A DNA stretch of 64,000 bases from an uncultured Myxococcales bacterium (GTDB lineage Bacteria > Myxococcota_A > UBA9042): the NCBI GenBank assembly GCA_903955385.1, contig CAJBNH010000149.1:1-64000 (forward strand), written 5' to 3'. Positions within the stretch are counted from its first letter, which is position 1; every line of letters begins with the position of its first letter. Below the pieces are notes generated by a model. The model was given only the letters and a program-made list of their open reading frames with translations. It was not told where the DNA came from and did no database searches. This document shows, piece by piece, positions 1-64,000 of this stretch. A program made the position numbers and the translations under genes.

Positions 1-403
1 ACAGCAGCGCCTGCCAGTGCTGCAGGTACATGTCGAACGAACGCTTGAAGATCACATCGATGCCGTCGACCGACACACCGCCAGAGGTGGAGGGGCGCTG
101 CTGACTCGACTGCTGCTGGTACGCCTGCTGCGGAGCCTGCGCGTAGGTCGGCGGCGCTTGATAGGCGGGCGGCTGCGGCTGGGCTGGCGGGGGCTGGTAC
201 GCGGGTGGAGGCGGTGGAGGCGGAGGCGTTGCGCCCGGCCAGTCCTGCGCAAGCTCGGCCATCGTACCGGCGCTGGTCCACTGCGCGGTCTCATCCTGAT
301 AGACGTAGTCTTCGCGCTTGAGTTGACCGGCGCGTGCCTGCTCGCGCAGTTGATCGACCGTGACGCCAACCGACTGGCCGTCCCGGTGGATGTAGTAGCC
401 CAT
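1..403 (-). CDS. GYF-domain membrane-associated protein, 3' end outside window
   Basis: This reading frame is open to the left edge, so only the N-terminal 134 residues are seen. It starts with ATG at 403 behind a perfect AGGAGG at 409-414. Residues 1-50 (starting MGYYIHRDGQSVGV) look like a bacterial GYF_2/DUF4339 domain, which usually binds partner proteins. A Pro/Gln/Ala-rich linker (PPPPPPAYQPPP type) follows, and then VDGIDVIFKRSFDMYLQHWQ, which resembles the start of the integral-membrane part seen after GYF_2 domains in many uncharacterised proteins (inference). It is divergent from the DUF4442 gene; the 258-base gap shows no further feature I can support. Its function is unknown. Confidence 0.75.
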   Translation of the reverse strand, partial: MGYYIHRDGQSVGVTVDQLREQARAGQLKREDYVYQDETAQWTSAGTMAELAQDWPGATPPPPPPPPAYQPPPAQPQPPAYQAPPTYAQAPQQAYQQQSSQQRPSTSGGVSVDGIDVIFKRSFDMYLQHWQALL

Positions 404-661
404 CTCGACCTCCTGAAGTGCATCGCATCCGCCAAGCCGTGGTTTGTCCCGGATGCCGACTGGATTGTGCGAACCTGCGAGGTCGTACCGGGAGTCGCGC
501 TTGGGCGCAAGCCCCCAGCCCCCCAAAGGTCCGCAGAGACGCCGAACCTTCACGCAAGAACAGTTTCTGCAACGCGGGGAAGCAGGTATCGTGCGTCGTC
601 CGGTCGCCCTCGTCGGCGACGTTCTGCCGACAGTGTCCCGCCCTGCCCGCCCCGAGGTTGC

Positions 662-1141
662 ATGTCCCCCAACTGGTCGCTGATGCGCGAGACGCTGTTG
701 CTGAGGGCCTACGCGCTGCCCCGCATTCCGATGATCACCCTGCTGAGCCCGACCGTGGTGGCGCTGGACGACCAGCACGCGGTTGTGCGGATCCCGCTGA
801 CCTGGCGGTCGAAGAATCACCTGGGCTCGATGTATTTCGGCGCGTTGAGCGTGGGGGCCGACTGCACCGGCGGCCTGCTGGCGATGCAGGAGATGCGGCG
901 CCGACCCGAAAAGATCGCGCTTGTGTTCAAGGACTTTCACGCCAACTTCTTGAAGCGGGCCGATGGCGACGTGCACTTCACTTGCCGTCAAGGCCCCGAG
1001 ATCCGCGAGCTGGTACAACGCGCCGCGGACACGGGCGAGCGGGTCGAACTGCCGATGGACATCGTCGCGACCGTGCCCGGGAAGTACGGCGACGAACCGG
1101 TGGCGAAGTTCGTGCTGACGCTGTCGCTGAAGCGGCGCTGA
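662..1141 (+). CDS. DUF4442 thioesterase-like hot-dog protein
   Basis: The 159-residue product resembles DUF4442 proteins, which have the hot-dog fold of PaaI-type acyl-CoA thioesterases. Visible family features are the NHLGSMYFGALSVGADCTGG segment near residues 56-75, where hot-dog enzymes carry the active-site helix, and the strand-rich C-terminal half ending in FVLTLSLKR. The start at ATG 662 follows GAGG; longer in-frame extensions upstream lack a ribosome binding site and family likeness. The gene is followed in the same direction, after 90 bases, by the radical SAM gene. The substrate cannot be told from sequence. Confidence 0.75.
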   Translation: MSPNWSLMRETLLLRAYALPRIPMITLLSPTVVALDDQHAVVRIPLTWRSKNHLGSMYFGALSVGADCTGGLLAMQEMRRRPEKIALVFKDFHANFLKRADGDVHFTCRQGPEIRELVQRAADTGERVELPMDIVATVPGKYGDEPVAKFVLTLSLKRR

Positions 1142-1231
1142 CGGCCCTTGCATGAACCGAATCGGCGCGAAGTGGCTCGCACCTTGGACCGGATTCGCGT
1201 CCGACCTTTCCCACACCCGGACTCGCCCACC

Positions 1232-2578
1232 ATGAAGCTCTCCCGTACGACCGTCTTTGCCCCGATTCCCGACCGTGACGACGTCCTGTTGGTTCAGCCG
1301 CTGACCGCACAAGTCGCTATTCTGGAAGCGGAAGCTGCGGCTGCGCTGCGCGAGGTCGAGAGCGGCGCCGCCCTGCCCGCCTCGCTGGACCTCGACGTGC
1401 TGCGGCAGGCGGGCTTTGTGGTGGACGGCCCGGGGCAGGACAAGGCGATGATGGCCGAGGCGTATGCCGATTTTCGCGAGGAGCAGCACAAGACGCCCAC
1501 GCAGCTGATCGTGGTCCCCACTTTTGCTTGCAATTTCAAGTGCACCTACTGCTACCAGGAGCCGTTCGACCCCGACCAGGGGCGTCTTGTGTCGCCTGAA
1601 GTCATCGACGCCTTCTTCGCCTGGCTGGACCGCTTCCACGGCGCAGACGACCCCAAGCCCTACGTGACGCTGTTCGGCGGCGAGCCCTTGGTCGACACGC
1701 CGACCCACCACGACCGGTTGCGGCGCTACATGGATGGTGTGGCGGCGCGCGGACTGAAGCTGGCGGCGGTGACCAACGGCTACGATCTGGCTGCTTTTGC
1801 CGACGAATTGGCCGCGGGTCCGGTGCGCGAGGTGCAGGTGACGCTCGACGGTCCTGAGGCGGTGCACGACCTGCGTCGCGTCCACGCGTCCGGTCGCGGC
1901 ACCTTCCACCGCGTCGTCGCCGGCATCCAGTCGCTGGTCGACCGAGGCGTGCCCGTGAACCTGCGCGTGGTGGCGGACCGCCAGAATCTGGCCGCCCTGC
2001 CCGAGCTGGCGCGTTTGTGCGACGACAAGGGCTGGCTGGATCTGCCGCAAGAGCGATTCAAGACGCAAATCGGCAGGAACTACGAGCTGTTCGGCTGTGC
2101 CAGTCGACAACGGCGCGAGGAACTCTTGGACCGCGCCGGGCTGTGGCGTTCTTTCGTCGAGCTGTCGGAAGTCCACCCGCTGTTGCGCAAGTTTCACTCG
2201 CCGCGCTTTCACGGCATCGGCCACCTGGCCGCCACCGGCGAGTTCCCGATGGCCAATTTCGACGCCTGCCCGGCCGGCAAGAAAGAGTGGGCGTTCGCTC
2301 CCGACGGCAGCGTCTACGGCTGCACGGCCACCGTGGGCAACGAGAAGTATCGTTTCGGCAAGTTCTATCCCGAAGTGGTGCGCGACGACGACGCCACGGC
2401 CGACTGGGAGATGCGCAGCATCCTGACCATCCCCGAGTGCAAGTCCTGCGCGCACGCCACCATCTGCGGCGGCGGCTGCGGGGCCATCGCTTCGGACCGC
2501 AACGGCACCCCCCTGTCGCCCGACTGCCGACCGGTGCCCGAGGTCATGGGGTTGGGTGTCCGCTACTACGGATTGTGA
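1232..2578 (+). CDS. Radical SAM/SPASM-domain protein
   Basis: The 448-residue product has the radical SAM cluster motif CNFKCTYC at residues 100-107 and a GGEP-type SAM-binding segment (LFGGEPL) near 148-153. The C-terminal SPASM domain, about residues 350-432, has seven cysteines (FDAC, YGC, PEC, KSC, TIC, GGGC, PDC), enough for two auxiliary iron-sulfur clusters. The roughly 90-residue N-terminal region ahead of the barrel resembles the peptide-engaging region of SPASM maturases. Such enzymes modify peptides or proteins, for example thioether-peptide maturases and sulfatase maturases. ATG 1232 is preferred over an in-frame ATG at 1148, which would add a non-conserved Arg-rich leader. No obvious precursor peptide lies directly beside it; the nearest small Cys-rich frame is at 4117-4218 on the other strand. 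The substrate is unknown. Confidence 0.85.
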   Translation: MKLSRTTVFAPIPDRDDVLLVQPLTAQVAILEAEAAAALREVESGAALPASLDLDVLRQAGFVVDGPGQDKAMMAEAYADFREEQHKTPTQLIVVPTFACNFKCTYCYQEPFDPDQGRLVSPEVIDAFFAWLDRFHGADDPKPYVTLFGGEPLVDTPTHHDRLRRYMDGVAARGLKLAAVTNGYDLAAFADELAAGPVREVQVTLDGPEAVHDLRRVHASGRGTFHRVVAGIQSLVDRGVPVNLRVVADRQNLAALPELARLCDDKGWLDLPQERFKTQIGRNYELFGCASRQRREELLDRAGLWRSFVELSEVHPLLRKFHSPRFHGIGHLAATGEFPMANFDACPAGKKEWAFAPDGSVYGCTATVGNEKYRFGKFYPEVVRDDDATADWEMRSILTIPECKSCAHATICGGGCGAIASDRNGTPLSPDCRPVPEVMGLGVRYYGL

Positions 2579-2589
2579 GGGTGTGGGGC

Positions 2590-2616
2590 CGCGACGAAGT
2601 GGAAGTCCCCGTCGCG
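2590..2616. terminator. Possible weak bidirectional terminator hairpin
   Basis: A 7-bp inverted repeat (CGCGACG / CGTCGCG) with a 13-base loop lies between the convergent radical SAM and trxB genes. There is no T run on either strand, so a terminator role is only suggested by position. Confidence 0.25.
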
Positions 2617-2639
2617 CTTGCAGATCCGGGACCTGACGG

Positions 2640-3590
2640 TCAGGCGACCGCCACCCGCATCCCCGAGTCCTTCACGAACTTCTGCGCCGCCAACGCTGCG
2701 ATCGTCCCGTCGGCCACGGCCGTCGTGATCTGCCGGTAGCGCTTCACCCGGATGTCGCCCGCGGCAAACACGCCGGGAATCGTCGTGGCCATCGACTCGT
2801 CGGTGGGCACGTAGCCGCCGGGAGCCAGCTCGACCAGCCCGTCCAGCAGGTCGGTGCGCGGCTTCATGCCGATGAAGATGAACACGCCGTCGGTCTTCAG
2901 GTCTTCAGTCTGGCCGCTCTTCAGGTTCTGGACGCGCACCGCCTCGATCTGCCCCTCACCCAGGAAGGCGCGCGGCTCGGTGCTCCAGAGGACCTTGATC
3001 TTGGGGTGCGTCAGCGCCTCGTGCGCCGTCGTCGGCTCGGCCTGGAACTCGTCGAACTGGTGCAGAATCGTCACGGAGTTGGCGAACTGCGTCAGGAACA
3101 GCGCTTCCTCCACTGCAGAATTGCCGCCGCCGATGACGTGGATGTCCTTGCCGTCGAAGTACGCGCCGTCACAGGTCGCGCAGTAGGACAACCCCTTGCC
3201 GCGCAAGTTGTCTTCGCCGGGGATCCCCAGTGGTCGTGGCTTGGCGCCGGTCGACAGGATCACCGCCGGGGCCGTCACGACTTCTTCCTCGTCCAGCTCG
3301 AATCGCTTCAGCGGACTGGTCAGGTCAAAAGACGTGATCTCGATGGCGCGGGCGATACGCGTCCCGAACCTCTCGGCTTGCAGAGCGAAATTCATCGCGA
3401 GGTCAGTGCCTTTGATGTCCTCCGGAAAGCCGGGATAGTTCGAGACCTTGTGCGTCGTCTTGACCTGGCCGCCGGGCATGCCCTCGTCCAGCACCAGGGT
3501 CTTCAACCGTGCTCGCGACGTATAGATCGCGGCCGTCAGTCCAGCAGGACCGGCGCCGACCACGATCACGTCATAGGCATTCGTCTTCAT
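2640..3590 (-). CDS. trxB: Thioredoxin reductase
   Basis: The 316-residue product is a normal-length low-molecular-weight thioredoxin reductase. This cytosolic flavoenzyme passes electrons from NADPH to thioredoxin. The FAD motif GAGPAG is at residues 12-17, the redox-active CATC at 137-140, the NADPH-domain motif GGGNSA at 154-159, and a C-terminal FAD-binding GVFAAGDIR segment follows. The start at ATG 3590 has AGGAG nine bases upstream; an in-frame GTG 21 bases earlier would place that ribosome binding site inside the gene. It lies 38 bases downstream of the thioredoxin gene in the same direction, so the pair is probably co-transcribed. Confidence 0.95.
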   Translation of the reverse strand: MKTNAYDVIVVGAGPAGLTAAIYTSRARLKTLVLDEGMPGGQVKTTHKVSNYPGFPEDIKGTDLAMNFALQAERFGTRIARAIEITSFDLTSPLKRFELDEEEVVTAPAVILSTGAKPRPLGIPGEDNLRGKGLSYCATCDGAYFDGKDIHVIGGGNSAVEEALFLTQFANSVTILHQFDEFQAEPTTAHEALTHPKIKVLWSTEPRAFLGEGQIEAVRVQNLKSGQTEDLKTDGVFIFIGMKPRTDLLDGLVELAPGGYVPTDESMATTIPGVFAAGDIRVKRYRQITTAVADGTIAALAAQKFVKDSGMRVAVA

Positions 3591-3628
3591 GGGGGGATTC
3601 TCCTGCGGCACCGCGTGCGGCGACCGGT

Positions 3629-3961
3629 TCAGCTGACCAGGGCTTCCACCGCGCGCTTGATGGCGCTGCGCTGGATGTCGCCCGCGAGACGCTCACCCAA
3701 CTCCTTGCCGCCCTTGAAGAAGACCAGCGTGGGACTGCCCGTCACGTTCAGGCGGACCGCCAGCTCACGACTGGCCTGACGGTGCACCTTCACGAACTTC
3801 ACCTGGCCAGCGAACTGGTCGGCCACCGCGTCGAACTTGGGCGCCAGCGCCTCGCACGGCGGGCACTCGGTCGAGTAGAAATCGAGCACGACCGGGGTGT
3901 TGGCTCCCAGCACCTCGGCATCGAACTGGTCCATGGTGATCTCGGAAACGTGTGCGCTCAT
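3629..3961 (-). CDS. trxA: Thioredoxin with CPPC active site
   Basis: The 110-residue product matches the thioredoxin fold along its full length. The redox motif is CPPC at residues 33-36 instead of the usual CGPC, a change in the dipeptide that tunes redox potential and partner choice in this fold. The cis-proline loop GSPT is at 74-77. ATG 3961 has AAGGAG seven bases upstream. It sits between the Cys-rich peptide/ArsM-like genes and trxB, all leftward. ArsM enzymes are known to use thioredoxin as reductant, so this is a plausible dedicated partner (inference). Confidence 0.93.
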   Translation of the reverse strand: MSAHVSEITMDQFDAEVLGANTPVVLDFYSTECPPCEALAPKFDAVADQFAGQVKFVKVHRQASRELAVRLNVTGSPTLVFFKGGKELGERLAGDIQRSAIKRAVEALVS

Positions 3962-4069
3962 GACGGACTCCTTGCAGACGGACGGGTACGGTGGTCGACC
4001 TGCCGACTGTGGCAAGTGACCATGGGGTAACGAGAAAATCTGGTTGCGGCAGTTGGAACAGGGTTGCGT

Positions 4070-4097
4070 CGGTCCGGCCCGCAAGCGAACCGGACCG
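4070..4097 (-). terminator. Perfect hairpin between Cys-rich peptide and trx
   Basis: CGGTCCGG (4070-4077) and CCGGACCG (4090-4097) form an 8-bp perfect stem with a 12-base loop, 20 bases downstream of the stop codon of the 33-residue peptide. No U run follows on the leftward transcript, so it may be a partial terminator, an RNA-stabilising structure or a processing site rather than a full terminator. The 155-base peptide-trx gap otherwise shows nothing I can name. Confidence 0.4.
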
Positions 4098-4116
4098 GCG
4101 CTTCCCCAACTTCGAG

Positions 4117-4218
4117 CTAGTCGTGGCAGCCGGCGACAAGGCGCGAGGCCTTGGCGCAGCACTGCGCGGTCTTCTCGGGCGTGCAGCACGCCTTGCGGAC
4201 TCGGGTCAGCAGCTTCAT
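4117..4218 (-). CDS. 33-residue cysteine-rich peptide, unknown
   Basis: This short frame starts at ATG 4218 with AAGGAG seven bases upstream, one of the better ribosome binding sites in the region, and ends in TAG. The product has five cysteines and one histidine in a CC-x7-CC-x9-CH pattern (Cys 11, 12, 20, 21, 31; His 32), several Lys/Arg near the N-terminus, and no clear signal peptide. It lies between an ArsM-like methyltransferase and a thioredoxin, in the same direction, with a perfect hairpin on each side. I do not recognise a family. The vicinal cysteine pairs would suit As(III) or soft-metal binding, or disulfide exchange with thioredoxin; a substrate role for the nearby radical SAM enzyme is a further possibility. 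All of these are inference, and it could also be a chance frame. Confidence 0.55.
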   Translation of the reverse strand: MKLLTRVRKACCTPEKTAQCCAKASRLVAGCHD

Positions 4219-4237
4219 GTCACTCCTTGCTCAACCG

Positions 4238-4259
4238 GCCGGAGAAAGAGCTCTCCGGC
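4238..4259 (-). other. Perfect hairpin upstream of Cys-rich peptide
   Basis: GCCGGAGA (4238-4245) and TCTCCGGC (4252-4259) form an 8-bp perfect stem with a 6-base loop in the 62-base gap between the ArsM-like gene and the peptide. No U run follows. It could cause transcript processing or attenuation between the two genes. Confidence 0.4.
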
Positions 4260-4280
4260 ACACTGGAATTCCGTGGGCGG

Positions 4281-4931
4281 CTACTTCACGCCGCGAAGCG
4301 TCAGGCTGCGCACCAGCACGCCTCCCTTCTCATACGGTTCCGAGCGGTCCAACACCTGCACCAGCTCAAACCCGCCCGCCGTCACGGCCTGCAGGTACTC
4401 CGGCTCAGGGATCGCTCCACCGTAGCATGCCGCCCAAGCCGCGGGGTCCCGGCGCACCTCTTCGGGCAGCTCGGCGTCGGCGATGACGTCGGACACCACG
4501 AAGCGTCCGCCTGGCTTCAGGACTCGCCACATCTCGCGATAGACGGCCTGCTTGTCGGGCGCGTGGTTGATCGTGCAGTTCGAGATCAGGACATGGGCCG
4601 ATTCGTCAGGCAGGTCAAGCGCTGCGAGATCGCTCTGCACGAATCGCACGTTCTCCAAGAATGCCGGCGTCGCCTTCAGCGCTTGGGCGATCATTGCGGA
4701 GTTCTGATCGATGCCGATCGCCTGCCCCGTCTCGCCCACTCGACCCGCCGCGCGGATGACGTCCTGGCCACGGCCGCAGCCGAGATCGACCAAGGTCTCG
4801 CCCTCTTCGACATTCGCCAGGTCCAGCGCCGCGCCGCAAGACAGCGAGCAGCACGACGTCGACAGCGCGGCGTAGCGGACTTCCACGGCCTGCCGCAGGG
4901 CGTCCAGAGCAGGCAGGGGAGTCGTCGTCAT
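4281..4931 (-). CDS. arsM: ArsM-like arsenite methyltransferase
   Basis: The 216-residue product is a class I SAM-dependent methyltransferase with SAM motif I (LVDLGCGRGQD) at residues 48-58. ArsM enzymes methylate As(III) held by conserved cysteines. Here Cys32 (in CCSLSCG), Cys119 (in NCTINHAPDK) and Cys169 (in CYGGAIP) sit where the arsenic-binding cysteines of ArsM lie, and the N-terminal SCCSLSC cluster is typical of the family. ATG 4931 is chosen because GAGG lies seven bases upstream; an in-frame ATG at 4958 has only a weak site. The C-terminal extension of longer ArsM proteins is absent. It is 66 bases downstream of the MBL lipoprotein gene and heads the peptide/trx/trxB cluster. The substrate could be another thiol-binding metalloid. 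Confidence 0.75.
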   Translation of the reverse strand: MTTTPLPALDALRQAVEVRYAALSTSCCSLSCGAALDLANVEEGETLVDLGCGRGQDVIRAAGRVGETGQAIGIDQNSAMIAQALKATPAFLENVRFVQSDLAALDLPDESAHVLISNCTINHAPDKQAVYREMWRVLKPGGRFVVSDVIADAELPEEVRRDPAAWAACYGGAIPEPEYLQAVTAGGFELVQVLDRSEPYEKGGVLVRSLTLRGVK

Positions 4932-4997
4932 CGGGAGGCCTCGCACGTTCGGCGCCATCTGTCACCGCCTGTCAGAGCCCCTTCGTGGCGGAAGGAT

Positions 4998-6044
4998 TCA
5001 CTGCGGCACGTCGCGCCCCTCACCGAAGCCCAGCACCCAGAAGCGCGGGGCGTCTTTCCCCTTCGCGTCCAGAGCCTTGTGCAGCTCCACCACCGGCTCG
5101 TCCTGTCCATCGTCGGCCAGTTTGAAAGTGCCAAAGTGGATGGCGACCGCCGTGCGCGCCCCCGTCAGCAGCTGTGCCTCCACCGCCTCTGCGGGCGAGA
5201 CGTGCACGCGAGACATGAACCAGGTGGGACGAAACGCGCCGATGGGCAGCAGGGCAAGTCGCAATGGCGCGAATTTCTGGCCGATCTGTTGGAAGTGCGG
5301 CCCCATGCCCGTGTCACCCGCGAAGTACACCGCACCTGCCGGTGACTGCACCACGAAGCCGACCCACAGCACCTTGTCGCGGTCTTGCGTGCCCCGTCCC
5401 GAGAAGTGGCGCGCCGGCACGGCCGTCACGCGCACCTGCGGCGTCAGGTCGGCGCCCTGCCACCAGTCCAGATCGACCGTGGCAGGCATGCCCTTGGCCT
5501 CGAACCACGCGGACATCCCCAACCCGGAGTAGATCTTCGGTTTGTCTCGCTCGACCAGCCGCCGAATCGTCGCCTCGTCCAGGTGGTCGTAGTGGTTGTG
5601 GCTCAGCAATACCGCGTCGATCTTGGGCACGTCTTCGAACCGCAGGCCCGGCGGTCGCTGGCGCTCGGGCCCCACCCACGAGAACGGGCTGACGCGGTCG
5701 GACCACACCGGGTCGGTCAGCAGGTTCAAGCCGTCCACCTGCACCAGCACCGTGGCGTGGTTCACGAACGTCACGCGCAGCTCACCGGCGCCCACGCGCG
5801 CGGGCGGCAGCGGACCGAAAGGCGCATCGGTCACGGCCTTCCACGGCCCGGGGTCGCGGCTGACCATCCACTTGACCATCGAGCCAAAGCCCGCGTGCTC
5901 CGTCTCTCCCTCGTTGCGAAACCGCTCACCGTCGAAGTGGTCCGTCGTCGGACCGCGCCACACCGGGGCCGACAGCGAGCAGCCCACCAGATTCGCCACG
6001 ACCAGCAGCACCACCACCGACGCAACCATCGCACCGACGATCAT
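4998..6044 (-). CDS. MBL-fold hydrolase lipoprotein (NAPE-PLD-like)
   Basis: The 348-residue product begins with a signal peptide and lipobox (LVGC, lipidated Cys22). A metallo-beta-lactamase fold follows, with the metal motif HNHYDHLD at residues 149-156, GDTGMG near 245 and an IHFGTF segment near the end. The layout resembles the NAPE-PLD/RomA-like branch, whose members hydrolyse phosphodiesters or remain uncharacterised. The start at ATG 6044 has GAGGAG five bases upstream, and it begins exactly at the hydrophobic leader. It is divergent from the DUF4139 gene and lies 66 bases upstream of the ArsM-like gene, so it may share that transcript. It probably acts at the envelope; the substrate is unknown. 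Confidence 0.85.
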   Translation of the reverse strand: MIVGAMVASVVVLLVVANLVGCSLSAPVWRGPTTDHFDGERFRNEGETEHAGFGSMVKWMVSRDPGPWKAVTDAPFGPLPPARVGAGELRVTFVNHATVLVQVDGLNLLTDPVWSDRVSPFSWVGPERQRPPGLRFEDVPKIDAVLLSHNHYDHLDEATIRRLVERDKPKIYSGLGMSAWFEAKGMPATVDLDWWQGADLTPQVRVTAVPARHFSGRGTQDRDKVLWVGFVVQSPAGAVYFAGDTGMGPHFQQIGQKFAPLRLALLPIGAFRPTWFMSRVHVSPAEAVEAQLLTGARTAVAIHFGTFKLADDGQDEPVVELHKALDAKGKDAPRFWVLGFGEGRDVPQ

Positions 6045-6188
6045 CCGAACTCCTCGTGGCTTGGGCTGCTCCATGGGGGGCAGCATGGGGGATCGAAACC
6101 GCATCGGCAACGCTCGCATCTGTTCCGTTCCCACCTGTTGTGCTACCACTTCGCCCACAATCCGCCCAAGCGGTTCGATGAGGTCGCG

Positions 6189-8339
6189 ATGGTTCCGATG
6201 CGCCTGTCCTCCGTGATTCTGGTGATGTCGAGCGTGTCTGCCGGTCTGCTGGGCGTTGCGCTCGCAGGCTGCGGTGCTGCAGCCGTGCAGACCGCGCCGG
6301 ACCTGCCGATCAGCAAGGTCGTGCTTTACCAGAACGGCGTCGGCTATTTCGAGCGGCGTGGAACGGTCAAGGGCGAGGCGGTCGAGCTGCGGGTGCGCCC
6401 CGACCAGATCAACGACGTGCTGAAGTCCCTGTCCGTTCTGGACTTGTCGGGCGGCGTGCCGTCGTCTGTGTCGCTGCCGGTCGAGCGGTCGGGTGACAGT
6501 CTGGCCGCCGAGCTGCCGCCCCAGGTCCGCAATGCCACGGGGATGACGGCGTTGCTGCCGGTGCTGCGCGGCGCGCAAATCGAGGTCGAGACGGCCGACG
6601 GCACGTTTGCCGGGCGCGTGGTGGGCGTCGAGATGAGCAACCGCCCCAACGACAAGGGCGAACAGCAGCCGACCGCGATGCTGACCCTGATGGACGGCGA
6701 GGACGAGCTGGTGACGACTCCGGTGGCCGGCGTCCAGCGCGTGACCATCGGCGACCGGACGCTGTCGGTGGGTCTGCAGCAGTCGCTCGAGATCTCGCGG
6801 TCCGACGGCGCGTGGAAGCCGGTGACGCTGACGATCCGCCTGGCGGGCGACTCGTCGCACGACCTGATCGTGTCCTACATTCATGAGGTTCCGATCTGGC
6901 GGCCGGCCTATCGCGCTTGGGTCGAGTCCGGCAAGGGCGTGCAGCTGCAGGGTTGGGCCATCGTCGACAACGTCAGCGGCGAGCCTTGGACGGACGTGAA
7001 CCTGACGCTGGTCGTCGGCTCGCCCCTGTCGTTCCGGTACGACCTGCACACCCCGCACCACGTCACGCGCCCGGACCTGACCTCTCGCCTGCCCACCACC
7101 GCCGATGCGCCGCCTGAGCCCGACGTGGGCTACGAGATGGCCCCGCCGTCGCCGCCGCCCATGGCCGAAGCGTCTGGCGCGTACGACGACATGAAGGAGG
7201 AAGCGCCGTCTGCCGCGTACCGGTCGAAGAAGTCCGGCGCCCCCAGTCCGCCGCGGTCGATGCCCAAGCCTTCCGCCGGACCTTCGTATGACCGCCAGCA
7301 GGTGGCCGAGGAATCCCAGAAGCGCGACGCCATGATCCGCTCGGCGCAGGCGTTGGTCACGGGCAAGGAGGTCGGCGCGCTGTACACCTACGAGGCCACC
7401 ACGCCCATCACCGTTCCCGATCGCTCGGCGGCGTTGGTCAACATCGTGTCGCGCAAGGTCGATGGCCAGGACGTATTCCTGTTCCGCGAGCCGACGTCGG
7501 GGGCCGCCCCGTTCCGCGCGGTGCTGTTGCGCAACGGCAAGGACAGCGCCCTGGAAGGCGGTCCCATCACGCTGTATGTCGACGGCACATTCGCAGGTGA
7601 GGGCTTCATCGGTCGCGTCGGCAAGGACGAGACGGCCTTCATCCCCTACGCCCGCGAAGGCGGGTTCGCCGTGAACATCCAGACCGAGTCGCGCACCGAC
7701 GAGCTGCGTTTGGTCAAGGTCGTGGACGGCCGCATCACCATTCAGGGCAAGCGGGTCTACACGCGCACGGTCGCCATCGACTCGAACCGGGACCAAGAGT
7801 CGGTCGCGTACGTCAAGCTGGGCCTGACCGGCGGCATGACGATGCAGGACCCGCCCAAGGACATCGTGAAGTCAGGCGGAGAGATCTACCTGCCGGTGCG
7901 CATCAAGGCCAAGTCCAAGGGTGAGGCGAAGTTGGTCGAGTCGACGCCGGTCGAGTTCGTCGAAGCCGGCCTGACGCCGACGGTGGTCACGGCCTTCCGC
8001 TACTTCCTGCAAAACGCCAAGCCCGAAGACGCGATCGCCGGCCCGGTCCGCGAGCTGATGGCCATCTACGACGAGGTCGCGCGCATTCAGGCCGACTCGC
8101 AGAGCCTGCGCGAACAGCGGGAGATCCTCGAGCGTGAGGCCCAGCGCATCCAGTCCAACCTGGACGCCCTGCCCGACGCGGTGGTCGCCGCGGCCCTGCG
8201 CAAGCAGCTGTTGACCCAGCTGGAGGGCGTCAGCAAGAAGGCGGCCGACGTGGCCAAGCGTCTGGTCGAGAACGAGGTCAAGCTCGCAGCCCTGCAAGAG
8301 AAGACGGTCGTGCTGCTGCGCCAGATCGAGCTGAAGTAG
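6189..8339 (+). CDS. DUF4139-domain secreted protein
   Basis: The 716-residue product has an N-terminal hydrophobic leader with a possible lipobox (ALAGC), then the paired DUF4140/DUF4139-type region common to secreted proteins of unknown role. Visible parts are the N-terminal LYQNGVGYFERRG strand segment, a WRPAYRAWV...GWAIVDNVSGEPWTDVNLTLV core near residues 235-275, a Pro/Ser-rich linker (about 300-365), a second beta-rich region, and a C-terminal coiled coil from about 625 to 716. The family is known from bacteria and eukaryotes, but its biochemical function is not established. ATG 6189 follows GAGG; ATG 6198 is an alternative. The next gene starts 31 bases downstream. Confidence 0.75.
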   Translation: MVPMRLSSVILVMSSVSAGLLGVALAGCGAAAVQTAPDLPISKVVLYQNGVGYFERRGTVKGEAVELRVRPDQINDVLKSLSVLDLSGGVPSSVSLPVERSGDSLAAELPPQVRNATGMTALLPVLRGAQIEVETADGTFAGRVVGVEMSNRPNDKGEQQPTAMLTLMDGEDELVTTPVAGVQRVTIGDRTLSVGLQQSLEISRSDGAWKPVTLTIRLAGDSSHDLIVSYIHEVPIWRPAYRAWVESGKGVQLQGWAIVDNVSGEPWTDVNLTLVVGSPLSFRYDLHTPHHVTRPDLTSRLPTTADAPPEPDVGYEMAPPSPPPMAEASGAYDDMKEEAPSAAYRSKKSGAPSPPRSMPKPSAGPSYDRQQVAEESQKRDAMIRSAQALVTGKEVGALYTYEATTPITVPDRSAALVNIVSRKVDGQDVFLFREPTSGAAPFRAVLLRNGKDSALEGGPITLYVDGTFAGEGFIGRVGKDETAFIPYAREGGFAVNIQTESRTDELRLVKVVDGRITIQGKRVYTRTVAIDSNRDQESVAYVKLGLTGGMTMQDPPKDIVKSGGEIYLPVRIKAKSKGEAKLVESTPVEFVEAGLTPTVVTAFRYFLQNAKPEDAIAGPVRELMAIYDEVARIQADSQSLREQREILEREAQRIQSNLDALPDAVVAAALRKQLLTQLEGVSKKAADVAKRLVENEVKLAALQEKTVVLLRQIELK

Positions 8340-8370
8340 CCGCCGCACTGCCCCACATTCAGGAGTCCAC

Positions 8371-9447
8371 GTGCGCATCCTGTACGGCGTCGTCGGCGAG
8401 GGCATGGGCCATGCCACCCGTTCCCGCGTGGTCATCGAGCACCTGCTTCAGGCCGGCCACATGGTCGAGATCATGGTCAGCGGTCGCGCCTACGACATGC
8501 TGCGCAAGCACTTCGACGGCGTGCACGAGATCCACGGCTGGCACCTGATCTACGAGGACAACGCCGTCCGCAAGACCAAGACGGCGTGGTCCAATCTGGT
8601 CGGACTGGGCGACGGCGTGCCACAGAACATCGCTGCGTACTTCGAGTTGCTGGACGAGTACCGGCCCGAGCTCGTGGTGTCGGACTTCGAGTCGTGGAGC
8701 TACCTCTACGCCAAGATGCAGCGCGTGCCCGTGATCAGCATCGACAACATGCAGATCCTCAACCGCTGTTTCCACGACAACGACGTGCTGCAAGGGGCGA
8801 TGCCCGAGTTCCTGCTGGCCAAGAGCATCGTGAAGGCCAAGCTGCCTGGCGCGCACCACTATGTGATCACGACGTTCTTTCACCCGCCGGTGCGCAAAGA
8901 GCGCACGACGCTGGTGCCGCCCATCCTGCGCCCCGAGGTGCTGGCGGCGCGACCGACGCAGGGCGAACACGTCCTGGTCTACCAGTCGGGCGAGCACGCC
9001 GAGAGTCTGGCGAACGTGCTCAAGTCCTTCCCGCAGCAGGCGTTTCTGGTCTATGGCATGCGGCGTGGCATTCAGACGGAGGAAGTGGACGGCAACCTGC
9101 GCCACCAACCGTTCTCGGAAACGCGCTTCGTCGAGCACCTGGCCTCGGCGCGGGCGGTGGTGGCGGGGGGCGGCTTCTCATTGCTCAGCGAGTGCGTGTA
9201 CTTGCACAAGCCCGTGCTCAGCGTGCCGCTGGAGGGCCAGTTCGAGCAGGTGCTGAACGCGCGCTACCTGCAGAAGCTGGGCTGGGGGCTGTGTCGGCTG
9301 GAGGTCACGCGCGACGACGTGCAGGAGCTGCTCGATCGCTCTGCGGAATTCACCGAAGCGCTTGCGGTGTGGCAGCAAGACGGCAACCAGCGGCTGTTCC
9401 AAGTGGTCGACGACTTGATCGCGGGGCTGGCGGGCGACGGCGGGTGA
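8371..9447 (+). CDS. GT-B glycosyltransferase, MJ1255/VC2487-like
   Basis: The 358-residue product starts with GTG 8371 behind AGGAG. The N-terminal MRILYGVVGEGMGHATRS is the Gly-rich nucleotide-sugar loop of UDP-glycosyltransferase/MurG-like GT-B folds, and the C-terminal half has AGGGFSLLSECVYLHKPVLS (residues 264-283) followed by EGQFEQVLNARYL, the donor-binding region of this class. The overall pattern matches a glycosyltransferase-related family often annotated MJ1255/VC2487. The acceptor is unknown. It runs in the direction of the DUF4139 gene and converges on leuS with a 21-base gap. Confidence 0.8.
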   Translation: MRILYGVVGEGMGHATRSRVVIEHLLQAGHMVEIMVSGRAYDMLRKHFDGVHEIHGWHLIYEDNAVRKTKTAWSNLVGLGDGVPQNIAAYFELLDEYRPELVVSDFESWSYLYAKMQRVPVISIDNMQILNRCFHDNDVLQGAMPEFLLAKSIVKAKLPGAHHYVITTFFHPPVRKERTTLVPPILRPEVLAARPTQGEHVLVYQSGEHAESLANVLKSFPQQAFLVYGMRRGIQTEEVDGNLRHQPFSETRFVEHLASARAVVAGGGFSLLSECVYLHKPVLSVPLEGQFEQVLNARYLQKLGWGLCRLEVTRDDVQELLDRSAEFTEALAVWQQDGNQRLFQVVDDLIAGLAGDGG

Positions 9448-9468
9448 CCGCGCGCTCGCAGAATTCGG

Positions 9469-12021
9469 CTACCCCTTGACCACAAAGCTCAACATGCGCC
9501 CGGGCACCAGGATCACCTTGAGGATCTGCTGGCCCTCCGTGTAGCGCTTCACCGATTCGTTCTGCAGCGCCAGCGCCTCCAGCGTCTCGCGGTCGGCATC
9601 GCGGGGCACGACCAGCTTCGCGCGCAGCTTGCCGTTGACCTGCACGGGCAGCTCGACCGTGTCGTCGATGCACAGCGCGGGGTCGAACGTCGGCCACGGC
9701 ACCTGACTGACCGACGGCGCGTGGCCCAGACGCTCCCACAGCTCTTCGGCCAGGTGCGGCGCATACGGGGCCACGAGAATCACGAACGTCTCGATGGCCT
9801 TGCGCGGCAGGGCTTCCATGCGCGACAGGTCGTTCAGCATTCCCATCATCGCTGCGATGGCGGTGTTGAAGCGCAGGCCGTCGGTGTCTTCCGTCACCTT
9901 CTTGACCAGCTTGTGCATCCCGCGCTCAAGGGCTGCGTCGGCGGCGGTGTCCACGATGGGCTTGTCGAACAGGCCCCACACCCGGGTAATGAACCGCTTG
10001 GTGCCTTGAATGCCGTTGCTCTGCCAGGGCTTCACCTGCTCCAGCGGCCCCATGAACATCTCGTACAGGCGGAAGGCATCCGCACCGTGCGCCGCAAGAA
10101 TCGAGTCGGGGTTGATCACGTTGCCGCGAGATTTCGACATCTTCTCGCCATCTTCGCCCAGGATCATGCCCTGATTGATCAGACGCTTGAAGGGCTCGGG
10201 GGTCGTCACCACACCGCAGTCGTACAGCACCTTGTGCCAGAAGCGGGCGTACAGCAGGTGCAGGACCGCGTGCTCGGCGCCACCGACGTACAGGTCGACG
10301 GGCAGCCAGTGCGCGATCGCCTCCTTCGACGCCGGCGCCTGGTCGTTGTGCGGGTCCAGATAGCGCAGGTAGTACCAGCACGACCCCGCCCACTGCGGCA
10401 TCGTGTTCGTCTCGCGCGCGAACCAGCGGCCATCCTTGCGGAAGAAGCGCCAGTCGAGGCAGCGCGCCAGCGGCGGCTCGGCATCGCCGGTGGGCTGGAA
10501 GTCGGCCGTGTCGGGCAGCACCAGCGGAAGCTCGCTGGCATCCACCGGAATCGGCGTTTCGTAGTGGACCACGTGCGGATCGCGCTTGGGGTCGAAGTCG
10601 GCGGCCGACGCGTCGACCGGGCTGACCGCGTAGGTGATCGGGATCGGCTCGCCCCAGTACCGTTGGCGCGAGAACACCCAGTCGCGCAGTTTGTAGTTCA
10701 CCCGCGCCTGACCCAGCCCGCGCTCGAGCAGCCAGGAGGTGATGCGCTTCTTGAACTCTGGGGTCGCAAGTCCGCTGAACTCGCCAGAATTGATCGCAAA
10801 GCCATCCTCTGTCGTCGCCTCGGTCTGCGGCGTTGTCGCGGGTTGTCCGTCGGCCGACAGCACCGCGACGATGGGCAGGCCGAACGTCTTGGCGAAGGCA
10901 AAGTCGCGCTCGTCGTGCGCCGGCACCGCCATGATCGCGCCGGTGCCATAGCCGCCCAGCACGTAGTCGGCGGTCCAGATCGGAATCGCCTTGCCATTCA
11001 CAGGGTTGATCGCGTTCCGGCCGGTGAAGACGCCCGTCTTTTCCTTGTTGGCGTCCTGGCGGTCGCGGTCGCTGCGGCGGCGAGCGCCCTCGACGTACGT
11101 CTGCACGGCCTCGCGCTGTGCGTCGGTGCACAATCGGTCCAGCAACGCGTGCTCGGGCGCCACGACCATGTACGTCGCGCCGAACAGGGTGTCGGGACGC
11201 GTGGTGTAGACGCGCAGCTTGCCGTCGATGCCACTGCCCGCCTCGATCTCGAAGTCGACTTCGGCGCCCTCGGACCGGCCGATCCAGTTGCGCTGCATCG
11301 CCTGGATGCCCTCGGGCCAGTCCAGGTCGTCGATGCCCGACAGCAACTCGTCCGCGTACGCGGTGATCTTCAGCATCCACTGCCGCATCGGCCGCCGCTC
11401 GACCGGGTGCCCGCCGCGCTCAGACTTGCCGTCAATCACCTCTTCGTTCGCCAGCACCGTGCCCAAGGCGGGACACCAATTCACAGGAATTTCGGACTGA
11501 TAGGCCAGACCACGCTCGAACAGCTTCAGGAAGATCCACTGCGTCCACTTGTAGTAGCCCGGGTCGGTGGTATCGACCTCACGGTCCCAGTCGTAGGAGA
11601 AGCCCAAGCTGCGGATCTGGCGACGGAAGTTGTCGACGTTACGGGCGGTTGTGACGGTCGGGTGCGTGCCGGTCTGGATCGCGTATTGCTCTGCGGGCAG
11701 GCCAAACGCATCCCAGCCCATCGGGTGCAACACGCTGCAGCCGCGCGAGCGCAGAAAGCGGCAGTAGATGTCGGTGGCGGTATAGCCCTCCGGGTGGCCG
11801 ACGTGCAGCCCGGCGCCCGACGGATACGGAAACATGTCGAGGACATAGACCTTCTTCTTGCTGGGGTCGATGTCGGCGCGGAACGGCTTGTGCTCCAGCC
11901 ACCACGCCTGCCAGCGGGCCTCGATGCGGGCGAAGTCATAACGGTCGCGGCGGCCCTCGCCATCGACGTCGCCGTCGTCCTGACCGTTGGGGATCTGAGG
12001 AGCATTCGGGTCGGCGGTCAT
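9469..12021 (-). CDS. leuS: Leucyl-tRNA synthetase
   Basis: The 850-residue product is a full-length bacterial LeuRS, which charges tRNA-Leu in the cytosol. The class I HIGH motif appears as HVGH at 73-76 in [16 protein letters not shown], the CP1 editing domain (about 230-420) carries the [14 protein letters not shown] segment, and KMSKS is at 627-631, followed by the anticodon-binding and C-terminal domains. ATG 12021 is chosen because an upstream in-frame extension is Pro/Arg-rich and overlaps the Clp-like gene. Roughly 26 charged residues precede the first family-typical segment. It lies 77 bases downstream of the Clp-like gene, in the same direction. Confidence 0.97.
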
Positions 12022-12098
12022 GTCGGTGTCCGTGGGGAAAGAGGAGGTTGCGCGGGGTCTTGTGCCTGCCGGTGGCGCGTCTGGCAAGCCGAAAGGTC

Positions 12099-14780
12099 TC
12101 AACCGGGCAGGAGCACAAACTCAGCTGGCTCGACCGCCGCACGCGGATGCAGCTCGAGTCGGCCGTCGGTCGCGGTCAGGATCACGTCGGCGCCGGGCTG
12201 CAGTGCGCCGTCCAGGATCCGCTCGGTCACGAACGCCTCGACGACGTCTTCGATCCGCGCACGCAACGGCCGCACGCCCAGCGAGGGATCCATGCCGGGC
12301 CCCATCACCAGATCCACGACCGTCTCGTCCGCGTGGTAGCGGATCATCCGCGCCTCATACAATCGGCGGGCGCTCAGCTCGAGCTGCCGCTGCACCACCT
12401 GCCTGCCCGCGTGCAGCGACAGCGGGTGAAAGACGATGGTCTCGTCGATGCGGGTCCACAGATCGGCGGGCAGGGCCTTGCGAGCGCGGTCCAGCACGGC
12501 CTGATCGACCGGCTCGGCCCCCGGCCCCTCAGGAATCGGCGCATCGACGCGGCCAAAACCGATGGACCGTCGAGCATTGGGCGCGGCCAGCAGCTCTGCC
12601 CCCTGATTCGACGTCATCGCCAGAATGCAGTTGCGCACATCCACGACCTGCCCGTGGTTGTCGGTCACCCGCCCGGCGTCCAGCAATTGCAGCAGCAGCG
12701 CAAGGACTTCCGGCGCCGCACGATCGACCTCGTCGAACAGCAGCACACGGTACGGCCGCTTCTGCAGGGCCTGGGCCAGCAACCCGGCCTGCGCGTGCCC
12801 CACATAGCCCGGCGGCGAGCCGATCAGCCGCGCGATGCTGTGCGACTCGGTGTATTCGTTCATGTCGAAGCGAACCAGCGCGTCGTCCACCACGAACAGT
12901 GCCTGCGCCAGCGCCCGCCCCGTCTCAGTCTTGCCCACACCCGGCGCGCCGACGAACAGGAACGAGGCAAGCGGCCGGTCGCCACTGAACCCCGCGTAGT
13001 TCCTCTGGATCCTCCGTGCGACCCGCTGCATCGCCGCGTCGTGCCCGACGATCCGCGCCTGCAGGTCGACGGCCAGGTCGCGGATCCGCCCGCGCTCGTC
13101 CGCCGCCAATCGCTCCATCGGCACCGCGGTCAGCACGTGCACCGCCCGCGCGATGTCGTCCGCCTGCACCACCTGCCGCCCCGCTCGCCGTGTCTGCGCG
13201 CCCGCTCGGTCCAGCACGGCAATCGCCTTGTCGGGCAGGCAGCGGTCGTTGATGAAGCGCTTGGACAGGTGCACGGCCGACGTGATGGCGTCATGGCTGT
13301 AGCAGACTTGGTGATGCTTGGCGTACAAGGGCGCGACACCACTGAGGATCGCGATGGCCTCCGGCACCGTCGGCTCGGGGACCTCGACCACCTGGAAGCG
13401 GCGCTCCATGGCCGGGTCCTTCTCGATGTGCCGCTCGTATTCGGCCTTGGTGGTGGCGCCGATCAGGGGAAAGCGCCCGCGCGACAAGGCGCTTTTCAAG
13501 TCGTTCGCCGCGTCCAGCGGACCGTCGCCCGTGCCGGCGCCCATGATCGTGTGGATCTCGTCCATGAAGACGATCACCTGCCCGGCGCCCGCTGCCACCT
13601 CGTCGCGAAGTTTGCGCATCCGCTCGGAAAACGCGCCGCGCAGCGACGTGCCCGCCAGCAGCGCCGACGTCTGGATCTCGACGATCACCGCCGACCCCAG
13701 CTTGCCGTACGTCTCGACGTTGCCCGCCAGCCGCAGCGCCAACCCCTCGACGATCGCGGTCTTGCCCACGCCCGCCTCGCCGATCAGGCACGGGTTGTTC
13801 ACCTGCTTCATCAACAGGATGTCGATCACGGCGTCGACCAGATTCTCGCGCCCAATCAGCGGGTCGATCTCGCCCTTCAGCGCAGCGACGGTCAGGTTGC
13901 GACCGATCTCGTTCAGGGTCGGGAACTTGTCGGCGGACAGTTCGAACACGCGGCGCACAGGTCCGGTCTTGCGACCTCCCGTCGTCGGCGGCTTGGGCGC
14001 GGGCGGCTTGGGCGCGATCACCTCTGCCTGTCTGGGCTCGACCGGCAACGGCCGGGAATCCACAGGCGCGGGGCGCACTTCCAAAGTCGGCGTCGCCCTC
14101 GGCTCTGGCGCGACCGGCCGCACCGGCACCGTCGGCTGGCTGCGGGCCTCTGCCGGCACCGGGCGCAGGTCGGCAGGCGTGGCGGGCAGCGTTTGCGTCG
14201 GAGCGGTCAGGTGGTCGCTGGCCGTCAGTGTCCTCGGCATGTCCATCCGCGTGGTCACGCGGGGCAGGTCGGTGCGCGAGATCGACGGCCGCGGGTCTTC
14301 CGGCCGCTGCACGGCAGGCCGAAGTCCGGTCGCCGCCCGGTCGTTCAACAGCGTCAGCTGGCCGATCACGCGAGCCCGCAGCGTGGACACGGCCACGCCA
14401 GCGCGATCCAACACCTTGGAAGCCAAGGCATTTCTCACCCGCAGCAGGCTCGCCAGCAGGATGATCGAGGTCACCTCTGCCGAGTTCGAACTCTCCGCCA
14501 GCTGCTCAGCCTGGCGGTGGATTTCCGTCAGGATCTCCGCAGGTTCATCGCGCTCCGGCATCCGCTCGAAGGTGTCCAGCACCTTCACGTCATCGACGCC
14601 CGTCTCGACCAGCAGCTCGCGGGCCAGACACTCCACGACGTAAGTGGCGACCAGATAGTGCACCGACGCGACCGGCCGCCCGGTGGCACGGGCCATCGCC
14701 TCGGCCTGGGCCCGAATCGTCCGCACCTCTCTGGACAGGCTTTCGGCCATGGGCGGGCGCGTCCGTAGGAAGCCGGCCAT
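12099..14780 (-). CDS. ClpA/ClpC-like AAA+ unfoldase
   Basis: The 893-residue product has an N-terminal Clp_N-like helical region (about 12-150), a long Pro-rich linker (about 160-300), and two AAA+ modules. Walker A motifs are GEAGVGKT at 334-341 and GAPGVGKT at 611-618, with Walker B segments VIVFMDEIH and VLLFDEVD. There is no long M-domain coiled coil between the modules, unlike ClpB. An IGF tripeptide at 740-742 in RRSIGFG sits where ClpA and ClpC carry the loop that docks on ClpP, so it is probably a ClpP-type unfoldase. ATG 14780 is used; ATG 14750 is an alternative, and neither has a strong ribosome binding site. It is not a typical ClpV, since no type VI genes are near. Confidence 0.85.
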
Positions 14781-15313
14781 CGGGCTTCGGGTTTGCGGGA
14801 AGAGGGGTCGCGCGCGGCGCGTGCGCAGTCCGGGCCTCGATACCTCGCTGCGCCTCTCACGTCAACGGTCCAGCGCGCTACGGACCACTTGCGGCTGGGC
14901 CCCAAACGAATCTGGCGGCCGGGCTTGCGCCACGGCCGCCAGCGAGGAATGAGAGGAGAGCACGGGGGGGGTCGCTGTCGGTTCGCCGGTTGCGGTGGTC
15001 GGGGGCTCCACTCCCTAACGATGGGACCCAAACCTGACAGACAGGTCGACAGCGACGGAGGGGACACTCACGGGCAGGGCCGAAAGCTGGATGGCAGGAT
15101 GGAGGGGAAGGTATCGAGTCATAGGGATTCAGCTCACTCCTGACGCAGCACGCGAGCAAGAGGCGTGCCAAGTGCGCGAATGCAGCGGCTTTGGCGTGGG
15201 GCAACATGGGGTTGACCGTCTCACCCAGGGACGTTACAGACTGGAATGGCCCAATCAAGAACCAATTGGCCCGCCAACATGTCCATAATGAGACACTTGA
15301 GCGCGATGATGTC
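14781..15313. other. Non-coding upstream region of the Clp-like gene
   Basis: These 533 bases between the Clp-like gene and the diacylglycerol-kinase-family gene (both leftward) contain no frame with family likeness and a ribosome binding site. I see one plausible promoter (14837-14865) and a phased TGAGACA motif at the far end. A G8 run is at about 14966-14973. The rest shows nothing I can identify. Confidence 0.6.
14837..14865 (-). promoter_or_regulatory. Candidate sigma-70 promoter for the Clp-like gene
   Basis: On the minus strand TTGACG (14865-14860), a 17-base spacer and TATCGA (14842-14837) lie about 57 bases upstream of the Clp-like start. The -35 box matches 5 of 6 and the -10 box 3 of 6. 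Confidence 0.35.
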
Positions 15314-15326
15314 TCAACGTGAGACA
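15289..15326. promoter_or_regulatory. Phased TGAGACA half-sites, possible operator
   Basis: TGAGACA occurs at 15289-15295, inverted as TGTCTCA at 15310-15316, and again at 15320-15326. The last two form a perfect 17-bp palindrome with a 3-base centre. Start-to-start spacings of 21 and 10 bases equal about two turns and one turn of DNA. The palindrome covers the stop codon of the diacylglycerol-kinase-family gene, so it may act on the downstream leftward transcription unit or simply be a small hairpin. Confidence 0.4.
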
Positions 15327-16273
15327 GGCTTGGGCGCCGGCATCTCCCGCCAGACCAGCACCCGCAAGTGCCCGGCGACGCTGATCTCGACGTTGGCGTG
15401 GGGCCGTACCGACAGCTCCTCTCCATCCAACACGATGAGATCGCGGTGCTCTCCGCTCTGGTAGGCGAAGTGATCCTGCTCGCCGAACTGCCAGTGCGGT
15501 CCTGGAGGCAGGTGGCCACGCGCCACGGCCAGCAACGCCGCTTGCGACGCCATCGACCCCAGCGACGACAGCATCGTGTAGAAACCGGCCGACGCCACCG
15601 ACCTCACCCCGGGAAACGGCCGCAGCACGCCGAAGAAGCCGGGCAGCGGGCTCAGCAGCCCTGCAGTGACGACGGGCAGTTCCATGGGGCCCGGACGAAG
15701 GTCGAACGGACCGCGGATGGGCGCAAACCGGTCGCTTGGCAGGCTCTGCATCGCCATGCGCCCCAGCAGCTCGACGACCCCGGGAGCCCCGCGGAGCACC
15801 CCGTTGCGATAGTCGGCGTGCAGGCGCGCAACGGCCCCCAAGCTGCACGTCACGCCGATGTGGTCCGGCAAGCCGTCGACCTTCACGCGCAACACCGGCA
15901 TGCGCTGCAGCCGACGTACGCCCCGCATCCACGCGTGAAGGATGCGCTGTGCCAGCTTCGCGGGCTGCCGACTGCCCACAAGCGCCGACGCGATCGTGTT
16001 CAGTCGGCCCGCCGGTAGAATTAGCAGGGGCGGCACGGCGTCCAGCGCCCCCACCGCGGCGAAGCGGGTCAGCAGGTTCAGCACGGTGCCGTCGCCCCCC
16101 GCGATGACCAGAAGCTCGGCAGAGGTCTCGCGCAGGGTCGTCACCAGAGCGTCGATGTCTTCCGGACGATCCGACACAAGCAGGCGCAGGCGGGGTGAGG
16201 CCGACGCGAGCACGTGGGCCAGATCGACCGCGGGAGCACCACCGGCCGAGGGATTGATGAGCCCGACGAGCAT
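15314..16273 (-). CDS. Diacylglycerol kinase catalytic-domain protein
   Basis: The 319-residue product has the DAGK/lipid kinase fold: an N-terminal NPSAGG nucleotide-loop motif at residues 7-12, GGDGT at 59-63, and a PAGRLNT segment at 87-93 where most relatives have a PxGTxND-like sequence. The Arg in place of Thr is unusual, and substrate preference is open. Family members phosphorylate diacylglycerol, ceramide or sphingoid bases at the inner membrane. ATG 16273 has GGAGG eight bases upstream. It is divergent from the GltJ-like gene, with a 268-base gap in which I saw no further feature. Confidence 0.8.
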   Translation of the reverse strand: MLVGLINPSAGGAPAVDLAHVLASASPRLRLLVSDRPEDIDALVTTLRETSAELLVIAGGDGTVLNLLTRFAAVGALDAVPPLLILPAGRLNTIASALVGSRQPAKLAQRILHAWMRGVRRLQRMPVLRVKVDGLPDHIGVTCSLGAVARLHADYRNGVLRGAPGVVELLGRMAMQSLPSDRFAPIRGPFDLRPGPMELPVVTAGLLSPLPGFFGVLRPFPGVRSVASAGFYTMLSSLGSMASQAALLAVARGHLPPGPHWQFGEQDHFAYQSGEHRDLIVLDGEELSVRPHANVEISVAGHLRVLVWREMPAPKPVSR

Positions 16274-16541
16274 GGCAGCGGCCTCCGGAAGGAACGTTCG
16301 ACGGCCGGGGGAACACGCGAATCAAATCGCGACGCCGGCTCGCTCGTCTAATCATCCGAACGGCGGCGTGTCAATCGCCCGTGGGTTGCCGCGACACCGC
16401 AGGTTCGGCAACATCCGCAGCCCCGGATGGTGCAAGGCCGGGTTGGACTCGCTGCGGGCAGCGCTGAGGGGCGGTTGCCTCGCCAGCCATGCCACGGTAG
16501 ACTCCTGCCTTCGTTTCTAGGGCCTAAGAGAGGGTTCGACA

Positions 16542-18869
16542 ATGAAGATCACGTGCCCGGCTTGCAACGCCAACTACCGCCTGCCGGACGACCGCATCCA
16601 AGGCAAGAACCGGATTTTCCGCATCAACTGCAAGCGTTGCGGTGCGGAGATCCGAGTGCGCGGTGTCGAGACCGAAGAGGACTCGGGCCGGACGACGCTG
16701 CCGTTCGCCCTCGACCTGCCGGCTCCTGCATCGACCGCCGCTGCTGCCGCGCCTGCGCAGGTGTGGTTTGCCGGTATCGAAGGCAAGCAGGTCGGCCCGC
16801 TGACGGAAGCTGAGGTCACGGATCACATCCAGGCGCATCGGCTCAACGCCGACGATCTGGTGTGGCGCAAGGGCTTTGCGGCTTGGACCGCTGTCAAGGA
16901 AGTGCCCCCGTTCGACGAGATCGTGGCGGAGGTGGCTGCTGCGGCTGCCGGCGCCCCGAAGACTGAGAAGCGCTCGCCGCGCCGCGCCCAGACGTTGGAA
17001 CTGTCCGCCGCGATGATCGAATTGCTGGTCAAGCTCGACGGTCAGAGCGACGCCGCCGCTGATGCCCCGCCGCTCGTGGTCGAACCGCCGCAGCTCCCCG
17101 CCGCCGAAACAGCAGCCCGCGTCGAGGTTGCCGCTGCGAAGCCGGCAGCCAAGCCCGCCACGCAGACCGTCGCGATCGCGGGTGACCGCGCCGCTGCCGA
17201 GGCCGCCGAACAGGTCGTGCAGACACTCGTCGCCCCCGCGCCCAGGGCCGACGACGCGCAGCCGCGCAAGGTTGTTCCGCCCGCAGTCGAGCCGGCCCCC
17301 GCCAAGGCGGCGCAGGCTGACGACGGTGCTGCCGCTCGCGGCCAGACCCGCGGCTCTGGCAGTCGCGACGCCCGCCCTGCCCCTGAGCCCAAGCGCGATG
17401 CGCGCCCTGCCACCGAAACCCGTCCAGTTGCAGACGCTCGCCCGGCCGTCGATTCCAAGCGCGGCGCCGTGGCCACTCCCGGCCGTCAGGCACCTCTCGC
17501 ACCCGATTCGGGTGTCACCGTCGCGACGGTGGCCCCGCGCGCGCCGGCCGGTGCACAGGCTGCCGCCGCTCGCCCGACCCAGACAGAGCGCAAGAGCCCC
17601 GCGATGCTGATCGGCGGAGGCGTTGCCGCGCTGGCCATCATCGGCGGCGTGATCTTCGCAGTGGTCCGCACCCCGGCCCCCGGCACCCCGGCTCCGCAGA
17701 CCAACGAAGTCGCTTCCGCCGCCGCAGGAGCTTCCGAGATTCCTGCGGGCGACCAGCAGGCTCAGGCCGCCGCCCAAGCAGCAGCGTCCGTGCCAGGCAC
17801 CGCCCCGACCGCCGCCGGCAGTGAAGTAGCTGTCGCGCCTGTGGATCCGGCCGCCGCGCCCGGTGCTCCTGCGGCTGCCCCGCCCGCCGCCGCGCCCGCC
17901 CCTGCCGCACCGGCAGTTGCCGCGGCTGCTCCGACCCCGGCGCTGCCTGCGCCCGCCGCGGCTTCTGCTCCGGCAGGCCAGCAGGCTCAAGCCACCCCGC
18001 CCCCGCCCCCGCCCCCGCCCCCCGTCGGCGCCAAGGGCGTGGTACCCGCCGCCGCTCCGGTCAAGCCCGTCGAGGCCGCCGCGCCGGTCGCCAACCCGAA
18101 GACTGCCCCCGTGGTCGCGCCGCCCAGCGACGACGAGATCGACCGTCTGCTGGCCCGCAACAAGGAAAAGGCCGCCAAGGCGGAGAAGGAAGAGGCCGCG
18201 CGTCAGGCCAAGGCCGCAAAGGCCGAAGCCGCGCAGAAGGCCGAAGCCGCCAAGGCCGAGAAGGCCCGCAAGGAGAAAGAGAGCTCCGCCGCCAAGGCCT
18301 CCGCCAAGGCAGACGCCGCCCGCAAGGCCAAGGAGGCTGAAGCCGCCAAGAAGGCCGCCAAGGAAGAAGCGGCTCGCAAGGCCAAGGAAGCCGAAGCCGC
18401 CAAGAAGGCCGCCAAGGAAGACGCCGCCCGCAAGGCGAAGGAAGACGCGGCCGCCAAGAAGGCCAGCGCTGCGTCCGGTGGCGATGACGAGATCGACCGC
18501 ATTCTGGCCGCCCAGAAGAACAAGGAAAAGGACAAGACGAAGAAGACCGCGCCTGCCGATACGGAAGACGAGCCCACGGCCAACACCGGCGGTTTGGACC
18601 AAGCTCAGGTCAACGGAATCGCGGCACGCGCCAACCAGAAGGTGATGCGCTGCTACATGCTGCACGGCGACGTCGACTCGGGCGAGGACACCATCAAGGT
18701 CACGCTCTACGTCAACGGCGACGGCAGCGTGGGTGTGGCCAAGGTGATCGGCAAGCACGCGAACACCGCGGTGGGTACGTGCGTGGTGGCAGCGGTCAAG
18801 GCCCTGACGTTCCCGCAGTCCTCTGGCACGTCGAAGAAGTACACGGTTCGCTACACCGTCGGCATCTAG
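16542..18869 (+). CDS. GltJ-like zinc-ribbon/GYF/TonB-C membrane protein
   Basis: The 775-residue product starts with an MJ0042-type zinc ribbon (Cys5, Cys8, Cys30, Cys33), followed by a GYF_2 domain (about 73-122, [18 protein letters not shown]), a Pro/Ala-rich cytoplasmic region, one membrane helix (about 355-376), a long Pro/Ala-rich and Lys/Glu/Ala coiled-coil periplasmic stretch, and a C-terminal TonB-C/AgmX-like domain (about 695-775, MRCYMLHG...VRYTV). The order zinc ribbon, GYF, one helix, TonB-C-like end matches GltJ of the Myxococcus gliding machinery, where the cytoplasmic domains bind the MglA switch. It also carries two DDEIDR(L/I)LA motifs (530-538, 648-656). No other gliding genes are in the window, so a gliding role is inference. 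A good ribosome binding site (GAGGG) precedes ATG 16542. Confidence 0.8.
18315..18464 (+). repeat. 54-bp tandem repeat, about 2.8 copies, in coiled coil
   Basis: Copies at 18315-18368, 18369-18422 and a partial copy from 18423 encode 18-residue units of the type [18 protein letters not shown]. They belong to the Lys/Glu/Ala coiled coil of the GltJ-like protein and may vary in copy number between strains. Confidence 0.75.
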
Positions 18870-18909
18870 TCGTCCGTCCCTTTCGGCTCGGGCTCTCATC
18901 GAGGGGAAC

Positions 18910-19569
18910 ATGGCCTTCTTTCCCCACCGCCCAGGCAGCATCGAAGTCATCTGCGGGTCGATGTTCAGCGGCAAGAGTGAAGAGCTCATCCGGCGGCTGC
19001 GGTTGGCTCGCATCGCGCACCAGCGGGTCGAAGTGTTCAAGCCTGCGCTGGACACGCGCTACGCCGAGCTCGAGCTCGTCAGCCACTCGGACTTCCGCAT
19101 CGCCGCGCGCTGTGTCCACAACGCCCACGAGATCCTGGCGCAAGTGCACGATCTCACCGCGGTCATCGGCATCGACGAGGTGCAGTTCTTCGACGAGACC
19201 ATCGTCGATGTCTGCAACCGTCTGGCGAATCAGGGAAAACGCGTCATCGTCGCGGGTCTGGACCAGGACTATCTGGGGCGGCCGTTTGAGCCGATGCCGC
19301 GCCTGATGGCGGTGGGCGAGTACGTGACGAAGCTGCTGGCGGTGTGTTCGGTGTGCGGCGACCCGGCCAACCGGTCGCAGCGCCTGTCGGGTGGCAAAGA
19401 CGTCGTCGAGTTGGGCGCCACCGACCGCTACGAGGCCCGGTGCCGGCGCCACTTCGAACCTGAGGAAGACCGCCAGCTTGAGCTCATTCACGACCGGCAG
19501 CGCGCCATGAGCGCACCTCGCCGCCCCCACGGCGATACCGAACCCGGCACCTCCGGAGGACAACCGTGA
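18910..19569 (+). CDS. tdk: Thymidine kinase, type II
   Basis: The 219-residue product is a type II (cytosolic TK1-like) thymidine kinase that phosphorylates thymidine to dTMP in salvage. It has the P-loop GSMFSGKS at 16-23, the catalytic-region segment IDEVQFFD, and zinc-site cysteines in CSVCGDP and CRRHF, with the TDRYEARC lasso. A 30-residue charged tail follows the last motif. ATG 18910 is used; it lies 40 bases after the GltJ-like gene. Its last four bases (GTGA) overlap the GTG start of the next kinase gene, which points to translational coupling. Confidence 0.93.
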
Positions 19570-20231
19570 CCCCGAACGCCCCCCGCCTCGACGACATGTT
19601 CATCGGCATCGCCGGTGTGATCGGCGCAGGCAAGTCGACGCTCGCTACCGCCTTGGGACGCCACATGGGTCTCGACGTGTACTACGAGCCAGTAGACGAC
19701 AACGAGTATCTGGCGGACTTCTACCGCGACACGGCCCGCTATTCGTTCGCGACGCAGATCTACCTGCTGAATCGGCGCTTCCAGCAGCATCAGGAGATCA
19801 TCTGGAAAGGCCGCGGCGCAGTGCAGGACCGGACCATCTACGAAGACGCCATCTTCGCCAAGATGCTGAGCGAGTCGGGCCTGATGGACCCCCGCGACTA
19901 CCGGACGTACCTGCAACTGTTCAAGCACATGTCGAATTTCATGTGCAAGCCCAGCGCGATCATCTATCTGGACGTCAAGCCAGAGAAGAGCCTCGAGCGC
20001 ATCCACGAACGCAGCCGCGGCGTCGAGTCGGGCATCACGCTGGAGTACCTGACCGCCCTGTACAACGAATACGAGAACTTCGTGCAGGACGTCTCGCGGC
20101 GGATCCCGACCATCCGTGTGTCCTGGGATCAGTACCGGGATGTCGAGGAAATGGCCGAAGTCATTCGCAGCGAGTACATGAACGCCACGTTCCTGCGCGA
20201 GGTCACGGCCTGGGACAACGCGTCGCGCTGA
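19566..20231 (+). CDS. Deoxynucleoside kinase (dAK/dGK family)
   Basis: The 221-residue product has the P-loop GVIGAGKST at 17-25, the DRT motif in [10 protein letters not shown] and the Arg-rich lid RSRGVE, typical of the deoxyadenosine/deoxyguanosine/deoxycytidine kinase family. It would phosphorylate deoxynucleosides at the 5' position for salvage; purine or pyrimidine preference is not readable. The GTG start at 19566 overlaps the tdk stop by four bases and has GGAGG in the end of tdk. Together with tdk it forms a two-gene deoxynucleoside salvage operon. Confidence 0.88.
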
Positions 20232-20341
20232 CCGAAGCGCTGCTAGATCCATGACTTGTCGGCGGCCCCTCGCCACCGTGCGCGGTTCGGGCGACAGTGT
20301 TGCTTGCGAAACGTGTCGATGCCCAAACAGGAGCCCGGACG

Positions 20342-21409
20342 ATGGCCGTGGTGCGCGAAGAGGACATTCACAACGCCTGCGTCCTGATCGTCGACGATCA
20401 GGCGTACAACATCACGCTGTTGCGGATGATCCTGCGAGACAGTGGCTACACGAACATTCTGGCGACAACCGACTCCCGCGAAGCCTTGCCGATGTACGAG
20501 AAACACCGGCCCGACCTGGTGCTGCTGGACCTGCAGATGCCGCACATCGACGGCTTCGGGGTCATGGACCAGCTGCGAGAGGTCGAACACAGCTCGGTCG
20601 TGCCGATTCTGGTGCTGACGGCAGAGCTGGACCCGGAGGTCCGCTACAAGGCGCTGCAGTCCGGGGCGCGCGACTTCCTGAACAAGCCCTTCGACCGGAT
20701 CGAGACCGTGGTGCGCATCCGCAACCTCATCGAGGTGCAGCTGCTCCACAAGCATATTGTGCGCCAGAACGAGATTCTGGAGTCCAAGGTCCGCGACCGT
20801 ACGCAAGAGCTGCGCGACACGCAGATGGAGATCATCCACCGCCTGGGTCACGCCGCCGAGTACAAGGACAACGAAACCGGCAACCACATCATCCGAATGG
20901 GCTTGCTTTGCGGTGTGTTGGGTGAGGCCGTCGGGATGGCCCCCCAAGCCTGCGAGATGTTGCGCCACGCCAGCCCGATGCACGACGTCGGCAAGATCGG
21001 CATTCCGGACCGCGTCCTGCTGAAGCCGGGCAAGCTGGACCCCGACGAGTGGGAGGTCATGAAGACCCACGCGGCGATCGGCACCGACTTGCTGTCCGGC
21101 TCCAAATCGCCACTGGTCCAGATGGCCGCGACCATCGCCCTGACGCATCATGAGCGCTGGGACGGCACCGGGTATCCGTACAGGCTGCGCGGCGAGGGGA
21201 TCCCGCTGGTCGGGCGCATCGCGGCCGTGTGCGACGTGTTCGACGCCTTGACGTCCGACCGGCCCTACAAGCGGGCTTGGACGGTCGAGGACTCGCTGGA
21301 AGAGATCCGTCGCGGTGCCGGAACCCACTTCGACCCAGCGTTGGTCACCCTGTTTGACGCCAACATCGCGGAGATCCTGGCGATCCGCGCACAGTACCAC
21401 GAGGACTGA
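20342..21409 (+). CDS. Response regulator with HD-GYP output domain
   Basis: The 355-residue product has a CheY-like receiver (about 12-130; acidic pair Asp18/Asp19, phospho-acceptor Asp63 in LLDLQMP, Lys in NKPF), a short coiled linker, and an HD-GYP domain with HDVGKIGIPDR and HHERWDGTGYP. HD-GYP domains hydrolyse cyclic di-GMP, and the metal-binding and GYP residues are all present, so it is probably active. The cognate kinase is not adjacent. ATG 20342 has GGAG eight bases upstream. The adenosine-deaminase-like gene begins nine bases after its stop. Confidence 0.9.
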   Translation: MAVVREEDIHNACVLIVDDQAYNITLLRMILRDSGYTNILATTDSREALPMYEKHRPDLVLLDLQMPHIDGFGVMDQLREVEHSSVVPILVLTAELDPEVRYKALQSGARDFLNKPFDRIETVVRIRNLIEVQLLHKHIVRQNEILESKVRDRTQELRDTQMEIIHRLGHAAEYKDNETGNHIIRMGLLCGVLGEAVGMAPQACEMLRHASPMHDVGKIGIPDRVLLKPGKLDPDEWEVMKTHAAIGTDLLSGSKSPLVQMAATIALTHHERWDGTGYPYRLRGEGIPLVGRIAAVCDVFDALTSDRPYKRAWTVEDSLEEIRRGAGTHFDPALVTLFDANIAEILAIRAQYHED

Positions 21410-21418
21410 ACCCTTCGC

Positions 21419-22447
21419 ATGGCCACAATCCTGGACACCCTGCCCAAGGTCGACCTGCACTGCCACCTGGATGGCGCCCTGCCCGTCGAGGGGCTGGCCC
21501 ACTTGGCTGCACTGCGCGGGCTGCCGGAGGGAAGCGACGCAGAAGCGCTGGCGAACCGCATTCGCTGCACAGACATCGCCACGCTGGAGGCGGCGCGCGC
21601 ATGGGTGCGCGGCCTGCTGACGAGCGCCGAGGACCTGTCCACCGCGGGCTTGCTGCTGGGGCGACGACTCATCGATGAAGCGGTACTGCACGCGGAAATC
21701 GTTGTCGATCCGAGCGCCTACGGTCACACGGGCCTTTCCGGCTGGGAGGTGCTGACGGCCGTCAGCGCCGGACTCATGGAAGCCACCCAGGAGCGAGAGG
21801 AAGCCTTCCTCTCGTGGGGTCTGCTGGTCGAGCTGCGACGAGACATCGACCCGGAAGCGACGGCGGCCATGCTGCGTGACGTGCGGGTCGAGGGCGTGCC
21901 GGGCATCGCGGGTGTTGTCCTTGTCGGCGAGACCGGCCCGATTCCGACCGAAGCCTGGGAACTTGCGAAGGAAGCTGGCTTGGGCCGCGTGGTGGTGGCT
22001 TCGGGACGCGCGGCGGTGGCAGAGGCGCTGCAGCTGGGTGCCCAGCGAATCGTGGGCGCAGTGGCCGCGGCGCAGGACCCGGAGCTTGTGCTGCCCCTGC
22101 GCGCACACCGCTTGCCCATCGTGGCGTGCCCGACCGCCCAAGTGCTGACCGGGGCGGCGAAGTCGCTGGCCACCCATCCGATGCGAAAGATGAAGGATGC
22201 CGGCCTGTTCGTCGTGGTGGCGACCGGTTGGCCCACGCTGTGCGACACGTCAATGCCTCGCGAGCTGGAGGCACTGGCCAAGCACCAGAGCTGGCGGCTC
22301 GACGACGCCCGCAACGCCACCACCCGCGCCATCGAGGCAGGGTTCATGGACGCCAAGCTGCGCTTCCACTTGGCCCGCACCGTCGAGATTTGGCGGCACC
22401 GACCGATGCCGGGTCCAGTGGGCAAGGGCGACAACTGGTCGCTGTGA
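21419..22447 (+). CDS. Adenosine-deaminase-like protein lacking key residues
   Basis: The 342-residue product resembles adenosine deaminase at both ends of the barrel. The first metal motif is intact (KVDLHCHLDGA, His14 and His16). Later motifs are altered: the family HAGE is LVGE (His lost, Glu kept), the GHG histidine is missing in RIVGAV, and the SDDP aspartates are replaced by TGWP in VVATGWPTLCDT. The CPTxN-like segment survives as ACPTAQ. Zinc ligands and catalytic residues are therefore missing, so I expect no normal deaminase activity; it may be a pseudoenzyme with a binding role, or may use a different chemistry. The ribosome binding site before ATG 21419 is weak, which fits coupling to the HD-GYP gene nine bases upstream. 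Confidence 0.8.
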   Translation: MATILDTLPKVDLHCHLDGALPVEGLAHLAALRGLPEGSDAEALANRIRCTDIATLEAARAWVRGLLTSAEDLSTAGLLLGRRLIDEAVLHAEIVVDPSAYGHTGLSGWEVLTAVSAGLMEATQEREEAFLSWGLLVELRRDIDPEATAAMLRDVRVEGVPGIAGVVLVGETGPIPTEAWELAKEAGLGRVVVASGRAAVAEALQLGAQRIVGAVAAAQDPELVLPLRAHRLPIVACPTAQVLTGAAKSLATHPMRKMKDAGLFVVVATGWPTLCDTSMPRELEALAKHQSWRLDDARNATTRAIEAGFMDAKLRFHLARTVEIWRHRPMPGPVGKGDNWSL

Positions 22448-22490
22448 CGGGGACAAGCGCCGACCCGGGCGCACGACCGCAGGAGGCCCG

Positions 22491-22934
22491 ATGACCGACA
22501 AGACCCCCAACAACGCCCCGCAACCTCCCCGCTTTCTGGTCGGCCAGTCGGCAGAGCTGACCAACACGTGGACGGCCGACGACGTCGCCCTGTTTGCCCA
22601 AGTGACTGGGGACACCAACCCAGTGCATCTGGACGAGGCGTACGCGGCCCAATCCCGTTTCGGCCAGCGCATCGCCCACGGCATGCTGTCGGCAGGCCTG
22701 ATCTCAGCCGTGTTGGGAACGAAGCTGCCGGGACCCGGCGCGATCTACATCTCGCAAACGCTGAAGTTTCTGGCCCCCGTGTTTCTGGGCGACACCGTCA
22801 CGGCGCGTGTACAGGTGGCTGCCGTGCGCGAGGACAAGCCCATCGTCACGTTCGAGACATCGTGTCGCAAACAGGATGGCACGGTCGTCGTCGAGGGGCA
22901 GGCCGTCCTGTTCGTCCCACCGGCCAAGCCGTAG
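22491..22934 (+). CDS. MaoC-like (R)-enoyl-CoA hydratase
   Basis: The 147-residue product has the hydratase-2 motif of MaoC/PhaJ proteins: TGDTNPVHLDEAYA...RIAHGML, with the catalytic Asp and His in place, followed by the SAGLISAVLG helix of the hot-dog fold. PhaJ-type enzymes hydrate trans-2-enoyl-CoA to (R)-3-hydroxyacyl-CoA. The length is normal. ATG 22491 has AGGAGG five bases upstream. It lies 43 bases after the adenosine-deaminase-like gene. The acyl chain preference is unknown. Confidence 0.88.
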   Translation: MTDKTPNNAPQPPRFLVGQSAELTNTWTADDVALFAQVTGDTNPVHLDEAYAAQSRFGQRIAHGMLSAGLISAVLGTKLPGPGAIYISQTLKFLAPVFLGDTVTARVQVAAVREDKPIVTFETSCRKQDGTVVVEGQAVLFVPPAKP

Positions 22935-23079
22935 CCGTTCGCACCGAGCGAGCACCGGGCCAGAAGGGCCACCGCGCTGCCGCGTCTGCGAAAATCTTGC
23001 CAGCGCGCCACCCGCCCCCAAGATGCACGGGTACCTGCCTCCCCATTTGGGACAGGTTTGTCCGCCGCCCGGGGGTCCC

Positions 23080-23763
23080 ATGCTCGAAGTTCCCATCGTC
23101 GAGTCCGCGTACGAAGCGCTGCCGGTGTTTCCGCTGCCGAATTTCGTGATCTTCCCGAACACGATGACGCGCCTGCACATTTTCGAGCCGCGCTTTCGCC
23201 TGATGGCGACCGAAGCGCTGGCGACGCACCGGTTGATGGTGCTGGTCGGCCTCAAGCCCGGCTGGGAGGCGGATTACTACGGCTCGCCGCCGGTGCACGA
23301 GTACGGCTCGCTCTGCAAGATCGTCAACGACGAGCGTCTGGAGGATGGGCGGTACAACCTCTTCGTCCACTGTCTGGCGCGCGTGCAGATCTCGACCGTG
23401 CACCGTCTGGTGCCCTACCGCACCGCCAGCGTGACCGTGTGCGACGACCAGACCGCCGACCCCGACCGGATGGACGACGCGATGACGCGGCTGGTCAGCT
23501 GCGTGCGCGGGCTGATCGTCAAGCTGGGAGAAAACGGCGCGTTGCTGGGCACCGTGCTGTCGGCTACCCGCAAGCCCGCCATCCTGACCAACCGCCTGGC
23601 CGCCGCGCTGGCGACCGACCCGATGGACCGGCAGCGGCTGCTGGAGTTGACGGACCCGGTCGAGCGCGCCGAGCGGCTGACGGACATCGCGGGCGACCTG
23701 CTGCTGAGGGTGGACCAGCCCGAGATCGACATGGAAGGCTTGGACTTCTCGATGGTGAACTGA
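23080..23763 (+). CDS. LON substrate-binding-domain protein
   Basis: The 227-residue product is made of a LON N-terminal (PUA-like) domain without the ATPase or protease of Lon itself. The family signature LPVFPLPNFVIFPNT...LHIFEPRFRLM is at residues 14-42, and a helical C-terminal region follows. Such stand-alone proteins are common and their role (peptide or protein binding) is not established. ATG 23080 begins a few residues before the conserved region. The next gene starts one base after the stop. Confidence 0.85.
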   Translation: MLEVPIVESAYEALPVFPLPNFVIFPNTMTRLHIFEPRFRLMATEALATHRLMVLVGLKPGWEADYYGSPPVHEYGSLCKIVNDERLEDGRYNLFVHCLARVQISTVHRLVPYRTASVTVCDDQTADPDRMDDAMTRLVSCVRGLIVKLGENGALLGTVLSATRKPAILTNRLAAALATDPMDRQRLLELTDPVERAERLTDIAGDLLLRVDQPEIDMEGLDFSMVN

Positions 23764-23764
23764 C

Positions 23765-24211
23765 ATGGCTTGGTCGACTCGCACACGCCGTGCCTTGGCG
23801 CTGGTCGGCCTGTTCGGCTGCCTGGCATTGGCCTGGTGGACCTGGCAGCAGCGGCTGCAGACGGCGCCGGTCATCTGGCTGCTGACACACGTCGAGACCA
23901 GTGAGCAGGGCCGCACGCTGGGCCTGCGCCACCTGACCGAGTTCTCTTGGCAGATCAGCAAGAGCGCGGATTCGCACGAGATTGGCTGGGAGACGAAGCT
24001 GTGGTTTCAGCCGGGTCAGGCGCCGGAAGCCACGGCTCAGGTCGAGCTGCAGCTGCCTCACGGCGTGCAGACCGTCCAGGTGACGTGCCGGTTCGCCCCG
24101 GGTCCGGGGATGCCAACCGTGCAGACGCGCGGGCAGCTGCGGGTGGACGCCTCGACCGACGACCGCGCGGTGACCATCGACGTCGACCGCTGCGGCGAAC
24201 GAATTCCCTAG
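23765..24211 (+). CDS. Membrane-anchored protein of unknown function
   Basis: The 148-residue product has one N-terminal membrane helix (about residues 9-27, LALVGLFGCLALAWWTW) and a beta-rich outer part with two cysteines (FGC excluded: VTCRF and DRCGERIP near the end). I do not recognise the family. The ATG lies one base after the stop of the LON-domain gene, so the two are probably translated from one mRNA. It converges on ccmE with a 4-base gap. Confidence 0.6.
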   Translation: MAWSTRTRRALALVGLFGCLALAWWTWQQRLQTAPVIWLLTHVETSEQGRTLGLRHLTEFSWQISKSADSHEIGWETKLWFQPGQAPEATAQVELQLPHGVQTVQVTCRFAPGPGMPTVQTRGQLRVDASTDDRAVTIDVDRCGERIP

Positions 24212-24215
24212 GACG

Positions 24216-24770
24216 TCAGCGCGCTGGTGCCGGAGCAGGAGACGCCGCCGGAGCCTCGCCCGGGTGTGACTGCACGTGCTTCTGGTACTCGGTCTCGTAG
24301 TACTTCTTCTGCTGTTCCGCAGACATGCCTTCGGCGTCGGCATAGCGGCTGGGGCACTTGACCGTCAGGCTGCTCGCGTTCAGCACTCCATTTTCCAACC
24401 TGCCCTGCACGATGGCGTCGCGCCCCTCCTCGAACGGGTCCGGCAACAGCCGCGTGTAGGTGACGGTCAGCTTGTGGCCGGCGGGGTCCTCCAGATCGAA
24501 GCGGAAGCTGGTGCTGGCGGGCTCTCCCCGCACGGAACCCTTGGCCACGCGACCGGCGACCTTGATCTCGCGCCCTTCCGCGTCAGAGCCAGCCTGAGCC
24601 AGCTGTTCCAGCGAGTAGTTGTACATGCCGGCACCGCCGGAAGTGCTGGTGCCGACCACGGCCAAGCCGATCACGACGATAGCGGCAAGAATGGCGATAG
24701 GCGCCCAAGACTTGCGCTTGCGCCGCGGGACCGGCGCGACCTCGGGTCCGGTGGAAGATGTCGTCGTCAT
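24216..24770 (-). CDS. ccmE: CcmE heme chaperone, CxxxY type
   Basis: The 184-residue product matches CcmE, the periplasmic heme carrier of system I cytochrome c maturation. It has one membrane anchor (about 22-41) and an OB-fold (about 50-140). The usual heme-binding HxxxY is replaced by CPSRY, a CxxxY with Cys139 and Tyr143. The Cys variant is known from some Desulfovibrio and archaeal systems. Most other ccm genes are not in the window. ATG 24770 is 11 bases after an AGGAG, a rather long spacing. A c-type cytochrome lipoprotein is encoded at 36640. Confidence 0.88.
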   Translation of the reverse strand: MTTTSSTGPEVAPVPRRKRKSWAPIAILAAIVVIGLAVVGTSTSGGAGMYNYSLEQLAQAGSDAEGREIKVAGRVAKGSVRGEPASTSFRFDLEDPAGHKLTVTYTRLLPDPFEEGRDAIVQGRLENGVLNASSLTVKCPSRYADAEGMSAEQQKKYYETEYQKHVQSHPGEAPAASPAPAPAR

Positions 24771-25253
24771 CGGGTTCTTCGCTCCTGGGGGGATGGCCGG
24801 TCTCTACCAACCAGCGCAAGCATACGGCTCCTCTTGCGCAAGGGACGCCGTCATGCCGCAAAGCACTTCTGGCCGCAAGGGATTCCGCACGTGAACCTGT
24901 GGCAGCTGTGCGCCCGATCATGACACCCAGCCAAATCGGACCCAGCAACGCGGTCGGCCCAACGGACCGAAAAGCGGCCTCGAAAGGCACACGGAACGCG
25001 TGTCGGCGCGATCCCGGCGTTGTTTCATGGAGTCCTGTGTGTGTCCCAAAACGAGACCATCGAACTGCCGACGGATTTGTCGGGATCCGGCAACTAACCG
25101 GGAAGGCAACGGATTCGATTCCTTGTTGACAGGTTCGACGGAGATGTCCATCGTACCACAGCGGACCGTTTCGGTCCCTTACGTTCGCCGACCGTCCGTG
25201 CCGAATCCCCCCCTCGGCATGACACCCCGACACTGCCGTGCAGGATAAACACC
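24771..25253. other. Divergent intergenic region, ccmE / repeat lipoprotein
   Basis: These 483 bases hold no supported gene. I note a candidate rightward promoter at 25126-25154 and a perfect hairpin GGACCG-TTT-CGGTCC at 25163-25177, which would lie in the 5' untranslated region of the repeat lipoprotein mRNA. Other hairpin-like GC stretches are not better than expected at this GC content. Confidence 0.5.
25126..25154 (+). promoter_or_regulatory. Candidate promoter of repeat lipoprotein
   Basis: A perfect TTGACA (25126-25131), 17-base spacer and CATCGT (25149-25154) precede the gene by about 100 bases. Only the conserved A2 and T6 of the -10 box match, so confidence is low. Confidence 0.3.
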
Positions 25254-28200
25254 ATGGTTTCCAGCATCTTCCAGACGCTTCGGCGCCCAAGGGCCGGGCT
25301 GGTTCTCGCGTTTCTGGTCACCGTCGGTTGCGGCACTGACGCCGTGGTCGACCCCGGGACCCAACCTTCGACCGATACGACCATCGCAGAGGACCTGGCG
25401 GCCGACGGAATGGTCGATTTGGACGGTTTGGGTGCCGACGCGACGGTCACGACCGACGTGACGGTGACGGACATCGATCCGACCGACGCGCAACCGCTGG
25501 ATACGGCCGCCGATGCCACTGAGACCGCCGACGCCGCAGACACGACCTCGGACGACGCGACGCAAACAGACGCCATCGCCGACGCCCCTGACGTCGGTTG
25601 CACCTCAGACGAGGCGTGCACGCTCGCCGCCCTTCTGGCGCCCTGCCAGGTGGCCTACTGCGGCAACGACGGTCAATGCGCGACCAAGCCCGAAGCCAAC
25701 GGCACGACTTGCGACGACAGCCAACCCTGCACGCTGGACGACGTCTGCAACGCCGGCACTTGCGTCGGGTTGGACAAGGTTTGCGACGACGGCAACCCGT
25801 GCACGATGGACGCGTGCAGCATCACGACAGGCAACTGCATGGGTCTGCCCGTGGGCGGTCAGTGCAACGACGGCAACGCGTGCACCACCGGCGACTTCTG
25901 TCAGGACGGCGGGTGCATCGGCAAGGTCCCCCTGCCCTGCGACGACCAGAACCCGTGCACCGACGACGCGTGCGCCCCTGCGACCGGCTGCACCGCGACG
26001 CCTCGCACCGGCGACTGCACCAACGGCGACGCGTGCTTCAGCGGCAGCACTTGTGTCGACGGCGTCTGCGCGGGCGGCACGGCGAAGGTCTGCGACGACC
26101 AGAACGCGTGCACCGGCGACTCGTGCGACCCCAAGACGGGCGAGTGCGTGTTCGAGAAGCTCAACTTGGGGGCCTGCGACGACGGTGACGCGTGCACCGG
26201 CCCGGACGTGTGCGCTGCGGGCGTGTGCGCCGGCGGCAAGATCGGCTGTGAGGACAACAATCCCTGCACCGCCGACGGCTGCGACCCCAAGACCGGCTGC
26301 ACCCACACGGCCGTCGCGGGCGCCTGCGACGACGGCAGCGTGTGCACGACCGGCGACGCGTGCAGCCAGGGCAAGTGCAGCGGAACGGCCAAGGTCTGCG
26401 ACGACGCCAACCCCTGCACCTCGGACACTTGCGACGCCAAGACCGGTTGCGTGGCCACCCCGAACAACGACCCGTGCGACTTGGGGACCGTGTGCCAGAC
26501 CGGCCAGTGCCAGGCCAGCAAGTGCGTCAGCATCGCCCAGAAGACGTGCAACGACGGCAACCCTTGCACGACGGACACTTGCGATGCCAAGAACGGTTGC
26601 GTGACGGCCAACGTGGCAGAAGGCACCGCTTGCGGCCAGTCCGACGCGTGCACCGCCATGCCCACGTGCAAGGTCGGCACCTGCGCGCCCGGAGCCAAGA
26701 CCGACTGCGGTGACGGCAACCCCTGCACCACCGACGCCTGCGACCCGAAGCAAGGCTGCATGTGGACCGGCAACACCCTGCCGTGCAACGACGGCAACGC
26801 CTGTACAGCCGGCGACGCCTGCAGCGGTGGCAAGTGCAAGTCGGGCGCTCCGATCGATCCCTCTATCGGCTGTGACGACCAAAACGGCTGCACCACGGAC
26901 ACTTGCGACCCCTCGAGCGGCTGCGTGCACACCAACACGACGGCCGCCTGCAACGACGGCAACGCCTGCACGACGAAAGAGGCGTGCCTGGGCGGCAAGT
27001 GCACCGGTGGCAACCTGGAGACCTGCGACGACGGCAAGGAGTGCACCGTGGACCAGTGCGACACCAAGACCGGCGCCTGCTCGTGGCTGGGCAAGGTGGG
27101 GCCATGCGAAGACGGCAACCCCTGCACGCTGGGCGACACTTGCAAGGCGGGCGGCTGCCAGGCAGGTCCGGGAGCACCGACGTGTGACGACAAGAACCCC
27201 TGCACCACGGACAGCTGCGACCCTGCGACCGGCAAGTGCGCGTTCGCGAACAACACGACGGGCTGCGACGACAACAACGCGTGCACCACCAGCGACGCCT
27301 GCGCGGGCGGCAAGTGCGCGGGCAAGCTGTCCGTGGCGTGCGACGACGGCAACGTCTGCACCGACGACGGCTGCAACCCGGCATCGGGACAATGCGAATT
27401 CCTATCGAACACGGCCAAGTGCGAGGCCGACCCGTGCACGGGAGCCGACCAATGCGTGCAGGGCAAGTGCATCGCTGGGACAAAGACCGACTGTAACGAC
27501 AAAAACCCGTGCACCAACGACTCTTGCAACCCCCTGAACGGCAAGTGCGAATACGCGGCGGTCGTGGACAACAGCCCCTGCGACGACGCCTGGGCCTGCA
27601 CCTCCAAGAGCTCGTGCCAAGTGGGCGTGTGCCAGCCGGCCAACGGCTGCTCGGTCTTCGCCGAGAGCTTTGCGTGTGCCAACAACGGCGCCGGCTGGAC
27701 GCTGGACAAACCTGCGAATCGCGCGGTTGTCTGGGGCGTGGACATGCTGCCGGTGGTGCCCGACCAAGCCTCTTACCAGTGCAGCCTGAACATCAATGAC
27801 GGCAAGGACTATTGCGACACGACCACCGGCGTGTACTGCCAGATGCCGACGGGCGCCGCGCAGTCACCGACCATCGACCTGTCTGCTGCACCGGGCATGC
27901 CGGTGGTGACGTTCGACCAGTACCTCGATCTGGACACGTTCGAGACCACCAACGACAAGCCGCAGGTGACCGTCTGGGATGCCAAGGCCAACACGCTGCT
28001 GTCGTCGCACCAGCTGACCTCGACGGCAAATGAGCAGAAGAAGTGGACCAAGGTGACGCTGACGGTGCCGGCCGCGGCGGGCAAGCCGGTCTACCTGAAG
28101 TTCCAAATCGTGCAGGGCGGGGCCACAAGCAGCACCTACAACACGGGCGTGGGCTGGTACGTCGACGACCTGTTCGTCTCGACCAGCACCGGCGGCGAAG

Positions 28201-28931
28201 TGTGCGGCGACGGCGCGGACAACAACGGCAACGGCCTGGCCGACTGCGCCGACCCCGCGTGCAAGGGCCACCCGACCTGCCCCGAGATCTGCGATGACAA
28301 GCTGGACAACGATCAGGACGGCGCCACGGACTGCCAGGACGTGAAGTGCAGCGGTACGACGTTCTGCGGCAAGGTGCTGGGTTCCGACGACTTCGCTTGC
28401 GACGACGCAGCGTGGGTCTCGCAGAATTCCTCGCCGCCGGTTGTGTGGGCGGTAGACGGCACTCCGGGTTCGGTGCCCCCAGTGACCGGCCAGTGCACGC
28501 TGAACTACAACAACGGGGTAGACTATGTAGCAGCCAGCGAACCGAACGCGGGCCTGGCGACGTGGACGCAAGCGCTTGACGCGACGGGACTTTCGCAAGT
28601 CACAGCGCAATTCTGGGTCTACCAGCACACCGAGAACGCAGGCTTCGTCGACTTCGACCGCATCTGGCTGCAGACCTCGACCGACGACTTTCAGGGCTGT
28701 TGCGGCGCCACGCCGACGTGTGGCATCGCGCCGGCGCTGTGCAACACGACCGGCACCCGCACGCTGCTGGTACCCGTCGACGTGCGAGAGAAGTGGGTGA
28801 AGATCCAGCACGATCTCAGCTACTTCGCTGGCAAGAAGTTCAAGCTTCGCTGGCGGTTCTCAACGGGTGACGGGCTGTACAACGCCTATCCCGGCGTGTT
28901 CGTGGACGACCTGAAGGTCTACGGCAAGTAG
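25254..28931 (+). CDS. Large Cys-rich repeat lipoprotein
   Basis: The 1225-residue product has a signal peptide and lipobox (TVGC, Cys26), an acidic Thr/Asp/Ala-rich stalk (about 27-115), and then some 35 short Cys-rich units of the [13 protein letters not shown] type up to about residue 795. The C-terminal part has two beta-sandwich domains, each with a WYVDDL or VFVDDLKV end typical of secreted lectin/MAM-like folds, separated by two units of the form CGDGADNNGNGLADCADPAC, rich in Asp/Asn and possibly calcium-binding. Proteins like this are common in Myxococcota, with unknown function; adhesion or surface structure is a reasonable guess. ATG 25254 follows a short AGGA. There is no obvious C-terminal sorting signal. 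Confidence 0.85.
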   Translation: MVSSIFQTLRRPRAGLVLAFLVTVGCGTDAVVDPGTQPSTDTTIAEDLAADGMVDLDGLGADATVTTDVTVTDIDPTDAQPLDTAADATETADAADTTSDDATQTDAIADAPDVGCTSDEACTLAALLAPCQVAYCGNDGQCATKPEANGTTCDDSQPCTLDDVCNAGTCVGLDKVCDDGNPCTMDACSITTGNCMGLPVGGQCNDGNACTTGDFCQDGGCIGKVPLPCDDQNPCTDDACAPATGCTATPRTGDCTNGDACFSGSTCVDGVCAGGTAKVCDDQNACTGDSCDPKTGECVFEKLNLGACDDGDACTGPDVCAAGVCAGGKIGCEDNNPCTADGCDPKTGCTHTAVAGACDDGSVCTTGDACSQGKCSGTAKVCDDANPCTSDTCDAKTGCVATPNNDPCDLGTVCQTGQCQASKCVSIAQKTCNDGNPCTTDTCDAKNGCVTANVAEGTACGQSDACTAMPTCKVGTCAPGAKTDCGDGNPCTTDACDPKQGCMWTGNTLPCNDGNACTAGDACSGGKCKSGAPIDPSIGCDDQNGCTTDTCDPSSGCVHTNTTAACNDGNACTTKEACLGGKCTGGNLETCDDGKECTVDQCDTKTGACSWLGKVGPCEDGNPCTLGDTCKAGGCQAGPGAPTCDDKNPCTTDSCDPATGKCAFANNTTGCDDNNACTTSDACAGGKCAGKLSVACDDGNVCTDDGCNPASGQCEFLSNTAKCEADPCTGADQCVQGKCIAGTKTDCNDKNPCTNDSCNPLNGKCEYAAVVDNSPCDDAWACTSKSSCQVGVCQPANGCSVFAESFACANNGAGWTLDKPANRAVVWGVDMLPVVPDQASYQCSLNINDGKDYCDTTTGVYCQMPTGAAQSPTIDLSAAPGMPVVTFDQYLDLDTFETTNDKPQVTVWDAKANTLLSSHQLTSTANEQKKWTKVTLTVPAAAGKPVYLKFQIVQGGATSSTYNTGVGWYVDDLFVSTSTGGEVCGDGADNNGNGLADCADPACKGHPTCPEICDDKLDNDQDGATDCQDVKCSGTTFCGKVLGSDDFACDDAAWVSQNSSPPVVWAVDGTPGSVPPVTGQCTLNYNNGVDYVAASEPNAGLATWTQALDATGLSQVTAQFWVYQHTENAGFVDFDRIWLQTSTDDFQGCCGATPTCGIAPALCNTTGTRTLLVPVDVREKWVKIQHDLSYFAGKKFKLRWRFSTGDGLYNAYPGVFVDDLKVYGK
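25710..27625 (+). repeat. Cys-rich CDDGNxCT coding repeat array
   Basis: Imperfect coding repeats, about 35 to 70 bases apart, encode CDDGNPCT, CxxGxC and related units in the repeat lipoprotein. The array generates long open frames on the opposite strand. Boundaries are approximate. Repeats like these can recombine and may differ in number between strains. Confidence 0.7.
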
Positions 28932-28936
28932 CGACG

Positions 28937-29197
28937 TCAGCCGTAACGCAGCTTGAAGCCCAGGATCACCAACGCCAGCACCAGCGTGACCGCGTTCGCC
29001 GCCGTGACGGGCGGGGCGTTGGCCAGGATGCCGTAAGCCAGCCACAGGGCCACGCCCACACTGAACATCAGGAACGTCGCCAGCGAGATGTCGGTGGTCG
29101 ACCGGGTCTTCCACACGCGCCAGACCTGCGGCACGAAGGCGGCGGTGGTCAGCACGCCGGCCACGAAACCCAAGATATCCAGAGCACTTGAAGACAT
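28937..29197 (-). CDS. SemiSWEET sugar transporter
   Basis: The 86-residue product has three membrane helices and the PQ-loop pattern of SemiSWEET (LGFVAGVLTTAAFVPQVWRVWKTRSTTDISL), where PQ follows the first helix. SemiSWEETs dimerise to move sugars across the inner membrane. Length is typical of the family. ATG 29197 is preferred because AAGGA lies upstream; an in-frame ATG at 29221 would add a charged leader. Its stop lies 5 bases from the convergent repeat lipoprotein stop. Confidence 0.88.
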   Translation of the reverse strand: MSSSALDILGFVAGVLTTAAFVPQVWRVWKTRSTTDISLATFLMFSVGVALWLAYGILANAPPVTAANAVTLVLALVILGFKLRYG

Positions 29198-29425
29198 GGG
29201 CGGTGGTTCCTTGTGCGCCATCAGCGTCGCCAGAAGGCGCGGACGTTACGCGCACCCTCGGCGCGGCGCAATCCAAGCTATCGGCTCGGTTGATCCAAGC
29301 AATCGGCTTGGTTGCCACAGCCCGACAGGCCCTCCTAACATACGCGGGTTTCGGCGGGTCGCCCTGACCGAACCGCAGGCTTCCCCCCTCGCCCGCACGC
29401 CCGCCAGCTTGGCACGGAATCGAAC

Positions 29426-30574
29426 TTGCAGGACAGCCTTTCCTACGACCCCAGTCCATACGACGCAGACCCACCAGAGGCCGAGCTGAGCGGCCCCGGG
29501 CAGGGATCGGTGCTGGTGGTCGATGACACGGTGGGCAACCTCCACATCCTGGCGCGCGAGCTGTCGGCGAGAGGCTATCGGGTGCGGGCCGCGCTGAACG
29601 GCCAGACCGCGCTGTACATGATGGCGTCAGAGGTGCCCGATCTCGTTCTGCTGGACACGCACATGCCTGGGCTGGATGGCCCGGCCGTGACGGCGCGGAT
29701 GCAGGCCCTGCGAGAGCTGAGAGACATTCCGGTCCTGCTGATGCACGCCGCCGACGACCCCGACCTGCTGGGTCGGTCGTTCCGCGATGGTGCCCGCGAC
29801 TACGTGACCAAGCCGTTCGTGATCCCGGAGGTGCTGGGGCGAGTCGCCACCCAGATGGAGCTGATTCGTCTGCGCCATCGCCTGCAAGACCAGCACAAGC
29901 GCCTTTCGGGCATGCTGGTGGATCAGGTTCGGGAACTGACGGAATCTCAAGTAGCTACCATCATTGCACTTTCCAAGCTGTCCGAGAGTCGCGAGCGCGG
30001 CAGTGCTCAGCACATCGACCGTGTGCGGGCCTTGTCGGAACTGCTGGCCTGGAAGGTCGCCACGCAGGCAGTCGTTCGCGAGAGTCCCGCAGAGTTCGCT
30101 GAGCTGATTCGGATGGCCTCTGCCCTGCACGACATCGGCAAGGTCAGCATTCCGGATGCGATCCTGGCCAAGCCCGGGCCCTTGGAGCCAGACGAGCTGG
30201 AGATCGCCCGAGCGCACACCACGTTTGGTTACGACACGTTGCAGGCCGTGCAGCGAAGCTATCCGAACAATGCCATGCTGAAGGTCGGCGCGCAGATCGC
30301 GCGGTCGCATCATGAGCACTGGGACGGCAGCGGGTATCCGGACGGCTTGCTGGGCGCCCTGACGCCCCTGCCCGCGCGCATCGTGGCGCTGGTGCACGCC
30401 TACGACGTGGCAAGGTCCGAGCGCCCCTACAAACGGCCCTTGCCGCACGAGGCAGCAGCAGCCACCATCCACGAGGGACGAGGGACGCTGTTCGACCCCG
30501 TCCTGGTCGATGCGTTCGCCGGTCTCGAGGGTGAATTCGAGCGGGCTTGGACGGTTGCGGGAGCCGGCGAATGA
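29426..30574 (+). CDS. Response regulator with HD-GYP domain
   Basis: The product (382 residues from the TTG at 29426) has a receiver (VLVVDDTVGN, acceptor Asp in VLLDTHMPGLDG, Lys in VTKPF), a short helical linker and an HD-GYP domain with LHDIGKVSIPD and SHHEHWDGSGYPDG, all metal and GYP residues present. It probably hydrolyses cyclic di-GMP. The start is uncertain: TTG 29426 has no clear ribosome binding site, and a GTG just before VLVVDD, with AGGGA upstream, is an alternative. Its last four bases (ATGA) overlap the start of the PAS gene, so the two are probably translationally coupled. It resembles the 20342 gene in layout but is divergent in sequence. Confidence 0.85.
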   Translation: MQDSLSYDPSPYDADPPEAELSGPGQGSVLVVDDTVGNLHILARELSARGYRVRAALNGQTALYMMASEVPDLVLLDTHMPGLDGPAVTARMQALRELRDIPVLLMHAADDPDLLGRSFRDGARDYVTKPFVIPEVLGRVATQMELIRLRHRLQDQHKRLSGMLVDQVRELTESQVATIIALSKLSESRERGSAQHIDRVRALSELLAWKVATQAVVRESPAEFAELIRMASALHDIGKVSIPDAILAKPGPLEPDELEIARAHTTFGYDTLQAVQRSYPNNAMLKVGAQIARSHHEHWDGSGYPDGLLGALTPLPARIVALVHAYDVARSERPYKRPLPHEAAAATIHEGRGTLFDPVLVDAFAGLEGEFERAWTVAGAGE

Positions 30575-31374
30575 CGACCGACAGGTTCCAGAAACTCGTC
30601 TTCGCGCCCTCGTCGACCTCGGAGCAGCGGGCAAGGGCGACCGCGCAGGTTGGGCCCACCAGTTCAGAGTTTGCCGGAGCCGTCACTGTCGTCGATCAGC
30701 ACGGCCGCTATGTGTTCGCCAATCGCCCTGCCGCCGCGCTGGTCGGGCGTACCCCTGAGCAATTGTTGCGTTCCTTTGCCTACGAAGTGGACGCGCGGTT
30801 CGCAAACGCCGCCGAGTGGGACACCTACTTTGCTTGGGTCCGCCAGCAACAGGATCGGCACTTCGTCGCGTGGGAGGGCCACGGCCGCAACGCTCAAGCA
30901 CCTCTGGAAGCCACGGCGTCGTTCCTGAATTCCGGACCGGGCTATGTCCTGACGGTGGCACGACGCCGCCGGGCACCGGGAGAGAACTCAGGTGCATCGG
31001 GGGCCTACGACCGTCTGCCGGACATCCGCGTCTCGGTGCAGCGCAATTCTGACGGCCGCGTGGCCTCCGGTCTGCATCTGGCGACGCTGGGGCTCGCGCA
31101 GGAAGGCAAGCCAGAGTCGGGGGCGTGGACGCCGTTTCGCCAGATGCCGGCCTTTCAGGATCTGATGCGCGAGGCCCTCGAGGGAAGTCCGCAGTACCGC
31201 GAGGTGCGGGTCGAGGGACGCCTGTATCAGGTGACGGCCGGCGCGACGCCTGACCGGTCGGGCGTCTGGTGCGTCGCCCTGCCCAGCCCGGAAGACGACC
31301 ATTCCAAGGCGGCGCCGGTGATGCCGAAACGGTTCAAGCAAACCCAACTGCTCTACTCCAAGAAGCCAACCTGA
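30571..31374 (+). CDS. PAS-domain protein, unknown output
   Basis: The 267-residue product has one PAS domain (about 35-135, AVTVVDQHGRYVFANRPAAALVG...FLNSGPGYVLTVAR). No kinase, cyclase or phosphodiesterase domain follows; the C-terminal half looks like a second, degenerate PAS-like region ending in a Lys-rich tail. It starts by ATGA overlap with the HD-GYP gene and is followed after 14 bases by a NarL-type regulator, so it may be the sensor or adaptor of a three-protein unit (inference). Confidence 0.75.
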   Translation: MTTDRFQKLVFAPSSTSEQRARATAQVGPTSSEFAGAVTVVDQHGRYVFANRPAAALVGRTPEQLLRSFAYEVDARFANAAEWDTYFAWVRQQQDRHFVAWEGHGRNAQAPLEATASFLNSGPGYVLTVARRRRAPGENSGASGAYDRLPDIRVSVQRNSDGRVASGLHLATLGLAQEGKPESGAWTPFRQMPAFQDLMREALEGSPQYREVRVEGRLYQVTAGATPDRSGVWCVALPSPEDDHSKAAPVMPKRFKQTQLLYSKKPT

Positions 31375-31388
31375 CCTCGAGGACGGCC

Positions 31389-32033
31389 ATGATTCGCGTG
31401 CTGTTGGCCGACGACCACGAGGTGATGCGAGAGGGACTGAAGCTCCTGCTCGCCCGCGACCCCGGTGTCACGGTGGTGGGTGAGGCCCGCGACGGCGAGT
31501 CGGCCGTTGCGGTCGCGCTGAAGTGCCGGCCCGACGTCGTTCTGATGGACGTCTCGATGCCTGCAGTGGACGGCATCGCGGCCACACGGGCGATGATCGA
31601 GGCCCTGCCCAACGTGAAGGTCATCGGCCTGTCGATGCACGCCGACCAGACCCATGTGACGCAGATGCTGCGCGCTGGCGCGGTGGCCTACATCCTGAAA
31701 GAAGGTGCCTTTCTGGAGGTCTCGACCGCCATTCACACCGTCTGCGCGGGTCAGCACTACTTGAGTCCGACGCTTGCCTCGGTCGTGGTCGGTGCGCTGC
31801 GCAACCCGGGTACTTCCAGCGACTCGACGCACTCACTCACGCCCCGCGAACGCGAGATCCTGCGCTGCATCGCGCTGGGCATGAACACGAAGTCGATCGC
31901 GCTTTCGCTGGGTCTGTCGGGCAAGACGGTGGATGGACACCGGCGCAACTTGATGGAGAAGCTGGGGCTGCACTCGGTGGCCGAGCTTACCCGCCTCGCG
32001 GTGCGCCAGGGTCTCGTGTCTTCGGCCGATTGA
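31389..32033 (+). CDS. NarL/FixJ-family response regulator
   Basis: The 214-residue product has a receiver (acidic pair Asp8/Asp9, acceptor Asp54 in VLMDVSMP, Lys in LKEG) and a C-terminal LuxR-type HTH (about 148-212, SLTPREREILRCIALGM...KTVDGHRRNLMEKLGL). It is a DNA-binding regulator. ATG 31389 follows GAGG. It is the third gene of the HD-GYP/PAS/NarL unit. Its 3' end overlaps the 3' end of hrpB on the other strand by 47 bases. No cognate kinase lies next to it. Confidence 0.92.
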   Translation: MIRVLLADDHEVMREGLKLLLARDPGVTVVGEARDGESAVAVALKCRPDVVLMDVSMPAVDGIAATRAMIEALPNVKVIGLSMHADQTHVTQMLRAGAVAYILKEGAFLEVSTAIHTVCAGQHYLSPTLASVVVGALRNPGTSSDSTHSLTPREREILRCIALGMNTKSIALSLGLSGKTVDGHRRNLMEKLGLHSVAELTRLAVRQGLVSSAD

Positions 32034-34599
32034 CGGCGGACGGTGGTTCGGCGCGGGTCGGGTCTTCCGGCCAAGCGTGGCGGGGATAACGACGCCCCAG
32101 CTCCTTGCGCAACGCCGGGTAGTGTCGCAGCCAGAAGCCCGCCAGATCCGTCGTCACCTGAACCGGACGCTGGTTGGGGGCCAGCAGGTGCACCACCAAC
32201 GGCACCCGCCCCTGCGCGACATGCGGCCCCTGCGCCATGCCAAAGAAGTCCTGCAATCGCGAGGAGATCCACGGAGTCTGCCCGACGACGTACTGCACGC
32301 GGGTGCGCCGACCGCCGGGCAGCGTGACGGTCTCGGGTGCCGCCTCGTCCATGCGTTGCAGCATTCCTGGGGCGACCGCGGCCACCCGTGACCGCAGTGC
32401 GCCCAGCAGGTCGGCTTCACGCAAGTCCTTGAATGAGCAACGGTCTTCACACAGGTCCAGAAGCACCGCCTGCACCGCGGCGTCGTCCAGATTCGGCAGC
32501 GTTGGCAGGCCACCGTCGCTGCGGGCAAAGGACACTCGGGCGCACAGGCGGACCAGAGCCTCTGCGTCGGCAAAGGTGGTCGGTCCCGCACTGGTCGCCG
32601 CCTCACGCAGCACAGCGGTGGCTTGGGGACAAGGGCGCGCGGGGCGAACCGTTGCGTCCAGCGTGATGCCGGCGAACACCAGCCGCTCTGACGCGATCAC
32701 CCGTTGATTCGATGGGTTCCACGTGAACTCGGCAACCGCTTCGACCCGGTCTGCGAACACGTCCAGCACCTGACTCGCGTCAAGTCCGCTGGCCAGCCGC
32801 ACCCACGTCGTCAGACCGCGGCCGTCGCGACGCTCCTCAGCATCGATGACCAACAGCAGCTCAGGCTCGGTCACTTGGGAAGTCGGAGCGAGCTTCACCG
32901 CGGTGCCGCCCGACAGCTCCAGCTCCGGGCCGCGTGCCGTCCGCCGCCGCGCCAGGCGGTCGGGAAACGCTTGCAGCAAGGCCACATCGAGGGCGTCCTG
33001 CGGGTTGACCGGTCGCGGCGGCGCCTGCCTTGCCCAAGCCCGCACCAGCCCGGTCAGCTGCCGCTCGACCCGCTGCACCTGCCGCAGGGCCACCGGTTCC
33101 AGGCCCAGGTCGCGCGCCCCTCGCCCACCGGCGGCCTCGGCCTTGCGGTACAGCTCCAGCAGCGCGAGTACGTCCGACCGCCCGTGCCCCGCCACGCGCT
33201 GCAAGTCTTGGGTCGGCAAGCGGATCTCGCGCTCGGACAGCAGGGCCGCCACCGCGCACCCATCGTCGCCCACACCCATGTCGACCGCACCCACGACCAG
33301 GCGAGCCAGCCGGGGCGGCAACGGCAGTCGCAGCATCCGGCCACCCAGCGGCGTGACCCGGCCGTCGGCGTCGGTCGCCCCCAGCAGCCCCAACAGCTCA
33401 TGGGCGTTGGACGCGGCCGGGTCGGGCGGTGGGTCCAGCCAGAAGTCCGCGTCCAGACTGCGGATCGGCAGACCCATCGACGCCAGCTGCAGCGCCACGT
33501 CGGCCAGATCGCTGCGGGTGACCTCAGGCCGCTCGGCATCCGGACGCGCATCGTGGTCGAACGCCGTGTACAGCCGCAGGCACCGCCCCGGCCCCACGCG
33601 TCCTGCCCGACCCGCCCGCTGCGTCGCTGACGCTTTGGAGATCTTGTTCAATTGCAGGATCGGCAGCCCCGACCACCCGGCAAACCCCGCGACCCGCGCC
33701 AGCCCCGTGTCGACCACCGCGACCACACCCGGCAGCGTGACAGAGGTCTCTGCGACATTGGTTGCCAACACGACCTTGCGCCGCGGCCCCTGAACCATCG
33801 CGCGTTCCTGTTCGTCCAGTGGCTGGCTGCCGTGCAGCGGGCGAACGTCCAGCTCGTGTCGGTCGGCCAGTGCACGCAACGCCTGTTCGCACCTGCGGAT
33901 CTCGCCGGCACCCGGCAGAAACACCAGCACGTCGCCAGCCAACCCCTCGTCCAGCAGGCGGCGCACCGTCGAGGCGACCTGATCCTCCAGCGGCCGCGAG
34001 TCCAAGGTGACCGCGTGCTCGACCGCCACCGGAAACTGGCGGCCCGGCACACGCAAGACCTTGGCCTGATTCAGGTATCTGGATACTGCGTCGGCGTCCA
34101 ACGTGGCCGACATCGCGACCAGACGCAGGTCCGGACGCAAGGCAGGGCTGGCAGGCGTACCCAGAATCAGGCGACGCAGCAGGGCCAGCGCAAGGTCGGT
34201 GGCCAGCCGTCGCTCGTGCAGCTCGTCCAACACCACCGCGCCGATGCCGCGCAGGGTCGGGTCTTCCAGCAGCCGCCGCAGAAACACGCCGTCGGTCACG
34301 AAACGCAGGCGGGTAGAGGGGCCGGACACTTCGTCGAAGCGCACCGCGTAACCCACGGTCTGGCCTGGGGTCTCGCCCAGCTCGAACGCCACGCGACGGG
34401 CAGCCAACAGGGCGGCCACGCGGCGCGGCTCGACCACCCAGACTTCGCCCTGGACGTCGGCAAGCAGCGCGGGAGGAACGCGGGTGGTCTTGCCCGCGCC
34501 GGGCTCGGCCTGCAGCACCAGGCAGTTGTGCACGCGAAGGGACTCGCGGACTTCGCTGAGGTGAAGGTCGATCGGCAGGGGGGGAAGGACTGGCAGCAT
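31987..34599 (-). CDS. hrpB: ATP-dependent RNA helicase HrpB
   Basis: The 870-residue product is a DEAH-type RNA helicase of the HrpB family. It has motif I AEPGAGKTTRVP at 31-42, motif II DELH, motif VI QRAGRAGRVGPGRCLRLY, the helicase-associated domain, and the HrpB C-terminal end RYPRHAWPEDP. Its exact cellular role in bacteria is not well defined. ATG 34599 begins three residues before the PLPI segment conserved in the family; an in-frame upstream extension is Arg-rich and overlaps the promoter region. The 3' end overlaps the NarL-type gene by 47 bases. Confidence 0.92.
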   Translation of the reverse strand: MLPVLPPLPIDLHLSEVRESLRVHNCLVLQAEPGAGKTTRVPPALLADVQGEVWVVEPRRVAALLAARRVAFELGETPGQTVGYAVRFDEVSGPSTRLRFVTDGVFLRRLLEDPTLRGIGAVVLDELHERRLATDLALALLRRLILGTPASPALRPDLRLVAMSATLDADAVSRYLNQAKVLRVPGRQFPVAVEHAVTLDSRPLEDQVASTVRRLLDEGLAGDVLVFLPGAGEIRRCEQALRALADRHELDVRPLHGSQPLDEQERAMVQGPRRKVVLATNVAETSVTLPGVVAVVDTGLARVAGFAGWSGLPILQLNKISKASATQRAGRAGRVGPGRCLRLYTAFDHDARPDAERPEVTRSDLADVALQLASMGLPIRSLDADFWLDPPPDPAASNAHELLGLLGATDADGRVTPLGGRMLRLPLPPRLARLVVGAVDMGVGDDGCAVAALLSEREIRLPTQDLQRVAGHGRSDVLALLELYRKAEAAGGRGARDLGLEPVALRQVQRVERQLTGLVRAWARQAPPRPVNPQDALDVALLQAFPDRLARRRTARGPELELSGGTAVKLAPTSQVTEPELLLVIDAEERRDGRGLTTWVRLASGLDASQVLDVFADRVEAVAEFTWNPSNQRVIASERLVFAGITLDATVRPARPCPQATAVLREAATSAGPTTFADAEALVRLCARVSFARSDGGLPTLPNLDDAAVQAVLLDLCEDRCSFKDLREADLLGALRSRVAAVAPGMLQRMDEAAPETVTLPGGRRTRVQYVVGQTPWISSRLQDFFGMAQGPHVAQGRVPLVVHLLAPNQRPVQVTTDLAGFWLRHYPALRKELGRRYPRHAWPEDPTRAEPPSAVNRPKTRDPGAPRGG

Positions 34600-34733
34600 G
34601 GCTGCAGAGCATACGGGACGCGCTGCAGAAGCGAAAACCGCGCAACGCAATCCCTCCCTGTCGGCAATTCCTTGTGCACGACGGCGTTGCTGCGTACGTT
34701 TACGGCCTTCCCTGCCTGCCACCGGAGTCCGCC

Positions 34734-35237
34734 ATGACCGTCCGCGCCACCGTCCTGACCGTCCTGCTGGCCCTTGCCCTGCCCGCCACCTGCTGGGCCG
34801 GCGCCAAGGTCCACGATCCGCCCGGTGGCGATGCCGAGACGCACGCCGACGGCTTCCGGGCGTTCCAGCTCGCGTTCGTCGGGGCCGTCCTCGATGGCGA
34901 CGTCGAACGGGTCGTCAAGCTGACTGCGTTTCCGCTGATGTCGTACGAGATGGCTGGCACCATCGCCAAGGCCGAGAAGCGCAAGGGACCGCTGGAGCCG
35001 GAGGTCACCGAAGCGCAATTCCGCAAGCACTTCAAGCGTCTGTTCAACCGTGAGGTGCGCCGCCGCCTGAGTACCGGCAAGCCGTTGCGGCACGACGAGG
35101 AGGACGATCCGGCGAGCGTCTGGTACTCGATCGGCCACTCGTCGGGAAAGTCGTGGTCGGCGTGGTTCGTGTTCGCCGGCGGCGCGACCGAACCGGCTGA
35201 CTGGAAGCTGGTGCGCACCGACAACGTCAGCGAATAG
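34734..35237 (+). CDS. Secreted protein of unknown function
   Basis: The 167-residue product has a signal peptide (cleavage likely after CWAGA, about residue 23) and a helical N-terminal half with a GFRAFQLAFVGAVLDGDVERVVKL segment resembling SnoaL/NTF2-like or DUF4878-type folds in which a short helix-rich domain precedes a beta sheet (inference). The C-terminal part is beta-rich (VWYSIGHSSGKSWSAWFVF). No catalytic motif is recognised. ATG 34734 has GGAG seven bases upstream. It is divergent from hrpB and precedes hemA by 141 bases. Confidence 0.6.
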   Translation: MTVRATVLTVLLALALPATCWAGAKVHDPPGGDAETHADGFRAFQLAFVGAVLDGDVERVVKLTAFPLMSYEMAGTIAKAEKRKGPLEPEVTEAQFRKHFKRLFNREVRRRLSTGKPLRHDEEDDPASVWYSIGHSSGKSWSAWFVFAGGATEPADWKLVRTDNVSE

Positions 35238-35378
35238 CGGACCCAAACGACCCACTCTGTCATACGACTGTCACAGCCCCCCATTTGCCCCTTGAGTCCG
35301 CGCGCCCGGTCCTTACCATGCGCCCATCCCGGCATCGGACGGTCTCGAGCCGTGCGGGCTTGGTTTCAGGGGATCTGC

Positions 35379-36593
35379 ATGGACTACGAGAACTTCTTCC
35401 GCGACCGGATCAGCGACCTGACCCGCGACGGCCGCTACCGCGTGTTCGCCAACCTCGAACGCCACGCGGGACGCTTTCCGCACGCGACGTTGCGCCGCGA
35501 CGGCCACGAGTCTGAGATCGTGGTCTGGTGCTCGAACGACTATCTCGGCATGGGCCAGCACCCCGTGGTGCTCGAAGCCATGCACCGCGCCATCGACGAG
35601 TGCGGCGCAGGCGCGGGCGGCACGCGAAACATCAGTGGAACCAACCACTACCACGTGCAGCTCGAGCAAGAGCTGGCCGACCTGCACGGCAAGCCGGCCG
35701 CCCTGCTCTTTACGGCTGGCTACACTGCGAACATGACGGCGCTGTCGACACTGGCGGCGCGGATCCCCGGTTGCGTCGTCTACTCGGACAGCGAGAACCA
35801 CAACTCGATGATCGAGGGGATGCGCCACTCGCGAAGTGCCCGCGTCGTCTTCAAGCACAATGATCCCGCAGATTTGGAGCGGCACCTGGCGCGCACTGAT
35901 CCGCACCTGCCCAAGCTGGTGGCCTTCGAGTCGGTCTATTCGATGGACGGCGACATCGCGCCGATTGCGGATCTGGTTGACGTGGCCAAGAAATACAACG
36001 CCTTGACGTACATCGACGAGGTGCACGCCGTCGGCATGTACGGTGCGCGCGGTGGCGGCGTATCGGAACGCGACGGGCAGTCTGCGCGGCTGGACGTGAT
36101 CCAGGGCACGCTTGCCAAGGCCATCGGCGTGATCGGCGGCTACATCGCGGGCTCGACGGCCCTGTGCGACTTCGTGCGCTCTTACGGCGCGGGCTTCATC
36201 TTCTCGTCGTCCATGCCGCCTGCGGCCGCGGCGGGCGCGCTGGCCAGCATCCGCTACCTCAAGCAACACCCGGAGCTGCGAGACCAGCATCAAGAGCGCG
36301 CCCAAGCCCTGCGCAACAAGCTGGCCGCGGCGGGAATTCCGTTTCTGGATGCCGCCAGCCACATCGTCCCCGTCATGGTCGGGGATGCGAAGCTTTGCAA
36401 GCTTGCCAGCGATCTGCTGTTGGATCGGGGACACTACGTTCAGCCGATCAACTACCCAACAGTTCCGGTCGGCACCGAGCGGCTGCGCTTCACGCCCAGC
36501 CCGCTGCACGATGACGCGATGCAAAGCGATCTGGTCGAGTCGCTGGTCGAAGTCTGGGACGAGCTGGGTCTGCGGTTGCAGGAAGCAGCCTGA
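35379..36593 (+). CDS. hemA: 5-aminolevulinate synthase
   Basis: The 404-residue product is a full-length ALAS of the alpha-oxoamine synthase family, which condenses glycine and succinyl-CoA to 5-aminolevulinate (C4 pathway of heme synthesis). Features include [12 protein letters not shown] near residues 76-87, [19 protein letters not shown] and the PLP lysine Lys247 in GTLAKAIGV, with ISGT...HNSMI typical of ALAS. The C4 route is usual in Alphaproteobacteria and known in Myxococcus. ATG 35379 has AGGGGA six bases upstream. It precedes the cytochrome lipoprotein gene by 46 bases. Confidence 0.9.
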
Positions 36594-36639
36594 AGCGAGC
36601 GAGCCCCACCTCCCCTGTAGCCCCATGTAAGGAGATCCC

Positions 36640-37131
36640 TTGAAGATCGTCACCCTGCTGGCCTTGATGGCCACCACCCTTGCCGCGTGCGAGTCCTCGA
36701 CCGGGACCTTGTCCCCCGTCACCCTCGCTGACACCGATCAGACGGTCGGCGACTCGACCGTTGGCGATACCGCGGGCGACACCACCACGGACATCGCGGG
36801 CACCGACACCACGATCGAGACCGACGCGACCAATCCTGGAACGGATGCCACCGTCGAGACCGACACCACCGACACGACGCAAGAGCCCGTCTGCGGCTCG
36901 TGCCACACGATCCCGCCCTCCAATGGCCACCACCCGACGGTCTTCAAGAAGCACAAGTACTTGAAGTGCACCGCCTGCCACTTTGGTCTGGTCGACGCGA
37001 ACGGAACGAAGAATTTGGCGCCGGACAAGCACCAGGACGGCACCAAGGACGTCAGCCTGGAGAAGGGCGGCACCTGGAACCCGGCTGCCCAAAGCTGCGA
37101 CCCCGCCTGCCATGGCAAAGAGTACTGGTGA
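36640..37131 (+). CDS. Multiheme c-type cytochrome lipoprotein
   Basis: The 163-residue product starts with TTG 36640 behind a strong AAGGAG, has a signal peptide and lipobox (LAAC, Cys17), then an acidic Thr/Asp-rich stalk (about 20-82) and a C-terminal domain with three heme-type motifs: CGSCH (85-89), CTACH (110-114) and the unusual CDPACH (153-158), a Cys-x3-Cys-His. His residues (HH at 97-98, His105, His131) could be distal ligands. It is probably a surface or periplasmic electron carrier. Layout is like the Cys-rich lipoproteins, with heme modules replacing the repeats. ccmE, for heme attachment, is encoded 12 kb upstream. Confidence 0.8.
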   Translation: MKIVTLLALMATTLAACESSTGTLSPVTLADTDQTVGDSTVGDTAGDTTTDIAGTDTTIETDATNPGTDATVETDTTDTTQEPVCGSCHTIPPSNGHHPTVFKKHKYLKCTACHFGLVDANGTKNLAPDKHQDGTKDVSLEKGGTWNPAAQSCDPACHGKEYW

Positions 37132-37137
37132 GCCTGA

Positions 37138-38838
37138 TCAGGCCCTAGCGATGACCCGTAGCTCGCGCCGCAGCACCTTCCCCAGCGGATTCTTCGGCAG
37201 GGCGTCCACCAGTGTCACCACGCGCGGCACCTTGTAAGCCGCCAGCACCTCGCGGCAATGCGCGCGCAGCTCGTCCTGCGACGTCCCAGCGCCCTCCCTG
37301 ACCACTACGAAGGCTCGCACCGCCTCGCCCGTTGCAGCGTCCGGCACGCCGATCACGGCCACTTCCGCGACGGCCGCGTGGGTGGCCAGACAGGCCTCGA
37401 CCTCGACCGGGTACACGTTGAAGCCACTGACGAGGATCATGTCCTTCTTGCGGTCGACGATGCGCAGGTAGCCGACCTCGTCCAACGTCCCGATGTCCCC
37501 CGTGTGCAACCAGCCGTCCGCCAAGGTCGCCGCGGTGTCGTCCGGGCGCTGCCAGTAGCCGCGCATCACTTGGGGGCCGCGGATCAGGACCTCTCCCGGC
37601 GCTCCCATCGCCGCGTCCTGCCCGCCGTCGTCGACGATGCGCACGTCGGTCGAGGGCAGCGGCAGTCCGACGCCACCCGCGCGATCCAGCGTCCGAACGA
37701 CGCGATCCCCGTTGCGCACCGCGGGGTTGTAGGTCACCAGCGGACTCGCCTCGCTGAGACCGAAACCCTCGATGACCAGCGCGCCCGTGGCACGCTCGAA
37801 GGCCTCACGCGTCGCGTCCGGCACCGCCGTCCCGCCTGCGTAGACAGCACGCAGCGTCTTGGGCGGGTGGTCGGTGAACCACTTCTCGCCCAGAAGGCCG
37901 TTCAGCAGCGTCGTCACAGCAATCGCGAAGGTGGGCGGGTACTTTTCGATGGCGGCGCGAAGGTTGCGGACCGGGCGAGGCAGCGGCACCAGCACGCCGT
38001 GATAGCCCATGTGCAGCGGCAGTAGCATCCCGAGGGTGAACGCGAAGACGTGGTACAGCGGCAACACGACCAGCTCCGTCTCGTGACCGGGAGTCAAGCA
38101 CGGAGCGACGATCTCTTTGACTTGTGCAAGGTTGGCCAGCAAATTGCGATGTGTTAGTTCAGCTCCCTTGGCCGTGCCGGTCGTCCCGCCGGTGTACTGC
38201 AGCAGCGCGACGGCGTCGGAGCTTACCTGCGGCAGCGGAACAGCCGAGCGCGCGCCCTGCGCCAACACTTCGACAAAGGGCAGGCCTTTCGTCTGGACTC
38301 TGGGCGGTGTCAGCGCCAGCTTGGCCTGAACAACCCACCGCTGCAGCAGAGGGAACAGGTCGGCCACCGACGCGGCGACCACCATGCGCACCGCCGTTCC
38401 TTGTGCGGCAGCAGCCAAGCGGTCGGCCAGCTGCTGCACGACGACGGCGACCGTTGCGCCAGAGTCCTCGATTTGCAAGCGCATTTCCCGCTCTGTATAC
38501 AGCGGGTTCACGTTCACGATGATGGCGCCCGCCCGCAGCGTCCCGATCGCAGCAATCGGATACGCGAGGATGTTCGGCATCACCAAAGCCACACGGTCGC
38601 CCGGCCGCACGCCCTGAACGACCAGCCAGCGCGCAAACGACGTGGCATGAAGGTCGAGATCCGCGAACGACAAAGCCCCCGAAAAGCCGTTGGGCAGCAC
38701 GGTGGTAAAGGCCGTCGCGTGGCCGTGGGTCAGCGCCGAATGGGTGGCCAGGTCCGCCACGTTGTCGACGGCGACAGGCTCGACGTCGTGGCGAATGCCT
38801 GCGGGGTGGTGGGCCAGCCAGGGTCGGGAGATGGGCAT
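37138..38838 (-). CDS. fadD: Long-chain acyl-CoA synthetase
   Basis: The 566-residue product is an AMP-forming acyl-CoA synthetase. It has the P-loop-like YTGGTTGTAKGAELTH, the A4/A5 EGFGLSEASP segment, DGWLHTGDIGTLDE, RKKDMILVSGFNVYP and the C-terminal lysine in NPLGKVLRRELR. FadD activates fatty acids at the inner membrane for beta-oxidation or lipid synthesis. Length is typical. ATG 38838 follows GAGG. It converges on the cytochrome gene with a 6-base gap. Confidence 0.9.
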   Translation of the reverse strand: MPISRPWLAHHPAGIRHDVEPVAVDNVADLATHSALTHGHATAFTTVLPNGFSGALSFADLDLHATSFARWLVVQGVRPGDRVALVMPNILAYPIAAIGTLRAGAIIVNVNPLYTEREMRLQIEDSGATVAVVVQQLADRLAAAAQGTAVRMVVAASVADLFPLLQRWVVQAKLALTPPRVQTKGLPFVEVLAQGARSAVPLPQVSSDAVALLQYTGGTTGTAKGAELTHRNLLANLAQVKEIVAPCLTPGHETELVVLPLYHVFAFTLGMLLPLHMGYHGVLVPLPRPVRNLRAAIEKYPPTFAIAVTTLLNGLLGEKWFTDHPPKTLRAVYAGGTAVPDATREAFERATGALVIEGFGLSEASPLVTYNPAVRNGDRVVRTLDRAGGVGLPLPSTDVRIVDDGGQDAAMGAPGEVLIRGPQVMRGYWQRPDDTAATLADGWLHTGDIGTLDEVGYLRIVDRKKDMILVSGFNVYPVEVEACLATHAAVAEVAVIGVPDAATGEAVRAFVVVREGAGTSQDELRAHCREVLAAYKVPRVVTLVDALPKNPLGKVLRRELRVIARA

Positions 38839-39064
38839 GGGGACCTCGGGGGGGGGCGAGTGTTCTTCAACCTACGCACGCAACGTCATGAAGAGGTCAT
38901 GGACGGCGAGTTTGCGCGACGTAGGGCACTCCTTCGTCCATAGGTGGACAGCACGCGCTTTGCCGGGTATTGCCTGTCGCGTGGCAGTCGCATTCGCCCG
39001 TTTGCGTGGACGCTGCAGCGGTGGAATAGGTGATATTCTAGATGATGCTTCATAGAGGAAGACA

Positions 39065-39817
39065 ATGAAACGTCTATTCAAAGTCGTCGGCATCATCTTG
39101 GCTGTTCTCGTGCTGGCCACGGCAGGCTTGGTGGCCTCGGTGCTGATCGGCCGCCCCGCGATTCCCGACGGCTTGCGACTGGAGGGCGTGCAGGTCGTGC
39201 AGGACGGCTACGTCGCGGCGTATCTCGTCGATCTGGCCACAGGTGGTGTTGCGCTGATCGACGCGGGCAGCTCGGCCGACGCAGGGCCCATCCTGGCGGC
39301 GCTGCGGGCGCGCGGACTGACCGTGAGCGACGTCCATGCGGTGTTGCTGACGCACGGTGACCTGGACCACATCGCCGGCGCCCTGCAGTTCTCCCAAGCG
39401 CCGGTGATGGCGCTGGCCGGCGACACGGACTTGGTCGAGGGTCGTGCCTTGCGCGGCCCCATCGGCACCCCCAAACCCACGGGCATCCGCATCGGCCGCA
39501 CGCTGAAGGACGGCGAGGTCGTCACAGTGGGTGGCACATCGTTCGAGATCTTCGCGATTCCGGGTCACTCGCGGGGCAGCGCGGCCATCCTCGCACGCGG
39601 CACCCTGTTCCTGGGCGACAGTGCCGAGACGGACACCGACGGACGGCTGCACGGTTGTTCGTGGCTGTTCTGCAGCGCCCCTGACCAGAACCGGCAGTCT
39701 CTAGCCGCGCTGGCAAACCGGCTGGCTGCGCGCAACGGCGATGTCCGCAACCTGGCCTGCTCGCACTCTGGCGTGCTGGTCCGCGGGATAACGCCGCTGA
39801 CTGAGTTGGTGCGCTGA
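39065..39817 (+). CDS. Membrane-anchored MBL-fold hydrolase
   Basis: The 250-residue product has an N-terminal membrane helix (about 6-28) and a metallo-beta-lactamase fold with HGDLDH at 97-102, GHSRGS near 170 and a late His in CSHSGVL. Many glyoxalase-II-like and quorum-quenching lactonases share this layout; the substrate is unknown. ATG 39065 has GAGGAAG five to eight bases upstream. The 226-base gap to divergent fadD includes an AT-rich stretch (39030-39060) that may hold the promoter. Confidence 0.82.
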   Translation: MKRLFKVVGIILAVLVLATAGLVASVLIGRPAIPDGLRLEGVQVVQDGYVAAYLVDLATGGVALIDAGSSADAGPILAALRARGLTVSDVHAVLLTHGDLDHIAGALQFSQAPVMALAGDTDLVEGRALRGPIGTPKPTGIRIGRTLKDGEVVTVGGTSFEIFAIPGHSRGSAAILARGTLFLGDSAETDTDGRLHGCSWLFCSAPDQNRQSLAALANRLAARNGDVRNLACSHSGVLVRGITPLTELVR

Positions 39818-39834
39818 CCGATTCCCGCTGACGG

Positions 39835-40707
39835 CTAGCCAACTTCCGCCGTCCGACCCCCGCGCCGCATGACGCGCGCCAACACGTTCGTCAGCCCGAG
39901 CCAGACCATGCCAACCGCCACCATCGTCGCGCCGGTCGGCAGATCATAGCGGAACGACAGGTAGTACCCCAGTCCGGCCGACAACCCGCCCAGCCCTGCC
40001 GCCAGCGCCACGCTGGTCCGCATCCCCAACCGCAGCGCCAGAACCGCAAGCGCCGGCAGCAGCGTCAGGCCGAACGCCGGCAGCGCCCCCAACACCCGCG
40101 TCGCCGCCGAGATCATCAGCGCAAACGTGGCGTACAGCAGCACCTCATGCCGATAGACATGGAAGCCGGCCGCGGCGGCCGACACCGGGTCGAACGACAC
40201 GTACAGGAACCGCCGGTACCACAGACCGTGCACGGCAGCGACAACCCCGAGGACCGCAACCGTCGTCCACATCTGCGAGCGCTCTACCAACACCGCGTTG
40301 CCAAACAGGATCCCTTGAACGTCGTGGATGTCCGTCCGCACCAGCGACCCCAACAGCAACACCGCCGCGCCGCCGGCCACCCACGCCACGCCGGTCGCCC
40401 GCTCGCCGCCGCCTTGGGGACGCGCGAAGTAGAACGCACTGGCTACCGCCAGCACCAGCGCAAGGACCGAGGGCTCGCACAGGGCGTGCATCACACTTTC
40501 GCCGTCTCCCAGCAGGAACTCCTCGATCAGAAAGGCGATCACCACCCCCACCGCGGCGACCTGCGAGACCGCCAACGGCACGTAGACGACGCGTTTCAGC
40601 GCGACCCACACGCCCAGACCGCCCAACCCGATGCCTGCGGCGACGGAGGCGACCATGGCCTCGAGCCAGAATGCCCAGTTGTCCAGAAAGCTTGGCTCAG
40701 GCGGCAC
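39835..40707 (-). CDS. Metal ABC transporter permease (ABC-3 family)
   Basis: The 290-residue product is a hydrophobic permease of the ABC-3/ZnuB-MntB family, with about eight predicted membrane helices and the late LPAFGLTLLPALAVLALRLG region. It would be the channel for Zn, Mn or Fe uptake. The GTG start at 40707 overlaps the end of the ATPase gene by 11 bases, consistent with translational coupling. It is the last gene of the five-gene leftward metal operon. Confidence 0.87.
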   Translation of the reverse strand: MPPEPSFLDNWAFWLEAMVASVAAGIGLGGLGVWVALKRVVYVPLAVSQVAAVGVVIAFLIEEFLLGDGESVMHALCEPSVLALVLAVASAFYFARPQGGGERATGVAWVAGGAAVLLLGSLVRTDIHDVQGILFGNAVLVERSQMWTTVAVLGVVAAVHGLWYRRFLYVSFDPVSAAAAGFHVYRHEVLLYATFALMISAATRVLGALPAFGLTLLPALAVLALRLGMRTSVALAAGLGGLSAGLGYYLSFRYDLPTGATMVAVGMVWLGLTNVLARVMRRGGRTAEVG

Positions 40708-41479
40708 GGGTCCCCCCCTTCACATGCACGTGCACGCAGTCGTCGCCGTACTCGATCGACATCGGTCGGCCGTACACCTCTGACAGCCGGGCCTCGTCGA
40801 ACACCTCGGCCACCGGGCCGGCCGTGATGCGGCCGCGCTGCCGATCGACCAGACAGACATGGGTCGCGTGGTGCACCGCGGGTCCGATGTCGTGGCCCAC
40901 CATCAGGATCGTCAGGCCTTCGCGGTGCAGTTGGGCGATCAACTCGACAAGCTCGCCCTCTCCGGTCAGGTCGACGTTGTCGGTCGGCTCGTCCAGGGCC
41001 AGCACCTCAGCCTCTGCCGCCAGCGCCCGCGCCACCAGCGCGCGCTGCTGCTGACCGCCAGAGAGACTGTCGAACGGATGTTCAGCGAATTCACGGGCTC
41101 CCGTGCGGTCGAGGGCCCGAAGTACCGCGTCCCGATCGGCGTTGCCCGGCCCGCGCCCCAGCTGCCACAGTGGCGTTCGCCCCAGCATCACCACGTCGGC
41201 GGCCGTCAGCGGCAGGCCTCGCTGCAGGTTGTGGCGCTGCGGCACGTACCCGACACGCAAGTTGGCGGGCGACCGGACCACTTGACCTGAAACCGGCTTC
41301 AGCGCACCGATCAGGGTGCGGACCAGCGTGGTCTTGCCACCGCCATTGGGACCGATGATCGCCCAGAATTCCCCCGTGCAGACGGTCAGATCGAAGGGCT
41401 GGACCAGGGCGCTCTGATAACCGATGACCGCCTGACGGGCGTGAACGAGTGGGCGAGAGACCGTTGGGGCGGACGTCAT
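40697..41479 (-). CDS. Metal ABC transporter ATP-binding protein
   Basis: The 260-residue product has Walker A GPNGGGKTT (43-51), Q-loop VPQRHN, signature LSGGQQQR and Walker B VLALDEPTDNVD, as in ZnuC/MntA-type ATPases. The C-terminal end is His-containing (DDCVHVHVKGG), as often seen in metal ATPases. ATG 41479 has GGAGG seven bases upstream. It lies 27 bases after the binding-protein gene. Confidence 0.92.
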   Translation of the reverse strand: MTSAPTVSRPLVHARQAVIGYQSALVQPFDLTVCTGEFWAIIGPNGGGKTTLVRTLIGALKPVSGQVVRSPANLRVGYVPQRHNLQRGLPLTAADVVMLGRTPLWQLGRGPGNADRDAVLRALDRTGAREFAEHPFDSLSGGQQQRALVARALAAEAEVLALDEPTDNVDLTGEGELVELIAQLHREGLTILMVGHDIGPAVHHATHVCLVDRQRGRITAGPVAEVFDEARLSEVYGRPMSIEYGDDCVHVHVKGGTRAA

Positions 41480-41506
41480 GGTCTGGCCTCCGTGGCCGCT
41501 GGGAAG

Positions 41507-42427
41507 CTAAGGGGCCGTGACGAGATCGACCATCTTGTCGAACTTCTTCCAGATCGTCTCTGTCCCCGGCAGTGCACCGACCATCGAAGGCAGCACCAGC
41601 AGCTTGGCACTGCTGCGTTGAGCGAACAACTTCGACAGACTCTGGGGCTGGTAGACCTCTTGCCACACCTGCTTGACGCCCAATGGCGCCACCTGAGCCA
41701 GCAGCTTGGCCACGTGCGCGGGCGACGGCGGGATACCGGGCTTGGGCTCCAAGGCACCCACGCTGCGGATCCCGGCCCAGTCCAGAAAGTACACCCAGCT
41801 CTTGTGGTATTCGACAATCGCCATGCCCTTCAGCGGCGCCAGTCGCTGCCGCCAGACGGCGGTCCTGGCCCGGTACTGGGCGTCGAAGCGCAGCCAACCG
41901 GCGTCGTAGGTGGCCTTGCCCGCCGGGTCCAGCTCGACCAGGCGGGCATACAGCGCCTTGGCGACCCGGTGCAGCTCTGCAGGCGAGGTGTAGTAGTGCG
42001 GGTTGCCGCCGCCGTGCACGTCGCCCATCGCGCGGTCGGCCTGCGCCACGACGTCGCGCAGCTGCGCGACTTGCGAAGCGTCGAAGTAACCGCGACTTCC
42101 CTGTTGGATCGAAGGGTTGCGTGCTTGCGTCAGCACCACCGGCAGCCAGCCGGCCTCGAGCCCCAGCCCGGCCACCACCAGCAGCTGCGCGTTGTGGGCC
42201 GACAGAATCATCGACGGTCGCGCGTCGGCGAAGTGCGGGTCCTGGCTGCCCCTGACCAACGCCTCAACCTGAACGCGGGCGCCGCCGATCTCTTGCACCA
42301 GCGCAGCAAAGTCCGGCAGCGTCGTCACGACTTGCACAGCGGCCAGCACGGGTGACGCCGCCAGCAGTGCGAAGGCCACGACCAGCCAGGACAGGCGACG
42401 GGGATGCACAAGGGTTTGAATGAACAT
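41507..42427 (-). CDS. Zn/Mn-type solute-binding protein
   Basis: The 306-residue product has a signal peptide (cleavage near ALA at residue 30) and the cluster A-I fold of ZnuA/PsaA-type proteins. Likely metal ligands are His65 in QDPHFADARP, His144 in GNPHYYTSP, His208 in EYHKSWVYF, and a late acidic residue. The His-rich loop of ZnuA is absent, though a GDVHGGG segment is present. It binds a divalent metal in the periplasm and delivers it to the permease. ATG 42427 has AAGGAG six bases upstream; an in-frame upstream ATG is Arg-rich and not used. Confidence 0.88.
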   Translation of the reverse strand: MFIQTLVHPRRLSWLVVAFALLAASPVLAAVQVVTTLPDFAALVQEIGGARVQVEALVRGSQDPHFADARPSMILSAHNAQLLVVAGLGLEAGWLPVVLTQARNPSIQQGSRGYFDASQVAQLRDVVAQADRAMGDVHGGGNPHYYTSPAELHRVAKALYARLVELDPAGKATYDAGWLRFDAQYRARTAVWRQRLAPLKGMAIVEYHKSWVYFLDWAGIRSVGALEPKPGIPPSPAHVAKLLAQVAPLGVKQVWQEVYQPQSLSKLFAQRSSAKLLVLPSMVGALPGTETIWKKFDKMVDLVTAP

Positions 42428-42464
42428 TGAAAGCTCCTTGGATTCCGGCCGACGCCGTGGGGAC

Positions 42465-43709
42465 TCAGAACGCGTGGGCACCGTGCTCGCCGGCGCTGAC
42501 TTCCACCTGGACGAAGCTGGCGAAGTAGGGCCGGTCGCCCTCACCCTGCCCCCAATCCGTCTGCAGCCGCAGCTTGGAGAAGTGGGTCGGCAGCCAAGTC
42601 AACGCGACGGAGGTGCGCCGCTGCCAGATCCCCAGCTCCGTTCCCGCCGGGGCAGTTCCCGACACGTGGCCGACCAGATCGCCCCGCAGGCTCGCCATCC
42701 ACCAACGCCCAAGCCAGGCGTTCAGTTCCGCATAGCCGCCATGGTCCCGCACATTGCCGCCCGGCACCTGCGTGTCGCGGGCCAGGTACTCCGCCGCCAG
42801 CGCCAGCGCCCACGCGTCGTCGCCACTGGAGACCGGTCGCCACTTCAGGTACAGGTCCGCACCCCACAAGGCCGCTGTGTCGTCGGGTTTCAGCGGACTC
42901 TGCCCCATCGACGCCGACGTACCGAGGGCCAGCGACCAATCGTCCGACAGCGCGTGGAAGCTGGCCAAACGCCCCACGTAGACCAAGTCCTCCGGACCGT
43001 CCAGCCGCCCGGAAGTGGACGACTCGACGGTGCCAAAGGTCGAGCTGCGCAGTCCGGTCGCCTCGTGCGGGTCGATGACGTCGGCCGTCACCAGCAGATA
43101 GAACGGCAGCGGCAGCAACGCGCTCAGCTCCGCGCCTGCGCCTGAGAAGTGCTCTTGGGCCAGAAAGCGGCTGTGGGCCAGCGAGGGATTGGCAAAGCTC
43201 CACGAGTGCAAGTGGCGTGGATTCTCTCTGCCAAACGGGACGTTGAGGTACCCGGCACGCCCCTGCAGGCCGGCGGGAAGGGCCAGCGTGGTCAACGCTG
43301 CCTCCTCGACCTCCATCTCGGTCAGCTGCACGGCCATGTCGAAGCGAAAGTAGGGATCGACGTTGGCCGAGGCGACAAGCTCCAACCCCTGCATCCGCAA
43401 GCCGTTCTCGTCGATCGCGTGGCCGCCCTGACGCAGGTGGCGCTCCCGACTGAACGCCCCGGCCGCCGAGTCGAGGATCAGGCTGAGGTCTGGATTCATC
43501 TGACGGCTGCCCCCCCCCGCCGCCACAGCGTCCGTTGTCGCGCGGGCGGCTGGTGCAGCGACTTCGGCAGCGGCAGCCGCAGCGGCGGCCTCCAGCTCGG
43601 GATCGACGGCGGTCGTAGCCGATTCGTCCGCGGGGACGGAGGGTTCCGCGGCGGCCGCCGCAGCGAACCCCATGCCCATGACAGCCCAAAGAACAACCTG
43701 ACGCATCAT
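42465..43709 (-). CDS. Outer-membrane beta-barrel protein of metal operon
   Basis: The 414-residue product has a signal peptide (cleavage near AAA at residue 20), an Ala/Glu-rich segment (about 22-65) and an amphipathic beta-strand barrel ending in FVQVEV, with alternating aromatic and polar residues typical of porins. It has no TonB-box plug domain, so it is not a TonB receptor. Its position between the ribbon-helix-helix regulator (ATGA overlap) and the metal-binding protein suggests an outer-membrane route for the same metal (inference). The 16-stranded count is not reliable by eye. Confidence 0.7.
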   Translation of the reverse strand: MMRQVVLWAVMGMGFAAAAAAEPSVPADESATTAVDPELEAAAAAAAAEVAAPAARATTDAVAAGGGSRQMNPDLSLILDSAAGAFSRERHLRQGGHAIDENGLRMQGLELVASANVDPYFRFDMAVQLTEMEVEEAALTTLALPAGLQGRAGYLNVPFGRENPRHLHSWSFANPSLAHSRFLAQEHFSGAGAELSALLPLPFYLLVTADVIDPHEATGLRSSTFGTVESSTSGRLDGPEDLVYVGRLASFHALSDDWSLALGTSASMGQSPLKPDDTAALWGADLYLKWRPVSSGDDAWALALAAEYLARDTQVPGGNVRDHGGYAELNAWLGRWWMASLRGDLVGHVSGTAPAGTELGIWQRRTSVALTWLPTHFSKLRLQTDWGQGEGDRPYFASFVQVEVSAGEHGAHAF

Positions 43710-44056
43710 GTCCGCACCCTCCCGCCGACGTTGTCGTCGTGCGCATGTTCATCGTGCTCGTGGTCGCACACCGGGTGGCGCGCGCTGCAGTCACCGCACT
43801 CGCGCAGGGGATGGTGCTTGACGAACGCTTCCCAGTGTCCGCGCTGCTCCAGCGTCAGCACGCCGGTGCCCTGGCAAAGCGGGCAAGCGCTGTCCAAGGC
43901 AGCCAACAACGCGGTGCGGATGAACAGCGAGCGATTGGGCACGGCGCGCAAGGCCTCTGCCAGCGCCGGATCCGCCTTGAAGGTGAAGAGCGTCATGCCG
44001 GCGGCCGAGTGGCCGTCGCCGCCGTCGTGTGGGTGATCTCGGTCTGTGTCGCTCAT
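43706..44056 (-). CDS. Metal-binding ribbon-helix-helix-like regulator
   Basis: The 116-residue product has a short His/Asp-rich N-terminus, an RHH-like segment (about 21-55: TLFTFKADPALAEALRAVPNR...FIRTALLAAL) and a C-terminal metal-binding part with CPLC (58-61), ECGDC (87-90), Cys97 and a His-rich tail (DHEHDEHAHDD). This fits a metal-responsive repressor, although I do not match it to a named family such as NikR or Fur. It is the first gene of the metal operon, with a promoter and GGT(C/A)ATAC repeat just upstream, and its stop overlaps the barrel-protein start. A zinc-chaperone role is an alternative. Confidence 0.6.
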   Translation of the reverse strand: MSDTDRDHPHDGGDGHSAAGMTLFTFKADPALAEALRAVPNRSLFIRTALLAALDSACPLCQGTGVLTLEQRGHWEAFVKHHPLRECGDCSARHPVCDHEHDEHAHDDNVGGRVRT

Positions 44057-44071
44057 GCTGCCTCGTCGCTG

Positions 44072-44089
44072 GTATTACCCAGTATGACC
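44072..44089 (-). promoter_or_regulatory. Direct-repeat operator candidate of metal operon
   Basis: On the minus strand GGTCATAC and GGTAATAC lie in direct repeat with a 10-base period, about 16 to 33 bases upstream of the regulator start and just at the expected transcription start of the promoter at 44093-44122. Two-site direct repeats suit ribbon-helix-helix proteins. Confidence 0.5.
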
Positions 44090-44092
44090 GGC

Positions 44093-44122
44093 AACCTAGC
44101 GAACCCGGCGACGCAGTGTCAA
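44093..44122 (-). promoter_or_regulatory. Promoter of metal-uptake operon
   Basis: On the minus strand a perfect TTGACA (44122-44117), an 18-base spacer and TAGGTT (44098-44093) precede the regulator gene. The -35 box overlaps the stop codon of the histidine kinase gene. Confidence 0.5.
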
Positions 44123-46539
44123 GTTCGCTGACGGAAGCGACTGAAAGGTGAGGACGTTTCGGGCGGTTCGGGCTCAAGCCCGAGGTAGGCGCGAGAGACC
44201 TCCCGCGTCATCACCCGCGCTTGCGCGAGCATGGCGGTGAACCAAAAGGTGCTGCCGCGCCCCAGCTCGCTCTCTGCACCGGCATCGCCGCCCATCAGCA
44301 CCGCCACCTTCTTCGCGATGGCCAGACCGAGTCCGGCTCCACCCGCACCTGCTGGGTCGTCGGCCTGCTGGCGCTCGAACGCCGAGAACAGCTGCGGCAT
44401 GACCTCAGGCGGAACCCCCTTGCCCGTGTCGATCACCTCGAAGCGCACCAGCACGCCGTCCGCAAGCATCTGATCGGCTCGCACGCGCAGGGTGATGGTC
44501 CCCGTGTCCGTCGCTTTCGCCGCGTTCAGCCCCAGGTGCATCAGCACTTGCATGATGCGGGTGGCGTCGCCCAGCAGCGGCTTGGGCAAGCGTTGGACGT
44601 CGGTCACGACCTGCACCTTGGGCGAACGCAGCCGGGCCTCAACGGTAGCGACCACATGGGCAATCACCGCGTCGATCTGGACCTCGGCCCGTTCGAGCTC
44701 GAATCGCCCCGCCTCGATCTTCGAGAGGTCGAGCATGGAGTTCACGAGCTCGACCAGACGCTGCGCCTCCACGTCAAGCTTGCCCAGCCGGTCCATCTGC
44801 AGCGGAGTCAGTCCCAACCGCCGAATCATGCTGACCAAACCACCGATGCTGTTCAACGGCGCGCGGATCTCGTGCGACAGGTTGGCCAGAAACGCGCTCT
44901 TGGCGAGACTGGCGGCCTCTGCCGATTGTTTGGCGGCGGCAAGCTCTGCGGTTCGCTCCTCAACCAGTTGCTCCAGACCCCGACGATATGCGTCCAGTTC
45001 CACCTCGGCCCGCTTGCGCTCGCTGATGTCCGCGCAGCTGCCGACCATCCGCAACGGCGCTCCCTCAGCGTCCCTCTCGACGATGCGGCCGCGGTCTTGC
45101 ACCCACACGGTGGTGCCGTCGCTGCGGCGCAGACGGTGCTCGGAGTAGTAGGTCTCGGCCCGGTTGTGAAGGCAGGCGGCAATCCGCTCGCCGACACGGC
45201 TGCGATCCTCGGGATGCAGCAGATTATCGAAGGATTCCAGTGAGTCGTCACGTTCATCTTCGGTGATTCCCGCGATGCGGTACCACTGATCGTTGTGCTG
45301 CACCCGTCCGCTGGGGATGTGCCAGTCCCAGATGCCTTCGCGCGTCGCGTTCAGCACGTCCTGCAGCTGGCGCTCGCGGTCGGCCACCTGCTCCTGAGCG
45401 TGAACCAGATCGGTCACATCGTGAGCGACGACAAGAATGCGGTTGTAACCGTCGCTATCCTTGAGCGGCTTCTTGATCGAGCGGTAGTGGCGGGTCTCTC
45501 CGGTCATCGCGTCCCGGCTGGGCTCGGCAACGACTTCGGTCTGGCCCTTCGCCATGATCTCCAGCACGTTGCGCCGGAAGGCGTCGGCAAGCTCTGCGGG
45601 AACGCCGAAGTCGCCGTCGTGCTTGCCCACCAGCTCATCCGGCGTCGTACCGTACAGCTTGGCGACGGCCAGATTGCCCAACAGGAAGTCGCCCTTGTGG
45701 TCCTTGAGCACGATGGGGTCCGGAATCTCGTCCAGAACGGTGCGCAGCAACGCACGGCTCTCGCGCAGGGCAGACTCGGCGAGGTGACGATCCGTGATGT
45801 CGCGGGCAAGCACCATGAAGCGCAACGATTCGCCTTCGACCTGCGCTTTGCGGGCGACCGAGAGCTCGAACCTGCGATTTCCGTTCGGCAACAGCAGGTT
45901 GTATTGCGTTCCGACTGAGAATCCTGTGCTGCGCGCCTCCTCCAGTGCGGCGCGACTGGCTTTGGCCACGTCCGGCGGCAGCACCTCTTCGACAGCACGC
46001 CCCAGAAAGGCTTCCGGCGGCACGACAAGCAGCTCTCTGCGCGGCGAGCGGTAGTCCATGAAGCGGCCGTCGCCGTCGATCTCAAACAGCAGGTCCGGCA
46101 ACGCGTCCAAGGTGGCCTGCAGGCGCTTCTCCAGAGCCTCGACCTGGTGCTGCCTCCGCTTGTCCTCCGTGATGTCGGTCGAAAAGCCCGTCAGCCCGAC
46201 CAGTTGCCCAGCTGCGTCGAACACGGGCTGCCGGGTGGTCCAAATAGTGCGGACCTCTCCGGTGTGGACAAGGACGACCCTCTCCTCGCGCCGGATGGGC
46301 TCGCTGCCTTGCAGTGCCTCGTCTTCGTGCAGCCGAATGTCGGCCGCCTTGGTCGTGTCGAAGAAGTCTGCGGAAGTCCGCCCCAGCACTTCCCGTGGCA
46401 GCAGGTCGAACAGCTGCGCCGCTGCGCGATTGATGTAGACGTAACGGCCGTGCACGTCCTTGGCGAACACGTACGTGTCCAGACGATCCAGTACCGCGGT
46501 CATGTCGAGTGTGGTCAACTCAGCGGGCAGATTGGGCAA
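44119..46539 (-). CDS. Multi-PAS hybrid-free sensor histidine kinase
   Basis: The product (806 residues from TTG 46539) has about four PAS/PAC domains (first about 12-130, TYVFAKDVHGRYVYINRAAA; last about 400-530, EGIWDWHIPSGRVQHNDQWYRI), a HisKA domain with H-box FLANLSHEIRAPLNSI, and an HATPase domain with LGLNAAKAT, DTGKG and GLGLAIAKK. No receiver domain or membrane helix is present, so it is probably a cytosolic sensor. TTG 46539 has GAGG six bases upstream; ATG 46503 is an alternative. The 205-base gap to the amylase gene shows no gene. The partner regulator is unknown. Confidence 0.88.
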   Translation of the reverse strand: MPNLPAELTTLDMTAVLDRLDTYVFAKDVHGRYVYINRAAAQLFDLLPREVLGRTSADFFDTTKAADIRLHEDEALQGSEPIRREERVVLVHTGEVRTIWTTRQPVFDAAGQLVGLTGFSTDITEDKRRQHQVEALEKRLQATLDALPDLLFEIDGDGRFMDYRSPRRELLVVPPEAFLGRAVEEVLPPDVAKASRAALEEARSTGFSVGTQYNLLLPNGNRRFELSVARKAQVEGESLRFMVLARDITDRHLAESALRESRALLRTVLDEIPDPIVLKDHKGDFLLGNLAVAKLYGTTPDELVGKHDGDFGVPAELADAFRRNVLEIMAKGQTEVVAEPSRDAMTGETRHYRSIKKPLKDSDGYNRILVVAHDVTDLVHAQEQVADRERQLQDVLNATREGIWDWHIPSGRVQHNDQWYRIAGITEDERDDSLESFDNLLHPEDRSRVGERIAACLHNRAETYYSEHRLRRSDGTTVWVQDRGRIVERDAEGAPLRMVGSCADISERKRAEVELDAYRRGLEQLVEERTAELAAAKQSAEAASLAKSAFLANLSHEIRAPLNSIGGLVSMIRRLGLTPLQMDRLGKLDVEAQRLVELVNSMLDLSKIEAGRFELERAEVQIDAVIAHVVATVEARLRSPKVQVVTDVQRLPKPLLGDATRIMQVLMHLGLNAAKATDTGTITLRVRADQMLADGVLVRFEVIDTGKGVPPEVMPQLFSAFERQQADDPAGAGGAGLGLAIAKKVAVLMGGDAGAESELGRGSTFWFTAMLAQARVMTREVSRAYLGLEPEPPETSSPFSRFRQRT

Positions 46540-46744
46540 GGGAATCCTCGGGTCAGCCGTGTCATGCCTGTGCGAGGCGACCGCTTTCAGGCAACAGTCC
46601 AAAGGCGACCGCGAGGGAGTCTGCGTGCCCCCGTAGTCGCGCGCAACCCTTTCGTTGAGCCTTTCGTTGAGCGGCGCGTCGTGCGAACGGGCGGCGGATG
46701 GCGGTCGCCGGAGCAGTCGCACTCTTTATCTACTTGACATTGAT

Positions 46745-48433
46745 CTAGTGCTGGGTTTGGGAACTCAACCGCAGGAACAGGCAGGACCTTGCGGCCAAAC
46801 TGCCGGCACCGACCACGCCGCCTGTCTCCGAAATGATCGAGCCTGACAGCAACTCGAGGGCGTCTCCTGCCGCTCCGCCGAGATCGAGCGGCCGAACTCC
46901 CTGCCAATTCACAAGCTGGGGAGCAAGGTTGCACGCGACCACCACCCGCTCTTCACCCGCCTGACGCAACACCGTCCACACGCCCTCGGGCTGCCCCGCC
47001 AGTGGCGTCAGGCTGCCGATGGACAGGGCCGGATGCGCCCGCCGCAACTGGGTCAGCTGCCGGTAAAGCGCCCACAGCGACTGAGGATCCGACTGCTGCG
47101 TTTGCACGCTGACACCGACGTCGCCCACCGGGAACCACGGCGTGCCGGTGGTGAAACCCGCGTTCGCGCCGGTCGTCCACGGCATCGGCCGCCGCTTGTC
47201 CTCGTCGGCGTTCGAGTCGCCGTTCGGCAGCCCCAACTCCTCGCCGTAGTACACAAAGGGCGTTCCCGGCACCGCAAACATCAGCTGGGCAACCAGACGC
47301 AACCGCGCCGCCGTCGCCTCGTCGCCGCCGAATTGCGTCGCGATGCGGATCATGTCGTGGTTGGTCAGGAAGGTGCCGCGCCCTGCCCCATGCGGAAATG
47401 TCGCGTCCCAGGCGCACACGACCTTCTGCAGCTTGTCGGCCGTCTCTTCCTCCACCGCCGCACGCAGCGCCGTCGACAGGTCGAAGTCAAACGTCATGCC
47501 CAAGCCTTTGCCGCCCACGTGGTACTTGGCCGCGACGGCGTTGGCCGCCCACGCCTCGCCCACCAACAACGCCTGCGGCGATGCCTGCGCCACCACGGCG
47601 GCAAAGTCCTGCCACCACTGCAGCGTGGCCTGCGTGTCCTGCTGGCCAGCCTTGGGACCTTCCTCGACCAGATAGCGCACGGCGTCGAGTCGGTAGCCGT
47701 CGACGCCCTTCTGCAGCCAGAACTTCGCGATGTCGCGCAGCTCTTGCGTCACCGCCGGGGTCGTCACCAGCAGGTCGGGCATGCCCTGCCAGAACACCCC
47801 GTAGTAGAAGCGCTTTCCCTGCGCGTTGGTGTGCGGGTGCCAGACGGCGCTGCTGCCGAACGGCTGCTTCCACCCGGGGTCGTCTGCGCGCCACGCGTAC
47901 CAGTCCGTGTGTCCGGTGCCGGCCGCCGAGTCGGCGAACCACGGATGCTCGCTGGACGTGTGGTTCAGCACCAGGTCGATGATGACGCGAATGCCGCGGG
48001 CGTGGGCGTCGGCCAGAAAAGCGTCGAAGTCGGCCTGAGTGCCGTAGTCCGGCTCCATCGCACGGTAATCCGTCACGTCATAGCCGTGGTAGCTGGGCGA
48101 GCTCTGCACCGGCATCAGCCAAATCAAATCGACACCCAGGTCGCTGCCACCCGGCTTGCCGTCGTTCAGGTAGTCCAGCCGCGACCGTAGTCCCTGAAAG
48201 TCGCCGATGCCGTCGCCGTTGGAGTCCTGGAAGCTGCGGACGAAGATCTCGTAACCCACCGCCTGATGCCACCAAGCGGGGTTGTCCACGGTCGCCCGGC
48301 ACGGCTGCGGTGCGACGGTCGCGGTGTCGGCGGGTGGTGCCAGCGCGTCCGGGTCGCCCTGCTGGGGGGCGGCACAGGCCGAGAGCGCCAGCAGCAGCCA
48401 TGGGAAGACTGTCGACGGGGCGAGCGGGCGCAT
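46745..48433 (-). CDS. GH13 alpha-amylase lipoprotein
   Basis: The 562-residue product has a lipoprotein signal (LSAC), then a GH13 barrel: DLVLNHTS, DGYRLDAVRY (nucleophile Asp), LLVGEAW (acid/base Glu) and FLTNHDM (third Asp), followed by a beta-sandwich C domain. It hydrolyses alpha-glucans at the cell surface or periplasm. The Asn/Asp-rich SFQDSNGDGIGDFQG loop is the typical family calcium region. ATG 48433 has GGAGG eight bases upstream. The linkage preference is not resolved; a maltase-like role is also possible. Confidence 0.9.
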   Translation of the reverse strand: MRPLAPSTVFPWLLLALSACAAPQQGDPDALAPPADTATVAPQPCRATVDNPAWWHQAVGYEIFVRSFQDSNGDGIGDFQGLRSRLDYLNDGKPGGSDLGVDLIWLMPVQSSPSYHGYDVTDYRAMEPDYGTQADFDAFLADAHARGIRVIIDLVLNHTSSEHPWFADSAAGTGHTDWYAWRADDPGWKQPFGSSAVWHPHTNAQGKRFYYGVFWQGMPDLLVTTPAVTQELRDIAKFWLQKGVDGYRLDAVRYLVEEGPKAGQQDTQATLQWWQDFAAVVAQASPQALLVGEAWAANAVAAKYHVGGKGLGMTFDFDLSTALRAAVEEETADKLQKVVCAWDATFPHGAGRGTFLTNHDMIRIATQFGGDEATAARLRLVAQLMFAVPGTPFVYYGEELGLPNGDSNADEDKRRPMPWTTGANAGFTTGTPWFPVGDVGVSVQTQQSDPQSLWALYRQLTQLRRAHPALSIGSLTPLAGQPEGVWTVLRQAGEERVVVACNLAPQLVNWQGVRPLDLGGAAGDALELLSGSIISETGGVVGAGSLAARSCLFLRLSSQTQH

Positions 48434-48624
48434 GGCGGTGGCCTCCGGATTCCGTGTGACGGACAAGGCTCCCACGCCAGACCCGCAGGTGTCCATGCCA
48501 GCTTGTGATTGCTCCGGTTCCGCGCCACGACTATGCTGCCTGTGGCCGGCGTCGCCCCCCGTTGCAGCCTGCGGCCGCGCCCTGCGGTCGCAAGCCGACG
48601 CCCCAAGAACCCGGAGGCAACTTC

Positions 48625-49098
48625 ATGCCTGAGATCCACCGCATCCTGTGTCCAGTCGACTTCTCCTCGACGTCGCGCGAGGCCATGCGGTTCGCCGCGG
48701 ATCTGGCCCAGCGGTTCGGTGCCTCCATCACGCTGCTGCACGTCTATCCCGTGCCGGGTTACGTACTGCCCGAGGGGTTCCTGACGGCTGGACCGGACGT
48801 GCTCGCCGAAGTCGAGGAGCGCACGCACGCCTCGCTGGCCGAGTGGGAGGCCGAGGCGCGCAAGCTGGGCGTCGCCGACATCGAAGTGGCCACCGCGATG
48901 GGCAATGCCGCGTCCGAGATCGTGCGCCATGCCGCCGAAGACAAGGCCGACATGGTCGTGATGGGCACCCACGGCCGCACGGGACTTGCCAAGCTGGTGC
49001 TGGGCTCCGTTGCGGACAAGGTTGTGCGCATGGCGGGCTGCCCCGTCCTTACGGTCCCGTCACGACACCACCGCCACGAGCCCAAGCCCGCCGCTTGA
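48625..49098 (+). CDS. Universal stress protein UspA family
   Basis: The 157-residue product is a single UspA domain (ILCPVDFSSTSREAMRFAADLA; GTHGRTGLAKLVLGSVADKVVRMAGCPVLTV), with the ATP-binding GxxG(9)GS pattern present. The C-terminal tail is His/Lys-rich (RHHRHEPKP). Such proteins bind ATP and act in stress tolerance. ATG 48625 has GGAGG seven bases upstream. It is divergent from the amylase gene. Confidence 0.92.
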   Translation: MPEIHRILCPVDFSSTSREAMRFAADLAQRFGASITLLHVYPVPGYVLPEGFLTAGPDVLAEVEERTHASLAEWEAEARKLGVADIEVATAMGNAASEIVRHAAEDKADMVVMGTHGRTGLAKLVLGSVADKVVRMAGCPVLTVPSRHHRHEPKPAA

Positions 49099-49157
49099 CC
49101 CGCCGCCCTACCCTCAGCTTCCTCCAGCTTTCGTCACCTTTTCCTGTGGAGTTCACC

Positions 49158-49880
49158 ATGGTTCGCTACGCTGTGCCTGTTTGTCTGCTGGCCGTCTCCC
49201 TTGTGCTCGCCGCGTGCAGTTCCTCCACCGCAAGCGGCGGCGGAACCGTGGCGGCCGACACCACGGGTGGGGACGCCAGCAGCGATGCCTTGGACACCAC
49301 CGCCAGCGACACCACCTTGCTGGACACCGTCACCGGCGATGCCGTCGAGGACGTGCAGGCCGACGTGCCGGCAGACGTCACGCAGACGGTCTGCGGCAAC
49401 GGCCAGTGCGAGGAAGGCGAGACCACCGGCAACTGCTTGAAAGACTGCGGCGTTCCCGGACCCGTGTGTGGCGACGGCGTGTGTGACGAGGGCGAGTCGG
49501 CGGCTACCTGCACCAAAGACTGCTTGCCGGTGGACAATTGTGGCAACGGCACTTGCGACGCGGGTGAGACGGCAGCGACCTGTCCGGCCGACTGCGTCGC
49601 GACGGGCTCGTGCGGCGACGGCACTTGCGGCGCTGGCGAGACCCCGGAGTCTTGCGTGGAAGACTGTGACCCCGCGACCCAGTGCATCATGCAGAAGTGC
49701 GGACCCGAGGCGACGGCCTGTCTGACCGACGCAGCATGTGGGGCGATCTTCCCGTGCATCGAGGCGTGCCCGCCAGACGACACCGCCTGTCAGGAGGCGT
49801 GCTACAGCACCGACAACCCCGAGACGTTGACGCTGTTCCTCGACTTCCTGACTTGCGTCTCGGACAACGGGTGCGTGTGA
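49158..49880 (+). CDS. Small Cys-rich repeat lipoprotein
   Basis: The 240-residue product has a lipobox (LAAC), an acidic Thr/Asp stalk and four repeats of the form CGxGxCxxGETxxxCxxDC (about 75-170), each with four cysteines and an acidic loop. A different Cys-rich C-terminal domain with eight cysteines follows (CIMQKCG to SDNGCV). The repeats resemble units found in many myxobacterial surface proteins, with unknown function. ATG 49158 follows GGAG. Confidence 0.8.
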   Translation: MVRYAVPVCLLAVSLVLAACSSSTASGGGTVAADTTGGDASSDALDTTASDTTLLDTVTGDAVEDVQADVPADVTQTVCGNGQCEEGETTGNCLKDCGVPGPVCGDGVCDEGESAATCTKDCLPVDNCGNGTCDAGETAATCPADCVATGSCGDGTCGAGETPESCVEDCDPATQCIMQKCGPEATACLTDAACGAIFPCIEACPPDDTACQEACYSTDNPETLTLFLDFLTCVSDNGCV

Positions 49881-49935
49881 GCGGAACTTGCGCGGTGCGG
49901 ACCGACTTGCGCCAGGGTAGCCGCCGCGCAACCGC

Positions 49936-52932
49936 CTACTTCACCCACACTTCCACGTTGTCGATGCCGAACGACTCGTCGTTGGCCGTCTGATTCAGCG
50001 TGCTGGACACCACCACCACGGTGGACGCGGCGACGTGGCTGAGGGTGACGTCGACGGGCCACTTCTCCTCCAGCCAGCCGTTCATCACGCCGCAGACCGA
50101 AGAGCCGGCGCTGTACTGGCCTACCTTGTTCCACACTTGCTTGCCGGCGATGTACAGAAGGGCCTGCTCGCCGTCCCAGCTGTCGATGCGCACGTAGTCC
50201 ATCTTGTAGCGCAGCGTGTTGTGCGCGGGCAGCCCGGCAAAGGTCTTGGTCACGGATGCGTTGATGCCCAACAGGTCGTAGCCGCCCAGAATCCAACCCC
50301 AGCCGCCGCACGCAGACCGCCCGGCCGGGGACCAGCCCTGACCGTCGACCTCGAAGGTGTCCAGCGCCACGCGCGTCCAGCCGCCACCGGTCATGTCGCA
50401 GTACAGCTGGACCTTGGGCAGGACGCCTGCTCCATCGGGGTCGATCCAGTACAGGCCGTTACCGCTGGTGGGTAGACCGAGCAGGATCTCGAGGCAGGTG
50501 GCGGCCGGTGCATCGGCGCCTCCCAGCAGGTTGCAGGTCTTGCCGTCGCCCGTGTACCCCGCCTTGCACGCGCAGGTGTAGCTGCCCAGCGCGTTGGTGC
50601 AGGTTGCTTGGGCGCTGCAGGTCGCGAGGCCTGCCTTGCACTCGTCGATGTCGAAGCAGGTCTTGCCGTCGCCGTTCCAGCCCTTGTTGCAGGCACATGC
50701 GTACGAGCCGTCCTTGTTGGTGCATGTGGCCTGCGTGCTGCAAACCGATGGCGACGACTTGCACTCGTCGACGTCGGTGCAGGTCTTGCCGTCCCCGAGG
50801 TACCCGGCCTTGCACGAGCACTCCGCGCCGCCGGGCAGGTTGGTGCAGGTGGCATTGGCGTGGCAGCCCGCGGTGCCGGCCCCGCACTCGTCGATGTCGC
50901 TGCAGGTCTTGCCGTCGCCCTGCCAACCGGGCTTGCACGTGCACTGGACCTGACCGCTGCCCAGCAGCAGGCAGGCCGCCTGATTGGAACAGCCGCCGTT
51001 GTTGACCTCACAGGCCTCGTGCACGACGGTCAGGCTGCGGACGCGCCAGCCCAAGCCCTCCGCACCGCAGGGCGCCGAGAACTGCAGGCGAACCTTGAAC
51101 TTGCTGCCCGCCAACGCCGCCAGGTCGACCTGCACCTTGCCCCAGACGGCGCCGCTGGCCGGGATGGTCGTCCGCAGCGCCCAGGTCACATCGTCGGTCG
51201 ACGTCAGCACCTGCGCCTTGGCCGCCGCCCCCCAGGTGCCGGCACTGTCGAGTCGCAAGCGCACCGGGGCACCCGGCGCAAGCGCGCTTGCATCCAGCGT
51301 GGGCGAGTCGGCTGTGACCCACACCTGCGACTGTCCGGCACCGCACGCGATGCCACCGATGCCATTGCTGGCCTCGAGGGCGCAGGCCGACACCTCGCCG
51401 GGCAGGGACGTCGCCACGGGGTGCCAAGTGACCTTGGGCCCGAGATTTTGCGCTGCGGGGTCCAGGATCTGCGCGAACTTCCAAGCGGTCAAACCGGGGT
51501 CGTCGCAAGCGAAGGACTCGGTGTAAGGCAGCGCAGCCTTGCCGCAATTGGCGTCGGGTCCGGGCTCGAACACGCACCCGACACTGGGGTCGCAGCTGTC
51601 GAGCGTGCAGCCCCAGCCGTCGTCGCACGTCACCACATCGCCAATGCACGCTGCGAACTGGCACAAGTCGTTGCCAGTGCAAGCATTTCCGTCATCGCAG
51701 GGGTCAACCGTCGGCGTGAACTTGCACCCGGCACCGGTGACGCAGGCGTCGGTCGTGCAGGGATTGCCGTCGGTGCACGGAATCGGCTGTCCCACGCACT
51801 TGCCCTGGTCGCAGGTGTCCTGCTCGGTGCAGTCGTCGCCGTCGTCGCACGTGAAGTTCTTGAATTCGTGCTTGCAATCGGCGGTCTTGTCGCAGGTGTC
51901 GAGGGTGCAGCCGTCGCCGTCGTTGCACGGTTCGTCGTTCGGGGTGGCGACGCAACCCACGCCCGCCTGGCAGGCGTCGACCGTGCACGTCACACCATCG
52001 TCGCAGTTTGCGGGGCCCCCGGGCTTGCAGCCGCTGCCGGCGCACTTGTCGCCGACCGTACAGACGTCGCCGTCGTCGCAGGTCGCCTCGTTGGGCAGGT
52101 GCACGCAACCCTGCGCTCCGCCACACGAATCGTCGGTGCAGAGGTTGCCGTCGCCGCAGTCGACCGCCTCGTCGGTCGTGCCGTCGCAGTCATTGTCCAG
52201 TCCGTCGCAGAGGTCGGCCGAGGGTGTCATCGCGTCGCAGGCGGTCAACCCGTCGGCGGTGCAGCGGCGCTGACCCTGACAGGAGGAGGTCTCGCCGCCA
52301 GCCTGGCAGGTCGTCACGCGCTCGGCGGCGATGGCGGCGGGGCTGCACGCGCAACCGACCGAAGGCAGGCAGCGCCCCTCGGCCACGGTTGCCCCCTTCG
52401 CCATGGCCTGCAGGCAGACGTAGCCGTTGCCGCAGTCGGTATCGACCGTGCACGGCGAGGCGCAGAACCAGCCGTCAGGCCCGGTAGCCCCGCCCAACGC
52501 GACGCATGCCGCCTTGGTGTCGGTCTTGGTCTTGCAGGTCGTCGAGTCCACACAGGGGTCGCAGGCGGTCGGGAATGAATGTACGCACAAGTCTGCGATC
52601 TGAATCGGGGATCCGGCCGGGTCTGTCTCAAGCACGCTGCGGCACGCGTGGTCGGCCACGCATTGGCCCTGCACGCACGGCAGGGCGCACTGCAACCCCT
52701 GTGGCGTGGGCAGGCAGGCGCTGCCGGCCGGGCAGTCGGAAAGCGTCACGCAAGTGCAACCGTAGCCGCCCGGGCAGGCAATGACCGCATCGTTCGCGGT
52801 ATCGCCGGCAGTATCGGGCGCGGTGACGACCGGCGTCTCGATGGCGTCGCTGCCGCAGCCGCTGGTCAGCCAAGAGACGGAGGCGAGGAGAAGCAACCCG
52901 AGTACGGGCGCGCGAAATGATCGACAGATCAT
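49936..52932 (-). CDS. Large lipoprotein, EGF-like and fibrinogen-like
   Basis: The 998-residue product has a signal peptide and lipobox (TSGC), a disulfide-rich N-terminal module ([15 protein letters not shown]), a [14 protein letters not shown] unit, many CDDGNxCT repeats, a beta-sandwich domain, five EGF-like units of the form DIDECxxGxxxC (calcium-binding EGF pattern, about 650-820) and a C-terminal fibrinogen-like region starting [21 protein letters not shown]. Its start is ATG 52932. It is tandem with a paralogous 1018-residue gene 17 bases upstream. It may be an adhesin or a surface matrix protein (inference). Confidence 0.85.
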
Positions 52933-52949
52933 GGGGCCTTCCTGCAGTG

Positions 52950-55900
52950 TCAGCGGTCGTTCGTAGAGCAAATCACCCAGCCACCGACGGCCATCGCGTT
53001 GCTGGCGTCGTTCCATTGGCCATAGTCGCAGTTTCCGGACGATCCCGGGTAGCTGTACAGGCGATACGAGGTGTTGTTGTCACCGTTCGGCTCGTAGCCG
53101 GAGCAATTCGCGTTGTTGCTGTTCGAGATCCAGAAGCCGCACGGCGCACCCTTGCAGATACCCTGCCAATTGCCCAGCCCATTTGCACCGTTGTACTTGG
53201 GAAAGACGTTGATCACGTTCGGCACCTGGCCGCCGTTCTGCGCGCGAATGGCGAACGCGTGAGCCTGGTTGCGAGGCACGACGATCTCCATGCCATAGCT
53301 GTTGCACGCGCTCGCATAAGCGTTCTGGTCACCGCCCAAGCCGCCGTTGTTGATCCGCACCCAAGTGTACGGGCCCCCCGTGGTCGCCATGTCGCAGTAC
53401 GCCTGCACGGTCGGCTTGGGACCGGCACCATCGACATCGATGGGGTACACGCCCGATCCGGCCGACGGGTAATTCTGCTTGTACTGCAGGCAGGTCGCGG
53501 CGGTGGTCGGCGTGCAGGTCTTGCCGTCGCCTGTGAAGCCCTCCTTGCACTTGCACGTGAACGAGCCCGGCGAGTTGGCGCAGGTCGCATTCGCGCTGCA
53601 ACCCGCCGTACCATTGGCGCATTCGTCAACGTCGGTGCAGGTCTTGCCGTCGCCCGTGAAGCCGTCCTTGCACTTGCAGGTGAACGAGCCGGGCGAGTTG
53701 CCGCAGGCCGCGTTGGCGCTGCAACCAGCCGTTCCATTGGCGCATTCGTCCGCGTCGGTGCAGGTCTTGCCATCGCCCGTCCAGCCCGAGTTGCAGGTGC
53801 AGGTGTAGCTGCCCTCTTCGTTGGCGCAGGTCGCTTGGGTCGCGCAGTCGGCGGTGCCGGCCTTGCATTCGTCCAGATCGGCGCAGGTCAGGCCGTCGCC
53901 CGACCATCCGGCGTTGCAGGTGCACACCTTCTTCCCGACGGGGCCGATGGCGCAGGTCGCATAGCCGTCGCAGCCGCCGTTGCCGACCGCGCAGACGTCC
54001 TGGAACACCACCAGCGACCGCACGAACCAGCCGTAGCCCGGCACCTTCGGCTGGCACGAGGGAATCGTAAACCGCAGGCGGAGTTGGAACGTCTTGCCAG
54101 CGACGACACCCAGACCCAGCTGCGCCTTGCCCCACACCGCGCCGCTGGCCGGAAGGTTGCCCAGCGTTGTCCAGGTGCCACCGGCGATCGCGATCTGGAC
54201 CTGAGCGGTCGCCCCGCTGCCCCAAGAGCCAGCGCTCTCGAATCGCAGAAACACCGGAGAACCCGCAGGTAGCTTGGTCGCGTCGATCTGGGGCGAGTCC
54301 GCGGTCGCCGTCACCGCCGCCTGGCCGGCGCCGCAGGCCAGGTCCAGACCGTTGTGGACACCCAGCGTGCACGACGTCGGGTCGGTCGCCAGCTCGGTCG
54401 GCAACTGGGCCAGCTGCCAGCGGACCGGCGGTGCGCCTGCGGGAGGCTTGCCGCCTCCGCTGAGCTGCCACTGTCCGAACCCCTTGGAGTCGCACGAGAA
54501 GTCCTCAGCGAACGGCAGCGCGCCCACACCGCAGGTTTCGGTCAGCTTGGTGAACACGCAGCCCTTGCCGGGGTCGCAGGCGTCGGTGGTGCATCCCAAG
54601 CCGTCGTCACAGTCCTGCGGGGCGCCGATGCACGAGCCCTGTGCGCAGGTGTCGCCAACGGTGCACACGTTGCCGTCGTCGCAGGTCTGCTGCGACGGAG
54701 CTGACTCACAACCCTGCCCGTCTACACAGGTATCCTTGGTGCAAGGATTGCCGTCGTCGCAGGTGGCCGTGGTGCCGGCGCAGGTGCCTTGGGCGTTGCA
54801 GGTGTCGCCCTTGGTGCAGGGGTCTCCGTCGTCGCACGCGGCCAGCGTCGAGGTCGAAACGCAACCTTCGGCCCCCTCGCACGCGTCGGTGGTGCAGGGA
54901 TTGCCGTCGTCGCAGGTCAGCGGTGTGCCCTCGCAGTTGCCGTTGGTGCACGCGTCTTCCTGCGTGCAGGGGTCACTGTCGTCGCAGGCGCCGGTCGTGG
55001 GCAGGAAGGTGCAACCGTCCGCCGGAACACACGAATCGGTGGTGCAGGGATTGCCGTCACTGCACGGAATCGGCTCTCCCGAGCACTTGCCCTCCACGCA
55101 TCCGTCGCCTTGCGTGCAGGCGTCGCCGTCGTCGCACGGGGCGGTGGTGGCCGTCTTCAGACACCCGGCCGCACCGCCGCAGGTCGCCGTGTAGCAGGGG
55201 TCGTCGCTGATGCAGGCGGCGGGCGTGGGACCGTCGTCCGGCTCCTTGGACTCGTCGGTCAGTCCGTCGCAGTCGTTGTCCTGACCGTCGCACAGCTCTG
55301 GTGCGCTGCCTGAGGTGACGGCGCACGCGGTCAAGCCGTCGAGGGTGCACACCCGCTCTCCCGGGCAGGCGCCGGGCTTGCACGAGGTGCCCAGACCGGC
55401 GGCGATCGCTGAGGGGCTGCACGCGCATAGGCCAGAGACGGGGACACAGCGCTCGAGGTCGCCGCCCTCAGCCTTGGTCACCGACTTGCAGCCATACCCG
55501 GACGGGCACGCGCCCCCCGCACCGCACGAGGGCGCGCAGAACCAGCCGTTGGCGCCCTGCCCACCTTGCAAATCGACGCACGCGGCTTGCGGGTCGATGG
55601 TGGACGCACACTTGTCCGACGTGGCACAGGGGTCGCACGCCTTGGGCCACTTGTGGACGCAAAGGTCCTGCACTTGCACGGGGGTGCCGGCAGCGTCGGT
55701 CTTCAGCACGGTCGAGCACAGCTCGTCGGCGCCGCACTGACCCGCAACGCACGGCAATGCACAGGTATTGCCCTCAGGTCGCGGCGTGCAGGCGCTCTGC
55801 GCGGGGCAGTCGTCGTTGGTGACGCAGGGGCAACCGGCCACTCCCGGACAGTTGAGGCTGGTCTCTGCGTCGTCGCCCAAGCTGTCGCCGCCGTCCGCCG

Positions 55901-56006
55901 TCGCGGGGTCCGAACCCTCAGCCGCGGTTCCGCCGCACGACACCGCAAACAACGCCAGACAGCAAGCGATCAGGCCCAGTTCCATGCGCGGCAGAGGTCG
56001 GATCAT
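52950..56006 (-). CDS. Large lipoprotein, EGF-like and fibrinogen-like, paralogue
   Basis: The 1018-residue product has the same order of parts as the next gene: lipobox (AVSC), [15 protein letters not shown] module, [14 protein letters not shown], CDDGNxCT repeats, beta-sandwich, three or four [17 protein letters not shown]-like units, and a C-terminal fibrinogen-like domain ([19 protein letters not shown]). In this protein the last domain ends in a longer Asn/Ser-rich part with Trp and Cys residues. ATG 56006 follows AGGGGAG; ATG 55985 is an alternative. Two EGF-like units repeat the segment [18 protein letters not shown] almost exactly, which suggests recent duplication. Confidence 0.85.
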
Positions 56007-56117
56007 CGGCTCCCCTCAGTCCGGCGCGATGGCTCCGGCAAGTGCAGCAAAGCGTACCAGAGAAGGGGGTCGCTTCAAGGTGTCTCGACGCGCAAAGGCC
56101 CCTGCTTTCGCGCAGAG

Positions 56118-56795
56118 TCAGCGCGTCGCCAACCACGCCGCCAACGACGCCACGCCGGCCCGCACCGCTTCGCTGTTGCCCGCCACGGCGCCCTGCTCGA
56201 TGCCGCGTGCGATGTCACTGGCGTCCAGAAATCCGTAGGTTGCGCACGATCCTTTGATGCGATGCCCCATGCGGGCACAGGTCTCGAGGTCGCCCGCGTC
56301 CACCGCGGCGGTCAAGGCGGCGACGTCGTCCTGGCGACGGCGCAGGAACACGGCAAGCAGCTGGGCGATCGCCGGATCGACCGAAGGGGTCGCGACCGAA
56401 GGCTCTGTCTCCCCCGGACGGCGCCCCGCCAGTCGCTCGACCAGCGCGAGCAACTCCGCTTTCCGCATGGGCTTCAGCGCCACCTCTGTCCAAGGGTCGC
56501 GCGCCAAGGTGGCCGCCGCGTCGTCCGGCGTTCCCGCCGTCAGGGCGACCACCGGCACCGGCGGCAATCCGGCCTCGCGCTCGTGCTGGCGAAGCTGGCG
56601 CAGCGCACCGGGACCGTCGAGCACCGGCATGTGCACGTCCATCAACACCAGGTCAAACAGGCCGTTGCGCGCGGCCGTCACCGCCTGACGCCCGTCCTCG
56701 GCTTCGGTCACCGAGCACGTGGACGACAGCCAGGCGCGCAGGACCAGGCGTTGGTCCGGGGCGTCGTCAACCAGCAGGATGCGGGGGGTAGACAT
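56118..56795 (-). CDS. Receiver-Hpt two-domain protein
   Basis: The 225-residue product has a receiver (Asp10/Asp11, acceptor Asp53 in LMDVHMP, Lys108 in LKPM) fused to a C-terminal histidine phosphotransfer domain with His178 in RMGHRIKGSCATYG. It may relay phosphate between a hybrid kinase and a regulator. The start at ATG 56795 has a weak ribosome binding site; the upstream extension is unlike a receiver. The gene precedes the two large lipoprotein genes in the same direction by 111 bases; no kinase is adjacent. Confidence 0.88.
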   Translation of the reverse strand: MSTPRILLVDDAPDQRLVLRAWLSSTCSVTEAEDGRQAVTAARNGLFDLVLMDVHMPVLDGPGALRQLRQHEREAGLPPVPVVALTAGTPDDAAATLARDPWTEVALKPMRKAELLALVERLAGRRPGETEPSVATPSVDPAIAQLLAVFLRRRQDDVAALTAAVDAGDLETCARMGHRIKGSCATYGFLDASDIARGIEQGAVAGNSEAVRAGVASLAAWLATR

Positions 56796-56937
56796 GGGCG
56801 GATGATCTACGGGTTTCGCGGGTGAAACAAGGCCAGCGACTGTCCACAGCCCATCTGAAGGCCACGTTTGACCCGCTCCCCCGCCAAGCGTACACACGGA
56901 AGAGGCCATCGACTTGGCCCACGGTTGGGAGGGTGTC

Positions 56938-58128
56938 ATGCGCAGCGCGAGACTCGTCCAAGTGCTCGCTTGGCTCACCTTGTCCGGCTTGTCACTGAGC
57001 GGTTGCACCGGCGCCAAGCAAGACGAGCCCGACGGTCAGGCGACGGTGGCCGACACCCTGGACGCGGACGCCTCGCTGGACGACGTGGCGGATGTTCCAC
57101 AACTACCCGATACATCCGTTGTTCCCGATGCGGATGCCGTGGACGTCGATGCGCCCGGCACCGACGCGGTTGCAGAGGTTTACGACGAAGCGGAAGGGTC
57201 CGACACCCCCGGTTTTGAGCCCAACTGTGTTGTCGAACCGGGCAGTTACGGGTGCCCGTGCAAGTCGAACGACGACTGCGAAACCGACCTGTGCGGTCCG
57301 AGCCCACACGCCGAAGGGTGGGTCTGCACGGTCGAGTGCCCCTACCAGTGCGACTGCTCGAAGCGCTTCCCGTGTGAGGACGACCCGTCGCCGTTCGTCA
57401 AGCTCTGCAACCCCTGCACCGCCAACGTGGAGTGCGATTCGCCGGGCAACAGCGGCGCGCGCTGCGTGTCGCTTGGCAACGACGGCGCCTTCTGCGGCAC
57501 GGCCTGCCAGACCGACGACGACTGTCCGTTCGGCTACCCGTGCAAGGACTCGCTGGACGTCGCTGGCCAGACCAGCAAGCAGTGCGTCGTCCCCGACGGC
57601 GGCGTGTGCACGTGCAGCGAAGCGGCCATGTTGCTGGAGCTGAGCACCGAGTGCTTCGTCACCACCGACGGCGTCACCTGCGAAGGCAAGCGCACGTGTC
57701 TGGGGGGCGACAAGCCCGGGGCTCCCGTCGGTGGCGGCCTGACCGCATGTTCGGCACCCCCACCCTCCCCCGAGGTCTGCAACAGCGCCGACGACGACTG
57801 CGACGGCATGATCGACGAGGGCACCTGCGACGACGGCAATCCCTGCACCGACGATTTCTGCGGCGGACCGGACGGTTGCCAGTACGAGAACAACGCGCAG
57901 CCGTGCGACGCCGACGGGTCGGTCTGCACGTCCGCCGACCTGTGCATCGACGGCCAGTGCGCCCCCGGACCAGCGCTCGCGTGCGACGACAAGAACGCTT
58001 GCACGACGGACAGCTGCGACAAGTCCGCAGGGTGCCTGCACAAACCGGTGACAGGGGCTGCCTGCGACGACGGCGACCCCGCGACATCGAACACGAAGTG
58101 CCTCGACGGGTTGTGCGTGGGCAGTTGA
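56938..58128 (+). CDS. Cys-rich lipoprotein of the same family
   Basis: The 396-residue product has a lipobox (LSGC), acidic Thr/Asp stalk, and a Cys-rich N-terminal module (SYGCPCKSNDDC) like the two large paralogues, then CNSADDDCDGMIDE and CDDGNPCT repeats. It lacks the EGF and fibrinogen-like parts, so it is like a short version of the same architecture. ATG 56938 has GGAGG five bases upstream. It is divergent from the receiver-Hpt gene. Function unknown. Confidence 0.82.
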   Translation: MRSARLVQVLAWLTLSGLSLSGCTGAKQDEPDGQATVADTLDADASLDDVADVPQLPDTSVVPDADAVDVDAPGTDAVAEVYDEAEGSDTPGFEPNCVVEPGSYGCPCKSNDDCETDLCGPSPHAEGWVCTVECPYQCDCSKRFPCEDDPSPFVKLCNPCTANVECDSPGNSGARCVSLGNDGAFCGTACQTDDDCPFGYPCKDSLDVAGQTSKQCVVPDGGVCTCSEAAMLLELSTECFVTTDGVTCEGKRTCLGGDKPGAPVGGGLTACSAPPPSPEVCNSADDDCDGMIDEGTCDDGNPCTDDFCGGPDGCQYENNAQPCDADGSVCTSADLCIDGQCAPGPALACDDKNACTTDSCDKSAGCLHKPVTGAACDDGDPATSNTKCLDGLCVGS

Positions 58129-58169
58129 GCGGATAGCGTGCGGCCTCTCTCCCTGACTCCCGAGGCCCC

Positions 58170-60308
58170 ATGACCGACTCCCCCGCGGCGACGCAGCCCA
58201 CGGCCCACGACAACCCGCTGCTGCAACACGCGAATTCCCGCTGGACGGTGCCGCGCTACGACGCCATTCGCGCCGAACACGTCGAACCCGCCATGCGCGT
58301 GCTACTGACGGCGGTGACGGCCGAGCTGGAAGTGATCGAGGCCCAGGCGCGCCCCGACTGGCCGTCGCTCGTCGAGCCGATCGAGCGCCTGAGCGACCGC
58401 CTGGAGCTGACCTGGGGCGCCGTCGGGCACCTGCTGGCCGTACGCAACTCGCCCGAGCTGCGCGCCGCCCACGAGGTCATGCAGGCGCCGGTCGTCGAAT
58501 TCTCGATGCGGCTGGCCCAGAGTCGGCCGATCTATCAGGCGTTTCGCGCCCTTCGTGATGGTCCCGAGGGCCGCGACCTCGACCCGGCGCAGCGGCGCAT
58601 CGTCGCCTCGTGGGTGCGCGATGCCGACGAGAGCGGCGTCGGGCTCGACGGACTGGAGCGGGACCGCTTCAACGCCCTGCAGCTCGAACTCGCCGAGCTG
58701 GGAACGACCTTTGCCGACCACGTATTGGACGCTACCAAGGCCTGGACGCTGGACCTGACGACGCAGGCGGATGTCGAGGGGTTGCCGATCAGCCTGTTGC
58801 GCCTGACGTCGCAGCAAGCCCGCGCCGACGGGGTACCGGGGGCGCGCGAGGGCGACGACGACCCGACGGCCGGTCCGTGGCGCGTGACGCTGGATGGGCC
58901 GTGCGTGGTGCCGTTCCTGCAACACAGCCGCCGCCGCGACCTGCGCGAGGCCGTCTACCGCGCCTACGTCACGCGAGCGAGCGAAGGGGCGTTGGACAAC
59001 CAGCCGCTGCTGAAGCGGATCTTGAGCGTGCGGCAAGAGCTGGCGCGCATGTTGGGCTTTGCCGACTACGCCGAGCTGAGTCTGTCGTCGAAGATGGCCC
59101 CGGACGGCGCAACGGTGGCGCGGCTGCTGGAGGAGCTGCGGCTGGCGGGCTACGACGCAGCACAGCGAGATCTGCAAGACCTGCGCGGCCTTGCGATGTC
59201 GCAGCACGCGCCCGAGGCCGACCATCTGCGCCACTGGGACATCGGCTTCTGGGCCGAGCGGCTGCGCGAAGACCGCTACGACTTCAGCGAAGAGGACTTG
59301 CGCCCGTACTTTCCCCTGCACCGCGTGCTCGAAGGCCTGTTCGCTCTCGCATCGCGGCTATTCGGCGTGACGATTCGCGCCGCCGACGGGCAGGTGCCGA
59401 CGTGGCACGCAGACGTGCGGTTCTTCGAGGTGCTGAACGAGGACGGCGAGGCCATTGCCGCGTTCTACCTCGACCCTTACAGCCGCCCCTCGGAAAAGCG
59501 TGGCGGCGCTTGGATGAGCGACGTCGTCAACCGCACCACGACGTTTGGCGGGCTGCGACTGCCGGTCGCCAGTCTGGCGTGCAACCAGTCGCCGCCGTTG
59601 GGCAACCAGCCGTCGCTGATGACGATCTCCGAGATCGAGACGCTGTTTCACGAGTTCGGCCACGGCCTGCAGCACATGCTGACGCGCGTGGACCAGGGTC
59701 TGGCCTCGGGCATCCGCAACATCGAGTGGGACGCTGTGGAATTGCCCAGCCAATTCATGGAGAACTGGTGCTACCACCGCGAGACGCTGCTCGGGCTGTC
59801 GGGTCACTTTCAGACCGGCGAGCCGCTGCCCGATGAGCTGTTCGCGCGCATCACGGCCGCCCGCACCTTCCGCGCCGGCAGCGACCTGCTGCGTCAGGTG
59901 ATGCTCGCGTCGACCGACTTGCAGCTGCACCAAGCCTCGGGTCCCGGCGAGCCCGCCGACGCCTTTCAGGTCTATCGCCGCGTCGCTGAGCGCACGACGG
60001 TCCTGCCGCCGCTGCCCGAGGACCGCTTCCTGTGCAGCTTTACCCACATCTTCGCGGGCGGGTACGCGGCGGGCTATTACAGCTACAAGTGGGCAGAAGT
60101 CCTCAGCGCCGATGCCTTTGCCGCGTTTGAAGAGGCCGGTCTGGACGACGCCGAAGCCATGGCCGCTACCGGCAGGCGCTTTCGCGACACGGTGCTGGCG
60201 CTGGGGGGCAGCATGCATCCCACTGAAGTCTTTCGGGCATTTCGCGGCCGCGACCCCTCCAGCCAGGCGCTGTTGCGACACGCGGGACTGACCGGCGGCG
60301 ATCGGTAA
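58170..60308 (+). CDS. prlC: M3 family oligopeptidase (PrlC-like)
   Basis: The 712-residue product is an M3 metallopeptidase with the zinc motif HEFGH at 494-498 (LFHEFGHGLQHML) and downstream Glu region NIEWDAVELPSQFMENW, of the oligopeptidase A/dipeptidyl carboxypeptidase branch. It degrades short peptides in the cytosol (signal-peptide remnants in PrlC). Length fits. There is no signal peptide. ATG 58170 follows the upstream lipoprotein gene by 41 bases. It converges on the next gene with a 1-base gap. Confidence 0.92.
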   Translation: MTDSPAATQPTAHDNPLLQHANSRWTVPRYDAIRAEHVEPAMRVLLTAVTAELEVIEAQARPDWPSLVEPIERLSDRLELTWGAVGHLLAVRNSPELRAAHEVMQAPVVEFSMRLAQSRPIYQAFRALRDGPEGRDLDPAQRRIVASWVRDADESGVGLDGLERDRFNALQLELAELGTTFADHVLDATKAWTLDLTTQADVEGLPISLLRLTSQQARADGVPGAREGDDDPTAGPWRVTLDGPCVVPFLQHSRRRDLREAVYRAYVTRASEGALDNQPLLKRILSVRQELARMLGFADYAELSLSSKMAPDGATVARLLEELRLAGYDAAQRDLQDLRGLAMSQHAPEADHLRHWDIGFWAERLREDRYDFSEEDLRPYFPLHRVLEGLFALASRLFGVTIRAADGQVPTWHADVRFFEVLNEDGEAIAAFYLDPYSRPSEKRGGAWMSDVVNRTTTFGGLRLPVASLACNQSPPLGNQPSLMTISEIETLFHEFGHGLQHMLTRVDQGLASGIRNIEWDAVELPSQFMENWCYHRETLLGLSGHFQTGEPLPDELFARITAARTFRAGSDLLRQVMLASTDLQLHQASGPGEPADAFQVYRRVAERTTVLPPLPEDRFLCSFTHIFAGGYAAGYYSYKWAEVLSADAFAAFEEAGLDDAEAMAATGRRFRDTVLALGGSMHPTEVFRAFRGRDPSSQALLRHAGLTGGDR

Positions 60309-60309
60309 C

Positions 60310-61569
60310 CTAGCCGCTGCACCCGGGAATCGGCGCGTGGTCGCAGGCTGGCTGACCGTCGTAGTCCTGGCAGGCGTCGGCGGTGCACGGGTCATTGTCG
60401 TCGCAGACGTTGTTGGCGCTCAACACGCACATGCCGCCGTGACAGACCGCCTCGCTGCACGCATCCGGGGTGCCGCACCAGGCGCCGTCGTCCTCGTTCT
60501 CGGTCAAGCAGCTGCCGGTCGCCTTGTCGCAGGTGTCGATGGTGCAGTCGTTGCCGTCCTCACACGAGATGCTGGTGCCGATGCACGTTCCGCCGCTGCA
60601 GACATCGTCGTGGGTGCAGGCACTTCCGTCGTCGCACGGGCTGGAGTCGTCGGCCACCGCGCCCAAGCACGCGCCGTTGATGCAGGTATCGCCTGAGGTG
60701 CACGGCTCGCCATCGTCGCACGCCGGGTTGCCGTCGACGGCGACATTGTCGCAGCCCCAGTCGGGGTTGCAGCTGTCGATGGTGCACGAGTCGTTGTCGT
60801 CACAGGTGTCGACGAAGGCGCCCACGCAGACGCCTGAGACGCAGGTCTCGTCGTAAGTGCACTCGTCCTCGTCCCAGCACCACTCGCCGTCCGGCCAGTT
60901 GCCTGAGGGCTTGCACACCCCGCCCTCGCACGCCGCAGACTGACACTCGACGCCCGAATCGCACTCGACGCCGTCCGAAGTCGCAGCGCTTTCACAACCG
61001 CCGGTCGACGGGTCGCAGAAGTCGTCGGTGCAAGGGTTGCCGTCCTCGCAGTCCACCGAATCGACCTCGCATACGCCCGCAACACACTGATTGCTGTGGC
61101 ACAAGTCGCCCTCGCTGGCGCCGCAGTCCAGGTCGCTCTGGCAGCCGCACAGCAGCTGGAAGTCGTCGCAGCAGTCGCCCGATTCCTCGCACCAACTGTC
61201 GCAGTAGCAGTACTCGGCCTCGCCGCCACAGTTGCCGGCGCAAGAGTAGGGGCCGGGTTCGGGTTCGCTGCCGGTGTCGGTGTCGGTGTCGACCGCGATG
61301 TCCGTGCCGGTGTCGGCCGTGGTGTCGACCTCTGCGTCATCGGCTTGGTCGGTCTCTACATCCACAGTGGAGTCAGGGGCTTCTGCAGTGTCCCCCGCGG
61401 TGTCGGTGGGCGTCGCGTCTTCTGCAGCGTCCAGCGCGTCGTCGCCCAGGCCGTCGTCGGCATCCAGGTCGCTGGCCGTCGGGGTCGACGAGTCGGTGCT
61501 GCCAGAGCAGGCCGCCATCCCGAACACCGCAAGCAAGCCAAAGGAGGAAACGAAGAAGCGAAGTCGCAC
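60310..61569 (-). CDS. Lipoprotein with somatomedin-B-like domain
   Basis: The 419-residue product starts with GTG 61569, six bases after a perfect AGGAGG; a longer frame from GTG 61590 would hide that site. It has a lipobox (MAAC, Cys21), an acidic Thr/Asp stalk (about 25-108), and an eight-Cys domain at 110-141 with the spacing C-x3-C-x6-C-x-C-D-x2-C-x5-CC-x6-C, which fits the somatomedin B pattern. CDDGNxCT-type repeats follow to the end. Somatomedin B domains are best known from animals, and bacterial copies in this setting are of interest. Function unknown. Confidence 0.8.
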   Translation of the reverse strand: MRLRFFVSSFGLLAVFGMAACSGSTDSSTPTASDLDADDGLGDDALDAAEDATPTDTAGDTAEAPDSTVDVETDQADDAEVDTTADTGTDIAVDTDTDTGSEPEPGPYSCAGNCGGEAEYCYCDSWCEESGDCCDDFQLLCGCQSDLDCGASEGDLCHSNQCVAGVCEVDSVDCEDGNPCTDDFCDPSTGGCESAATSDGVECDSGVECQSAACEGGVCKPSGNWPDGEWCWDEDECTYDETCVSGVCVGAFVDTCDDNDSCTIDSCNPDWGCDNVAVDGNPACDDGEPCTSGDTCINGACLGAVADDSSPCDDGSACTHDDVCSGGTCIGTSISCEDGNDCTIDTCDKATGSCLTENEDDGAWCGTPDACSEAVCHGGMCVLSANNVCDDNDPCTADACQDYDGQPACDHAPIPGCSG

Positions 61570-61639
61570 GGCACCCCTCCTGGCCTTCACGGCGCAAGGG
61601 AGCGTGCAGCATGCCGACCCCGGCCGACTGCGGCAAGCG

Positions 61640-62116
61640 TCAGGCAGGCGTCGTCGATACCAACCGCCGCACGGCAGCCAGCGACTCCTGGGCGTGGGCG
61701 CCCATGCGAATCCGCGAGTCGAACACCAGTCGCACCGCGCCCTTGCGGTCGATCACGAACGTGATCCGCCCCGCCAGCAGCGTGAAGGCGCGCGGCACGC
61801 CGTACTGCCCGTGCACCTTGGCGTCGGGGTCGCTCAGCAGCGTGAAGGGCAGCCGGTGATGACTCGCAAACCCCTGATGGCTGTCCGAATCGTCGATGCT
61901 GACGCCCACCACGGTGGCGCCCGCGTCGGTGAAGTCCTGATACGCGTCGCGAAACGCACAGGCTTGGGCGGTGCAACCGGCCGTCTCGTCCTTGGGATAG
62001 AAGTAGAGGACCACGGGGCCCTTGGCGTACACGTCGGACAGACGCACGGGCACGCCGTTGGCGTCGGGCAGCGTGAAGTCGGGGGCGGGGTCACCTTCGC
62101 GGATTTTGTGGCTCAT
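61640..62116 (-). CDS. bcp: Peroxiredoxin Bcp/PrxQ
   Basis: The 158-residue product is a BCP/PrxQ peroxiredoxin with DETAGCTAQACAFRD, the peroxidatic Cys48 and resolving Cys53 in the same helix. It reduces peroxides with thioredoxin as donor, in the cytosol. The start ATG 62116 overlaps the stop of the 80-residue upstream frame (ATGA). A second repair enzyme, MsrB, is encoded at the right edge. Confidence 0.93.
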   Translation of the reverse strand: MSHKIREGDPAPDFTLPDANGVPVRLSDVYAKGPVVLYFYPKDETAGCTAQACAFRDAYQDFTDAGATVVGVSIDDSDSHQGFASHHRLPFTLLSDPDAKVHGQYGVPRAFTLLAGRITFVIDRKGAVRLVFDSRIRMGAHAQESLAAVRRLVSTTPA

Positions 62117-62355
62117 GCTTGGTTCGATGCGGCATCGGCTGCGGCAGGTGCGGCGGGCGATTCAGCGTCGCATTCCGGCGGTGGCGCAGGGTCGACGTCT
62201 TCCAGCGGCTTCATGGCAACGCCTCGTTTTTCTTGGGCGATGTCCTCGCCGCCGAGCTCTCCCGACGTGTCAACCTCAACGCGACCGAGCGTCAGCGTGG
62301 TGATCACCGGCGCCAAGGCACCGGCCAAGGCCCGCCGCATCGCGAGAATTCCCAT
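62113..62355 (-). CDS. Small protein coupled to bcp
   Basis: The 80-residue frame starts at ATG 62355 with a weak ribosome binding site (ATG 62340 is an alternative) and ends in the ATGA overlap with bcp. The product has a hydrophobic N-terminal stretch (LAGALAPVITTLTLG), then an acidic, Pro/Ala-rich C-terminus with one Cys. I do not recognise it. The overlap suggests translational coupling with bcp. Confidence 0.45.
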   Translation of the reverse strand: MGILAMRRALAGALAPVITTLTLGRVEVDTSGELGGEDIAQEKRGVAMKPLEDVDPAPPPECDAESPAAPAAADAASNQA

Positions 62356-62438
62356 GGCAGTCGTCCTGTTCGCGCCCCGTTGCGGCGTCGACCCATGCAA
62401 GGTAGGAGGGGGAGGCGCCGTCGCCAAGGGTTGCCCTG

Positions 62439-62477
62439 CATGTGGAATTTCGCTACATGTGTGGAAATTTGCGACAT
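62439..62477. promoter_or_regulatory. Tandem imperfect operator-like repeats
   Basis: Two 17-base segments (GTGGAATTTCGCTACAT at 62442-62458; GTGGAAATTTGCGACAT at 62461-62477) agree at 14 of 17 positions with a 19-base period, and each is part of a short inverted repeat (CATGT...ACATG for the first). They lie in the 239-base divergent gap between the bcp unit and a small lipoprotein, so they may bind a regulator of one or both. Confidence 0.45.
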
Positions 62478-62594
62478 CACCCTTGCCAGTGCGGCACCTC
62501 GCCTTGACCAAGATCGCTTCTACTTCTGAGCACTTCCGAAACGCCGCGGGGATGGCACACTCCTTGCTCCTGAAACTGCCGGGAGGAACTCTGC

Positions 62595-62936
62595 ATGGTC
62601 GACCGCCGCTGCCACCTGCTCTGCCTGATCGTCTGCCTGCTGGGCCTGACGCTGGTCACGGGCTGCATCGTCAACCCGGTGCCGACGCCGGGACCGTACG
62701 ACCTGACCAACAACAAGAACGACGTGAAGACGGACGACATGGGCGGCTCCGGGATTGACGCCACCGCCTACGACGCATGGGGCGACGCGACATCGCCGGG
62801 CGGAACCGACTCGTCCGACTTTGCCGACTGCGTGGCCTCTCCCGAGGATGCGACGCCAACCGACGCGGCCGATGACGTGACAGCTACGGAAGATGAGGAC
62901 TCAGAGACCGATGAGGTGTCATCCCGCACCCCTTGA
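62595..62936 (+). CDS. Small acidic lipoprotein
   Basis: The 113-residue product has a signal peptide and lipobox (VTGC, Cys24), then an Asp/Thr/Ser-rich acidic stalk with one later Cys and no recognised domain. It looks like the stalk of the larger lipoproteins without a module. ATG 62595 has GGAGG eight bases upstream. A frameshifted remnant of a longer gene is possible, but no conserved sequence follows. Confidence 0.6.
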   Translation: MVDRRCHLLCLIVCLLGLTLVTGCIVNPVPTPGPYDLTNNKNDVKTDDMGGSGIDATAYDAWGDATSPGGTDSSDFADCVASPEDATPTDAADDVTATEDEDSETDEVSSRTP

Positions 62937-63000
62937 ATCCCGCCTCGCTCCCGGCCATCCTGCAACCGGCGTCTGGACTTTCCCCTTCGCCGGAGTTCCC

Positions 63001-63327
63001 TTGCCCCGCCTGCCCTTCACCCTGCTCGTTGCCAGCCTGTCGCTTTCGCTTGCGGCGTGCGCGGCGTCGATGCAGGACCGGCTGCAGCTGCTGCCCGCCA
63101 CAGACCGCGACGCTTACGACGAATGCGCGCTGGACCGCTGCGGTCTGGCCCCCGCTTGGTATGGCGAGGCGCAGTGGGCGATGGAGCGATACGAACGCGA
63201 GTCCAACGCCCACTCAGAGTGCTGGTACCGCTACATTGACGCCTATGTCGCCCAGCCGACGCCCGCCGCGCGCGCCCAGTACCTTCAGGGCAAGTGTGTG
63301 GCTGAGCGGATGTGGATCTCGCGGTAG
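63001..63327 (+). CDS. Small Cys-containing lipoprotein
   Basis: The 108-residue product starts with TTG 63001 five bases after GGAG, has a lipobox (LAAC), then a helical, aromatic-rich domain with cysteines ([24 protein letters not shown]). I do not recognise it. Longer in-frame starts upstream would put charged sequence ahead of the signal peptide. It follows the acidic lipoprotein by 64 bases. Confidence 0.65.
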
Positions 63328-63470
63328 CGCAAGGGTCAGCACCCGCGGAATCGCCCGAAGCCACCTTGTGTTGCAACCAGCAGACGGCCCCGCGCATCCA
63401 AGCGGGGGCGGCCGGAGTCCAACCTGTGACACCCGTGGACACCGTCGACACACGGATGGAAGGACGCGAC

Positions 63471-64000
63471 ATGAACCGGATCCGCCAACTGCTCGTGCTG
63501 CTTGTGCTTTCTGCCTGCGCCCGTACCGCGCCACAGACGGCCGTGGACGACCGCGCCGATGCGCCCGCCCCCCACTCGACCCAGGAGAACGCCGTGACCA
63601 CGCCCCCTGCCCCCGACTATGCACGCCCCAGCGAGGCCGAGCTGCGCAAGCGCCTGTCGCCCCTGCAGTTTGAGGTCACCCAGCGCGGCGCCACCGAGCC
63701 TGCCTTTCGCAACGCGTACTGGAACCACCACGAGGAGGGCCTCTACGTCGACTCGGCGACCGGTGAGCCCTTGTTCAGCTCGCGCGACAAGTTCGACTCA
63801 GGCACCGGCTGGCCCAGCTTCACCCGACCCATCGAGTCTGCCCGCGTCACCGAAAAGGTCGACAGCGCTTGGGGCATGACCCGCACAGAGGTCCTGTCGG
63901 CCGGTGGCCGCTCGCACCTGGGCCACGTGTTCGACGACGGTCCCGCACCCATCGGCTTGCGGTACTGCATCAATTCCGCGTCTTTGCGCTTCATTCCCCT
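63471..64000 (+). CDS. msrB: Methionine sulfoxide reductase B lipoprotein, 3' end outside
   Basis: This frame starts at ATG 63471 with AAGGA six bases upstream and is open to the right edge (176 residues seen). It has a lipobox (LSAC, about Cys16), a short linker, and an MsrB domain with [21 protein letters not shown] and [11 protein letters not shown], the catalytic Cys being in RYCIN. The paired CxxC zinc cysteines of many MsrB proteins are absent ([10 protein letters not shown] in their place). It would repair oxidised methionine-R in envelope proteins. Confidence 0.9.

Follow-up and report, generated by a model that had tools for sequence, protein, structure and literature searches.

The 33-codon frame between an arsM-like gene and a thioredoxin gene of an uncultured Myxococcales bacterium is a real gene, far beyond what chance would give, and the most consistent partner of its product is a radical SAM/SPASM peptide maturase. 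The 64,000-nucleotide stretch analyzed here (the window) carries both, together with thioredoxin reductase. In the literature searched, which took in few subscription papers or preprints, no description of the cassette or of the peptide was found, and the gene set is thus apparently undescribed. Our overall reading, which we consider probable, is that of a RiPP-type cassette in which a radical SAM-modified peptide is kept reduced by thioredoxin and its reductase and may serve, in the same pathway as the ArsM-like enzyme, as a metalloid carrier or cofactor.

Organization of the locus

A preliminary description of this locus, made from the sequence alone, had reported a leftward gene cluster, its spacings, the cysteine pattern CC-x7-CC-x9-CH in the peptide and a strong ribosome binding site of the peptide gene, and all of these agree with the sequence. 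The ArsM-like and peptide genes are 62 nt apart, the peptide and thioredoxin genes 155 nt, and the thioredoxin and trxB genes 38 nt. These four genes do belong together, but the proposed cluster omitted a further member of the set, the radical SAM/SPASM gene, which is convergent with trxB and lies 61 nt past the trxB stop (Table 1). Upstream of the ArsM-like gene, a gene for a metallo-beta-lactamase-fold hydrolase (PF12706; 4998-6053, minus strand) is outside the conserved set.

Table 1 Features of the cassette in the window
Feature	Position	Strand	Basis
Radical SAM/SPASM peptide maturase	1232..2578	+	PF04055; TIGR04085 SPASM over cut-off; CteB match; synteny
CX3CX2C radical SAM motif, Cys100/104/107	1529..1552	+	invariant in 56 proteins
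SPASM cysteines C346, C364, C403, C406, C412, C416, C432	2267..2527	+	invariant in 56 proteins
Thioredoxin reductase TrxB	2640..3590	-	TIGR01292, 351.6 bits, over cut-off
Thioredoxin, CPPC active site	3629..3961	-	PF00085, 80.2 bits; fused to TrxB in relatives
Cys-rich precursor-like peptide, 33 aa, MKLLTRVRKACCTPEKTAQCCAKASRLVAGCHD	4117..4218	-	homologues in relatives and at least 118 loci
Conserved C-terminal peptide core, 16 residues, AQCCAKASRLVAGCHD; stop codon immediately 3'	4120..4167	-	motif comparison
Ribosome-binding site of the peptide gene, AAGGAG	4223..4228	-	sequence
ArsM-like SAM methyltransferase, 216 aa, short form without C-terminal extension	4281..4931	-	PRK11873, PDB and fold matches
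ArsM-like Cys169, aligned with CmArsM Cys224	4425..4427	-	alignment; invariant in 38 cassette ArsM
ArsM-like Cys119, aligned with CmArsM Cys174	4575..4577	-	alignment; invariant in 38 cassette ArsM
ArsM-like Cys32, aligned with CmArsM Cys72	4836..4838	-	alignment; invariant in 38 cassette ArsM

The peptide has a nearly invariant C-terminal core

A six-frame search of 53 relatives returned homologues of the peptide in members of the class with E values of 5e-7 to 1e-4, each of them a short frame ending in AQCCAKxSxxxxGCHD-stop. We ran the degenerate pattern QCCAK-x6-GCHD over the genome collection and obtained at least 118 loci besides the window. Three features lay outside the search pattern: the stop codon, which directly follows GCHD in 118/118 matches listed, the alanine before Q, found in all 119 sequences when the window is added to the matches listed and encoded by four different codons, and the serine of the core, kept in 116 of these 119. 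Purifying selection on the core is strong, the pN/pS over the last 16 codons being 0.16, a value obtained with saturated synonymous sites and partly forced by the pattern. Variants with QCCSK and QCCTK are present among the Spirochaetota peptides encoded beside the maturase, and the invariant core reads A-Q-C-C-[AST]-K-x-[ST]-x4-G-C-H-D-stop. The first CC is a trait of the subgroup to which the window belongs, where it is retained with a spacing of 6-9 residues (once 15), and it is not found family-wide. Of the proposed conserved pattern CC-x7-CC-x9-CH, the C-terminal part, AQCC[AST]Kx[ST]xxxxGCHD, therefore stands, whereas a universal CC-x7-CC was rejected. The peptide matched no NCBIfam model, and the search against Pfam gave only a sub-threshold BTK zinc-motif match (E 0.027).

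The preliminary description had taken the peptide to be real, unannotated and linked to the ArsM-like enzyme and thioredoxin, and had held that lack of conservation of the frame in relatives or a dN/dS near 1 would speak against it. Both points were examined: the frame is conserved, with the low ratio given above, and the homologues in relatives and the fixed stop at the 118 loci listed bear the claim out. We rejected an artefactual or chance frame on this conservation.

The peptide gene is co-inherited with a radical SAM/SPASM maturase

To avoid conditioning on the peptide motif, we searched with a maturase profile instead. Among 296 Spirochaetota genomes, the maturase was found in 33 and the peptide in 34; both were present in 32 genomes, the maturase only in 1, the peptide only in 2 and neither in 261 (Fisher p ~2e-39). 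The exceptions are contig ends: one genome (G749) is cut just upstream of the maturase, and two (G872 and G907) have maturase fragments. The 52 genomes of the window's own class gave the same picture (both 8, maturase only 1, peptide only 0, neither 43), and in the single exception (G020) a contig end cuts beside the maturase. A full-scoring maturase occurred in six of 396 Bacteroidota genomes, with the peptide adjoining in 6/6; weaker Bacteroidota radical SAM matches (at most 270 bits; L204-L209, L211) are without an ArsM partner and were left out of these counts. When the Spirochaetota loci found via the radical SAM gene were read, the peptide lay beside the maturase at 28 of 29, and in the remaining genome (G699) it was on the same contig, on the opposite strand and ~2.2 kb away.

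A RiPP-type system calls for a short precursor gene that adjoins a maturase gene and is co-inherited with it, and this is what was found. Given the co-occurrence and the adjacency, the peptide is very probably the substrate of the maturase. With such a partner it appears as a RiPP-type precursor rather than as a plain adaptor. The earlier proposal of a metalloid carrier or redox adaptor was thus right in tying a conserved peptide to the ArsM-like enzyme and thioredoxin, but it missed the maturase, which points to a precursor of this type.

The positions of the two genes also bear on whether the frame could instead be a leader with a regulatory (attenuator) function, or encode no functional peptide at all. 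The frame is short and lies within an operon, as a leader would; yet its invariant residues are encoded by varied codons, its stop is fixed and its conservation is C-terminal, and the peptide gene can stand on the strand opposite to the maturase gene, as in G699, or behind it (L092). There is no terminator-like structure 3' of the frame, and a riboswitch or other Rfam RNA was rejected, as positions 1-8000 gave no Rfam match. We regard a leader or chance frame as having a negligible probability.

Relationship of the maturase to known families

The CX3CX2C motif, Cys289 and the seven SPASM cysteines were kept in 56/56 maturase relatives. The AlphaFold2 (AF2) model of the maturase (pLDDT 92.7) matched the fold of CteB most closely, followed by anaerobic sulfatase maturases, SuiB and TigE, and CteB also came first by sequence profile; its structures (PDB 5WGG, 5WHY) are thus the nearest solved ones by both sequence and fold. 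CteB is a thioether peptide maturase. For the N-terminus of the window enzyme, three strands followed by helices are predicted, and the fold match to CteB is nearly full-length; no Pfam PqqD/RRE match was found for this part. The model suggests that the N-terminus may be RRE-like.

As in the CteB/SCIFF system, a SPASM radical SAM enzyme has a short Cys peptide encoded alongside. The precursor described here differs in being without the six-Cys-in-45 pattern of SCIFF, and we know of no ArsM-like or Trx-TrxR partners in the SCIFF/ranthipeptide family. Membership in that family (TIGR03974) was rejected, the maturase scoring 79.8 bits against a cut-off of 425. The best NCBIfam matches were TIGR04463 (rSAM_vs_C_rich) and CefB (NF038107), both Cys-rich RiPP maturases by name, but the scores are far under the cut-offs: 141.7 against 525 for TIGR04463 (120-142 with relatives included) and 122.2 against 600 for CefB (112-130 with relatives included). 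The peptide likewise sets the system apart from these two, as it matches none of the NCBIfam models. No named NCBIfam maturase family was over its cut-off, either for the window enzyme or for its relatives.

The ArsM-like methyltransferase and its thioredoxin system

The best PDB matches of the methyltransferase by sequence were CmArsM structures (4KW7/4FR0), and the first 13 fold matches of its AF2 model were all ArsM/AS3MT. Cys72, Cys174 and Cys224 of CmArsM are As(III) ligands (PMC7248198, PMC12608789), and their equivalents were invariant in 38 cassette ArsM proteins. The protein therefore resembles ArsM/AS3MT enzymes (CmArsM, CrArsM) in its fold, its SAM motif and its three As(III)-binding cysteines; it differs from them in its length, in the absent C-terminal extension, in its position outside any ars operon and in its score with the arsenite methyltransferase model PRK11873, which is under the cut-off (188.6 against 263 bits, for 216 aa against a 272-position model). 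The C-termini of cassette ArsM proteins are often Cys-rich (GCCCCK, SCCCS; e.g. L051, L057, L029), 54/81 having one or more Cys among their final 12 residues; the window protein is without such a tail. A phage-defence model was rejected, since the mad2 match was partial and covered the methyltransferase domain only.

A CXXC thioredoxin stands next to a TrxB with a CATC active site, as is expected of a thioredoxin/reductase pair. AS3MT, the human homologue of ArsM, uses the Trx/TrxR/NADPH system (PMC12608789), which fits these neighbours.

Gene order and distribution

In seven cassettes of relatives (L021, L023, L025-L029), the genes lie on one strand in the order ArsM-like, peptide, radical SAM, Trx-TrxB, and two others (L022 and L024) have this order as far as the contig or locus end. 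Among the matches listed, all five parts were present at 28 of the 30 sufficiently flanked loci, and the radical SAM gene at 81 of the 85 having room for it. The maturase gene directly follows the peptide gene in most relatives, and most of them also encode thioredoxin and TrxB as one fused frame, which was seen at at least 60 loci. The arrangement of the window, with these two genes split and the radical SAM gene convergent, was seen again at two loci (L060, L085), and Anaeromyxobacter genomes show other rearrangements with every part within a few kb. The recurrent extra neighbours are of redox type (DUF302, DUF6132, DUF1847, SQR-like, additional Trx/TrxB). Among the recurrent neighbours we found no conserved protease or exporter and no arsenic-resistance (ars) genes, neither an arsenic efflux gene nor an ars regulator being conserved.

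Several local variants were noted. Bacteroidota cassettes often have DUF302, DUF1847, DUF6132 and SQR-like genes (L100, L065, L130, L067), and in one of them (L130) a DUF302-like gene lies between the peptide and the maturase. A Spirochaetota subgroup (L225, L230, L231) encodes a small protein of ~55-62 aa, MKKxITVKELCxELxxR...IDCCKxE..., just past the maturase. One radical SAM gene (L027:8860-10199, genome G040) is interrupted by an internal stop and split into two frames, being either broken or misassembled, and one Myxococcota genome (G049) has the complete cassette in three paralogous copies (L021, L028, L029).

Among the matches listed, motif loci are carried by about nine phyla: Bacteroidota, Spirochaetota, Myxococcota, Ignavibacteriota, Fibrobacterota, Gemmatimonadota and three candidate phyla. 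The carriers among these matches are mostly metagenome bins, and two are isolates, Anaeromyxobacter soli and A. oryzisoli. A plasmid-borne copy of the cassette was looked for, and none was found.

Discussion

In the pathway that we propose, the maturase would bind the MK(S/L)L-type N-terminus of the peptide and modify its fixed core, the most likely change being a thioether or another type of cross-link at cysteine residues; on balance, we favour such cross-linking. The CPPC thioredoxin and its reductase, driven by NADPH, would keep both the peptide and the ArsM-like enzyme in the reduced thiol form. The latter would act in the same pathway, most likely by methylating a thiol-bound metalloid, e.g. 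As(III), held via the CC/CH thiols of the mature peptide. The near-fixed core and the lack of a conserved protease or exporter, in which the cassette differs from many RiPP clusters, suggest that the product would stay inside the cell as a carrier or cofactor rather than be secreted as an antibiotic.

Since no ars genes recur, the case for a metalloid comes from the active site of the methyltransferase and from the analogy with ArsM/radical SAM pairs that make organoarsenicals; set against the missing ars genes and the redox-type neighbours, this gives metalloid involvement roughly an even chance. Because the ArsM-like enzyme retains its three As(III)-binding cysteines, a thiol carrier of metalloid for the methyltransferase is plausible from the sequence, and we tentatively propose the peptide for this part. 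It is possible, though somewhat unlikely, that the product is a metalloid RiPP, a cofactor conserved in several phyla in which arsenic (or a different metalloid), methylated by the ArsM-like enzyme, is carried by the modified Cys/His core or bonded to it covalently.

Other readings have to be weighed against a metalloid carrier. Without any metalloid, the mature peptide may act inside the cell as a cofactor or carrier in thiol redox reactions, served by the Trx-TrxR fusion, with the ArsM-like enzyme methylating the peptide itself, e.g. at Cys or His. The near-fixed core without a conserved exporter or protease and the thiol/redox neighbours (extra Trx, TrxB, DUF302, DUF6132, SQR-like) in place of recurrent ars genes are consistent with this; however, all three As(III)-ligand cysteines are invariant, which is unexpected for a peptide methyltransferase, and we consider this reading unlikely. 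By analogy with known pairs of ArsM and radical SAM enzymes, which yield organoarsenicals, namely arsinothricin (ArsL, arsQML) and arsenosugars (ArsS) (PMC8552651), the maturase might instead join arsenic to a peptide carbon, or methylated arsenic might be fixed on the peptide, giving a peptide organoarsenical. The cassette resembles the arsQML and ArsS/ArsM pairs in combining ArsM with a radical SAM partner, and both enzymes are conserved with the peptide. However, ArsL has only three radical SAM cysteines and is non-SPASM, and arsQML uses no peptide and has no Trx-TrxR fusion (PMC8552651), whereas the cassette has a SPASM-type, CteB-like maturase, a peptide and, at many loci, such a fusion; moreover, neither arsenic efflux nor an ars regulator is conserved. 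An arsenic-containing RiPP of this kind thus seems improbable. As for the model of the preliminary description, in which an unmodified peptide would link ArsM and thioredoxin as a metalloid carrier or redox adaptor and the radical SAM gene would be unrelated, the ArsM and thioredoxin neighbours are real and AS3MT does use Trx/TrxR/NADPH (PMC12608789), but the near-perfect co-occurrence and adjacency of peptide and maturase in several phyla make it very improbable.

Mycofactocin and PQQ are peptide-derived cofactors with a near-fixed C-terminal core, a SPASM-type maturase and a wide, patchy distribution. The cassette shares these three traits and differs in its Cys core without aromatic residues, in its other partner enzymes and in having no protease partner. 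A nearly invariant product core points to a conserved physiological role and not to a diversifying antibiotic. The cassette ties an enzyme of the arsenic methyltransferase type to a radical SAM peptide maturase and to a thioredoxin system of its own. Should the peptide turn out to carry a metalloid, this would be a new way of arsenic handling; if it does not, the peptide would be a candidate for a new peptide-derived redox cofactor.
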